This document shows positions 1 to 64,000 of a stretch of 64,000 nt of DNA, piece by piece (the first letter of the stretch is position 1; the number at the start of each line of letters is the position of its first letter). The stretch is from assembly GCA_009869945.1 (NCBI GenBank), contig WIXG01000066.1, positions 208,436-272,435 on the forward strand, in the 5' to 3' direction. A model generated the notes under the pieces. It saw only the letters and a list, made by a program, of their open reading frames with translations. It had not been told where the DNA came from and did no database searches. The position numbers were made by a program, and so were the translations under genes. Source of the stretch: Mesaphorura yosii. Taxonomy: Eukaryota; Arthropoda; Collembola; Poduromorpha; Tullbergiidae.

Positions 1-1393
1 TTCACGCCTCGTATATGCTCTCGGACATTGATTACATTTGTACGGCTGAGGTTTATGGACTCTTAAATGTATGTTGAGATCTTTTTCCAGAGGAAAAGCT
101 GCATGGCACTCCCTGCACGTGTAAAACTGATTGAGCATTTTCTTATTAGCGGTAGACGAAGATGGGGACCCAGGGAAGAATTCATTTGGATTAAATTTTA
201 GGTGGTCGATGATACTCATTGCTGATGGGAGAAAGCCGCCTTGAGTCTTTGGCACTTTTTCAAGGGTAGGTTTGCTCGTGGCGCTTGAAGGTAGTTCTCC
301 GATCATGAAATGAATGCCCTCCTCGTCCTCGTCATTTTCATTCATGGCCTCCTGCGACAAACGATTAGCTCGTTGAGTCTGTGCCTGGTGCTGCTTCTGT
401 TGTGCATCAGACGACAAAAGTGGAATGGGATTCAATTGTGCTTGAACCATGGGATCTGTCAAAATCAAATGTGGCTTGATGTCACCCGCCAAGTAATAAA
501 GAAACGTATTCGCATGAAAAATTCGACTTACCATTCAGATCAGAATTGTGCATGTTCTTGATATGCCTTGCTAAATGATCTTTCCTAGAAATCTCCTTTC
601 CACAAACATGACATTTATACCGAGTTCCACTGTGCACGGCTTCAATATGTTTGTTTAGGTGTTCCTTGCGATTAAAGCCCTTCGAACATTCTCCACATGG
701 ATACGGCCGATTTTGTAAATGTATGAACATGTGTCTTCTTAAATGCGTTCGCGTCTTGTACGTCGCCTGACAAACTTGGCACACGTGAGGCCGGTCATCG
801 ATGTCGATATCTAGGAGATTGCCAAGATTGACGATAATGGAAGAATGTTGTTGCATAGTCGTGTTGGCACTGTTATTGCTGGGATGTTGAACATGTTGCT
901 GTTGAAGTTGGCTGTTTGAGAACTCCGACATTTGGTGCTGATTGTGATTACTGACTTGGTGGTATCCATTTGGTCCCGCTTCATGTTGCACTACTTGCTG
1001 GAGTCTGAAGCTGTTGCCGTTTGAGTGCATATTCATCCCATCAGTACCATTCCCGGTCATTTGCTGGTCATCGTGGTGTTGAGTAATTGCATTGATAGCA
1101 GCCACTGGGATACTCATATTGACAGGATTACCAGATGACGAGGTCGGTGCATTTCGAATGTGACCATTTGCATTCGAGTTTTGATTTTGCACTTGATTTA
1201 GTTGACCTTGACTTTGATTCTGAACATTGATTGGATTTTGAACCTGGTTCGAAGTCAGTCCAAGATTCTGATGCTGTCCGATGTGATGGCTGTTGCTGCC
1301 TCCAACGTAGTACTGCGTTTGTTTGAGGTTTGGTATTTGCAACGTAGTGCCTGTAGCTCCACTTCCACATCCGGCGTTCATCACCACTTTCAT
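1..1393 (-). CDS. Glutamine-rich C2H2 zinc-finger protein, 3' end beyond the window
   Basis: Partial gene. Exons seen are 1393-532 and 455-1 (continuing off the left edge), separated by a 76-bp GT-AG intron (531-456, phase 1). The start is the ATG at 1393, seven bases after an acceptor ending near 1401, so a noncoding first exon lies upstream (possible donor at 1490). The N-terminal ~190 residues are Gln/Asn/His-rich low complexity. Three C2H2 fingers follow in the first exon, beginning CQVCQATYKT, CGECSKGFNRK and CHVCGKEISRKDH. The second exon holds an acidic, Q-rich linker and at least two more fingers (CRECHAAFPLEKDLNIHLR and CNQCPRAYTRRE, the last cut by the edge). This fits a sequence-specific nuclear DNA-binding regulator, with the Q-rich part a possible activation segment. 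I do not recognise the ortholog. Confidence 0.85.
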
Positions 1394-1400
1394 CGAGAAT

Positions 1401-3166
1401 CTAAGCAGAAGATGAAATCAGTAAGTTCGCAGTTCACACTTTCCAAGATGTACGACTGAATAGTTAACCCCACGCCTAAAAATATCTTACCCGAATGGCG
1501 AAGTCCCACCACAGCTAATATAATAATGACTAGTAGACACTTGTCCTTTCCTGAGTTAACATTTTCTTCCCATTGAAGTGCTAAACGTGCCCGTCCGGGG
1601 CGTCAACTCTTCTGTCAGCAATCATCCCTGATTCTGATTCTTAAACCAGTCTGTTACTGCTGTCTTTTCTTTCGTGGAATGCGTGCTCCAGCCTCTGAAG
1701 CTGACATGAGTCTTTATTGCTGTTTATTTGGATTAATAGCAGGTGAACACCCGACTCTGAAATTACGAACATTCAAGTGCAGTAAGTCGCAATTTTATTA
1801 CAAAATCAATTTCGTAGCAAATACGACACCTCTGCAGATCATGCGATCAGGGAGAGTTTGTAGCAGATGAGAACCCCAATGCATTCAGTGTTTTCAAAAC
1901 AAAGCGAGTTCCAATAAAGTTTTACTACATGTTTATGATGCTGCTGATGCTCCGCACGATTCAGCAGTGCACTGTATTGGTATAGTTTAGTGTAGAATCC
2001 TACAATCAAGCAGTACCAAGATAGAACTGCTAAAAGGGTTGTTTCCTCTGGGTGGGGTTCACCTCACCTCTTCGTTCCACTGCTCACTGCACTGCATTGT
2101 ACCAAAGCCAGTAATTCTCCACGGCTAAGACTAAGAGGCTATGCTGCTGGCAGGAACTCTCTGGAACCCACAACACACTAAACCCAAGTTAGCGTCTGTC
2201 TAGTCTGAAAGTCTCGTGCTCGCACGCAGCGCAGTGCGCTGTGATCAGCTCTTAGCTCTTAGCTCGGCTCTCTGTCCGTTAACTTGGTAGTAGTGACTGA
2301 TTCAGGTGCTGCTGTGCTTGTGAGCCCATGCCTTGTTTTGAAGTAAGTGAACGGGTTGCTGCTATCGCTATCACCGTGGTCGAGTCATTTCCATTGTTTT
2401 GCCCCTACCAAATGCCATACGACGACGGCATGTGAATGCGGTGGTAGTGGCAGTGGGTACAATCAAAGGAATCGTAACGTACTGGTCTCGTACGTTCATA
2501 CCGTGAATGTGGCCATCGCATATGCATTACGTAGACATAGACAAGTTTTGAGCTGAGCGAAGTGCATTCAATTAACTCAACTCATCGTCATCAAAATTAA
2601 GAGTTCTTTCTCCTGTGCGTCTGCTGCTGTGTCGGTCGGTCGTGTCGTGTGAAAGTTCCGTCTGCACTTTTGAGTACGTCCGTGCGCAAGTATCGCGGCT
2701 TAGAGCAACGCATTTCCGGGCCAAATCTTGTGATAAGAGCCCAGCACTGGTTGGTCATATGACGGCGGCGCGTGGCGTGGACGTTGAAGAAACCTTTTCA
2801 GTTGATTACATCACTTTACTTTTCAGTGGATCGATCGGGTCAGTGCGTCCGTGTTTTGAAGCTCAGCAGTCTGGAGTTTCCAATACGAATAGAAAATGTT
2901 CAGCTGAGTGTAACCTGGTGGTGAGTCATCGTCGTCGCTTCCAAAGCTCCACTCCACTCCCTTTCTTCCCCTGGCTGGAGTCATTATTGAGATGTAGGCG
3001 AAGCTGCAAGCTATCCTACGTGAATGTCGGTGATACTTTGCTTGAAGTTGGTTTGCCTTATCAAGGAGCTGTAGGAAACCAAAGAAGGTAACAACTCGGT
3101 TCCTAGATAGCCTAATCCAATTAAAATATTAATTGCACTGACTGTGATATCTGCTTGCAGCCCGGC
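1401..3166. promoter_or_regulatory. Shared 5' region between two divergent zinc-finger genes
   Basis: About 1.8 kb separates the ATGs of two head-to-head C2H2 genes. It should contain both promoters and noncoding first exons. On plus, a leader exon ends at 3087 (AAG|GTAACA) and joins at the acceptor ending 3160, six bases before the ATG at 3167. An open frame at 2615-3091 lies in this leader and has no domain signature, so I treat it as 5'UTR. Short repeats such as ctcttagctcttagctcgg occur near 2250. No clear TATA box was identified. Confidence 0.5.
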
Positions 3167-6100
3167 ATGAACCGATACAGGCGTGCATTGTCTCAGGCTC
3201 ATCACTCAACCGCCCAAGGCTCAGAGTTGTCTCTCGGACACTCAGGAGCCGGCCCAAGTATGTACTTCATTGAAGAAAATGAGCCGAAGAGACCCAACAT
3301 AATATCCAGAGGAAAACTGAGGAACAGCTCGCCTCCTCAGTCGTCTGCATTCGTGGTGAATCCAGGTGTGAACAGTGCACAAACAGCTGCTGGCCCACAA
3401 AATCAACAGATCAACTACCAACTCATCAATCAGAATTCGCAGTCAGTGCAACAACAAAAGAATGAGATCCACGAGCCTCAAGTAAATTCAGAAACCCTCA
3501 ACGTGACAAGTTCTGGAACAATGCAGCAATCTCAATTTAGTGAAGTGACTGTGGGTTCTAGCACCGGAACTTTTGTAGATGCTACAAGTGAAGGTGAAAA
3601 TCTGACCCTGGATGCAATGCCGTTTCATTTACTAAGCGACGAAAGCACCCAAACTTTCCTGAACAGTGGTCAGTTCGAAACGATCGAAACAGACGATGGA
3701 AACGTGCTCCTAATTTTGAAGGAAGATATCGAAAATCCTGCGACTGTGGACACTAGTACGATTGCAAACGCTTTGTCCTTGGGTTCGGAGCTTGCAATTC
3801 CGACAGGTCCAAATTATCCTCTTGTCGATCATGATGTTACGACTTGTACCCCTTCAATCGAGTCACCGATCAGCTCTGTGGGAGTAAACACATCAGTCGT
3901 CCAGCAACAGCAGCAGCAGATTGAACAATTGCAGCAACAACACCAACTGGACTCTAGTCTCATCCAATTGACTCAACAGCAATTAGAGACTATTGACTCG
4001 GAACAAATAATTGTAACTACGTCTGATAGTAACGGCCTTCAAACTCAGACGTTCCTTCTGCTGCAGATGAGTGATGGAACCCACTATATACTACCTGCTG
4101 ATAACGAAGGTCAAGGTGCTGAAGCAGTCCAGTTTCAGGAGGCTCTTCCATCACTCGAGACAATTGTGCCCGACAATACGCCCGCAGCAGTTACTGCAGT
4201 GACCCCTGCTGTCGTTTCGAATGCGCCTAAGCCGAGGATACAAAAGCCCAAACCCACACCAGTTTCAAAGCCTGCTGTCACACAGTCAACTTCTTTCAAA
4301 GTTCAGCCACCTCCATTAGTTCCTGTCAGGAGGAAGGATTTAACGCCAACTCCTGCTCCGGACCACGACAAGCCATATCGATTCATTATGTCCGAGGAGG
4401 GAGAAGAAAGGCGGGAAGCTACATTGCCGCTGAATCCGTTTGTAGTTAAAGTTTTATCTCAGACACCAGTGAGCTCATCGCGGTAAGTTGGGCTTGGCTT
4501 AGACTTTCCTTAATTTAGTTAGCGCAATAACAGGGAAGTGCGGAGAATTAATTGCATTCTTTTCTGACACAGCCCGCCAAAGGATCCGGTTACAAGCCCT
4601 GGTTCAAGTAGTCCACCCAAATTAATTCTGAAAACAACTGCTTACAGTTTGGCAACAACAAGTCCGCCTAAACAGATGAACGTTAATATGATCCAGTCTT
4701 TATCATCTACGGCACAAACCAATGTAAATAATAATGCGACCATCACCTTGCCCATGACGCAGAATGCGAACACAAGTGAAGCGGGTGACGACGGTGTGAT
4801 TGATTTGGGCAACGGCCTCTTCAAATGCACACTGTGCGATAAGAAAACGAAATTGCGGTGCAATATGGTGAATCACATTAATCGGTCTCATAAAGGTAAG
4901 ATTTTGGACGCAATTGAAATATTCACTTTGTAAAATGAGATCGTGAACTAATTAACATTGCATTTCAGGTGAAAGGCCGTACCCTTGTCCAGACTGCGGA
5001 GAAACATTTGAGTACGCTTCGACTCTGCGTGCACATCATCAAAAGGCTCATGTCATTAAAGTTTACAAGTGCGTTCCGTGTACAATTAATTTTGCGTCTG
5101 AAGCCGACTTGAAGACACATTTCACAAGTGTGCATTCAACACAGAAGAATATTGTTGTCGTGTCTTCGTCTACCGCGGCCCCGGCCAACAATTCTATGTT
5201 CAATTCAGCTGACGTCGGAAAATGGACTTGTGAGCAATGCAAAAAGCAGTACACATCGAAAAACAGTCTTATGCGCCATAAAGTCGAGCATTGGGACATG
5301 AGCAATGGAAACATACCGTGTGATGAGTGTCAGAGGGACTTCCCTTCAAAAGTTAATTATTTAAACCACGTGCAAGCTCACAAAGACGAGTTGTTGGAGA
5401 ATACTTGTGACATTTGTGCAAAGGGCTTCAAAACGGACAAGTACATGAGGAACCACGTCGCGATTCATCGAAAGGCGTCTTCTTCGCCCGAGGAGAAAGT
5501 GAAGCTGGAGGTAAAACAAGAAACACCAAATGGTACGAGCCCTGCTTCTGGTGTCGCTGCACATGATTCTAAATTGAGCGACAGTGTCACGGTTTCTCCG
5601 ATGCGCGAGCCTCCATTAATAAAGTTTTTGAGTTCAAGCCCAACTATTGCGACAATAGAAAGGTCACCGGAAACTCTGACGCTCCCGAAAGCTAAGCGAC
5701 AAGTGTTTCTCTGCTCGCGTTGTGACGTGATATTTACAACGTCTGACCAGCTCAAAACTCACTTTGACGAGAAGCATCCTCACCTCATCGGAAAACAACA
5801 AGTGGTTCTAAAGTCCAGGAGGGTGCCAGCAACATTTCTGGAGCAGAAGTTGTCACAACAAAAACTGGACGCCAGTCAATTGATTGCTCCCACTTCGCCA
5901 CTCAAGATATTAGAAACTCTGAAAGGCGTGGCGGCCACCATGCAAGGTTCGCCTACGAGATTATTGGAGAAGACCACTCCTGTTCCTACCTCTCCTCCAA
6001 AAAGTACAAATAACGCAGCCAGAACTGAACAAAAGCAGCAAGTGTCACCGGTGAAAGTGACATCGCCCCCAAGATCACCAATAAAAGTAGCAATTCCCAC

Positions 6101-7061
6101 CTCTCCGGTGAAGATAGCTGTGCCTGCTCTCGGATCTCCTGTCAAAGTGCCTGTGCCTGCCTCCGAGGAACAGAAAACTCAAATTCCAACAGTCGGCGAC
6201 GAAAAGCCTCCATCCGTCGAGAAGAAGGTTCGCGGAAACAAACGAAAAAGTGGGAATCAACAAAGCCCTGGAAGTACGCATTCGGTTGACGGAAAATCGC
6301 CGGATTCACAACAGCTTCATGAAACAACCGTGAAAACCATGGCCGCCATTGCCCAGGTGCAAATGGAAAAGAAGCAGAAAGAAATGTTCGGCAGAAGAAA
6401 GGAGAAAGAATCCCCTCCGCCCAGCAAAAGCGGACTAAAGTCTCCGGCGCGTGAAGAGAAAGTGACACCGAATTCAGAATGTCCCAAAGGACAATCAACT
6501 TCAGCAGCCGCGTCTTCACCAAGTAAAGCTAGGCCGGGACGACCGAAATCAACCAAGAACAAAGCGGTCGCAGAGTGTGAGAGTACACCGCCTGCGAAAC
6601 GAAATGTGAAGGTTGAGGCGAAGAAATCCGTGTCAGTTTCACCTTCACGTGTGTCCACGCGACAAAACAAGGGCCAGTCGTTCAAGAACACTGACTTTGA
6701 GTTCTATGCAAATAACCAGGACAGCGATGTCAGTGCAAGTGCCAACGCCAGGAGTACAAGTAAGAGCAAGAGCCCGACTGAATCGACTGAGGAGCCAACT
6801 GCGAAGAGGAAGCCGGGAAGACCACCAAAACGGCCGGCGGAAGCGGCGGAAACTGAAGAGAGAGTTGCATCACCGTCACCGACAAAAACTAGAAGATTGA
6901 ACACAAGAGCTGTTTCACCTGACATAACCTCCACGTCTTCGTCTTCTCAATCGCTATCGCCAACTAAACCGAATAAGGTTAAGGTCAACCAAACAAACGG
7001 CAGAGGAGGTCGGGAATCGAGAATATCAACGAGAGGGTCGTCAACGAGCAGTAAATTCTGA
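3167..7061 (+). CDS. C2H2 zinc-finger / AT-hook nuclear protein (1243 aa)
   Basis: Coding exons 3167-4482, 4573-4895 and 4969-7061 join in frame to 1243 residues. The start is the ATG at 3167, just after the acceptor ending 3160. The first ~440 residues are disordered and rich in Gln, Ser and Pro. A first finger (FKCTLCDKKTKLRCNMVNH) spans the exon 2/3 coding boundary, followed by a cluster starting YPCPDCGETFEYAS, YKCVPCTINF, WTCEQCKKQYTSKNS, IPCDECQRDF and TCDICAKGFKTDK, and a last isolated finger (FLCSRCDVIFTTSDQLKTH). The C-terminal third is Lys/Ser/Pro-rich with repeated SPxK motifs and two AT-hook-like cores, KARPGRPKS and KRKPGRPPKR. AT-hooks bind the minor groove of AT-rich DNA, so a chromatin-associated transcription factor is inferred. 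It is divergent from the Q-rich C2H2 gene on its left. No ortholog recognised. Confidence 0.9.
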
Positions 7062-7675
7062 GCTGACGCTGGCATGCTTTCACTAATTCGTTTAGAAATT
7101 TGTAGTTGTAGTGTTGTACTATTTTGTATTTTTAAGATGACACTTGACATGAATCCTTTTTTAGAATATTTTGACGAAATTATGAAATATAATGACAGAG
7201 ACACTAGGCGTGTCATGTGAAGTTAGTAAAGTAGTTTTATGAAAATGGGCAATGAAGCACCTACGGCGAATCGCGCAAGCGAATTGTACAGCTGATTTTG
7301 TACTGATAATATTAGATATTCATTTTACTGATGGAGCTTCAGCGTGAAAGTTTCTTTACATCTTTACTGTACCAAAATCTTTCAGAATTGACTATAAAAG
7401 CATTATGCATTATGCGAGGTTGTAGCTAATTTATTTCTTAGAATTCTTGTTCTTGTTTCTCTGATGTAAGATTTTTGTTGTATGTTGTTTGACTTAGAAG
7501 TTGAGTCGTCAGTCCTTCAGTGAATGCTGTTGATGACGATGGTTTTATTACCAGAGTTCTAGAAATTAATTAGAATTAAGTTAAGGAACGGACTGAACTG
7601 ACGAGACAGAAATTTAAAAAATGTTGATTAGAAATGTTCTTATGATGTCCATGTTGATGCTGATGCTTTCAAGAT

Positions 7676-7681
7676 AATAAA
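7676..7681 (+). terminator. Poly(A) signal AATAAA of the C2H2/AT-hook gene
   Basis: AATAAA lies about 615 bases after the TGA at 7059-7061, the first such hexamer on this strand in the AT-rich 3'UTR. Confidence 0.55.
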
Positions 7682-7689
7682 GACAGATG

Positions 7690-8777
7690 ATATTTTAGCA
7701 ACGCAAGCAAACGAGACACCAAAATTCCTGTGGTGATGATCTTTTATTTTCGATCAAAAATCCAATTTGCATTTGCATTTTACGGTTGATTCCTTCCCGC
7801 CCTGCAGCTAATGAATCTTACGCTTTACGCGTTATAGCATTAGGAGTGGATTAACCATTACAATTAAGAATGCATAATCTAACCCTAGCCTTACCTTACC
7901 TTACTTTACCGTAAATCCGCGAATCGCGATTAACTAATTAACTATGGTACAACTACTTAATTAACCAACCCTAAACGGGACAACGGCAACGACGCGTCGG
8001 CCGTTAGCGCGTCAACGTCGACTTCGACGTGTATCGCATGTATTGTATTGTGAATACGTATCATCTGGTTTCTGGAGGTACATAATAACATTTACAGCTT
8101 GTGAATTTCGAATTGAAGTGGTGCTAACGAAGTTTAGTTAAGTCTTAACTAACTTGCTTGCGTAGCTTTTAGCTTTCGTGTGTGAGTTGACAATCGTGAT
8201 GGGCTTATTTACAATTTACATTCGCATCTAATCTACTCGTGTGCATGCGTGTCTCACGTCTTACGCATTTCGTGAAGTTAAGTATCTATTTTACATTTAA
8301 TTACAGCAGTCTTCATTATTAGAAATGAGAGAAATTAAATCACAGTAAACTCCTCTTCGCATGCAGCACGCTACAGCGCGAGACAGTGAATTTGGATTTG
8401 GATCCTTGCTACAGTTCTTGGATACTTCGATGATTTGCTTTTCGCAGTCCTCTCTCAAACTTATGTTAATGATTGCACAACGTTAACTGAATAGGAAGTC
8501 ACTTGAGAAGACTTGAAAATTGAACTTTTGATTCCTGAACCACAAGAGCAGGTGAAAGATGCCGTCATTCTAGAAAACAGCTTGAAATTTCGTATTTCCA
8601 GATTTTGTGCATGGCATGATTCTATTCTCGACAGAGTCTATTTTCCAGCTTAACAATTTAGCTAACAATAAATTGGTTTGAGAACTGAAGGACAGATTTT
8701 GGGGATGAAATGCGTTACAACCAAAAATGTAGGTCATTTCTCTGCTGCATTGCAACAATTTCAGACTAAATGTAGCT
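7690..8777. other. Intergenic region between convergent genes
   Basis: Tail-to-tail spacer between the C2H2/AT-hook gene and USP3. It holds a CTTAC-type short tandem run (about 7892-7910) and a CpG-rich patch (about 7975-8035), and a second minus-strand AATAAA (7743-7748) that could serve a longer USP3 3'UTR. No coding region seen. Confidence 0.4.
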
Positions 8778-8783
8778 TTTATT
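8778..8783 (-). terminator. Poly(A) signal of USP3
   Basis: AATAAA on the minus strand about 105 bases after the USP3 stop at 8885-8887. An alternative copy lies at 7743-7748. Confidence 0.5.
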
Positions 8784-8884
8784 TTGCATAATTGCTTGAT
8801 TTTAAACGAGAGGAGGCAAAATCAAATTAGCCAATGTAAACTAGATTGTAGATTTAATTAAGTTTCCTACTACTGCACGGGGCT

Positions 8885-11800
8885 TTAACTTTTCACTTCC
8901 TTCCTAGTGTAGAATAAAATGTACGCTTTACATTTTGCAACCATTGACTCTTCCGAAGGCTTCACAGTGGAGTCGTTGAAGTGGTACCACTGCCCGTCGT
9001 TCTTCGCAAATGCGGTATAGTGTCCTGTTCCAACTCTGCATTCAGAATAAGGTAATTAGTAATTAATACCTGAGAATGATCCTGAGAATATTGCCTTATT
9101 TAGTCATGTACCCCGATCCATGATGAACGATGACTGCCGCTAAATCGTACAAGAACGATTCGGATGCTGCTCTTGTATGACTGTTGCGTAGGAGGTATTC
9201 AGACATATCGAGTTCAGTCAACGGAAATTGAACGTAGTGATCTAATTTAGTGCGTAGATAATTAGCCCAGCGGAATCGTTTCAAATGCAAACAAAGAACC
9301 TGTACAAAATTGAAACCTTACGATTAGGTTAGGAAACATTTAATTAAAGGAATTTTCGGAAACGTCGACTTACATTAGGTAAACTACGGATCCAGAAGCG
9401 CTTTGTAGATTTCTGATGGGTCTTGCAATGTGAACAGAAGTATTTGTCCGCATCGTTAAGTTCTTCAACATCCACAAAACGTGTGAGACAATCTTCCAAT
9501 TTGGCCTCGCCATTTGCTGATAGTGGAATATCCAAAGATAGGTCTAAGAACGGGTCGTTCTTCTTCGAATCAATGCCACAGACGCTGCACCGGACCTACA
9601 AATAAGGCAAAGCAGTTAGGTACCTAGTCAGTTAGTTAGTCCTTGTTTCAGAAAGAAAAATTTGAAATTGTGCATTACTTCATTTTGCAGTATCCCACCA
9701 AACATTGACGTGACGATTGAATTTGAACCTTTGCCTTTATGCCCACGCGATGATGTGAAAAAGTTGTCAGCGCCCGAGCTATTCCTGTGACGTGTGTTAT
9801 CGTGATTTATACCGTTTCCATTCTTTACAGTATCATCGGTCTTGGACTTCGATCCCATCAGGCCCCATGTTGGAAAAACATGAATTAACTCAATGTGAAG
9901 CCGATCCAACATGTATCTGTTAGTAAAACGAAATTATTTAAAGTTCACTTGGATTCACGGGCGGGCTTTTGTTTCAATTTTTACCTCAGGAATTCATGTG
10001 CATCTTGCTGCTGGTATCCTCGAAAGCGGGGCATTACCTCCCAAATTATAGTAAACAGGCCGTCTGGTGACACCGCGGCAGACCCCTTCGTATTTAGTAG
10101 AATTAAGATTTTGCGCAGTTCATTCGTTAGAAATTCTTCACTCATGTCCACTCTCTCCAAATTGTTGCTGATAATTGTATTTTGCGATGCGAGCAAATGC
10201 TTCTTTTTGGAACGGGTCGAATACGTGAAGGGTTTAGCCCTCGTGCCGTTAAATGCAGCAGTCAGCGTTGACTTGAGCTGATCCGGCGCTGGGATTTCCG
10301 CCATATAGTGGGAGAATTCATTAATTTTACTGTAAAGACATGATAAATACACGAAATTATTAAATTATAATTGTGCTATGTTGGCATTATTCGCAAATGG
10401 GCTGAAGAGAAAGTTCAGCTTCGAGTTAATGAAACGAGCATGATAGCACAAAAGTAACAATATTGCATGCGATGAGAAAGCTGAGGCGGAGAGCATTCCT
10501 GCTGAAACTTTACTGGAACGGAAAGGATCTCATTCAGTCTGTATTTCGCAATTTGCCCCGCCACCAGCGTGCACATCCTGACATCCTGTTTAATATTTGA
10601 AGTCAAATTCCCTTGCGCCTTGGTTGGTTTGGTCGAAGGTGAAGTAAACATTCAATTTTAACTCAGCTCTTCCATACCAGACTGAACTATCGTCCTCCAT
10701 TCACCAGTCCGGCAAGTAAAGCCTAGCTTAAACGTGAACTGGGTAATAGTTGTCCCCTGACTGATACGTCTGCAGCTGCGTTATATTTGATATTTGAAAC
10801 CCCCTTAACTGCTACCGCTCCATCACGAGTCAAACCAAGAGACGAAGAGCCCAACGTATTACATCCACTACTACTACTTCTGCTAGCAAGAGACGTGAAG
10901 TTGGTTCTTGCACGTACTGTTAAATTGCATTAAACTCTGCTTGGTTGATAGAACTCTCTAGCTAAGAGACCGAGACGTGAGGCAACGTTCCAGACTCTTG
11001 TTAAGTTAGGTACCAGAGAAGAGCCCAGCTAGTCTGGGCTCTGAGAAAGCAATCTCCAGTTTAGTGGTGCGAAAGCCCTTCAAGATAGGAGATCACGCGC
11101 AGCGGAGCTCTGTAGCCCGTACTTGAACAAAAGCGCAAATTTCTGTGCCATTGTGCCAATACAAAGTCGCCCTAATTACAAGCTCTGAAATAGCATTAGC
11201 ATTTAGCACGTACCTTAAAGACTGGAGAACCGAATTCATAAAACATGTATTTCCCAAATTTCTCAATCCAACAATTCCGTGTTTGTCCTTACACTCGATC
11301 GATTCGTTTTCTTTAGTGCGGCGAATGTTATTTTTCATACTCTTGACAGTACTGCTATTGTTGTTGTTATCACTTTTTGATGTTCCCGAACTGTCGTCGC
11401 TGTTCAACCTTCGCTTCTTTGAGTCGGACACACCGTCATCAACAGAAGCATGATTGAGATCATCAACGAAGGCGCTGTTGCTGTTCGAGTCTCCAGACTT
11501 CTTACGCAGATTTCTCTGCAGTTGGCCATTGTTCGGACCGAGTCTGTTGCTGTTCGCCCCTTTTGTCGCTGACTGAAATCTTCCGTTGTTACTTCGGTTC
11601 CGGGTCTTCCCGTTTACAGCACTTTTGCCTGAAGTTGATCCTTTTGTCTTTGAATTCTTAATTTCGTCCCCACTTACACCAAAGTCAAGTACATTCCTTT
11701 TCCTACTATTACTACTATGGTTCTGATCACAGGTATTTGTTGGTTGCTTGAATCCGTCATCGTTGTTGGCCGATGATGTCGACGATGTTGAAAAATTCGA

Positions 11801-13993
11801 AGAGTTCGACTCCTCCATGTCGCCCATGGATGGTAGTCTGGAAGACATGACACCTTCGACGCCCGCATCCAGCTCGTCGCCGCCGTATCCGTACTTGATG
11901 CCAGATGACGCATTGTGCAATGCACTCAATTTGTCGATAATTAATTGTGGAACGAACTCATTGCTCACATACTCGTCACAGGTGTAGCAGTACGCCTCGT
12001 ACGAATTGCAGTCGATCGCAATTGAGTGTGGCTTGTTGTCGGCATAATGTTGTTTTGCGTGACCATTTACGTAGCGACCGCAGTGGATGAGTCCACAACT
12101 GAGACACAACCACGGACTGCCACTCGCCTTGCATACTGGAAAAAGAACATCAAATCAACATTAGACGTTAGCGAGCCGTGATCCGTCGTTGTCGTTTTGT
12201 ATGAACACGAAACGCATAAAATATCACAGCTCAAATAATGTTCGTCTGCTCTGATTCACCGATTCCCAGAATGCGAAATATAAAAGATTAAATGCAATGT
12301 GCCTTGTTTGCCTATCCGTATCTTATCAACCACAGCCGAAGCATGAGCGTTCTGCTTATAATTGAAATTCTGGAACAAAAATGGCGTAATGCAAAGTGCG
12401 AAATACAAATGAGTAAACTGATAATAACAGAAATATTGCAATTGTGATTTTCCTCATTGCAAAATACACCGCAAGCATAACTCGAATACGAGACGAGACT
12501 CGCCTAGGTTCTAAATTCTCCTCCATCTTTTTACACGCACGCTCTACATCTACGTCGTCATTGCCACCACCACCATGTTTGAATCTTGAATTATTAGCGT
12601 TCTACGCTAGGCTTTATGTACACGTCCTGTTCACGCGATACGCAAAAGTTGGCGAGCGCGAGAGTATACAAGTTCGTTAAAGCTCTAGCTCTTGTACGCG
12701 ATAGGCGATACGCGCACGGCAGCAAAAAACTTAAAGCATGCAACGTTAACATTGTTCGTCTTGAAGATTCTCGTCTCCAAGCTATGCATGGCCACACAAA
12801 GGCAAAGGCAAAGTCTTATTTTGCATTGCTTATTGCTTCACAGCAACAAAATTTAATAACCTTCTCCAATCTCCATTGCAATTTGAGATTCACATCACAA
12901 GGTTGTCTATCATGATGATGAGTCAAGTCTTCCACAAAGCTATAATGGCCAGGCAGCATGCATAATCATAATGGCCTGGCTGGCCAGCGCAGCGTTCTTC
13001 TGATCTGCGCTGTCTCTTAATGTTCGAACGTAAAGTAAATGCACACGAATGCAATAAAAAGCTCCCTACCAGTTGTAGGCTTTATTTTCAGGCAGGCTGC
13101 GCAGAGAAGCGGAGAAGAGAAATACCGAGCGCAAGTCTCGCCCGTGCTTTGTATTTTTGGATCGGGTATTGGGGCAATGTGCGCCTTAACGATCGATAAT
13201 AAAATTCTACGAATTTGCCTGAGCCTTGAGCGATTTAGGCTTAATGCCTTCACATTAAGGGCTGTGCTGCTTGAATTCTTATCGGTTCTCTAATTATGTT
13301 GGGATTTATGCTTAGCCAGTTTTCCTCGTTCTAACACGCTTGGTTGTACAGATTGCAGGTACGCACGGTTAAGATTTCCAAATGTTAATATTTTGGGCAC
13401 GGATACAAAAATGTTTTTCGATTCATTGCCAGCCAGCTCCTATCCTAATGCGACTAATGCCTTAGCACTGTTTGGTTATTTTACAGCTTGTCCTCGGTCC
13501 AACGAAGAATTAAAACCTGCATGGGTCACGGAATATCAAGAAAAAGCCTGTTACAGATGACCTTTGTCAAAGTTCATGCTAAATATGCTAATGTTAATGA
13601 TAACTCGATTCAGTCTTCTCCCTGGACCGTGTGGTCAACATTCTTATGTGCGTATTGCAAGGAAATATTCACTCAATCAGTCAAGTAAATCACATTAGAA
13701 CCAGGACACGAACATTATTGTCAACACAATCATTGTTACAATAAACTCAAAATGAATAACATGAAAGATGCCAAGACTTTGAGATTCTTACCCGCACACG
13801 CCAACTTCACGTTCGTCGGGACTTTCTTGACGCAATTAATGTGGTGGGGACAATCCATCATTATGTCGATCGTATTGCTTAATTCCAGATCTTTGGAATT
13901 ACTCGATGCCCAGTAGCCCCAACCTTCCCTGTCCCTGTCCCGAGAACCAAACCTGGATCGTTCTTTCTGATGGCTGACTCGGTACCCACTCAT
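8885..13993 (-). CDS. USP3: Ubiquitin carboxyl-terminal hydrolase 3 (histone H2A/H2B deubiquitinase type)
   Basis: Coding exons 13993-13792, 12135-11214, 10329-9985, 9916-9679, 9595-9374, 9299-9112 and 9035-8885 give 755 residues. A ZnF-UBP domain (MDCPHHINC... [20 protein letters not shown]) opens the protein. The UCH/USP catalytic domain has the Cys box [18 protein letters not shown] (Cys ~365), [33 protein letters not shown] and the His box [10 protein letters not shown] (His ~711, followed by FNDS). Block order and residues match USP3, which removes ubiquitin from histones in the nucleus; this function is taken from the family. The linker between ZnF-UBP and catalytic domain is a long Ser/Asn/Lys-rich stretch, making the protein longer than vertebrate USP3 (~520 aa). 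The internal Met at 13858 aligns with the vertebrate N-terminus and may be the true start, giving 710 residues. Confidence 0.95.
12136..13791 (-). other. First coding intron of USP3 (1656 bp)
   Basis: Begins GTAAG at 13791 and ends in a pyrimidine-rich CAG at 12136. I see no convincing nested gene; open frames on both strands here lack domains. The next long USP3 intron is 11213-10330, with nothing evident in it. Confidence 0.6.
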
Positions 13994-16900
13994 CCACGCA
14001 CTCTTTACACTCTGAAGAAATGAATTGCCAATAAAATGATCAGAATTTGTAGTTTTTGTTCAGCACTCGAGAGCAAATCAATTCTTTCTCCGTCGCACTT
14101 ACAGCTGCTGGTTATTCTTGGCCACGATACTACTGCTGATTAACTAACTTTTTAACTAATCTGTCCGCTTGATGTGTAATGCTAAAGTTAATGAATGGAT
14201 TCACTGCTGCCACTGATTTATCAACAATAAATGTTATGTGTGCGTTGAGCTTCTCGATATTTGCAGCCAGATAATATCAGGCCCTACAATACGGAGGTGG
14301 ACGTTGTGTACTTCTTCCGCCCAAAAATCGAAATGAACTCACTAAACGTTACGATTAAGTAAGAAAATATAAAAGCTTAGCTTAAATTGCTTAAAAGAAT
14401 TCAGTGCGTGTGCCTTTAAATATCGACGATGGCGATGAACTGATTTTGGAGCTGAACCCAGCAGAACTCAATAAACCTTCATTTCTTCTGAGATCACAAT
14501 TAACGTTAAACCTACCTAAACCCTAACTAGGACATTAACCTACAAGTTGGCAGTTGATTAGGTTCACTACTTCCAATGCTTGAGGTTATTAACTAAGAAC
14601 CAACAGTGAGCAATAAAACAGGCGATTCGTCCTCGGTCGCGCTGCACTAAAATCACTAAAATTCTGCAGCTTTGTCTTGATTTCTTGCCACAAACTGCAG
14701 AATAACCAAGACGGAAGATTAAATATGAACTTTATAAGTTAAAATACTTCGCACTCGGATTATTTAGTGTGTTTTTAGGATTTTAGTAGTTACGTACTAT
14801 AAAATGAATGGTTTGGTATTGGTAAATAAAGTCTATACCAGACTTCTGCCTGTGCTAGCAGTTCTTCAGTACAGAGTTGAATTTTATGTTTTCTTTCTTC
14901 TCGTCCGTCTCTCCGTCCCTTTCATGCTCGCTGCTGTCTGGCTAGCAGTAGTCTGCTGCATTTTCATAACCAGCGACTCAGAGATGGGCAAGGCATCATT
15001 AACTTACCCAACGTTAACTCCACGTCGCGTGGCTGAATTGCGTCCTGTGTCCAGAATTTCTGCACTGGCCGAACCAATTGCTGCTCACTTAAGATTTACA
15101 CATTCCAGACGCTTCTAGACAAACTATCTCAAACGATTCCGCTGTCGTTGGGTAGCTAGAAATGATTAAACCACGATGATTGCACTTGCGTCTTGCATTT
15201 CCCAAAGTATATTTTCTTATTACAAACAAGTTATCGTCGGATTTAAAGGTTCATCGGGTCGTGAAGTTGATGCTGGCCGTTTGGAATTTGGCATATTTTG
15301 AATAATTTGCTACTCTTTTTTAAAATTGATTCGCCAGTGGTAATCATTTCTATGGTCGGTTGATTTCTGCCTTCGCACCAACCAACAGCGATGGCCATAG
15401 CTTTCACTTATTTTTGATCATAGCTTTCCCTTACTTTCACTCCGAACCTGGCTGGTCTCGGCCTATGTAAAGGGAGAGAGGTAGGATTGCGATTATCAGA
15501 ACATTGCGTAACGACCATGCACGCTGCACATCTCTGCGGCATTTATCGTCTATTTTGCGAGCTCCCATGTCCAAAGCTAGCATTCTAGCTCGATGCCAGA
15601 AGCAATGATAGCTCAGAGCCCGAAAATAAAGGCACAATCAGACATCCGTCTTGGAAATCGGATTGGACCACACGGGAGACGTTTCAGTACTCCGCTCCGA
15701 AGTATGTGGGGCTTATTCCCAGTTCCAGGCCTGGTATTTAAGTCCTTTTACGCCAAAATCCGTCTACGACCATGTCCAGGAGCCTGTTATTGTAATTGCC
15801 AATTACAGACCAGGAGTCTGGCGACAGTTGGTCATGTCGAAATTCGATTTCAGACATGGTGACTTGGGTATGGATTTATGGAAATAGAATGCTAATAATT
15901 GAAGCTGGCACACATGAATTTATTGCTTATTGCTCGACTACTATGCCAAGTGAACGCCAGCGTGAATGGTGAGTGGAACATTTAAAATCACGCAAGGATA
16001 TAGTGCAGGTAGGCTTCCATTTTATTTCTGTCCTGTTGTGCCGTGATTCCGTGTCGTCTCGTGGTCTACGTGCTGCTGTTACATCTACTAATGATACGCA
16101 AAGTAAACATTTAAATCTACGCATCAATGCTAACTGTTGACTGCTGACTGCAGTAACTAGACAACTCCTTCGCTTTCGAGTGCATATCGTCGTCATCAAA
16201 GAAATTTCTTCCAAGGTCGCCATATTCCACCGACCGAGAATTCAATCCAGTACGGTTTAGGGATGGGAGTGCAAAAATGCAAAATACTGGAATGAGTGCT
16301 GGTCGAGCCCGAGTTCACCAATTCACCATCAAAATGCCTACCAGTAAAATAGCATGCACACTTGCACCGATGTGATTGTAACCGCGATGTAGCTGACAGA
16401 AAAGGATTTCACGAGAAATTCATGCAAGACCAGATTCAGATTTGTTTCTGCGTGGCGTAAACTCGAAAGAAAATTATAATTGCTGGCTGGTACTGGCTTG
16501 GCTCGCGACTTGCGAGTAGGGGGCTTGAGAGCAGTGCAAATACAGACACAGAGAGCTTCTTCCCGTCCAGCTCTGAAACATAAATGGAACTTTTTTCCGC
16601 GGATTGCTCAGTTTCATATGACCACGACCGATTATACCGAGCCTGGCTTCATATTCTTTCTATCTCAAGTTCTGAACACGAGCAGCAGCAGCCCTAGAGA
16701 GCTGCTCTTCTACGTGGTGCTTGGTTAGTTTTGCGTTGGCCACTCCTTCCCTGACTCAAAACTCGATTTGTTTGGACTCTGCTGTGAAGTGCGCAGTGTG
16801 ATCTTTCGACTTCACGATAGCACAAAGACAATATTCTTTCTACCCCACTGCAAGCCTGAATTTTAGTTTTCAAGCTTGCTTGCTGTTCCATACAAGCCAT

Positions 16901-17191
16901 TCCCATTAACACTTAAGCACGTTCCCAGCGCTCGTAGTTCGTACACTTTTTCCTTTTGCCAACTCACCCACTCGAGTCGTTCCTCTCTTATGTTCTGCTG
17001 CTCCTGCATTGCTTGCTACCAATGCTAACTGGCTTTGCCACAAATACACGAACAATTTTTGCAAGTGACGACTGTGAATTTAAGTTTCCGAGCAGCCTGC
17101 GTGGTGGAGCTCGTTGCTAGGCGAAAATGAACTCGTCTCTCCTTCAAGCGTGAGTCGTTAGCAAGTGCGTTGAGATTAGCATTCATAAAGA
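13994..17191. other. USP3 upstream region and spacer toward eIF3b
   Basis: About 3.2 kb without a confirmed gene. It should hold the USP3 5'UTR exon and promoter: a possible acceptor lies just upstream of the ATG (ATTTCTTCAG near 14012). A plus-strand open frame of ~80 codons ending at 15887 has acceptable codon usage but no recognised domain or splice context. A perfect 8+1+8 palindrome (tgtaattgccaattaca) occurs near 15790. Nothing else supportable. Confidence 0.35.
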
Positions 17192-17623
17192 TCACAGATG
17201 CGATAAATTGAATGAATCTGCATCTTTTAACCTCTGTGCTCTGCCTTCGTCAATTACTCTTACGTAGTATTCATAAATGCAAATCAAGGTGACTAATCCC
17301 ACCAAAATAGAGATACGCAGCAAAGACCGGTACATACTTTTACACCATGAATAATTTATTACCAGGCACATGGCTCTAACAAATGAACATAAATTACAAT
17401 CATTAGCAATTGGTGTGCAGCCAATAATAACAATGTTATGTTCATGAACTCTACAATAATTACCTAACAAACTAAAGACAGTGAAAAGTATTCTGTACGT
17501 ATTAATTGTGTTGGCCCAAATAACTGGTGCATTGATTGGATTCAGTAACGCTCTTGGGTCCATATTAAAAATTTTGAAATTGGAAAATGTAGGCGCAGCT
17601 TTTTCTCTCTCAATCATCGTCAC
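17192..17623 (-). CDS. Possible small membrane protein ORF, or eIF3b 3'UTR sequence
   Basis: An uninterrupted ATG-to-stop frame of 143 codons on the same strand as eIF3b, starting 215 bases after its stop. The predicted product has hydrophobic stretches (around INTYRILFTVFSLLG and LLRISILVGLVTLICIYEYY) and a charged C-terminus (VIDEGRAQRLKDADSF), giving a membrane-protein look. A minus-strand AATAAA at 17355-17360 falls inside it, which would fit its being part of the eIF3b 3'UTR instead. No family recognised, so the coding status is uncertain. Confidence 0.25.
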   Translation of the reverse strand: MTMIEREKAAPTFSNFKIFNMDPRALLNPINAPVIWANTINTYRILFTVFSLLGNYCRVHEHNIVIIGCTPIANDCNLCSFVRAMCLVINYSWCKSMYRSLLRISILVGLVTLICIYEYYVRVIDEGRAQRLKDADSFNLSHL

Positions 17624-17837
17624 GCAAATGTTACCATTTAGTAAATGTGATAATGTGAAGAAGTCTTCTTGCTATAATTCTTCTGTTCTGCTTAACTCTT
17701 ATGTTCTATTCTTAGGATTCCTAGTAAAACTTCAACTTGAAACTCACGACTGGGCAGATTGATGATACCTCCAACAATTTTGCAAATCTTCGTGTACAAC
17801 ACAAACACTTGCAGGAAAAACGATCAAACTTGGGCGA

Positions 17838-20800
17838 CTACTCATCGATGATCTTTATATCTTCTCTGATTAAAACTTCCATCGTCTCTTCAATCATTGA
17901 ACTGCGATCAGCATCCAGTTCATCAGTATCAATATCTGCAAAAGAAATTTGGAGTCATTACTCAGAATTTGAATTTGAGCCGAACAAGTGTACGATATTC
18001 TTAGACTGATCTTCATACTAAGTAATGAAATCAGGTGGAACTATCGATTTGATGTTTCTCTGAATTAAAAGTAATTTAACAAAACTTCCTTGAACGTAAC
18101 GAAATTCAAGAAAGCTGTTACAGAGAAATAACAACAAGCGAGGCGAGAGGGGAGGAATACAAAATTGACTTACGATTTCTAAGAATCATGCGCTGGTTCT
18201 TCTGGGTCTTATATTGTGAAACTTTTCTATCCCTGTACTCCTTCCATGCTTCATACACTTTCTGACGTTGCTCAATAAGTTCCTAAAGGTCAAAGTAAAG
18301 TGATGAATTAGTTTAACATACTCTTTTGATATTTCTGGAAGATCGAAATTCTTGTAAAGTTAATCACGCGTACCTTGGCACCCTCAGTTTGACGAATCTT
18401 GTCCTCACGCTCAAAGCTTGGGCTGTACTTCTTCAAATCCTTCTTAATTTGCTTAATTTGTGCGTGTGATAACAAACAAGGTGGGCGTGGTCTCCACACT
18501 AAATTTCCGAATCTTTCGATACGTTCTCTTCGAATTACTTTGCCTTGGAACGTTGTTAATGTGAAACCAGTATCAGCCTGTCAAAAGAAAGAAGCCATTC
18601 AATTTGATGTAGGAACCAACTTATAAACAACAATTTCTCCCGACGAAGCAGATAATTACTGACCACTTTGCCTGTCCAAATTGATACGGCGGCTACAACA
18701 TAACGCCCAGTCGGATCCCATTCGATGTCGGTTGTTAATTCTGGAGTAATTGTATTCATCGTTGAGAAGTCATTCGTATCGATAAATTCTAAGGGACCTT
18801 CGGCTGCCTTGAGCAATGCTAAAACGACAAATTGCCCTTGCGGTGACCAAAACAGAGTGTTGAATCGTTTCTTCTCAATTTTCTCTGAAAGGTTGAAATT
18901 TAAAATTAAATTAATGACATTGATACCATGATCATTCTTAAATCTTTTAGTTCTTACTGAGAAGAACTGGAGCGTCTCCCTTCCTGACTCCGTAAAAGCT
19001 AACGCAGATGTTATTGCCCTCCCCGTGGATGATCGCAAACTTGCTTCCAACAGGTTCCCAAGCAAAAGCACTGACAGCTTCTTTGATCTCACAGACGCTG
19101 TCGACAGGGATGTTTTTCTCTCGCATGTGAAAAATTTCAAAGTTGTAGTACATGCCCTAGAAGTAGAAAAATGATAAGTTTTTGTGTTTCTTCAACGATG
19201 GCAAAGCAGCAATTTGAACCGAAGAATTGGACTCAGTAAAGATTAAGCCAAAATGTGGTCTCATGGTTTATCGATTAAAACATGTCATCATTGGAAAAAT
19301 TCAGAATGAACAATTAACAGTATTGGGCAGGTCAAACTTACGCTGTATTTGGTCTCGATGGTCTTTTCTTTTTTCAGCTTAGAGTAACGGTCAACCTTGA
19401 CACACAAATAGTCGCCTGACTTTTGCCAATGCATCCTACAATCCGCGACATTGAACAAGTTCTTGGCTCGTACTTCCATTCGGCTAAAATTATTTACTGA
19501 ATTAGGTTTCATGTCAAATGACCCTCTAGAGTAGAAGTTATTACCTAGGAATTTCCATCAATATCACACGGGCCGGGATATCCTTGATCTCACCAACCCA
19601 GTAGGCAACGACATTATCAGTGGGTGACCAGCTAAAATCCTTCAAGCCCGTCATTTTTATACTTTTGTTGTCCAATAACCGGAAGCTCTGCAATTACAGT
19701 ACATTCATTGATTTACAATTACAATCGCATTCAAAGAGGCTAACTTTCGTCTATCGGAAAACCACTGTTCCTTTTCCAGAGATATTTACTGACATGACAC
19801 AAACTTGAAAACTTACTTTCTGTATTTCCCAGTTAGGAAGCATTAAATGTGCGAAAATGTTACAGCTTATCAAATAGCATAACTTTTCACATATGCAATT
19901 GTACTTACCGGAGTTTCGTAGATTGAAAGGGTGTCAGCGGCACTAATTCTAGCAAAATATTTATCATCATGTGACCATTTCAAAATCGGCCACGGTGATT
20001 TATAAATTTCACTAAAGGCTCGCTTCTTCGCCCCGGTTCGGATGTCCCAAAGGATCAGAACTTCGGGACTATCAAAATGCCGTTCTGCCTTTGGAGCAAA
20101 AGTTACAAGATATCTGAAAGAAACGAAATATAGACAAGTAGAGTAAATGCACATGCTTTCATTTCGGCCATTGCGGAGCTTGGAGCTGTCATACCTTTCA
20201 CATGGGCTAAAATCGATGAATTCACAGTTCGGATGCAGGAAGCGGTTGATCTTCTCAAATTTTTCACCACCCCACAGAGCAACACCTTTGGGATGAAATG
20301 TTGCGAGGTATGTTCCAAGTGGGGACCATCTAGCTATTGTGTCAGTTCCACCAGCTCTTGTTAATAACTCGGTAGGTTGCGGCAGAGAATTTAACATGAC
20401 TTGAATATCATTGCATGCAGGGTGGTGTTGACCAGGTCTTTGCAACCCAAGCTTTACAATGCAGTATTGATCATAAGCGTGGGGCTCCATCAGATAATAC
20501 CACAGATTTCCTGGGTCTTTGTATGGTTGAGGCTCCGGCGTGTGCCATTCTTCAGGGATGCTTTCGTACCTGGATATAACCAAAATTGATTAAGAGATCT
20601 AGCGTTTAATTAATAGAGATTTGACAACTTACTTATCGAAATCCGTAAACAGGTTTACAATAAGTGTGTGAGATTTATCAAACTTATAGCCATCTGCTCC
20701 TTTCACGGCCTCTAATGCAACTGCTCCGTTTGAATATTCAATGAATATATGTCTGGAAGTAAAACAAATGATTAACTTGCGTCGTCAATATTACTTCTGA

Positions 20801-21344
20801 TTGTTCTTATGAATAATAGATACCACGTTGTTCTCTTATTACCCTTTCGAAACCTCATCTTCTCCAACGGGAAAGTGCTCGCTAACAATGTTTCCATATT
20901 TAGAAAAGATTTTGCGGACTACAGAACGGAGCTTCTCCACACGGTCCGGTCCCACCTGCGGGAGTCCATCCACAACGATGACGCTTTCCACACCATCCAT
21001 CTCGGTTGGTTTTGTTCGCAGGATATCACCCAAGAGTTCTGTATAATGTAAGAGAAAGCCATCAGCATAAGATAAAGCAGCTTTAGGACTTAGGTCCCTT
21101 TGGGAGTGGATTTTACCCTCAAGCTACACTTCGACTTCGCCATATGGGTGAAGTTTAGATAGCAATTGCATTCAATTTCATCCACCATCGGAATGAGCGT
21201 TAAAAAAGCCTGTCTTTCCGCTCGAGTTAATTTACCTTCATCTGGAATATCATCGACGAACCCTTCCGGATCCGAGAAATCTGGTTCTGGCTCGCTGGAG
21301 TTTCTTTGATCGCCATGATCCACGCTATCCTTTTTCTTCGCCAT
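17838..21344 (-). CDS. eIF3b: Eukaryotic translation initiation factor 3 subunit B
   Basis: Twelve coding exons: 21344-21236, 21038-20843, 20752-20633, 20569-20195, 20113-19909, 19687-19545, 19483-19342, 19156-18958, 18884-18664, 18577-18374, 18282-18174 and 17935-17838, joining to 706 residues. The order is acidic N-terminus ([15 protein letters not shown]), RRM ([14 protein letters not shown] through [20 protein letters not shown]), the WD-type beta-propeller ([59 protein letters not shown]) and a helical C-terminus ([20 protein letters not shown] ... DTDELDAD). All match eIF3b, the scaffold of the eIF3 complex that binds the 40S subunit through its propeller and eIF3a/eIF3j through its termini. 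Length is close to animal orthologs. It is head-to-head with MGMT. Confidence 0.98.
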
Positions 21345-21834
21345 GATTGTTGAAGTTTCAACTTTTGTTGTGCTCAGTAGTTAATAGATCAATCTTATTC
21401 AAATGTGCACGATTCAACTGATGGAGCATTTAATTAATTCGAAGGCTCACTTAAATGACTTGACACCTTGCAGCAAACCGAACTGCGTGCATGCACTGTC
21501 TGCGCTGCGTTGCGCTGTGTATGATGCCCTTTCTTTCTGCACAGACCGGCGGTAAGCAAGCATGCTATGAAATTCAATGGCTGAAAAACCGGCTTGGTAC
21601 TTTCACATCAAGTGGTCAAATGTCTCACATGGTTTAGAACCAAGAGCTGAGCGGTTTAGGTTCTTGCTTGAAAGTCGCCAATTGTAAAATCGTTATATAG
21701 ACGTCGTAAACAAAGTCGCCATAAGTTTAACGTAGGAAAATCTGAATTCTAATAATTAAGAATTAATGCACAATAGCGTATCGTTGGTTATAAGAAGGAG
21801 CTCATCTATTCGCAGGCGCAGGTTTTTAATAACA
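21345..21834. promoter_or_regulatory. Bidirectional promoter region between eIF3b and MGMT
   Basis: Only 490 bp separates the two divergent start codons. Around 21470-21550 the sequence is relatively GC-rich, with repeated tgcgct/gcgttg units. No TATA box is obvious on either side. The arrangement suggests shared or overlapping promoters for two housekeeping genes. Confidence 0.5.
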
Positions 21835-22630
21835 ATGGCGGCTCAATCACCACAAGAAATCTGTCCAGGCAGCAACTCGTCAATCTTCGAGTCTCAGCTT
21901 GATACTCCAGTTGGGGCGATAAGTGTCAAGGCTTGTAGATATGGACTCCACAGCATTTCCTACCAGAAGGGACAAAAGTGAGCACGATTCAGCATAACAG
22001 GTCGATCTCCCGATTGTACAGACCAGAAGCAAGAAGCTCCTCGCGGTCGATGCAAATACCATATTTGCAAATGAGGAATGTGTATTCAATGCGTTTAATT
22101 GCCTGACTTTAAATGCTATTTCCCAGGATTGAGAAGACTAACAACGTCGTCGCTGAAGCAGAGAACAATGAGCAGGGGAAAATTAGCTTGACTTGGCTGC
22201 GCTCATACTTCTCGGTCAAGAAGAGAGAAAAGTCAGATCTTAGAACGCCGATATTCTGCTTTCCACCGAAGGAATCCACCACATTCGAACGCCAGGTTTG
22301 GATGACTCTTTTCGAAAAGACAAAGGTTGGAGAAACTTTGACCTATGGAGAACTGGCAAGCTTGATTGGAAATCCAAGTGAGTAGCCTTTAGTTGGACAC
22401 ATTTCAAATGTCACTGCCACAACATCATTGAATCGGTCTCGTTCGTGAATTGTGAACTTGCAGAAGCAGCGAGAGCTGTTGGAACCGCACTCAAGAAGAA
22501 TCCCATTGCAATTATCATTCCGTGTCATCGTGTGACTCGAGCAAATGGAGATGTCGGAAACTACAACGGTGGCAGAAATATTAAAGAATTCTTGCTGCAG
22601 CACGAGCAAGGCGGTAGTGCTGAAGTGTAA
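21835..22630 (+). CDS. MGMT: Methylated-DNA--protein-cysteine methyltransferase (O6-alkylguanine DNA alkyltransferase)
   Basis: Exons 21835-21977, 22127-22377 and 22464-22630 join to 186 residues. The C-terminal DNA-binding/active-site domain is complete: FERQVWMTLFEKTKVGETLT, YGELASLIGNP, the recognition-helix region AARAVGTALKKNP, the active-site motif IPCHRV (acceptor Cys ~152) and GNYNGGRNIKEFLLQHE. The N-terminal half is divergent, as usual for the family. The protein removes alkyl groups from O6-guanine by irreversible transfer to its own cysteine, in the nucleus. The ATG at 21835 follows AACA and was preferred over an in-frame ATG at 21766, whose extra residues (an Arg-rich stretch) have no counterpart in the family. 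Confidence 0.96.
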
Positions 22631-22900
22631 AATTTTGAGGGCGTGTGTTCGGCTAAGTGGCAGATTAATTATACGGCAAGAGCTTGAACAAATTAAACAG
22701 TTGTTTTACACATACAGGCTAGGCATTAAGCAATTTGAAAGGTTGAGGATAAATTGTACCTGACCTCTGATTAATAGTACCTTGATGCGTGCAGGTGTAA
22801 GATGCGCTTTCCCTGCGTTACTTAAAAGTTTTATGGTGGTGGATAATCTCACTTAATAATTTAGTTTCAGCATTCTTTTTCTTGTCTTTGATAATTCATT

Positions 22901-22906
22901 AATAAA
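22901..22906 (+). terminator. Poly(A) signal of MGMT
   Basis: AATAAA about 270 bases after the TAA at 22630, in AT-rich sequence. Confidence 0.55.
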
Positions 22907-23201
22907 AGCAAAATAATTGATTAACATTAGCGCAATAAATTATTCTGGAATTATTCACAATGCGGTTTGTGATTTCGTGGAGTGCATAAAAGGCAGCTGT
23001 GCCAATTATTCTGCTGCTCACCAGACGCTCGGCTCTACAAACTGCAAATTTTGGCTCGTGAATGAATGTGCCATTTCATCAAGAGAAGAAATACATCTAA
23101 AAAATTTGGGTGTGTTCAGCAGCTTGCTTGCGGTCCCATTTTGCGCTCGTTCATTCATTCCGTGAGTTAGGCCCAAACGAATTCGACGTTGGATTCATGG
23201 G

Positions 23202-23290
23202 ATGAATTCCAAAAAGTTTATCCAAGTGCCGCCGTTCAACGACTTGCACTTCATTACGGCTGTACTCGCTTCGCTGACATTTTACATCGT
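23202..23290 (+). CDS. Candidate isolated first exon of an unknown membrane protein
   Basis: Starting at an ATG is a 29-codon frame ending at a consensus donor (ATC GT|GTGAGT at 23291). It reads MNSKKFIQVPPFNDLHFITA then a hydrophobic run (VLASLTFYIV) that would be the start of a membrane segment or signal anchor. Codons favour C/G at the third position, as in the confirmed genes. No following exon could be joined with confidence; it may lie many kb to the right or the frame may be chance. No family is assigned. Confidence 0.35.
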
Positions 23291-26200
23291 GTGAGTATTC
23301 CGTGCAACCGTGTCAATCGTGTACCAATACAACGACCTTTTGTACTGAAAATTGGAACGCACTAACGAAAGAACGGCCACGTCAACTTCAACCATGTCAC
23401 GTCGCTCTCGCACGTTCGCAACCGGGCCACTGTGACCTGCGACCGTGAGCCGCATTACGCTGGTGGTTCGATTAAATTGCAGATTCCAACGACAAACCTC
23501 TGTATGTTTAGTTTCGAAGGCTATAAAATCCAGGGAGAACTTACAAGCTGGATGAATGACGGAATGCATCCGTACAAATTGAATGCAAGCATAGAGCAGT
23601 ATCGGTATCAGTTAATGCTGTAACTAAAACCTTGAACCATGGAACTTGTATGTCCGCGTGTACCGTAGCGTGTCAATCAGTCATGCGTTACTAGAGAGAA
23701 GCGGCAACGGCGATCAAAATCAATCAGCATTTCATGATTTTCCGACTGACCACTTCAGAGCAGCGACATAGAAGGATTAATGAATTGCTCACGTCTCCGT
23801 CTCCATTTGTCATTTAGGTCGCTGTACTCTGTACGTTGGCAGTTGGTAAGGTCGTGATTACTGCCAATACGTGGTTACAGAAATGAAATGCTGTGATAAC
23901 GCTGCTTGACACTGGCATGTAAAAGATGACAGATTGCAGCTACTTTTCACTCAAATCGAATATAATGATTCCAATTTTTTCAACCATATCAGGTTTGCCT
24001 GCAGTAACAGCCCTGTCGGAATTCTGCACAAACAACCAGCTAGAAAATCAGAACACGAGCGCGGTGATGTATCGAAAACCGAATGCAACTGCCCCTGCTA
24101 AACTAGCTAAACATGTGAAATTCTTATAATTATAATGCGTGAATGAATGATCTTCAATGATGCTTTCCATCCTTCCCCTTCGCCTCTCACATTACATTTG
24201 ACATTTGACCATTTTCGATAACGAGCACTAATAATAACTTGAAGAAGTTTAGTTGCGTAAATGTCTGGGAGGAAAATGTTTACAATAATTGTACCAGAAT
24301 GGAAAGTTTAGCTACTACGCACATCAAAGACGTCTGGTCTTGGTGTCTCATGACATATTCCGATCATCTCATGTGATCGTGATTTAGAACTTCAACAAAC
24401 TTGACGTTCGAGATTCTAGACGAAACCAAAACAACATCAATCATCAAATCAAAACCTCTTATAAAGCTCGTGAAATTATGATAAACCTCTTAAATCCCTG
24501 ATTATATTTAAAAACGGTTTTCGCCATTGTGTTCACCTTGCTCAGGCGGTGTTATCACGCTATTTTGTGACCCGCTCCTCCACCCCCAAAAGTAGAAACT
24601 CCCACCCAAACATATTCATGTTTTCATGGAATGGAAAGACTTGAATCGGCGTCGAGTTACTGCAACGTACAGGTCACCGTACACGTGACCCGCAGTGCAA
24701 AGATGTTGTATGCAATGAGTTTCATGCAATCAATGTGCGACTAGCTTAAACGGCCAGCGCTAAGCGCCGGCATTTAGCAACATCAAAACAAGACACAGTA
24801 AAATCCCAGAAACCGAAAAATTATGAAATGAGAATTTAAAAAAAAAAACTAAAAATTCCTAGAAAACTGAAAAATTACGAAGTGGGAATTTTTTTAAACT
24901 AAAAATTCCCGCTTAAGTTAATTTGTTTTGAATTACCGATCAAAAACAAGTCTCGTCTCCATTTGATGCCACTCGATTCGGTTTCATCTCAGATGTTGTT
25001 GATTCTTAAATCAAGACAAAACAAAAATATCGCATCGGGTCGTCCCAATTTGCAAATGCGAATAATCTTTACTGAAGCCGTCTGATGACGTCCATTTCTT
25101 GTCCACGTCCTTGTAAACTACAAAAAATTAGTCGCGAGTCGCGGTGCAAAGGTTTCATAAACGCATGTTCCAGACACAACAAGCTATACGCGTATACCAT
25201 AGGACTGACTGTTCTCGACCATTCGACCTGTTTTGAGGCAATAAACAATTTGTTTGTGTTATTGTGTTTTTTAAAGTCTATGTGGTAAATGCTGAAAACG
25301 TCTCGTGATTGAAATCTTTCATGCTATCAGCCGGCAAGGACGAGCCAGCTAGTTGACATGGCGATACGAGACTCAATAATTAATTGCTGTATTTATCTGA
25401 CCAATTTTCAGTCTAGCACTCATGATCCTCGTCGGATTTTGGTTTTTGATGTTCGTCTGAAAGTCTCAATCTCAATTTCCGAAAGCACCTGAAATTAAGT
25501 TTTGTGACTATGACTTAAAATAATTCCAAAAATGTGGGCATTTCCATCGATGAGCCCAAAGTCCTTCATTCATTAGTGTATTAGTCCTAAGCAACCTTGG
25601 ATGAGCCCATTAATCTTAAAATTTTGTAATTTGAATTTGATGAATGACTTAGTGACCATGAAGCATGGACAATATCAAGTGTTATGTGAAGGCTGACTGA
25701 CAAGCTTGAGGCTTGGCTTAGTCCAATTAACTGTAACTCGAATACGGGACGACATAATCGACGAGCATTCAAGCAGTTACCAACTTAACATTACGCATGA
25801 CGTAAGTTTTGCACGTTCCAATTCGCTAAATGTTAACACACTTATATGTCGACATCGTATGACAAGTGCCATTTCAATTTTTCTCTGTGGTGTGCTGCGC
25901 ATTTGTGTTTGCACGGTGCAAGTACGTGATAATCATTATTGACGACTGACTGTTCAAAATTAGCAAAGGCATAATAACAACGTACGTAAACTGTGTGCAA
26001 ACTGACGTTCGTTATCGCTGAGGCTTCAGCTGCTTCGCTGTATTCATCTGGAATTTTACCGCATCACAGTCTTCACGAGCTGGTCGTGAAGCAAGTCCCA
26101 TTTAATCATGTGCTGCGTCCTTCTGTCACGCCATGAAACAAGCTCTACCCAAGCAATGAAGCAATATTTAGTCATGTCATGATGTAATGTGTAAAGTAAA

Positions 26201-27227
26201 GTAAAGTGTAATGTGGTTCGATTCAATATACACAATCTGTACTTTCCATACTCGTATTTACACTTCTGTGTATTAAATATTAAAGTTTGACCTTATGGAT
26301 TTGAAAGGGCAAGGCGAAGGTTTACAGATTTGCGATTAGCAAATTCGCGAATTGGTGTAATCGCGAATTGTGAATTACGGGTTGCAACTTTCCTGGTGGC
26401 TCAGTTGGAGATTTCAAACTGTGGTTGCCACAGACATTATGGCAATTATGATAATGTTTCAGTTCAAGTGTAACCCTTGAATCTTGCTTTATTTACAATC
26501 GTTACTCCTGCAATTTGTACGCTCATTGTACACTTATCATCACCATTTATCTCTGCACTGTACAGCAACGCGCGGCAAGCCGAGAAAAGCACAAACAAAT
26601 TATGTACAAGCATTGCCTGCACGCCCGTCTGACCATCTCATATCTCAATCATTATCGGGTTCGGGCTCTGCCTTCGGAATGACGTAAATGGATCTTCAAA
26701 TTATTGCAGGCTGCAGGTAGACTTATCACCAACACCATACATTCCACCAGCACCTTGCTCGTTACTCAACTTTCAACTCAAGAGCCCCATGCCCATTATC
26801 TCATCACTCTTTTCAAAACTTTCGTTTGATAATATTGCATTCGCCACTCATGTTTGGGGACTCATTTCCTGGCCCTGGCTCTTGCGCTGCTCTTGCTGCT
26901 TATTGGGTATCGGGTTTCGGGTTGTGGTAGGTTCTGGCTTCTGCTTGGTCTTCGGCAACTTTAATTTTAGACTCTCGTTTTTGCAATATTTCAAATTCTC
27001 CCTATCCTCCATCCCTATTCATTCACGCTGTACAGGGTATTATGCTGATAGCTCCTTCCCCTTTCACTGGAATTCTCCTGTTTCGGTCGATTCATCGCTC
27101 GGCACTTCGTTCAAGGACTTTTGGAATCCAATGCATAGTCCAAGGAGAGTTTTGCTTACTGCTCAGCTTAGCAACAATTTATAATGCATTGCGTGTACGT
27201 GACTTGATTCATTATACCCCATTATAC
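23291..27227. other. Gene-poor stretch
   Basis: About 3.9 kb in which I found no supported gene. It is mostly AT-rich with scattered stops in all frames, and contains one diverged tandem duplication (24811-24911) and a short GTAAA run near 26190. Several plus-strand open frames of 60-130 codons (for example one starting 26789) have neither domains nor splice context. Confidence 0.4.
24811..24911 (+). repeat. Diverged tandem duplication of a ~50-bp A/T-rich unit
   Basis: Two consecutive copies, 24811-24862 and 24863-24911, share the order [aaac-c/t-gaaaaatta-t/c-gaa-a/g-tg-a/g-gaattt][poly-A or poly-T tract][aactaaaaattcc]. They differ mainly in the homopolymer block. This is a simple local duplication, not part of a longer array. 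Confidence 0.6.
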
Positions 27228-27346
27228 CTGTGCGAGCGCCCGCGCCGGGCGAGCTCGGCGCTGGGATCGATTTCCTGGAATTCGATGTCATCAATGCCAT
27301 GCCATAAGAACGTGCCATGGCCGGCCTGGTCGGCTGCGCTGCGGAG
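27228..27346 (-). CDS. Candidate internal coding exon of an unidentified gene
   Basis: A 119-bp block on the minus strand runs from an acceptor (CACTGCAG|CTCCGC) to a donor (CACAG|GTATAA). One frame is open throughout, containing SAADQAGHGTFLWHGIDD followed by IEFQEIDPSAELARRGR. Third positions in this frame are overwhelmingly C or G, and the block is a GC-rich island in AT-rich surroundings, both marks of a constrained exon. A second frame is also open but has poorer codon usage. No neighbouring exon of the same gene was recognised, which implies introns of several kb. I do not recognise the protein family. Confidence 0.5.
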
Positions 27347-30300
27347 CTGCAGTGTAGCAAGTTCCGTTCATCCATCACTCATGTCCATCGGTCTTGCACA
27401 GCAAGTGCCGTACGCCCATGACCATAAGGTCAGGGAGTTAACACTCGTTATCATTTATTTACGACGTGGACAGCGCTGTTTGAACAGCAAACACGCGTAA
27501 GCTAAGCATTTGCACATTGCAAAAATGAAACTTGCTACTCGATCTCGGATTTGCACTCGCTTTCGTCAAGAGCAATATGCAAATGAAAAATGTTCAATAA
27601 TTTAATTAGGAGGATCCGTCTATCTTAATACTCCTGGCAGCTAACTGCATATTCAATTCACATAATATTATTTCTTATTATTCAGAAGAGGTTTTGACTC
27701 GCAATGCGAAAGGAGTGCAAAATATGTGAATTGCATTGTGGCTTGCGAAATCCCGACCACAGAATTCCAACTAATTTTTTACCAGTTGCCCTTTGCAAAG
27801 GGTAATTTCAAGAATCAGAGCAAACATCAAAGCAGTTTTTTTGTACTTTTGCATTGCTTTTACGATCTGTAATTCCAGCAATTTCGGCCTACCGATGGGC
27901 CGATGTGCTTCTTGATATCGCTGCAGTTGCATTCAAGTAAAAGGCATTGCATTCGCTGCCGCTACAAACAGCATCGCAACCTTCTAGAAACCAAAACTCA
28001 GACATAAGAGAAACCAGGCTTTAAAAATCGATAAAGTGATTCCCATCTGGATAAACGGAGGCCAATCAAGCAAAGTCTGACGGCCCTCTCGTGCCAATCG
28101 TCTGTGCTGCCCATCTTCTCACAATCAATCGCAATATCAATATCGCGAATACTATACTACAGCACGAACATGAAGTTGCGAAATTCTAAATTGTAAGTTA
28201 TGAGTGGCCATACAAGCTAGAATACAATAAATTGCAATGCATTTCAATAATTACTGGCTTTGGCTTCCAATTCCAAAGTAACGCTGTTTGTCGGTCAAGA
28301 CCAAGAAACAGAAACGTTAAAAACCGTTTTCGCTTGCGGCCTGAGCCAGACTCTGACCCTATTTGTTGATTAAGCAATTATTTTAATGACCGACCCGAGC
28401 AATGATTGTCTTGAAAATGACGGGGACGGTGGTCACGGTGGACAGTTGCATAATGCAACGAAATGCAGGCATATATTGGAGAAAACAAATAGCACTTACG
28501 TGCTGGATGAGATGGGAAGCAAATTCCTGCTGTATCAAAGTTGCTGTAATTCTGGTTCATTAATAAATCAAAAGCGTAAGCATTTCCGATGTTCTGTCCC
28601 GTCCCATCTGGAGACATTGCAGGCAAGTCACCTTTCCTCACGAAAGCAAGGCGAAAGAATGAATAGTCATGGTATTATGTGTTTTAGACAGACTGCTGAA
28701 ATTACCGTTTCCGAGACGAGAATGGCGAACTTCTTCACAGCAAATGTATTGAGGTAGGTCGTTCCTGTCTTTACCTTCTTTGTCATGCGAGCCATAAATA
28801 TGCAGAGTCAGGCTATATTCGGGAGGAAGCCATTTCAAAATACGAGTTACGTCAGTCCATTAAACATTTCTTGGCAACTGTACCTGTGCTTAGCTTCGAG
28901 CGATAATTTGCTTGTGTTTAGCTATGCCATGAACTAAAAGAATGAAAATTGTAAAATGCAAGATTTTATCATCGTACTTTAATCCCAGGTCCGAAAGAAG
29001 TACCATGTTCACAGAATGCGCACAAGAATACAGAATTCTCTTCAGATCGCAACAAGTCGTAATTACGGAGCATATCTGCAAATAAATCGTGGTAGAACAG
29101 CGAGAGCAGAGCAGTAAATGCAGATATGTATTCTTAACCGCAACTCGTTACATTATAATAAAGACCAGAAAAGAAGACGAATCGTTAGCATGATAAAATG
29201 AACAAGTGCAGGAATACCCAAGCAACTTATACGAGACTGCTTATATAACAAGTACATTTGTGCAAAAATTACATGCAAGTGTGGTTAAGCTTGAGATGAG
29301 GGACGAACCATGAGGGCTATGTGCATAAGTACATACAAGAAACTGTATAGCACTTGCAAAAGTATAGCGAAGACAAGTAGAACCAAGCACAAGAAGTTGC
29401 AGTTGTTGCCTTGCCTAAATGCAAGGTACCATTCGCGACGACGGCAATTCAGCACAGCTTCAGCCTTCAGCTGCTTCGCCAATCGCCATTCGCCTTGCCC
29501 ATCATGCTTTCATGCCCTGTCCTATCCCAACTTTTCCTGCATGACCGTAGTCGTAGTCTTTTCGCGTTCGCACTGACTGACTGGTTTCGCTAACAAAGTT
29601 TTAGCTCGCCTGGCTCTACATTTCGCATTCTTGCACGGCACGGCGCGAGTACCACTGCCACGGCCATGCATGCTATTATTCATTATTCGTATTTCGTATA
29701 ACTACTGCCGTGCCACTGCCACTGCCGTTGGTTTAAAGGGTTAAATTGCATGCGCGTATAGCATATTACGGCAGGCCACCGGAGCCTCGGTTCGTACTTT
29801 GTAGCCGTAGCCGTAGCTACAGTCATGATGATCAGCACCAGCACCAATACAAGACGGATACACGATACAGAGTAGCACAGCCACAACCTGTCTGTGATTG
29901 CAATGTTGGATTGGTCGGGGTCGGCGAATGCGAAGACGGCTGGCATACTTCGAAGGTTATTATAAAGTTAACCCAGCACCGCAGCAGTTCAGATCAGGAT
30001 CGGCAGTCTCCGCTACCGCTTTAAACTTTTCTCCGCTCCTGCAGCATTGCTATTGCTACTGCTGTGCTAACTAGACTCACTGGAGTCTCAAGTCTCAAGC
30101 CAAGCCAAGTCAGTGCAGTGTCGGACTTTAATTAGGCCGAGTCGTTTGATATTCGCATTCAGTTGAGTTTTATCTTCGGTAAAGGCTCAACACTTGAAAA
30201 GAAGGAGCAGATTGATTTGATTGATTCGTATGTCCGAAGTCGGAAGTGCTCCCCAGCAAAAGCCGCAGTGAGCTCACAAGCGAGAGTTGCAAAAGAAAGG

Positions 30301-31929
30301 CAAACACAGAGCAAAGGCAAGACAAGTGCAAAGTGAGAAGTGAGACATGAGACTTTGTCTCTGTCACGTAGGCTGCTGTGCGTATCGTAACAGTGTAGTG
30401 GGTAAAAATAACCACAATTAATCCACTCGCCACTCGAGAACCTGTTATCACCCCATTTAGCGAAGCTTTTCCAGGAATCGTCGCTGTATCAGTCAACTCA
30501 CACAATAGAAGACAGACTCTGGGGTCTGTTTCTGGTTTCGGACTTCAGGTTTCCGAGTGCGACCGTTCAGCTTTGCTGCGAGTATTTAACATGAGCGAAG
30601 GACTTTGCATTCGTCTCACATTGACCAGACGCCTTCTTCAGAAGACAACTCCTTCGACTTGGGCAGTCTGTCTGATTGCATATGTGTCCTCATAAATAAA
30701 CCAAACCGCAACGAGTTTAAGTGGATGAAGCTGAACATATTTTTGAAACAACAATGATTAAAGTGGCTAGACAGTCAGAATAACTGGTACGTGAGTCCAC
30801 TTAAGTCGTGGTTAACAGTTTGTGATAGCAAGACTGTACTGTACAAAGTTGTTAAATACGAATCGCGAATTAAATCGGTGGACTCTGGAATAGAAATGAA
30901 AACGGCACTTGTCACGGGTAGCGTAAAATAGTGAAGTAATTACATAATTGCTAGTGCGATCAGGGAAAGTACCAACAGCACTATAGAACAATTTAACTAC
31001 GGATTTCATTTCATGTGATAACGACCAACGGATAACGCTTCATCAAATCGTTGCAGCGTTTTCATTCTTGTGGGAAATTCGAGACTTGCGTCATTTAACG
31101 TCCAGCCCGCATCGAAGCGAGTCGCAAATCGCAACGCAGCGCTTCTCCAAAATTCTACGCCGACTCAGCTGCCAGTCAACGCCTGAAGTCTGAGTGAATA
31201 AGTAACGAACGATAAAGACGTGACCACGTTTAATTTGGTTTGGTGCATCGACGCAGAAACAACGGAACGATGCTACACGAATCAGAATCGAGAAAGGGCA
31301 TTACGCCGGAGTTTCAAGTGCAAATGAAAGTCATCAACTCCAACTTGTCTTCTGTGTAACATTTGTAATTTGCAACTTGCAACCAAGTTGAGGTAGGACC
31401 ACGAGAAGAGAACAAGCAAGAGCCCGATCGTCCCGAAGAACAACCGAAACCAGGTATTACGTGCTAAGCAAGCAAGCTAACACCGAACCGCATCGCACCA
31501 GACTGGCACTGGCAGCGACGCGGGCTACGTCGGCGAATTTCTAAGAAAAGGTACGGTTCTAGTTGGAAGCACAGCCCACACACAAACTGTACTGTCGAAT
31601 CGCTGCTATTCGTCTACATTACCTATGAACTGTTGACTGTTCGTGGTGTGTTGCTAAAAATAACGTCCAGTCCAGAACTTGAACCTATCACAAGGACAAA
31701 CAGCGTAGACTTCCTTTTTGCGAATATTTCGAGAACAATTTTGCAATCTTGCATCTAACGAACTTCGAAGTCCGACTGAGCCTATTGAGAAATCATATTT
31801 TACGAGATTCATGAGTTCTAACCTTCCCGAATTAGAAATAGCAATCACCACCGTCAGAGTAGTCGTACATATATCCTCCATGCCCATGTCCTTCACGACA
31901 TCGAAGTCGGACTCCGACTTGTTAATAAA
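27347..31929. other. Gene-poor region upstream of the BTB/zinc-finger gene
   Basis: About 4.6 kb lacking a supported gene. The right part (about 31400-31929) should hold the promoter and leader of the BTB gene. Between 29.4 and 30.1 kb are short repetitive motifs (ccactgccac, gtagccgtagc) with slightly higher GC. A minus-strand frame at 28378-28641 contains a good donor (GCAC|GTAAGT at 28498) but no convincing acceptor or family. No RNA gene seen. Confidence 0.35.
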
Positions 31930-34900
31930 ATGAGTAGTCCAAGCAGCCGAGACACGGAATCTGACACAAATCATCAAATTGCCATACACCCTAGTACAAA
32001 TCAACATCCAAGCGCGCAGAACCAAGTAGAAGTAATTCTTGAAGATAGCAACAATCGAACCATGTCTCCTACTCCCACCATCCACGTCCTGCATGACCCG
32101 CATGACTGCAATGATGATGATGTTCAAATGATTAGTGAGTTTGATCGTAAATCGGGTCTCATTCGACAGACTCAGCCGCTGCTCAACTGCACAATGAGTC
32201 CAACAGCTACAATGACCTCGACATCGCCTTCGGGTGCAGGGACCGCCGCCGCCGCGACGGCGACAGTCCTCTTGAAGAGACAGCACAGCAACAACAGCAA
32301 CAGCAGCGGGTCAGAGGAATTCCTCCAGATCCATCATCAGCTCCTGTATCAACGCTCCCTCAGCCTCAGCCACAGTCAAGAACTGCTAGGCTCCACCGCC
32401 CCGTACTCGATTCAGACTGCGACACGACGCGCATCAGCATTCACCCCGTACACAAATCTGCAACTACAACAGCAGCATCTGTACCACCGAGGCAGCCACA
32501 GTACCAGCGGATTCAGCGGCCACGGCTCGTCCTCCGTTTCGTCTCCTCTCTCAACCTGCTCCCGGCATTCAATCACGCCTCCGACCGTACTCACCTCAAC
32601 CCCAATGGCAATGCAGCTGCAGCATCTTAAGAGCCCCAACCCAGCAGCAATGGGTGACCATGGCCTGGACACGGGCGCCAGCAACATTGCAAACGCCGGC
32701 AATGAGGCGATGTGCTCACTGAAATGGAAAGACTACGAGGCAGAAGTCCTTGACACTCTCGGCAGTCTGTACAAATCCGAAGAGTGGGCCGACGTCACAC
32801 TTTCCTGTGAGGGGCACACAATCAAAGCTCACAAAGCCATCCTCGCAATGTGCAGCCCATTTTTCAGAAAAATGTTCCAGGTAAGTTCACACTTCACATG
32901 ATAGCATTTAATGCCATTAATGCGCTGCATCACGTGAAATTAGTCGGCCGTAACACAATTGCGGGTTGCATGTTAGCTGCTGTTAGGATCATTCTTAAAA
33001 ATTGAAGTGTTTAAGATCTGACTCATAGTCATGACCATAATTTTGGTGCAAGAGCATTAAGGATGCGCCGGGCTCGTAATTCTTATGTGGCTGCGGTAAT
33101 GATAATTATTAATGAAATCTCACCCACATTGTAACGTAACATACTTCACCATTCCTGCCCCTACGTGTTCAACATGGAGAATGTTGGGAATGGTCGAAAG
33201 ATCGAGAGACCAGAACGGACAAGGGACGTCATTACTAACACTTTTCTTGCAAAAAATACCTGTAAAGCATAATAAAACCGGTTATCAGGTGCAAGCTCAG
33301 GCTCAGATACTTCAGCTTTAGCTTCACAGTGTTTTATGCACTATGCCATACCAACCTGCCTCATTAATTTTCTTGGGGTCTCATGATTTTGTACTTGCTT
33401 AAACGAAACGTGTTAAAGTGTGGGCTAGCAGCTCCTATCGCCTCCAGATATTCTTCTAGACAAACACGACAGCCCAGACGACCTTACTAATCGACCTCGA
33501 GGTAGATGGTTTTAGCCGTTCACGCCGTCGTTGTTATCAGACGCTTTAATTGCAGCTTGCAAATACGGATGAACCGGCGAATTTACTTCTACTCGAGAGT
33601 GGCCACGTTCTTTCTTGGAAGGAGTTAAAGAGCGAGGCGTCCGGTCATGCATTCTTGTGTTAGTATTGCAAACATCACCGCATCTTTGAACTTAACCTCA
33701 CCTTGGGACCGAGACGTCATTACGCAACGCATTATTCCATGGCGTCACTGTTAATTATCGCTGTTAAAATTCTTACGACTTGACGCTAAATCTGTACCAC
33801 TGAGCTCAGTGCTTTGACGCTGCTGGCTTTGTTCAGAAACCGAAGGCTTTAGACATTGTACCCTGACTAAACGAATGACTAATTATGTAACCTACTTTCG
33901 ATTCGGATTCGGAGCGAACTGATACGGTGGTACGCGTATCTGAAACTAATTTTGCTGACGTTGCACGTTAAATTTGTTTAACGGCAATTACGATGATGAA
34001 GTCATGGATTCGTTTCAAGCGTCAACACTCGGATTCATACAATGTTGCAATTCGGCTTCAATTTCCCCACGCTCCACCCTTCAGTGCTCAATTTAGCGTG
34101 GTCGGCTCGGGTCGTTCGTTAACACAGTGCAAAAATTGAAGTGAAATCAAATTTCATGCGGTGAGTGTCTGTTTTAACTACGCCTTCATCATAGACTCCT
34201 GTCATTTATCAACGAATCAAGACATGAGCATTTACTATTTGCATATGCGTATTTTGTGACTTCTGAATAGAAAAGTTGACAAACATGGCTGTGTTATTTA
34301 TTTTTGTCCTTCGACCAAACGCGAGTCCAGTCTGCCCAGATTAGATAAGCCCATTTCTGTACATGAGCGAGCGTCAGCCTTCCGTTTTATTTGCGCAAAG
34401 TGGAGCCTGGGGAATTTAAGATTCCTGAAAGAGAAACAGGAGCGAATGATTCACAAAACATTCAAAGCGATCGGATTAGCATTTATCATGTAATCTACAT
34501 TTATCCTTAATTACTATCAACTCTTTCGGAATGATTCATGGCATAGCATATCAACCGGACCGGACGCGGGTCGAGCTTTCGATACAAGGCACAAATATTT
34601 ACTTTCTCTTCTGCTGTCCAGGAATCGCCGTGCAAACACCCGCACGTCATCGTCAACGGAATGAAGCGTCGTGAATTTGAGCGGGTGATTCACTTCATCT
34701 ACAACGGCCACGTCGCCATCAACCCCGACGACCTCGACGACTTTCTCGATGCGGCCGAGTCCCTGAAAATTGACGGCGTCCATGGTGGCGGCTGGGCGGC
34801 CCACTCGCCCGATGGCCCATCCGAACATGAACAAGAACACGAGCGTGATCAAGATGATGCCGAGTACTCCTTGAACCCGGGTTCAATGTACACCCACCGG

Positions 34901-37900
34901 CTTCACCGTCATCGTCGACATTCATCACAATCACGAAGCATCTCGGTAAGTGAAGCAGAATCCAGACATTAATTCAGTCCGTCACTTGTCGACGTTTTCG
35001 TACTTTTCCATTACGCTGAGGTGCCATGCAATTGCTGCAATGCAATGTAAAGCGATGCAAGGTTAGAAAAATGGCATTCCACGATTGAGTACGCATATTA
35101 ATGCAATCGACAGACTGCCACTGACGGTGACGGGTCGGGTGCATTGTTCTTGAAATGATTTCTTTCACTAGTCGGTGCGCCGTCGCCGTCGACATGTCTG
35201 GTTTCGCTGCTCCTATTTTTATGCCACAAAATGCAAGGCCTATGTGCACCTTTGCGTTTGAACGAACATTGCGACATTTCTTCGTATTTCGCAGGTTACT
35301 GGTAAATTTGCCTTGATCGTCATAAAAGTTTTGTAACTGCATTCGTTTCGATTCTGAGAAATGGTACTTGCAGCTCAGCAGCAGCAACAGCTGTGGAACT
35401 GAGATTGTATCTATGCAGAAACGGAATCATCCTTTGCATTAATCATGTGAATCAAATCAGAGCATAGTCCAGAATTATCCAAACTTGAATTTAGTTGATG
35501 TACTCTCAAATCACGAATTTATCGCCAAGTGTTTCTGTAACTCCAACTACAATATGAAACTCTATTCCTCTTCGGTTTTGTTCATTCAATTCGAATGATT
35601 CTAATGGCTTATTCGTACTCACATCGAATTTGGGTTTTACTACGCATAACACATCTGATAGGCTTCGTGGAATGAATTCCATTAATGAAATGACAACGAC
35701 ACTGATTGTGTATCAGAAAATATTGTTAAAATCATCTTAACTTTTAAACTGCAACGGTGCTTTGACCGGTATGAGTCTAGTCCGAAGCGTTGCCTGATGC
35801 AAGTCAATACATCGTTACACTTTCATTGCATTGCGACGAAGCGAAGGCATATTGGGGTTCAAAATCAGAACTAATTGGGTAAGCATTTGCATGAGGCTCC
35901 AGCTTGACAGTTGTCCATTGACGAAGTGTTGTGCTCGCGGTCACGTTCCAGGCACACTCAAGTGATGAAATATAATGTCGGGTACACAAATGAAAGCTGG
36001 CATGAAGCATGATGCAATAAGTAAAAAGACAACATCTACTCGCTCAAAATATTTACAACCAGCGTACCAGCGCCGCCAGGCGAATATCAAAAGGTGAACA
36101 CATGATTCATAGCGTGAAGCAGGTCCCGTTTCAATTAATTCATCAATGTATCAATGGCAGTGGCAGCAACAGTGGCTTATCAGCAGTACGTGATAACTGT
36201 GAGGGTAGACGTGTTGATGAGAACGAGCATGAGCTCATCGTGTGCTCTTCTGTCGCAAGCCAATCTAATTGATGGGGGGGGGAGCTTACTTCGACGTTCG
36301 ACCACCTAAGCTACCCAGTCATTCCTCGGTCCTCGGGTCGCAGATGCCTTGCAATTTCCCGCACTCGAAATGCCTTGGTTTGGCCACATTTTGCATGGGA
36401 ATATTTACATTTCATTACAGCGGTGGTCGTCATTGTGCGATTCAAAAAGACGGATTGGAAAAAGTGAAGGTCAAGTTCACACGTAGGCTCACATTCCATG
36501 AGTTGTATATGGTACAGTTTGCAAACTTGTTAACAGTGTTTAATGTTTATGTTATCATCCTGCTCAGCTTGCACTTGACTCGTAAGCCTGCGTTCTTTGA
36601 CTCTGGCGTAATTGGTCATATGGTATCGCATTTTATCGTCCATGCGAGCCAGAGTAGACGTGTAAAGTTAACTCTCAACCTTTTCAGGCTTAAGATTACG
36701 AATTCTGAAGCGCATGAAGTCTGCAGCCTTGAACAGTTTAACCCTTGCCTTGTACTTTGTGTCTGGTTCTGGTTCAGTCCAGTCAGTCACGTAAATGAAC
36801 TTTCGATACACTCGTTACGTGCATTTTGTAACGTTTAGCATTGTGCTGACATTGACCATAGTCGTAGTTATAGTTAATGCTTTTGCTGGTGTTTAAAATA
36901 TGATAATTGCTCCGGCAAGTGAGTGATGAATGAAAAACTTCAAGCTTTACCGCAACGCAACTCATGAAAGTCATGAATCCGTATAATTAACGTTATTTGT
37001 GCGTACGCATACGTGCGTCAATGTGAAGCTTTGTTAACTTCATTTCACTACACAACATTGCTGCTCTGCTGAACTAGGCAGGAGCAATTAAATTGTTTAT
37101 GACTTATTTTTAGCATCATTTCCTCGTAGTCGCAGCGCTTTGCGTTAATGCTAACGACTTGCCGCATAGTAAGAGCATGTCAATTACAAGACGAATAAAC
37201 CATGACCAGCACAATACGAACGCCGCTACACAGACACAAAGGCCGCCGCCATTGCTGCCTGTAAAGAAGAAGTAGAAGTGACCTACCGCAACAAGAAACC
37301 CGATACGGTACAACAGTGCGGCATGCCGCGGCTTCGCTTGGATCGGTCGATCATGACGAAATGGGCGATCAAATGACGTAGACTCAGTCACGTAGGCTAG
37401 GTTAGGATTCGCCATTTGCCTTTCCCTTTCCCAGAATGAGGAAAGGCAAGCGAATACGAGTAATAATGAAGAAAACCTTGAAAATTTGTGGTATGCCGTA
37501 GCCGTAATGCAAGAAGGGGCACAAAGGTAGAGAAACCGGAGATGGAACCGTGTACCGTGTGTATTAGTTGCCAGCCGTGCCGAGTTGAGTTTCTATCAAA
37601 TCAAGCACTTTCGGCTCTGGTGCGCTCAGCGACGGCTCTCACGGCACAGCGCATTTCATTCCATTACCATTACCTGCACAACATTAAAATGATGGCCACA
37701 GACCGAATGACGAGCGAAGAGCATCAGTTTTTTTATGTTTCGTTAGCGTTTCAAGGTTAAAACTGGTTCTGCTTTTAATTTCTGATTCAGCCACACACCG
37801 CATGCACAATTCTAATGCACAACGCTCGTCGGCAGCAACTTGGCGCTATTATTACCCGAAACTAAACAATTGCAGCCAATCAAATGCAGCTGTAGTTGCA

Positions 37901-40900
37901 GCCTGCAGCATTTATGGACATGCATACTGAATCTATAATTTCCTACGCATGCTTATCATTTTAACCATTTGATCATTGTGATGTAGTCAGTGTGGCTCTA
38001 AATTCAATTATAGCCTGGTATCGCTAAATATGCTAATAATACCAGTTCGTTATGACTATGAATGTTAAATATAGTAACTACACGTCGAAGAAATAGAATT
38101 TGCACCTGAGCATGACATGACAGCGAGAAAATGTATTATTAGCACAGCCAGCCATGCATGAAAGCATCTACCGTGTCAAACTATGAGAAGTAAATTTGCA
38201 ATATCCCAATGGTTTGTCTTTTAAGTCTTCTTTGATCAAGACAAGAATACTTGAATCACGGACGGGACAAAGTCTGTTTCGTTTATATGGGAAATGTGAT
38301 CGCCCCAAGTTTAGAACTTAGAGACAAAGACGACGAGTCTGGAAACGTAGACAATGGAAATTGACCCGTACGATCCTGTGTGGAGCTATTTTCCATCCGG
38401 GTTCCTAGAACCTGAACCGGAGCCGAATCGAGAACCCGAACCACTCCAATATCGTCCCGTCGGCCATCGACATCCTCATTACAAAGCCTTGAACTTTGCC
38501 TGCGAGAGTAAAGATCCGGGCGAAGAGAGGCATGCCATTGCTACGCAACCGGCAACCAGATTCGGTTCGAGAGAAAGCTTTCGCACTTGCAAAGTTGCGA
38601 TCAATAAATGCAAACAAAGTTAACCCAAGCCAACCAGCCATTTGCTCTCTTCTCTTTTTCGTGACTGCCATCATCATCACCATTTGACGCGACGGAGTTA
38701 GAAATGCGAGATTTGACAGACAGACACTCGTTTGAGTTCTAATTTAGTCAGGCCTGGCCCAGAAATACGCTGGAAACTGAAACGTTCCGTTATTATCAAA
38801 GGTTATTTCAGGCCAAAATGTCCGTCTTGTCTTCCTGTTATTCGCATTCGTCTTTACATTCGCGTTCACTTTCATTTCAATTCAATCCAATTCATTTCAG
38901 TACTGCAATAAATTCAGTAGAATGTTGTAATGCGCTATCACAATCACAATCATATCTTGAACTTCATGCATGAAGGATTTTATGGCATTGCTGCTATTGC
39001 TGTAGCTGTAGCCGTGATTATGAGTCCTGTGGTTTTGGAGATACTGCTTCTTTACTGAACTGAACGTGGCATTTTCGCAAATCGCAGGCTTGCTCTCTCA
39101 CATCGAGTGAACTCAATCCGAGACTTGTTGAGCTACGTTCTGGTTTTCTACGTGGGTTTTGCTTGCCTGCTCATTGGCTCGGTTGTCGGTTTGCTGCGTC
39201 TCCTTCATTTGCTGTTCTCCATTTTTCGTACATCGGACTTTCAGAAATAGAACTAATATGCACGTATCTTAATAAACACAGTACGACATTCCAAATTAAT
39301 CTCTTCTGTATGGTACGAAGAACGTATGGACAGTATTTCATTGTCCTTGTCTTTGTGTTTGTGCTCAATTGCTGCACTGTTAACTAAAATTCAAGTGTAA
39401 CTTGATGTTGATCACATGTTCGCCTCGTGATCCGAACATTATGAATGCGTGCTTCGTACGCGATGCGCCGATTTTCATATTTCTTCCTTTTTGTCGTAGG
39501 TCAAGGCTTGTTGAGGTTAGGCCGTGCTGCTGAGTAAATTTAGCAAACAAAATAATAAAAGTTGCGGTAGAGCCGTGTCCGTATCGTGCGTCAAGAAATT
39601 ATTTGCGTTCTCAATACGCATACGCAGCAGAAAGAAGCATATTTTTTGCTCATTCAACTTGCTCAGTTTCTCAGCTTGCAAGTTCTTAGGCTTCACAGTT
39701 CAGAAGACTGCGACTGTTGCAATGTTTAAAGGAAATCCTAATCCACTTATCCACTTACTGGTTGTTTTTATTACAGAAATTATTATTTTTTCTCGTTTTC
39801 GCATTCGTTACATTGTGCGTTAGTCGAATTATGACATGACTTCATCTCGCGTCTCGCCGCTAGCATCGGTCGCGGTTTTAATTCGCGAGTGTGATAAATT
39901 ATGCTATTCGTACGTATGCCGTTGCAATAATTGCCAGGCAGAAATGCAAAAAATACAGCACACGTACTTGTACTTGTACCGGGCGCAATAAAATCCAAAT
40001 CCATTTGATTTGATTTGGATTTGGATCCAAAGTACAGGTGGATCAATGATCCTAAGACATGAGACTTGATTTCTTGAGTTTCGAGTACGCGAATCGCGAG
40101 CAGAAATATGCAAAGCATAATGTACAAACGTTACTAGAAAAGTAGTTGGCCAAGGTCAGTTGTGGAACAGGTTAAGCTGATTTGGGTTGGTCCAAAACAA
40201 TTTACTGATATATTGAGACATTGTTTAAGATTCGGATTGTTGGGCTGTGGAAATTTTTAATCACGATCACGGCTTTCTTGGTTTGATTTCAGGACGAATA
40301 CGAGCACTCTTTACCAGTCCCATTCGAAAGACTTCACCTGGAAGAAGGTGACCCCGACCATCGTGAACGTCTTCATGCTCGACGCAGCAGCAGCGGCAGC
40401 AGTTTCGAAAGAGATGGTAATTTCTTTTTCTTTTAAACTGATATCTCGAAATCATTCTGAAATTTATCTCAGCACAATCTCGATCTTCGCAGTATGATAG
40501 TAATTAGCATTCGCATCAACGTCATCAAATGCAAAAAATGCCTCGTTCATAGAAGAAAATGTTGAAGAGCATGGCTGATTTCGTGATTTCTCAATTGCAG
40601 AGAGGGCAACCGATGATACGATGAATTCAATGAAGAAAGAGAAAGAGGACAACGAACAAGTGGTGGTGGCGGATGAGCCCGATAAAGATCAGAAGTATCC
40701 TCTGAATCGATTGCCAAAGTTCCAGTTCAAGCATCGTCGTCACATCGGATCTGGAGATGAGGGAAAGGAATCCGGTTCGAGTGGCCGAGAAAGACGAAGC
40801 ACCAGCAGCAGTATTTCGAGTGGCGACACCGTCGTGTCCAGCAAGACGATTCTTGATCGTGTACATGGTTCTGGACGCCCGGGTTCGGGCGAGACGTGCT

Positions 40901-42729
40901 TTGAGCAGATTTCACCACCGAGCACGCCCGATCCGAATGCTAATGCAGATGATGAAGGCGATGGTGATGCTCCAAGCACATCAAAGTCGCTGAGATTGGA
41001 TACGCAGTATGGCGGCGCAGATTACCGAGCGTCTCCAGTTGACATGAGCGTCGGTTCGCGGTCTTCGATTCTGGGTCCACGACCACCACCACCGCCGTGG
41101 TATTCCCCACCCTCTTACAAGTCCCAGGATGAGTCTCGGAGGTCACGGCATTCATCTGACGACGACTCAATTATTGAAAAGGCTGAAACTGGCACTTCTG
41201 GAGGGTCAGGCAGGCCTTCCTCCTTGAATTCGCCACCGTACGCGGCTGTGATTACAAACCCTAGTCGAGCTTCTCATTTCTCACAACGGCACAGTCTGAG
41301 CCATATTTATGTGGATGCGGGCGTGGGTATTGCAGCAGGCGCTGGGCGGCTGGGTGTCTCAGGTACAGAAACGAACAGGCGCTTAGACTGACAGTCGACG
41401 GTGTTTAATTTCTTGCCATTTCACTTACAGGTGATGAATCATTCATGCGAAGATCGCTCTCGTTATCGCCACCAGAGAATCAAAGCTATCAGTTGCATCT
41501 CCCTGAGCGACGAGACCTCAGAGACGAATACAATGGTCCGTATTCTCGAGCTATTGATGTCATGAACAGCAGCAGCAACAGGTTTTCTAGTCGTAAAAAT
41601 TTCGTCCCAGGAACTCACCTTGAAGACAGACGTAAGTGACCACCGATCTGATCATACATTTAGGAACGGACGTCAGCGAAAATTTCGAAATCTACAATAT
41701 TATCTTCATTCTCCCAGGTTGGATGATTCATGCAGCGGCAGCAGCAACGGGCAAGCATCCGATTGAAATTCCGATGACTGGGGTTCAAAGATTCTCACAG
41801 CAGGCTAAAGAGCCAATCAACGCCGCTGCATTCCAATTTCGTGGATTCGGATCTCCATCGTACTCAACTGCGGCGACCACAAGTTCACCATCGATACTGC
41901 CATTGTCAAAGTCACCGCTGTACGGCTCAGGCGGCGATGAACGGAATCTCAGCTTGCAGAATTATTCTGCGCTTATGGAGTCGGCTGGCGCTCTTGGCCA
42001 CTTGAGCGACTTTCAAAAGTACAGATTCAAGACAACCAACTCTGGCTTTGGCTTCGGGGCTGGTTCGCAGCTGAGAATGCAACTCACCCACTCCGGCGCG
42101 GACAGCGTTGGCAGCTCGACACGAGCCAGCTCATCTTCATCCAGCGCTTCGCTTGGCGGTGGCCATTCAAGTCAAGGCCAGTTCAACAGCTCAGCCCCCA
42201 ATCATAGTCACAGTCGCCATCAGTCCATGACAGCTTCAGGCTCTCACCGACCAGGAATGAACCACTCACTCTCATCGCTAACCAAGCCAAGAACCAAAGC
42301 AATTCGCAGCTGTCAGGTTCCACAGGAATTTCGTTACACGGCTCAAGAAGTTGATTCGATGGTTGAGCGAGTTGAAAATTATCCTGGACCACTTGTTCCA
42401 TGTGCAGTTTGTGCAAAATTTGTGAAACGAGAACGACTTCGTGCTCACATTCATGAATGTAAGTTTCTGCCGTCGAGTCTGCCGCCTAGCTTTGACTATG
42501 GACAAAACATTAAACGATTAACCTTTGACTTTCTTCAGGTCATTTGCTCCAAGGAGAGAAAATTATTTGCCAGTATTGCGGAATTGCTCTGAAATCAAAG
42601 GGAAGTTATCGCGTTCACATTTGGAGACATAAGCGTGGCAACTTACCAACCAAGAAATTCAAGCCTGGGACAGTGGCTAGACGGCCATCGGGACAGAACC
42701 ACAGCGAAGCTGCGGCTGCTGGCTTGTGA
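31930..42729 (+). CDS. BTB/POZ domain zinc-finger transcription factor (1097 aa)
   Basis: Exons 31930-32880, 34622-34945, 40293-40416, 40601-41362, 41431-41631, 41718-42458 and 42539-42729 join in frame to 1097 residues. A Gln/Ser/Thr-rich N-terminus (~260 aa) precedes a BTB domain at ~262-372 (SLKWKDYEAEVLDTLGSLYK, EWADVTLSCEGHTIKAHKAI, CSPFFRKMFQ | ESPCKHPHVIVNG, VIHFIYNGHVAI), interrupted by a 1.74-kb intron. A long disordered Ser/Pro/Gly region follows, then two zinc fingers at the C-terminus: a C2HC type at ~1016-1035 (CAVCAKFVKRERLRAHIHEC) and a C2H2 at ~1045-1065 (CQYCGIALKS...HIWRH). The layout is that of arthropod BTB-ZF nuclear regulators, where BTB mediates dimerisation or corepressor binding. 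I cannot name the ortholog. Start chosen as the first ATG of the long exon. Confidence 0.9.
34946..40292 (+). other. Large (5.35 kb) intron of the BTB/zinc-finger gene
   Basis: Starts TCG|GTAAGT and ends TTTGATTTCAG|GAC. The length stands out against the 60-90 bp introns of the same gene, so it may carry enhancers or an alternative promoter. Open frames inside it include 36269-36838 (189 codons) and 38354-38623 (89 codons with an EPEP-rich stretch), both on plus and without recognised domains. An imperfect palindrome lies at 39993-40026. No RNA gene recognised. Confidence 0.55.
39993..40026. repeat. Inverted repeat, 11-bp arms
   Basis: atccaaatcca (39993-40003) and tggatttggat (40016-40026) are exact reverse complements around a 12-base spacer, within a run of TTTGAT/TTTGGAT repeats in the large BTB-gene intron. 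Confidence 0.6.
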
Positions 42730-43223
42730 ATGGTAATGGAGGTTATCTCGACTCAAAATGGCCAGACAAACTTGTCAACAAACAAGAGCTTTAGAAATCG
42801 AACTCGGTGCATAATCATGATTATCAGACCAATGAAATATGAAATGGAAAGTTCTAGTTTGATCGCTTATACGTTTAGTATCCAAGTCTAGAAATTAAAA
42901 CCGGTGCGGGTGCGAGCCCTCGTCCGTCCCGACGACATGTTTGAACTTGTAAATTTGAGCGACTTGACTGCTGAGTAGTGATAGTAGTTCCATTAATTAG
43001 CAGCACTAAATGTACGTGCTTAATACATACTTTATTAACTTCCCTGGAGCTATTTTACGTGTATTTTGAAGAAAATTAGGAAGTAAAGCTGGGAAAGACG
43101 CGATATGCTAAAAAGTCTGTCTTAAGCTCGATAAGCTGTAACTTTACTTAATGTAAAGACCTTTCGTCTCGACGTCTTCGTATCCTCAGAGTATTCGCAG
43201 ACCCTTCTTTACTTGGTGATAAG

Positions 43224-43301
43224 CACGGTGGATGTAGATTGCTTGTCCGGCCCCTGCGTCTGGAGGAGCAGGGGCCGGACAAGCAATCTGTATCCACCGT
43301 G
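43224..43301. mobile_element. 78-bp fold-back element (MITE-like) with 8-bp target duplication
   Basis: Two 34-base arms, 43224-43257 and 43268-43301, are reverse complements with two adjacent mismatches (32/34), leaving a 10-base loop. The ends are CACGGTGG...CCACCGTG. Immediately outside lie perfect 8-bp direct repeats GTGATAAG (43216-43223 and 43302-43309). Terminal inverted repeats plus an 8-bp duplication are the signature of a nonautonomous DNA transposon of a family making 8-bp duplications (hAT, P or Merlin type; which one is undecided). It lies in the 3' region of the BTB/zinc-finger gene, between its stop and its poly(A) signal, so the transcript would carry a stable hairpin. Confidence 0.75.
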
Positions 43302-44014
43302 GTGATAAGATAAGTGATATTGAGAGTCTGAACTTGTACATATTTTATTCGTTTATTTTGTGCCGTTCTGAGAAAATCGAGCTTCGTTTTCAAGTGAAGA
43401 AGTGAATCTTATCTTTAGACGAGTTATCTTGGTACTTAGGGAGATTTTATACTACTATTTTCGTTCATTTTTATTTCTACTTTAGATTTGGGATGATAAA
43501 ATAATTTTACTGTGGTGCTCAACGAACTGCTGATACGTATGATTTAATGTTTACCGGTGAGGTACAAATACAAAGAGTTTTTGATGTCTGATTAGATTTA
43601 GGATTTAAAATAGCAAGTCGTCTTTATTTTGTGTAAGCGTACCTGATTGTCGTGACATGACTCGGGAGTTATTTAGTAATTTATGATCTATCTGTGTTTG
43701 TCCCAATCGTATCGTAATTGTCAATTAGCTTAGCACTAATTAAGTGAAACTCGTCATTGTTTAGTTTAGGAACTTGCTTTAGTTTCTTGCGTAGGAGGGA
43801 ACAAAGAGACAGATAATTAAGCTCGAAGCTCGAACATTGCTACAGGCTGACAGTGTAATCGTGAGTAATCAGATATTATTTCATTTTAATGTGTACTAAT
43901 GTGTATACGACAATCGTTAGCAAGAAATGAACTTCTCGTCTTGTAATCTGTATTATAGATTGTAATGTTGTAGTTAGACGATGTTGTACCCTTTGACCGT
44001 GAGTGAGTTGTATG

Positions 44015-44020
44015 AATAAA
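44015..44020 (+). terminator. Poly(A) signal of the BTB/zinc-finger gene
   Basis: AATAAA about 1.29 kb after the TGA at 42729 and 250 bp before the ZNF598 start. The 3'UTR therefore probably includes the fold-back element. Confidence 0.5.
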
Positions 44021-44269
44021 TATTCATTGATGGTTAACTATACAAATCTGATCTCGCCGTCAAAAATCTCGAAGAGAGTCAAAAGAACACGGAAAAATTT
44101 CGCAAAAAATTCAAATCCCAGAGCATGTGATCATCGAATATACAGGTGGCGGACAGTGCTTGAAGTGCAAATTGCAGAACAGATGCAAAGTGTGCAGGGT
44201 GTCAAGTGTCCAAAAGCTTAAAGCTTTCAAAATCCGTCTTTCATTCCACCGCTCCCAGCACAAGCAATC

Positions 44270-46212
44270 ATGTCCGAGAAGCCGGCAGCACCAGCAGCGA
44301 GGCCCAAGACTCACCGCCGACCACCACGGCACGGCGGTAGCGCTCATGCTCCTATTGTTAGGCCACCGGGGCTTGACCGCCGTCCGCCGCCAGGTTTCGA
44401 CCGCCTTCCACAGCATCGGCCGCCGCAGGAGCCGAAGCAAAAGGCTCCAAAGGGCGAGACTTCTCCTTCCGAGGACCCCCACGCCTGCGTCGTCTGCTAC
44501 CATCCAAATAGCTATTACAGTGTAGGGCCCTGCAACCACCCCGTCTGCTTCGAGTGTTCGACGAGGATGCGCGTACTTCTGGAGAAGAGGGAGTGCCCCA
44601 TCTGCAGACAAGAAATGGGGGAGGTGATATTCACTAACACAATAGATCGAAGTCATTGAAAGTTGACAAATGTGAATCCCCGTTGTTTGTATACGCCAGG
44701 TCCTCTTCGCCGCTGCCTCTCCGGATGGAACCCCGCCACCCTTCGCGCTCTCGCCCCGCCACCTGCACCTCCCCAAGTGGGGAATTTATATAGAAGGAAG
44801 TGATTTGAAGTCAAAGTTTGATGAACTGCTGGAGAATAGGTGCACTGTTTGCGGGCAAGTGGAGGCTGATTGGGAGAAGCTGGCAAGACATGTGGCTAAG
44901 GAACATTCGTTATACCCATGCGGGCTCTGTACCGAGCACTTGAAGGTGAGTAACCGTTTTGAAAACTCAAGGCCCTGCCCTTCTTGTACAATGTATAAAA
45001 TGGTTTGGCACTTTGACAGCTTCTTCCGTCCGAGCACCACTTCTACAGCCGCCAAGATCTGGCGAGCCACATCCGCACAGGGACGCCATCACCAAATCCA
45101 AGTACAAGTTCTTCAGGTCACCCTCCATGCCAGTTCTGTCCCGGGAAGCGGTTCTACGACAATGACGAACTTTTCAAGCACCTCCGCCGAGATCATTACT
45201 ACTGTCATTTCTGCGATGCGGACGGATACAACTTTTATTATAATTCGTATGCGGAACTCCGTGTGCATTTTCGGATGGAGCACTGGCTCTGCGAGGAAGG
45301 CGAGTGCAGGGAAGAAATGTTTACGTCAGTTTGGAGGTCGGAGGTTGACTGGAGGGGTGAGTAAATATTAGAGGTCGGCTGTGGTCTCCATTGTAAGCAA
45401 TCGCATGTATTCTCTCAGCCCACCTCGCCACAGCCCATTCCAGGTTGTTGGGGAAACATGGGGCGCGACAGATAAGGAATTTGGACGTCAACTTTAATCT
45501 GCCAGAGAGGCAGCCGCGTGGGGCGAGTCGAGCGGCTCGGGGGCCCACCAGGCAAGTGAGTGTGGAGCCGGTGTTCGCGACGGAGGAGGCACCACCACAG
45601 CCCAAAGTGGATACGGGGGACGTGGCCCAGTTCCCTACGCTGAACGGGGATGAGGGCGCCAGCAGTGCGAATGCCACAGTACCTACGAGTGCGGCTGGTC
45701 TCCGCTCTGCTGCGACTTGGAGTGGAAGGTTAAATAAAGTAGTGGATGAGTTTCCCGCGCTCAGTTTGGAGGAGCCTGCGCCGCGATCGTCGAACGCTCT
45801 GCAGGGTGCCGGTTGGGGACGGAGGGAGCAGGCTGGTCCTGTTGGAGCGCCTGCAACAGCTTCCAGTTCCAGAGTGGAGGACTTTCCTACGCTCGCGAGT
45901 TCCCGTCCTTCGTCGAGTCAGCAGTGGGGGCCCAAAGTGAAGACTGCGGCAAAGTCATCGACGTCAAAGAGCAACAGCAAAGTCCCTGCTCCCGCGCCGG
46001 AACTCGACTTTGTCCCGTTGCCCGTGCGAGCGAACAAGGCGCAGAAGATTCAGAAGAAGAAACCTGCCCAGCCACCACCTCCACCGCTTCCCACCTCCGA
46101 GGAGCTCCACCTCCAATTATTGATGGACGGTGCGGTGCCGCTACCACGCAGGGATCGAGAAGAGGAGGAGGAGAGGAAGCGTGGCGGAGCGCAGAAGAAG
46201 CGCACCAGCTGA
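44270..46212 (+). CDS. ZNF598: E3 ubiquitin ligase ZNF598 (Hel2 family), ribosome collision sensor
   Basis: Exons 44270-44623, 44700-44945, 45020-45356 and 45419-46212 join to 576 residues. A basic Pro/Arg-rich leader precedes the RING domain, C3HC4 from ~73 to 112 (CVVCYHPNSYYSVGPCNHPV ... CPICRQE). C2H2-like fingers follow: CTVCGQVEADWEKLARH, CGLCTEHLK, and a block matching ZNF598 closely (FYDNDELFKHLRRDHYYCHF, YAELRVHFRMEHWLCEEGEC, AHLATAHS). The C-terminus is disordered with repeated short acidic-aromatic motifs (VAQFPTLN, VDEFPALS, VEDFPTLAS) like the DEDFPSL/EDFPAL motifs of vertebrate ZNF598. The family ubiquitinates 40S proteins eS10 and uS10 on collided ribosomes to start ribosome quality control. 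It is shorter than the human protein (~900 aa) and notably GC-rich for this window. Confidence 0.95.
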
Positions 46213-46322
46213 CCACCGACCAACTCCTTAATAATGAATGGGTAAATTAATCAAGTTAGAACCGATTGTCGATTGTTCATTTCATGCTGTTGAAGGGTGG
46301 CGGGCGCGACCGAGCGTGCAAC

Positions 46323-46328
46323 AATAAA
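46323..46328 (+). terminator. Poly(A) signal of ZNF598
   Basis: AATAAA 110 bases after the TGA at 46212, so the 3'UTR is short and nearly meets that of the convergent GFOD gene. Confidence 0.6.
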
Positions 46329-46453
46329 AGAAATCCAAAGAAACTTCAAATAATTCCTTCCAGCATTTCAGGCACCCACAAACACCGTTAAGTTTTTGAA
46401 TGAATGGTGTGAAATGCAAGGACTTTACAAAGTTGCTTTGCTGAATTATGATG

Positions 46454-46459
46454 TTTATT
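46454..46459 (-). terminator. Poly(A) signal of GFOD
   Basis: AATAAA on the minus strand about 200 bases after the GFOD stop (46660-46662). It is 125 bp from the ZNF598 signal on the other strand, making the two genes tightly tail-to-tail. Confidence 0.55.
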
Positions 46460-46659
46460 CCGTACCTTCTAAAATGACAACTCCCGTAACAAAATCATTT
46501 CACAATTTCAATTCAAGATTCTCATAAAAATCGAGATATAAAAATAAGCTAAAACTCATCGCACTTGCACCGGAGGCAGAGATCCATCACCAAACACCAA
46601 ATTAGTTACATGTTAAGTCTTAAACCTTATTCTCAATTAAAAGTAGACCCCATCATTTT

Positions 46660-48329
46660 TCAGTTTGACTGGCAAAGCTGCGCTGTCAACACGGGATTTG
46701 GGTCGGGTTCTTCCGTCATTATCTCCACTTTCACCCACTGATTTTCCTTCGCAGATCTTTTGATGGCGTCAATAACCGCTTGGACGTACAGACCTTCCTC
46801 GAATCCAGCACCGAGAAGACCAACAACGCTCTCCTTCTTCCATTCTTTCCCATTTGGAATGTTGAACGCTTCGCGAAGGCAGCCAATTAACTTAAGTAGG
46901 CCTTGAATGCAAATATAAATCATCGCTTATGAATGCTAATTAAGACATCACTGAAAGGCGAAAGGATAATTGGATAATTTCACTCACCATCCAAATAAAT
47001 TGGTGGCAACAGGCTGGACTTGTTGACTTCATCATTCCGAATGCTTTTGTCAATCAGCAGGAAGTCAGAGTCTTGCGAGTCTTCGTACAGTATTTGCAAC
47101 TCGGACGGATTTTGGACAGGCTCATTTTGGGACTGATCTTTTCCATTTTGATTAGGGCTCGCAATGGTTCGTTGTAGTGTTTCATTGCTGTACAACATTC
47201 CCTTAATTGTTTCACATTCAGCTTTAAGTATTCCTTTGTTCCCGTACAATGTAATCTCTTGGTCGAAGTGGCCTCTCGGCAGGTGATTTGTGAGACTGAT
47301 TGTGACAAACATTCCTACGCAAATGAGAATGCAAAATTCGCATTTTAGCCTTACAGCAGTTTCAGAATAGTGCATGAGCAGCACCTGAATTCATTTCCAT
47401 TTGAATCATTGCGAAATCTGGACTTGTAATTCTCCTTGTTCCGTTAATAGTGGCGGTGGTGGAGATGAATGTTTTTGTGACGCCGTGCACGCGAACAGCC
47501 TTCTGTCCGGTCAAGTAGGTTACCAGATCGATGAGATGCGACCCGAATAATGTTACGATTCCGCCACCTGTAAGTGTGCATGATTGAATATCTTGCATTG
47601 ACATCGAGTAAAGTGTACTAATTCTACTCATTTTCTTAGACTTTGTATTTGCTAACCCATTACATCATCGCAAAGCCAGTTAAACGAACTACCAAGAGTT
47701 GGGCCCATGTCAATTCGGCACTGGCACAAGGATGGTTTGCCAACGTACCGTTCAACAAATTTCCTCATTTGGATGAAACTGAAATGCAGTTGGTACAGAT
47801 TCTTAGGTGCTGCTCTCGCCAATGATAACAACTCAACGGAGTTCGTATTTGACTTACGCAGGATGAAATCTTAATCCATGACTCAACAAACAGATTAAAC
47901 TTGGGTAATACTGGGCCGCCAATACCATCTTCAACGATTCACACTGTGATAGACCTGCTGGCCGATCACAAAGCACATGTTTTCCAATGCCGAGCGCCTT
48001 CACGGCGATTTGTGAATGCAGGTTTGGTGGACACAGAATAAGGACAAGTTCGACATCTTTCCTTAGCAAGACTTCATCCACTTTATTGGTCCAGAACGGA
48101 ATTGACAAGTCTTTCGCAAATGATTGTGCATCTGTCAACAAATCGAACGCAATGGCACATTAAATGTTAGGCCTTGCCCTTGCGATGATGACATACGGAT
48201 AGACTTTAATTGCCTACCGCTGGATGTCAAGGCCCAAATTGCTTCTACGCGAAACCCTTTACCCCGCAAAAATGGAACAAGAAGCTTCACGATAGGGTCG
48301 ACTCCGAAAATGCCTATGCCGGGCAACAT
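46660..48329 (-). CDS. GFOD1/2: Glucose-fructose oxidoreductase domain-containing protein (GFOD1/2-like)
   Basis: Exons 48329-48218, 48131-47858, 47778-47657, 47567-47385, 47314-46988 and 46901-46660 join to 419 residues. The start MLPGIGIFGVD matches the vertebrate GFOD N-terminus and begins a GFO/IDH/MocA Rossmann fold. Further matches are the second strand (VEAIWALTSS), VELVLILCPP, VKALGIGKHVLCDRPA, a GGG loop (CDDVMGGGIVTLFGSHLIDL), TYLTGQKAVRVHG and the C-terminal GFEEGLYVQAVIDAIKRSA ... EIMTEEPDPNP. The Rossmann glycine pattern is weakened (GIGIFGVD), as in other GFODs. In the middle (~aa 245-335) is a poorly conserved Asn/Gln/Ser-rich insertion, which explains the slightly greater length than vertebrate proteins (~390). 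The substrate is unknown for the family; vertebrate GFOD2 is linked to extracellular matrix. I cannot separate GFOD1 from GFOD2. Confidence 0.93.
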
Positions 48330-49024
48330 TCTGAAACAGGATGCAAATTGAGCGTTCACATTTGTCACCAATAGAACTAGCCACTAAATCACCCCAAATA
48401 TTCTACTCCTGTACCATCGAACGTCAATTTAAAAGTATCAAATTAAAAGTATTTACAACTCTTTTGGACGTGCTGATGATGCAGCTGCAACTGCAACATT
48501 CGTAAATTTTTCGATTCCCTCTCCTGTTTCAGATCCCGTTGGCAGTCTTGCCAGTGCCGGCACACTTGTTGATGTTGTGGCTGAGACAGACGCTACTCTT
48601 AAATACATTTCCTCAGTTCAAGATTCCAGCCAGCTGACGACTGATTGCGATTGCGGTATCCATGAAGTCAAAACCTCACTGATCGCGGACTCGTAGCGTA
48701 GTAGTAATATTTTCACAGAGAACACTTGTCCTCGTCATTTACTTAAAATGATCATAATTACTCCTATTTCCTATAATTAAGTTTAAGTATGTACAGAGCA
48801 GTATCCTTTTCGCATTCGCGTCCGCCTAATTTGATGACTTCATTCGCATTTACGAGTTATGAAATTACCTGAACTCTAACAGCGAATTGAGATTCTGAAG
48901 AAATCCAGTATTCAGTCTGTAGCGATTAGAATTAGCAGGCACCGCCGGTGAGCAACCGCGATGCGGTTGCTCACCGCCGTCTGCTTCTGTTCTCACCAAA
49001 GGAAAAAGTATCTCATTCTACTCT
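48330..49024. other. Spacer between GFOD start and SLC7 3' end
   Basis: About 700 bp, containing the GFOD promoter on its left (an in-frame ATG at 48371 upstream of the chosen GFOD start is less likely) and a strong short palindrome at 48946-48976. No coding region seen. Confidence 0.4.
48946..48976. repeat. Perfect 14-bp GC-rich palindrome
   Basis: cggtgagcaaccgc (48946-48959) and gcggttgctcaccg (48963-48976) are exact reverse complements with a 3-base loop. An 8-bp direct repeat caccgccg flanks it (48940-48947 and 48972-48979), overlapping the arms. It is GC-rich in AT-rich surroundings and lies just downstream of the SLC7 poly(A) signal in the direction of that gene. Confidence 0.75.
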
Positions 49025-49030
49025 TTTATT
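49025..49030 (-). terminator. Poly(A) signal of the SLC7 gene
   Basis: AATAAA on the minus strand about 105 bases after the TGA at 49135-49137. Confidence 0.55.
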
Positions 49031-49134
49031 TTGCGATAGAATTTCTTTTAACAAAACTAAAAGTCAGTAGAACTGCAAGTGTGATATGGCGATTGCGAGG
49101 AACAAAATACGGCCACAGCGACAACTCTTTCTGA

Positions 49135-51907
49135 TCAATCTTCTTTGTAAGGCGATGGTGCGACGAGGGTCACGTACTGAATACCCCGCGTCAGCGGTCC
49201 TACAGAAAAAACCCAATTGCAATTCGCCCACGCTATGAATATTGCCTCTTAAATCCTGAAAACTTACTCATGAACCCAAGTTCAATCTTTCTGTACACAA
49301 AGAAGTAGTAGAATACCAATCCGATGATCGAGTAACCCAACGGCAGTAAATGCCTCCAATTCGGATTGTCAATGACTGGCGCGACTACCAGGTACGCTGA
49401 AATAATGAAGGCTATGACTGGAATGATGAATGGAATCTAAAAAGAAAGATCAGGCTATTAAATTGCTCTTCCAATAAGAATCTTTCATTTTCCTTGTATC
49501 GCTCTTTACTTTTATTGGTCTCTTCGTGTGCGGTTCACGAAAACGGAGGACTAGCAACGAGATCATTGATAGCCCATAAAATATCCACGACGTAAAACTG
49601 AAGAAGTCAATCAGCTCATTAATATCGTTGAAGAGCACCATTATGACGGCGAGGATTGCCTGCAACACAAAAGCGATTACTCGCACTGAATGCGTTATTC
49701 CAGAACTTTGAATAATTGGTCTAACTTACATTCAGTAACAAACTTATAATTGGCGTCAGCCATGACACATGCACATACGAAAGAATACTTGGAAGGTGGC
49801 CCTCTCGCCCAGCGACGTACGAAATTCTGTCCAGAGCACCAAACCCCCAAAATTAACTGTCGGCTATTCAATGAAGCCATGTTAGGATTTAATTATTTGA
49901 TTTACCTTCCCGCAGTTAGCTGTGAACCGTTTGCAGTGCCAAACACGGAAAGAGCGACTAGAATGGGCATGACCACCTTCATTGGGCCTAAATACTTTTC
50001 ACCGACATCCTGACAAAGAAATTGGGCATCAGTCAGACAACGATTTCACAAAGAAATTAAACGGAAGTAAAGAAATAAGGAAACGAAGCTGCTAACTTAC
50101 GATTCCGACTGCTGTCGACGCCTTCAATTCGTCCAAAGACATCATTGTCAAATAGCTGACGTTCATAAATACGTACATTACCGTGACTAGTGGAATGGCA
50201 ATTATGATAGCAAGTGGCAAGTTCCTGGCCGGGTTTATCAGCTCCTCAGTCAAGAAGTTAAGGTTGTTCCACCCATCGTATGCCCACAGGCCAGAATAGA
50301 AGGCGAGCGCTATCTGACCAAATGAAACATCACTTTTGTCGAAGCCTTCAGTAGGAAACCCGCCGTACTCCTCACGGCTCAAGTTGTAAATGCCAATGAC
50401 AATGACAATCGCACAAGCTGCTAGTTTGACGAACGTCAACAGGATGAGGAGCCGTTCAGTCAACTTGGCACTGTATGCGTTGATGGCTGTGACGGTCACT
50501 GCAAGTGATGCATAACATTCAGCTCCCATCTAACACAAAAGTACGAAGTCAAATAACACTGTTTTTATACGACTTACTGATGGTAAAAATGGCTAGCCCT
50601 TTGTGTATCAGTTCATAGTCAGCTTCCTCCTCCCACCAGGAGCAGATGGAAGTGAAGCGGACAAACGGCAGGAGGACGTAGTTTCCAACAGCTAAACCTA
50701 ACAGTGCAAAACTTGATGGTTTTGTTAGCGTGGCAGTCATCCAGGCAAGAAGGAATGCAGGAATTTCTCCAAAGAAAGGATGCAACGTTCCAAAGGATCT
50801 CATGTAGTACGCGTGCTCGCCTCCTGACCTTGGGACGAGCGTGCCCAGCTCGCAGTAACTGAGGGCAGCTGAGAAAAAGAACGAGTTTTAGTAAATCTAG
50901 CCGATTGCTTCAGCTCCAGCCGAGTTTCTAGAATCTTCAGCTTCTTCAGAATTCCAGGAATACTTACTCAACGTTGCAAGAACACCGCAGCCCGTCCATA
51001 CCACCAAACTGGTAGCTGCGGAATCGGTTCGTTTCAGTAAATTCGTTGGAGTGATGAAAATCCCGGAACCTAAACATAAGCACAAGAAAGCGGCATGTTT
51101 TTATTTCATGAATTTAAACGAAATGACAGTATGATTTGTTCTTAATGAGATTAATCTCATGCGTGGACATGGAGTCACGAAATGGAAATAGTAAAGTACC
51201 ACAACCAGCCCACGTGTTTGTGTTTTACGAGCATTCAGTTGGCAGGCTGGATTCACGGAATCATTATCTCTGGAATTTATGGGTTGATGTAATAAATTTA
51301 TAAAGCATCAGAGTAAATAGTTACAATGTCAAGATTAAACACAAGAATGGAGGGGAAACAGTTGTCACTGTCAAGTCGGGCAATTTCACGTGATACACTT
51401 GTGCAGTTTACAATTTGCAATTTGAAATGTCACTCTCGAGTATCACAATGGACAGAGATCTCGTGTCTGTTGTGTTCGCGTGTCAATTCAAGTGCTGACA
51501 AAGACCGGGCGACGTCACGCGCGACCTCTGAACTCTGGTCGAATTCGCGCCGCGATACGGCACGTACTGTTCACTATCTTCAAAATGACCTTGAATACTT
51601 ACTACTTGGCCCTCAAGTGGCTCAACCGTCTCCGAGGAGAGAATGAGCGCGACTTACCAATCATCGTTCCCACGATCACTGAGACTCCGCCTAGCAGGCT
51701 GATTTGGCGCTTCATGTGCACTGTCGCGGATCCACGCTCAGGAGGGCTCTTCTGCATCGTCGTTGCCCCGTATCCCTCCCCATTCGAGAACGTGATTGGG
51801 GCGGGCGTGTTGGAAATGCGTGTGTCTCCTTTCTTGACTCCATTAGTCTGCTTTTCAGAGTTCCTGACGGCAATCGAGTCTGGCAACGGAAACGAGAGCG
51901 GAGCCAT
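49135..51907 (-). CDS. SLC7 (LAT-type) amino-acid transporter light chain
   Basis: Exons 51907-51658, 51069-50968, 50868-50578, 50498-50101, 50009-49906, 49826-49730, 49659-49510, 49436-49268 and 49199-49135 join to 541 residues. After a hydrophilic N-terminus, TM1 carries the substrate-binding GTMIGSGIF motif (GSGIF ~84-88), followed by LVVWTGCGVLATL, SYCELGTLVPRSGGEHAYYM, YSGLWAYDGWNNLNFLTEEL, ISYVAGREGHLPSILSYVHV and FFSFTSWIFYGLSMISLLVL, and a C-terminal VTLVAPSPYKED. These are LAT/APC-superfamily signatures; about 12 membrane segments are expected. A cysteine in the TM3-4 loop (RFTSICSWWEEE) sits where LAT light chains form the disulfide with a CD98-type heavy chain, so a heteromeric exchanger at the plasma membrane is inferred. 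An in-frame ATG at 51994 would add 29 residues. The donor of exon 1 is ATTG|GTAAG. Confidence 0.94.
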
Positions 51908-51994
51908 AAGAAACGTGTGCGTGAACGTGAAATGCAGACGCGGACTTGATCTGCCGTAGATCACATTTGCTAAATTGTGATTGACTGAATGCAC

Positions 51995-53981
51995 TCAATA
52001 AAAATGCTCAACACTCAGGCACAAAGACAAGATTCTGGCCGCGGTCATGCCACAGCTGAAGACTGAAACGCACTCTTATCTTGAGACTATTTTTACAATG
52101 AAATGTATGTTGTGGTTGAAGGCGATAGTCGCTAGCCGAGAGCTGATAGTTCATTAACTTTACTTTCGATGGTAGTTAAAGTTAGCAGGAAATGAGATGG
52201 GACAGGCCAGGGAACGAACGCAAGTCGTTAATTTCTGCTTCTGGTGCCACTTCCGAGGAAATAATGCCAAGAGCAATTTGATGTTCGATGCGAGACTCAC
52301 ATTTGTGCAGTACAAAGCTCACACGCAGTCGTGGCCGTATTCGTGTCATGGGCACATCTCTGCCACGTTTACGTTACAAATGTTAAAGGCCAAGAAACTT
52401 ATAAGCATTGCCTACTTGACTTTACACTTGTGACATTTAAAGACGTTGATAATAATAATAACAAAGTCAAAAACAAACGATACGATGAGGAAACGGAAAG
52501 GAAAGGTTAGTTTCAACTTTCAGTCGCCTCTTTCATTTCAGACTCGACACTCGAGCCTGCCATTGTCTGATTGTCGAAAATGTGTTAATTGCATTCGAGT
52601 CCTGAGCTGAGAATGGAAGTGACACAAAATGCTAATTGCTAATGTTAATTGGGTATTTTTGTATTGTTAGCGGCTGCAGCGTACAGCGATGTATGCCTGG
52701 TTGCGGCTGTCGACTGTCAACAGATGAAAGAGTTAATTGAAGCGCGAGACTCAGCTCAACGAAGCCGCTCGTGCAGCGTTCGTGCTAATGTGAGACTTGC
52801 CGCTTGCTAATTGCTTTGACTGACTTTATTTGACTTGGCACATGTGACACTTTCCGAAACGAGCAGTTGGGCTGATTGAGCGACTGCCACAGCGTTGAAA
52901 GGTTAATTGCATCCTGCATCTTGTTAAATGAATCATTAATTCTTTTACGCACTAATGAGATCAAAGGTTACACCGTGCGGCAATGCACAGGGCACGGAGA
53001 ATTTCCTCAGCCAAGTTTTCTTACCTGCGCTGCTGCTGCTGAGTTCGGATGGATTCTCGTCGTGCTGATATCCCTTGTTGTCCATGATTCGAATCAGAAT
53101 CAGGCGTCAGCTAGACGCCCGTACCTGCGCGCGTATGTGTGTGATACGCGAGCGAGTGCTTGACTTATAGTAAATTAATTGTAATGCTAATTCGGCCGAT
53201 TCACGTAACCGATTGAGATTGAAGTTGATTGAGGTTTGATGGAATGTAAAGGCTCACGCTTGCTGCGATGTCGAACCTGACCTAAACGTGAAAGCAGAAA
53301 ACACACGAACTCACGCAAATGCAGGGACGACACACAACCGATTGCGATTGTGATGATGACTGGCACAATTAATTCCAGCAGATAAATATTTATAGCACAG
53401 CCAGCCGGCTGTCAGTACGTCAACTACAATAAACTAAATCCACTTGAACTCTCATTTCGTTTTTCGTGTGAAGGAAATCGCTGGGGCATTGTGATTAGTG
53501 ATTAAATCGTAGTTTTTGGATGAATGCTATCAGTTGAGTTCGGCTGTGTGTCGCGCATCGCGTGTCCCGTTGTGATTGTCGAGCCTACTGCCGAGCCATG
53601 AGCCGAACCATGTCTTGCGTAATTATAATTGTGTTCTGTTCAGCTTATTGACGCTTCAGGGCGGACTTCAAGTGCATCTGAGGTCATTAATGGTCATGTT
53701 CATGCATTGCAATGCAAAGGGCTCGCGTAATCGTGGGACGTATTTCCCGATAGGAGCCGGGCCATTGATGCCATGTTATGAGTGAATCTGCTCGTGAGCT
53801 TATCTGAGCCACGTTTTTCACGATCCACGTGTCAAGCGCACGACCGACCAGGGCCATTGGACATTTCCCAACTTCAGCGACACGTGTCTGCCGTGTGTGT
53901 CGATTAGTAAATTCTACGTTGAATTTCATCATGCTTTAATTAAACAAGAGTTCGATACTGATTTTTATCAGTATCAAAGAT
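51995..53981. other. SLC7 upstream region, no gene seen
   Basis: About 2 kb containing the SLC7 promoter and leader, and the space downstream of PCNP. Composition is mixed, with cytosine-poor runs and no domain-bearing frame or RNA gene. A plus-strand frame at 51480-51959 is the antisense shadow of SLC7 exon 1. Confidence 0.4.
53954..53975. repeat. Small hairpin just past the PCNP poly(A) signal
   Basis: gatactgat (53954-53962) and atcagtatc (53967-53975) are perfect 9-bp inverted arms with a TTTT loop, located just downstream of the PCNP poly(A) signal on the minus strand. It might aid 3'-end formation, but a chance origin is possible. Confidence 0.5.
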
Positions 53982-53987
53982 TTTATT
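53982..53987 (-). terminator. Poly(A) signal of PCNP
   Basis: AATAAA on the minus strand about 80 bases after the stop at 54069-54071. Confidence 0.6.
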
Positions 53988-54068
53988 TTGAGACAAATTA
54001 CAAATTCCGTATAGCCGTATTTTTTACAACTCAACCAGTAACATTATGCTTAACTATTTTGTGAGAAC

Positions 54069-55091
54069 TCATTTCCACTTTGGCAGTTTTGTCGGACCAC
54101 CCCGCCCGACAGGAGACTCTAGCTTGGGATCGCCTAAATGAGCAGAGTTACAGAATCCCAATTTAGTCTTGCCAAATGAGTTCGGGCCTGCAGATGTCGG
54201 AGTGTCTCTGTGAACAAGAACCAACGAAATAATGTATCGATTGTCGTTTGATGAGAAAAAAGCCATGGGAGGAGGACCAGGGACCTAAAAATGCATACAC
54301 ACCAACCTGCCTATGTTTTTCATTCGCATTTTGCATTCAGGTGGCATTTCTTCGGGCTCATCATCGTCATCGTCATTGAAGATGGCTGCTACTTTTGAAG
54401 ACTTTTGAACCAGAGGAGTTGGAGTTGAGGCTACTGGAAGCGAAGGTTTCTGTCCAAACGAAACAAAATCACAAAGTGGAACGTGAAGTGAACAAGAATG
54501 GGGTGATTTTAAGCAGTTTAACTTACAGGAGCCGCTGGTGGCGCTAATTTTATCGTAATTCCGGAAGCAGAAGCAGAGTTTGCTGAATTGGAAGCTCTCT
54601 CTTGATGGCTTCGGTTTGCGCTGGTTTGAGACGGGGCGTATTCCGTTTGTAATGGTCCTTGATAGCAATAATTTGTGAACCGGGAAGCGGGTGCTACGTC
54701 GTTGTTGGTACGCGGTGGCGATGGATTCCTGCCAGAGGAAGTAATTCTTTCCTCCTTCTGGTAGTAATCATCGGAATCAGACGACCGTGACCTTCGACGA
54801 TGTCGTCTTTCTTTGCTTCGACTTCTACTCCTGTTCCTGTCCTCATGTCTGGACCTGTGGCGCCGGTCATGTCTATCTTCTCTCTCATCTCTGTAGTACT
54901 CATGATGCCTTCGCCTTTCGGCCTCTCGGTCATAATCATCATGATTATGATTGTTCTGTGATCTTCGTTTCTCTCCTAGAATTATTTCTGATCACGTTTA
55001 AATCATGTCGTTTCTAATGCGCGATACCAGACAGAAAAGTTTGAGGTTACCAACCATCCATACCACTGATTTGGGAATTCGACGGATACAT
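54069..55091 (-). CDS. PCNP: PEST proteolytic signal-containing nuclear protein with an RS-rich N-terminus
   Basis: Exons 55091-55055, 54975-54527, 54449-54307 and 54207-54069 join to 255 residues. The second half matches vertebrate [16 protein letters not shown], a [17 protein letters not shown] segment, [18 protein letters not shown] and [11 protein letters not shown], split by an intron inside the Arg codon. The N-terminal half is unlike vertebrate PCNP: after [17 protein letters not shown] comes a strongly charged Arg/His/Glu/Ser stretch resembling the RS domains of splicing factors ([38 protein letters not shown]). PCNP is a small nuclear protein, a target of the ubiquitin ligase UHRF2/NIRF in mammals. 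The first donor (GATG|GTTGGT) is non-ideal but the splice keeps frame. An upstream same-strand open frame at 55003-55374 is treated as leader sequence. Confidence 0.88.
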
Positions 55092-55492
55092 TTTCTGATC
55101 TGAGAGATGATACTTGAATTTTCTGATGTCGATCGCTGAGGAGGATACCACGAATTCGTTTGCTTACACGCGGGATTTCGTTAGGACACAAGGTTAACTG
55201 AACAACTGATGTCACTGATGAAAAACCTAATTGAGTGATTGCACGTGCTAGCCTTGTGCCTTCAATTCTATTGTGATCAATACCAAATGGCCAAGTGATA
55301 AAGTAAGTCACTGTCTGACAAAATTGCTTGAGTTTAACTTTTCCCACTAACTTATATGTTCGAGTGCATCTCATTCAAGGCTTGTCTCTTTATGAGGTGA
55401 GACCACTGGTGAAACCCGTGAGACTCGATTCGAGACTCTGAGAATTGCTTTCTCTTGAAGATTCCAGACTTTCTCTTGTAAAAGCAAGCACT

Positions 55493-55498
55493 TTTATT
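55493..55498 (-). terminator. Probable poly(A) signal of Mrtf
   Basis: First clear minus-strand AATAAA downstream of the Mrtf stop (56426-56428), giving a 3'UTR of about 0.95 kb that ends about 400 bp before the PCNP start. Confidence 0.4.
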
Positions 55499-56425
55499 TG
55501 TCTCATTCTTGTGCAATGTACATTAACCTCTATAACCTTTACTAAAGACTACGAAGAAGTATTATTGCGTAATAACAACGGATTAATGACTAAAGTCACG
55601 GAATTTCAGAGGCAATAATTGTAGTAGTAATTGTGCTGTTCATGTCCAAGAAAATCGTAGATACAAGTCTGCACGCGTAGTGGAATCCAACACTTAATTT
55701 CCCCAGATTAGTGTAATTGAAGAAGATAGTTTTACACTTTAACGTTAAGTATTACTTAAATTAACGAAAATTAAAGCGACAAGATGTATGATCGAATGTG
55801 TAACACTAAATCACGGGGTTCTGACTTAAAAGAGCATAGTTTGCGTTGCATAAGTTAATTGGCATGTTGTCAACGGGTTAAGCAGACAGCTTGGATAGTG
55901 GACAGAGAACACTAGGATAGTACTATTACCAGTTCTACTTACCACCTACGTCGTTCGTTCAGTATAGTAGAAATGTAACAATGGGAAGGTACAAAGTATC
56001 AGTCTAACGCTTGAATTTAAGCCAGTTAATTTCTACTCGTTCAATCAGCCAATGAAAATGCTGCGATCAAGTTATTCTGAGCACTAGCACCCTAAAAAGC
56101 AACAATATCTTTCAATATTGCGAAAGCAGTCACAGCCTTATTGCATGTTTAGAGAAAGGAAGGAAAAAAGATCAAACAACACAACAACAAATGAGGAAGT
56201 ACAATCGTAATTTACGTACGGCTAAATAAATAGTAATATCGCAGAAAGGAAATAAAATGAATGCACACGGCTAACAGATATTTGTGAACTAGCTGACCAA
56301 TCGTTGGTACCCACAATACTAATAAGAAAGGACGTATGATTAATAAACAGAATGAATTCGATCATACAATATGGAAGGAGTTGGGTCATTGATTTGCAAC
56401 ATTTTCAGCCCGGATTCTAGCCTTA

Positions 56426-59400
56426 TTAAGCAAAATCCCACAATAAACTATCATTTCCCATTGTCATCGGACTAGGAGCACGGTTTGTGCTTGACTTCAC
56501 ATCAATTGCATTGTTAAGTGCGTTCAGGGTAGAGTTGGCGCAACTTGAGCCGCCGGCAGACTGGGGCATCGAAGAAAATATGTTCAGCGATTGTGAAGAA
56601 AGAAGTGGATCCCGTTGGAGATTGCTGATGCTTCCAGAATTGAAATCCATTCCGTACACATTGTTGTTGGTCAACATTCCCTCCCCATTACTTCTGCTGA
56701 AATCAGTGCTGTTTGGAAACGGACTGAGTGCCAGACTGTCCCCATTAAATGAAGTCCCCGCGAGATTATTGTTGTCTGACGGAAGTAAATCGTCAAACCA
56801 CTCTGAATAATCCATTTCCATCGGCATTGTCACGTCGATGTCGTCCGGGATCAGAGTTCCGAGTTCTTCCAAGAATTCCTCCGAAGCACGAATGCCATCA
56901 GCACTTAAGCCATTGTACAGCGATGACGCTGGTCTTTGGTTTGAAAAATTCTGCTGATTGAGGTTGTCATGCATTGCTGCTGCTGGCATGTGCTGATTCG
57001 AAGTACTTTGAAATCCGTGTGGCAGTTGTAGTCCATGCGACGAATGGTGATGGTGATCGTCCAACGCCACATCCATGTCGTCGACCAGATGCAAGTCTTT
57101 CTCGACCTCGCCTAGCAGCATCGACAAGTTATCATCTTCCGTGCTCATGTGATTGGAACTTAATTTCATCAAATTATGAGAAGGCTTGAAATTCGAAAAC
57201 ATGAACGGCGACAACACACGACTTTCGTTTTCCGCGTGCGCCTTCCCAAAGTTGGACAAGTCTTCGCTGATCTTTAGAATATCTTGAGCTTCTTTCGAAA
57301 GAGTTTCGGTGGGAATAGCGCTCGCCTTCGACGTGCTGCCGACAGACGTTGATGATGCCGCTGGGTTGACAGAGTGACCAGAAAAGACAGAGGCAGTGCT
57401 TGGCTTAGGGAAAGAAATGGACGTAGGCAACGTCACGGCAAACGTGGCCGGAGGGAGTGGCGGCGGCGGTGGCACGTATCCATGCCCATCGGCAGAATGA
57501 ATTGGATAAGTTAGTATTGACGGGGATTTTCCTGGAGTGGTCGGAGTTGGTGGCTCTTGAGCCGCACTTGGAGGCAGTTCTGTTGATATAAGAAATGAAT
57601 TGTAGCGATCATTACTTTGTAAGACTATGTATTAGACTTCTTACCTCCGTGTCGGATTAAAATTTCCAAAACATCATCCACCATTTGACTTTTGACATTA
57701 TTCTTCTTCTTTGGCTTAATATCACTAGAGACTGACTGAAGCTCCTGAAAGAAAGAAATGATGTCAGTGTTTTCTTTCCCACGCAAGTGCTATCGAAGTA
57801 ATAATTGATATTTCTCGCTTACTTTATTTTGTCCGTTTGCATTCACACCACTAGCATTATTACCAACAACAGAATCAAAAAAATTGGCCAATTCTTTGTC
57901 TTTGGAATCTCCTTTCAATTCATCGATCTTGAGCAACCATGATTGGTCAGTTTGGTCCGCTGGAACTTGAGGCACAGGAATTGTGGTAGAACCTTGGCTG
58001 GAGTTATTTTTTCCAACCTGCGCACATAAATCAGGTTAATACCATAAATAGCATGTAATTAATGGTAACTGACTCGTTAAATTTACAATTCTCACTTTTC
58101 TCACCTGGAATGACGCATCGGGTATTATTATTTCTGGAACATTCGACGAATTCAACCGCTCGTTTTCAGGGGATTGTCGTTGAGTCGTTGTATTTGGAGC
58201 AATTTTAACAATTGCGTAAGGAATATGCTTGTTATTCTCGGACTGGCTGTTTCCGGGTACGGCTTTAGTGAGAATATATTGGCTACTTCCAGGGACACCA
58301 GGCACAGCCCGCTGGGGGTGTTGTGAAACTATTTGGACATGCGGAAACTGGGGCTGGATTTTTGTGGACACTTGAGACAACTGCATTTTAGTTGGTTGTT
58401 TTGACTGAGGTTGATTTTGGTTTTGTTGTTGTTGTTGCTGCAGTGAATGAAGTTGCAGTTGTATCTGCAATTTCTGCAGTTGGGCTTGCAGTGCCTGCTG
58501 CTGCATTTTGTGCTGAAGATGCTGCTGCAATGCAAGCCGATGCTTTTGCCCTCCACCCTGCAACAACAAATATTTCTGAACAGTTTGTCCCTAGAATAGT
58601 GAAGCATTTTGATGTTACCCTTCATTACCTGCTGTGACTTCATTTGCAGGAGCTGCTGCTGTGAATTTTTCAATTCTTCTTGTAACCGTTCAATGTGCTT
58701 TCGCTGCTCACGAATAACCGCTTCGTCCACAAACACAATATTAGGAACCTGTTGAGAACCAGCAGCCCCTTTGTCCGACGTGGACGCTGATTTGGCATCA
58801 GGCTTCTTGATAACCGAAGCCAAAGCGTTCAGGACGTACGCAGGCAGAGTACCGTCAGGATTCAGCTTTATGTTGTTATTCTGGAGCAGAGCCATTACGG
58901 CAGCATTTGCTGTGAGTTGCGATCCCGAGCTACTGCTGACTGGCTTAATGTCCATCTTCACACTTCGGACTTTTGGGTCATTTCCTCCACCTTTGCCTTG
59001 TTCTTGTGGTTGAGTGTCACTGACATCCATCATCTCGTAGCATGTCGCAACTTCCTCTAACGGGGCCTCAGTTTTAATGGTAACAGTCGCAGAGTTATTG
59101 CTCGGACTGTTCTTGGAGTTTGCATTTGTGTTGTGCGTCGTGGTACTTATCGACTCGTCTTGTAGATTCAAGTCTGCCAATTTCAGACGCTCAATTAACT
59201 GTGGTTTTGAGCCCGAGACCGGCAAATTTCTTTTCTTCAGCTCTGCCTTCAAATCGTTAACCTTCCACTCGCTCAACTTTGACAGACTCTTCGTTTTAGC
59301 TAGAGGATTGGATGTTAATGGCATCTCAGGCTTCTCAGTGGTAGTTTCCGTTTTGGTAGAAGTATTTGGCTGACTTTCGATGGACTTTGGCTCCACTTTG

Positions 59401-62400
59401 GGAACGATTGAAATTGGAGCAAACGTAACCGAAACGGACTGAGCTTGACTTGATTCAATGTTGGTGCTATTTAGTTGAGATTGAGTCTGCTGTTTGCTTG
59501 CAGTCTGTGAGTCGGGTCGGCAGAGTCCTCCTTGCGGTTGTGACATCGTAACTGGAGCTGAAGCCGGAGGTGCAGCGGCAATATTTGGTAGGATATTTTG
59601 ATTTGGTACAGATGAAATCGTTGAAGGAGACAGGACAGTCGGAATCGAAGAAATAGATGCAGTTGTCACCGGCGGTGGTGCTGGATGGACTGATAGTGTG
59701 GCACCGGCAGTGGTAATTGAAGAAAGAAGCTTCGCAGTTGCTTCGGTTGGAGACGTCAGTTTCGAAACGGCCGGAAGTATTATTTGCGGATACTGCAGAA
59801 CAGTAAATGGAAATTATAAGCTAAGAACATCACACTTCAAATATCATAAATGGACAGGCTTATTACCTTGTGCTGCCATTCCAACTGCCACTGGAGGAAC
59901 AATTGCTGTTGCTGAAGAAGAAGCTCGTACGAACTCTCGACTTCATTCTGTTGCGATTGCTGTTGTCCCTTGTGAGCCGATGGAGGTCCCTTGTACTCGT
60001 GAAACTTAATTTGTCTCGCCTTGGGCTGAGACTTGGGCTTGCTAGACTTCTTGCTGCTTCGACTCTTAGACGCGCAAGCATGCTGCTGCTGTGCTGGCTG
60101 ACTATTAAAGTTAATACCCTGCGCCACGAGAAATGCTCTTTGTCCCTGATTCTGAGTCATTATCGTGTTGATTTGATTTTGATCCAGCTGAGATAACTTG
60201 CTCAGCGTCAACTGCGCGCTTGTGAGGGGAGGCACGGTGGAGGATGTCACTGCGGCTTGAACAATCCTAGACAGCATTTGATTCTGAATTTGGGAGCTCG
60301 GGCCTGCGACCGCTGGGCTAGAGGACGGTGCTGCGGCTGGAGTAAGTTTTTGCAGCGGCATTGGCGGCGGTGGTGGAGGGGCAGGAGCCAGGATCGAGAC
60401 CGGTGTCGGAGAAACGAAGGCATTCGTTGTGGACGTTGGCGATGCTTGTTCAAGGGAGAGCGCTCCGGAAGCGTTGGAAATATCTGTTGCCTTTGAGGAA
60501 TCCGATGACGACGATTGACTTTGATCCGGAGTTCCAGCTGGGCTGGATATGTCCGAAGACGAGTCATCCTCACTAAGATAACTATGCGGAAGTTGAGGAC
60601 CTGGAATATGGCCTTCCGATGTGGCTTTGAAGCATACGGCTCCTTCTGCAAAAATCAGAGCATAAATTGTATTAATAACCCATAAAATTGCAACCGTATG
60701 TCTTCTCTACGAGTTTGCCATCCTTGCCATGCCATGATTAGGTGCAACCGTATCTGAATCTGGCTGCGCTAAACTCATTACTGTACAAATACATTAATAC
60801 GAATCCTGGCAACTTGCCTGGCTCGTCCTTTGCAGGCACGACAGGATTTGTTCTAAATTACGAAGACGAAAAGGAGGAAGACATTCCTTCGTCGTTCATT
60901 TTTCTCCACTCCAACAAGATAAAGTGAAGACTGAGTACATATTTTAGCCATTTTCTTACATAAACTTTTACACCTGTTTTATCTTACGATTAGGGATTAT
61001 AAATGGGGCAGGAAGGACATGAAAAATGTTTACACAAATTCTTTCTAGAAAATGAGGAAGGCGGGACTCGGTCTTGAACTACTAACGCTGGGTTCTAAGA
61101 AATCGAGTTCGTGCAAGGTAACCGTACTCTAATTCCTAAATTTCGATAGAGTGTCAAATCTGAAGGCGAAATTCGCCGTCCTATATTAAATCTGAACTAC
61201 TCCTAGAAGTAAAATCTTAAGGTTAATTACCAGAACTTTTTACTTTAAACTTCATCACTTCCGTGATCATTGACAAGTTTTTTGTGACACCCGTCAAAAA
61301 TGGCATTTTGACAATTTAAATGTTGATTCCCGTAAACGCAAACTGCAAACCGGTGTTATAAACAATGCAGAAACTGGTTTAAAGTCTCAAACAAATGAAA
61401 TCTAACTGAGCATTATCTAATCAACTTGTACTTTCGGGTTTCATGAACCTGGGAGAATATGACTCTCGCTAATGAAGTCATTGAACTAAATTGAACGAAG
61501 AGAATTCGCAATTTGTATTGCCTCCCTATACAAAGATGCAGAATGCAGGCACGGACATGTAGACGTTGACTGGGAATGTTGACATGAGACTTAATGATCT
61601 CCGAAGCCGAAATACCACAACTTCACTACTAATTAGAAGTGGGGTCTTGCAATGCAAGGCTCTCGTCGCTGGATCAAATCGGGTCACAAATGCCTACTCG
61701 CCTATTTTCAATGTTCAAAGCCTTACCTTTGATAGCTTGATCAATGGTGGCATCGGGAGCATGAAGAATGTTCTTTTGAACCTGTTAAAAAAACCAAAAA
61801 GTGTCGCATTTGTACATCGTACTACTATGCTCATGCCTTCCACATGCCCCATGTGTCTCAACTTGTTCATTGCACCCTTGTCCTTTGACTAGGGTGCAAA
61901 ATCTCCTTTGTCCTTTATTAGAATCTCTTGCAAAATCCGTACTTCTACAATAAAATCTAAGTTCTTTGCCTAACTACAAAGTTAAACAATGCGTAAGACC
62001 GGAAATTATGGAAAACAAGCTAAATTGGATCAATTTTTCATCGGTGCACCGAAACAGAAAAAGGAGCCGCCTGAAGGTGGAGGTTAGAAAAAGAGTTTAG
62101 TAATGTTGATAGTTCGTACTGGAAACATAAGGCAGTCAAACAACTTCCTGAGGAAATTAAGCTTTTGGCACAGACTTTCGCACGTGGAAACATGCCATTC
62201 TTGTGCGTCAAAGATGGATGTGCCTTGATACACAATGAGCCTATTGACCCGAAGAAGAAACGACAGTATTATGGCAAGAACCATGCAACAAAAATTGAAA
62301 AACTTCCTTTTCCAGTTGCATAAGTTAAAATTAACTCTAGATTGTTCAGGCTGATTTCGTTAACATTTGAGTTACATGTCCGTCAATGTCCGTTTCCTAC

Positions 62401-62900
62401 AAAACTTAATTCCTACTAAACAATTGGCATATTAATACGCTGTTGTTCGAAAGTAAGCAGAAATAAATAAGTGGACAAAGTCCAATACCAGCTCAAGTGG
62501 ACCAGGTCGGTGGATGAGATGATCGTTGAGTGAGTCGGCCAGCCGAGCTTTCTTTAACATTCGTTGTTTCTCTGCCAGGGCCGGCGCAACTCTTGCGTTG
62601 CTGTCTGTAAGATTTTACGAAGATACGAAATGATTGTATGTTCATGAGAGCAAATTGTTCGAGACCATTAACTTTTAGCATTACGAGATTTACAGCGGCT
62701 TCAATCATTTTAGGCACAAGCAAAAGTTTAATGTGTCGCGTCAAGAATTCAATATTTCATTTGGTTACCTTCAAGAATATGTTGACGAATTAGTTCTTGC
62801 CGTGCCGGTCGCTGCTGGATTTTGGCTTTCAATAAATCGCCCATTCTGGCACGCTCGAGTCGCACCCTTTGCCCGGCGAAGGCTGGCGGAGTTTTGGGAG
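56426..62900 (-). CDS. Mrtf: Myocardin-related transcription factor, 5' end beyond the window
   Basis: Exons seen: 62900-62769, 62604-62489, 61781-61727, 60645-59867, 59792-58629, 58557-58105, 58017-57823, 57744-57645 and 57579-56426, coding for 1381 residues; the first exon here starts in phase 1 so the N-terminus lies off the right edge. In order: RPEL (LLKAKIQQRPARQELIRQHI), RPEL split by an intron (HLIHRPGPLEL|VQKNILH), basic/Q segment (KARQIKFHEYKGPP ... SYELLLQQQQLFLQ), SAP domain (LSEWKVNDLKAELKKRNLPV), leucine-zipper-like coiled coil (HIERLQEELKNSQQQLLQMK), long Q-rich stretch, and an acidic C-terminal activation region (MPMEMDYSEWFDDLLPSD) ending LLWDFA. RPEL motifs bind G-actin; when actin polymerises, the protein enters the nucleus and coactivates SRF. 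Vertebrate MRTFs have three RPELs; the most N-terminal one should be in the missing exon. Confidence 0.95.
61058..61145 (-). repeat. Degenerate tRNA-like / SINE-like sequence in an Mrtf intron
   Basis: On the minus strand a B-box-like element (AGTTCAAGACC, 61080-61070; consensus GGTTCRANNCC) is preceded about 50 bases upstream by a weak A-box-like TAGAGTACGGT (61131-61121). The stretch ends in GAGTCCCGCC, like the 3' side of a tRNA T-arm. I could not fold a complete cloverleaf, so it may be a tRNA-derived repeat remnant rather than a working tRNA gene. Confidence 0.25.
61989..62323 (+). pseudogene. Intronless frameshifted ORF with PIP-box-like N-terminus, antisense inside an Mrtf intron
   Basis: An ATG in good context (AACAATG) opens a frame reading MRKTGNYGKQAKLDQFFIGA then KQKKEPPEGGG and a TAG at 62085. 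From 62075 the -1 frame is open to a TAA at 62323 and reads like protein: LEKEFSNVDSSYWKHKAVKQ, LPEEIKLLAQTFARGNMPF, CVKDGCALIHNEPIDPKKK, then YYGKNHATKIEKLPFPVA. The two parts appear to be one ~110-residue protein broken by a single indel. QAKLDQFF fits the PCNA-interacting consensus QxxLxxFF, followed by basic residues as usual for PIP boxes. An AATAAA follows at 62462-62467. I tested short introns across the break; none of realistic length restores frame. A retrocopy, young pseudogene or assembly indel is possible. Family not recognised. Confidence 0.5.
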
Positions 62901-64000
62901 CTATAATAAATCAGATGGAAACATGTCATAAGGCAATGAACACTGACAGTGAAAAGCTATTTCGGGCATTTTGGGTTGACAGGCAAGAGAAGAAGGCAGA
63001 ACAGAAGGAGGTCCACAATTCTATTCAATTCAATCGCTTCCTCGAAAGTTTCTTATAAAGTTGTCAACAGCTGTTTGTTTGGATTTGTTGATTCGCAATG
63101 AGAGAAGGTGAAGGCAGTCGTAAACATTCAGATGCTATATGATGCTAATGCTAATTTATCGCACTCACAATCAAAGACAAAAGTCATTAAATCATATTTT
63201 CATTGTGTCATTCGTAATCGTGCTCGTAATCTAATTATCATGCTCTCAAATAGCTGACCTACAATTATGTAATCATTTCTACCAATTAGAGCACACCCAC
63301 GCGCACGCGTTAGATTGCACGTTAAAAGTAAGTTAATGTGTTGGAAAACAAGAGCACAAGACAAGACAAGACCTGACACACACATTCATTGTTTATGCAA
63401 GCGGTTCAATTTTCAAAGGCAAGGCCGCAAATTGAAATCATGATTGACAACGCATTAAAACACATTACACATGTGATGTCAGGCCAGCGAGCATCCTGAG
63501 GGCGAGTACATGTGCGTGTTTACTGCAGTCTACACCCACGACATGAAGCAATAGCAAAAGGATTTCCGCCCATGCAGCGTTACTAGTGAAATAATACGAC
63601 CAATTATCTTGTCTGACTATTGTCCAGTCCAACCTAGACCAGATATGCACTAGGTCAAGTTTAAAATTGGTGCAAGCAAGAGCAAGAGTACGAATCACTC
63701 ATAAAAAAGCTTTCGCGTGGGTGTTTTGTATATACGCTTCGCAAAAAGTTGAAATCGAAATTATAAATACTTGTTTTACTATAAAACATAATACTGGCCC
63801 TAAAACTGAAAGTGACGTAATCGCGTAATCCTTCCAGCCGAGTCGAGTAGAGGTGGCAGTACACATAAATACCTCACACCCTATAATTCATACATTGTCA
63901 TAGTTGGCGGGAGGCCTGCCGTGTGCGTGCGTAAATTAGCATCTGCATTCTTCGGTAAACTTGCCAATTTCCCTTCAAATATTTGACTTTGACGACGTAA
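62901..64000. other. Mrtf intron continuing off the right edge
   Basis: About 1.1 kb upstream of the first visible Mrtf exon, which is entered through an acceptor (TTATTATAG|CTCCC). I looked here for the expected N-terminal RPEL exon on the minus strand and did not find it. No other coding region or RNA gene seen. Confidence 0.5.

Follow-up and report, generated by a model that had tools for sequence, protein, structure and literature searches.

A 78-bp palindromic element of Mesaphorura yosii as a probable internal-deletion remnant from a family of DNA transposons that make 8-bp target-site duplications

With a probability of about 0.88, the 78-bp near-perfect palindrome described here derives, via internal deletion, from a family of cut-and-paste DNA transposons that make 8-bp target-site duplications (i.e., hAT or P), and is a non-autonomous remnant that is probably dead. 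The element lies on contig 66 (C66) of the Mesaphorura yosii genome, at positions 43224 to 43301 of the window (the whole 64-kb stretch of DNA that was analyzed; Table 1). It belongs to a family with a common end sequence, whose members stand at different 8-bp duplications, and it has an internal junction of its own.

The palindrome consists of two 34-nt arms (32 of 34 positions complementary) separated by a 10-nt loop, and the perfect 8-bp repeat GTGATAAG is present on both flanks; an inverted-repeat call reaches into these duplications (arms of 39 nt, 90%). An earlier interpretation made from the letters alone (the sequence-only reading) had described a nearly complete 78-bp inverted repeat between 8-bp duplications, which was borne out with exact coordinates. 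Since the element ends in G, the flanks also allow a 9-base reading of the repeat, GGTGATAAG; the other copies of the family set the duplication length at 8 bp. The two arm mismatches are adjacent (arm positions 11 and 12) and form G-U pairs in the sense RNA, so that the stem there is an unbroken one of 34 pairs; on the antisense strand, these two positions form an internal loop of 2 nt instead. The predicted fold of the sense RNA (43216 to 43309) reached -72.5 kcal/mol (z = -12.2), with 0 of 200 shuffles equally stable. Scanning the entire window for palindromes with 34-nt arms and loops of 0 to 20 nt yielded 11 matches with 6 or fewer mismatches, all of which were registers of this same palindrome (best, 2 mismatches), and the best palindromes in 30 dinucleotide shuffles of the window had 11 to 13 mismatches. 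The palindrome is thus far beyond chance.

Searches of the genome (93.0 Mb in 1127 contigs) with the element and its ends led to the identification of related ends on other contigs, and in two of the searches a control with the reversed pattern had 0 matches. These ends define a 28-bp family terminus with the consensus CACGGTGGATACAGATTGCTTGTCCGGC. The sequence-only reading had proposed a search for copies with other 8-bp duplications, and at least seven further two-ended copies (52 to 422 bp) were found, at seven different sites; all copy counts given here are lower bounds. Among the eight two-ended copies, including that in the window, six duplications were exact and two had one mismatch, and all of their sequences differ; the probability that a random pair of 8-mers matches at 7 of 8 positions or better is 0.0004. 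Fifteen other ends, from 11 copies, showed zero to five differences from the 28-nt consensus, which was built without the right ends of the C95, C181, and C296 copies (indel-shifted or degenerate, the latter two being degenerate) and without the sole end on C74. The family therefore has two features of miniature inverted-repeat elements (MITEs), i.e., terminal inverted repeats and dispersed copies with different duplications, the latter seen in the eight two-ended copies. Many homogeneous copies of a single size were not found, the two-ended copies (a lower-bound count) each being built differently.

Five further matches are one-ended (C4, C40, C74, C75, and C214), with no partner end within the sequence read. 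For C4 and C214, a right end was not found in about 4.0 and 4.9 kb downstream, respectively, and these downstream stretches had no second match in the genome; for C40, no partner was present in the 489 bases read, and a look-alike end on C585 had none in 891 bases. Looser end patterns add many chance matches: one gave 55 matches versus 20 for its reversed control, and a second gave 104 versus 33 (the best 100 of the 104 were listed). Among eight short stretches taken from the matches to the first of these patterns, those on C37, C58, C29 (at 313052), C7, and C145 had no family end outside the searched core. The family did not appear among the titles and abstract openings listed in literature searches, and no absence from print is claimed. 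Another repeat, about 160 bp long and with an end (CACAGYGTATAGTGACTGCTTGTT) resembling that of the family, occurs from C73:49602 onwards and on other contigs (23 places listed, several with the inner part only). In the same genome, TTAGG arrays, the arthropod-like telomere repeat, gave 40 overlapping matches on 12 contigs (C668 to C1114).

Table 1. Features of the window around the palindrome and two-ended family copies elsewhere in the genome
Feature	Position	Strand	Length	Remarks
BTB domain PF00651	34547-34969			E 1.8e-7
Open frame with last upstream coding exon	42529-42729	+		C2H2-like finger below Pfam cut-off; TGA at 42727-42729
Left target-site duplication	43216-43223	.		GTGATAAG; sequence identity with right copy
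Left arm	43224-43257	+	34 nt	family terminus in the outer 28 nt, 2/28 off consensus
Loop	43258-43267	.	10 nt	GTCTGGAGGA; first 3 bases match long copies, remainder is junction sequence
Right arm, inverted	43268-43301	-	34 nt	outer 28 nt equal the consensus end
Right target-site duplication	43302-43309	.		GTGATAAG; identical to left copy
AATAAA	44015-44020	+		putative poly(A) signal; sole one between 42600 and 44300
Family copy	C115:72401-72822		422 bp	duplication GAGCCCAC
Family copy	C190:121804-122187		384 bp	duplication GACTTAAC/GACTTCAC
Family copy	C95:39232-39561		330 bp	duplication GCTCTAGC
Family copy	C181:112658-112781		124 bp	duplication GTTTTCAT/ATTTTCAT
Family copy	C64:58301-58406		106 bp	duplication CTGTGACG
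Family copy	C29:357728-357830		103 bp	duplication GTATTGTT
Family copy	C296:56407-56458		52 bp	duplication GATGACAC

In C115, the longest copy, the inverted repeats extend over about 87 bp and are 87% identical. In an alignment examined by eye, the left end is common to the copies and is retained over varying lengths, and long deletions extend toward the right end. The blastn match between the left end of the window copy and the long copies extends to 43260, and the outer 28 nt of its right arm are identical to the left end of the C115 copy. The same alignment revealed that the internal junction is different in each of the five short copies (window, C29, C64, C181, and C296). Pairwise identity among the four long copies (C115, C190, C95, and, with a single end, C75) is 77 to 89%; the family as a whole is therefore not young. 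Furthermore, the 78-bp form was found only once in the genome, within the lower-bound counts. The unique 78-bp form, the private junctions, and the divergence of the long copies together fit an old family whose remnants arose through separate internal deletions. Two single bases bear on how the arms came to match. Both window arms carry a private T-to-C change at arm position 29, which is unexplained by plain deletion and may reflect partial copying from one arm to the other. At position 12, the left arm has a T that is otherwise found, among long or palindromic copies, only at the left end of the C190 copy, which speaks against complete copying of one arm from the other.

A probable sequence of events is that a transposase supplied in trans moved a family member into GTGATAAG, duplicating this site, and that an internal deletion, before or after the insertion, eliminated almost all of the sequence between its ends. 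The deletion would most likely have arisen when the repair of an excision gap was interrupted, or through a comparable break-repair event; abortive gap repair is a known route to such internal deletions in Ac/Ds, reportedly described by Rubin and Levy in 1997 (a reference listed in PMC4877112). The two terminal repeats would thereby have been left almost back to back, making the copy palindromic, and the product would probably have no present function. The lack of a second 78-bp copy leans toward a deletion that followed insertion at this site. A possible but doubtful alternative, which overlaps with this explanation and differs from it in the timing of the deletion alone, is that the 78-bp form already existed at insertion as a minimal mobile palindromic MITE. 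Such an origin would suit the perfect 8-bp duplication and the well-kept 28-bp ends on both sides, and every short copy except that on C296 (namely those in the window and on C29, C64, and C181) retains a right end of about 28 to 34 bp, resembling a minimum for the transposase; in the 52-bp C296 copy, the right side is reduced to a degenerate tip. However, every short copy has its own junction, no second copy with the same internal structure was found (again a lower bound), and a post-insertion deletion would leave an identical duplication. The sequence-only reading had taken the element for a recent insertion of a minimal DNA transposon derivative. Its non-autonomous character is upheld by the seven further copies, but "recent" and "minimal" gained no comparable support: the long copies are divergent, the differences of the window ends from the consensus (2/28 on the left and 0/28 on the right) yield no date, the 78-bp form turned up only once (a lower bound), and the copy may have been shortened to this size after its insertion.

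The duplications favor the word GTnnnnAC (20/32 position matches versus 8.0 expected, the word having been picked after the duplications were viewed). The target word published for hobo is GTNCGNAC and that for P is GTCCGGAC (PMC3276498), and nTnnnnAn is given as the preference of Hermes (PMC10368747) and, more broadly, of Ac/hobo/Hermes hAT elements (PMC10368747 and PMC3276498). This hAT preference is present in our duplications (9/16 versus 4.5 expected; P about 0.02 in a small sample). The full P word gave a mixed result: 25/64 positions match (15.0 expected; P about 0.003), its outer positions carrying the signal (20/32), but its CCGG center does not fit (5/32 versus 7.0 expected), and the Buster word nnnTAnnn is not preferred (5/16 versus 4.5 expected). 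Terminal inverted repeats (TIRs) are reported to be 27 to 31 bp long in autonomous P elements of Anopheles gambiae (PMC1562414) and 13 bp long in the zebrafish P element Pdre2 (PMC10983969), and a range of 5 to 27 bp is given for hAT (PMC3517528). The 28-bp core end thus falls inside the Anopheles P range and is one base over the hAT range.

A profile search with the hAT dimerization domain (PF05699) gave 48 matches in the genome, many of them on short contigs. The long open frames among these matches include one of 693 aa on C850 and one of 662 aa on C829. In the 30 hAT loci that were read (flanks of at most about 1.5 kb), no family end with fewer than 6/24 mismatches was found: the best match, which lies within an open frame at locus L051, had 6/24 and 10 others had 7, compared with 1 at 6/24 and 19 at 7 when the same loci were reversed. 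As a yardstick, the family loci contained 17 end matches with zero to two mismatches. The RNase-H domain of P elements (PF21787) had three matches in the genome, of which that on C524 was read; C524:39400-43419 includes a frame for a P-like transposase (PF21787, E 1.1e-45) that contains one TAG. Family ends were not found in these 4,020 bases (matches were no better than 8/24 mismatches), and the contig ends about 150 bases past the frame. Because no autonomous copy with these ends was found among the 30 hAT loci and the 1 P locus read, the superfamily is given as hAT or P.

The element starts 495 nt past a stop codon on the + strand. The sequence-only reading had assigned this stop to a BTB/zinc-finger gene and had placed the palindrome between it and a poly(A) signal. 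A BTB domain is indeed present upstream, and the C2H2-like finger in the last upstream frame is weak; the two probably belong to one gene. The AATAAA at 44015 lies beyond the element, and its use would therefore place the element in the 3'UTR, but an ATTAAA at 42894, 165 nt past the stop codon, precedes the element, and its use would place the element outside the mRNA. A location in the 3'UTR is thus plausible from the positions of these signals, and the earlier placement stands in part. Directly downstream, from 44270 to about 45361 on the + strand, are ZNF598-like frames with a RING and a C2H2 finger; the frame with the ZNF598-type RING (PF25447, E 1.5e-17) has its first ATG at 44270. A GFO/IDH/MocA-type oxidoreductase is encoded on the - strand at 47362 to 48156.

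If the upstream gene were transcribed through the element, the hairpin might have been exapted as a source of small RNAs made by Drosha and Dicer or as a substrate for editing by ADAR, which we consider unlikely. Microprocessor substrates are described as having a stem of about 35 bp (PMC6298569), and the predicted sense hairpin, with 34 continuous pairs and an open 10-nt loop, comes near to such a precursor. The position of the sole + strand AATAAA past the element and the origin of hsa-mir-548 precursors from Made1 (PMC1784062) are also consistent with exaptation, as is an Rfam match to mir-767 on the antisense strand. However, an mRNA ending at ATTAAA would stop short of the element, and none of the motifs that help, without all being required, to mark microRNA precursors (basal UG, apical UGUG, CNNC, and mismatched GHG) was present on the sense strand: the loop lacks UGU, the 25 nt downstream lack CNNC, and basal UG and mismatched GHG were absent on inspection by eye. 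On the antisense strand, a single CNNC is present in the flank, at +6. The Rfam scores fall far under the cut-offs (29 bits versus 90 for mir-767 and 20.5 versus 80 for mir-1909). Membership in a microRNA family was rejected, as mir-767 (E 0.0039) and mir-1909 (E 0.61), both antisense and below cut-off, were the only families reported up to E 1.

Arm stretches of 23 to 24 nt in the window copy are identical to the C115 and C190 copies (2 of the 11 family loci compared), and stretches of 20 nt are identical in 5 of the 11; any small RNAs could therefore be predicted to act on the family itself. The palindrome might then silence the family to which it belongs, a read-through hairpin in the 3'UTR of a host gene being processed by dicing into small RNAs with a perfect match to the ends of the other members, but we regard this as highly improbable. 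The maize Mu killer hairpin is a model for such silencing. Finally, a chance palindrome or an assembly artefact with no mobile element involved, for which one could cite the exact form being single copy as far as found, can be dismissed, since the scan, shuffles, and fold statistics exclude chance and the family copies on further contigs, whose 8-bp duplications are different, refute it.

Hairpin scraps of transposons near genes are known raw material for microRNA genes, as in Made1 (PMC1784062), and the window copy illustrates how internal deletion can shrink a transposon family nearly to its two ends and leave such scraps behind. The 78-bp copy itself is a real but ordinary transposon remnant.

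By analogy, the element could work like a hairpin of the Made1 type, yet it is not a member of Made1, an element with TA target sites. Made1 is described as 80 bp long, with two 37-bp inverted repeats and a 6-bp loop, as hairpin forming, and as the source of hsa-mir-548 precursors (PMC1784062). This near-perfect hairpin palindrome is the closest in shape to the 78-bp element, but Made1 is described as a family derived from Hsmar1/mariner (PMC1784062), whereas the 78-bp element has an 8-bp duplication, no second copy of this form was found, and it is not known to give rise to small RNAs. The P-MITEs of Anopheles gambiae share the 8-bp duplications, and the TIRs of the autonomous P elements (27 to 31 bp) are similar in length to the 28-bp core; in contrast, these MITEs are tied to identified P subfamilies and number 44 to 571 copies (PMC1562414), whereas at least eight two-ended copies and no master copy were found here. 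Mar, a hAT (Buster) MITE of Drosophila, differs in its 11-bp TIR, CAG(G/A)GGTAGGC, and its target nnnTAnnn, compared with a 28-bp core and no nnnTAnnn preference here, but resembles the present family in being non-coding, in its 8-bp duplications, and in ends that start with CA (PMC3517528).
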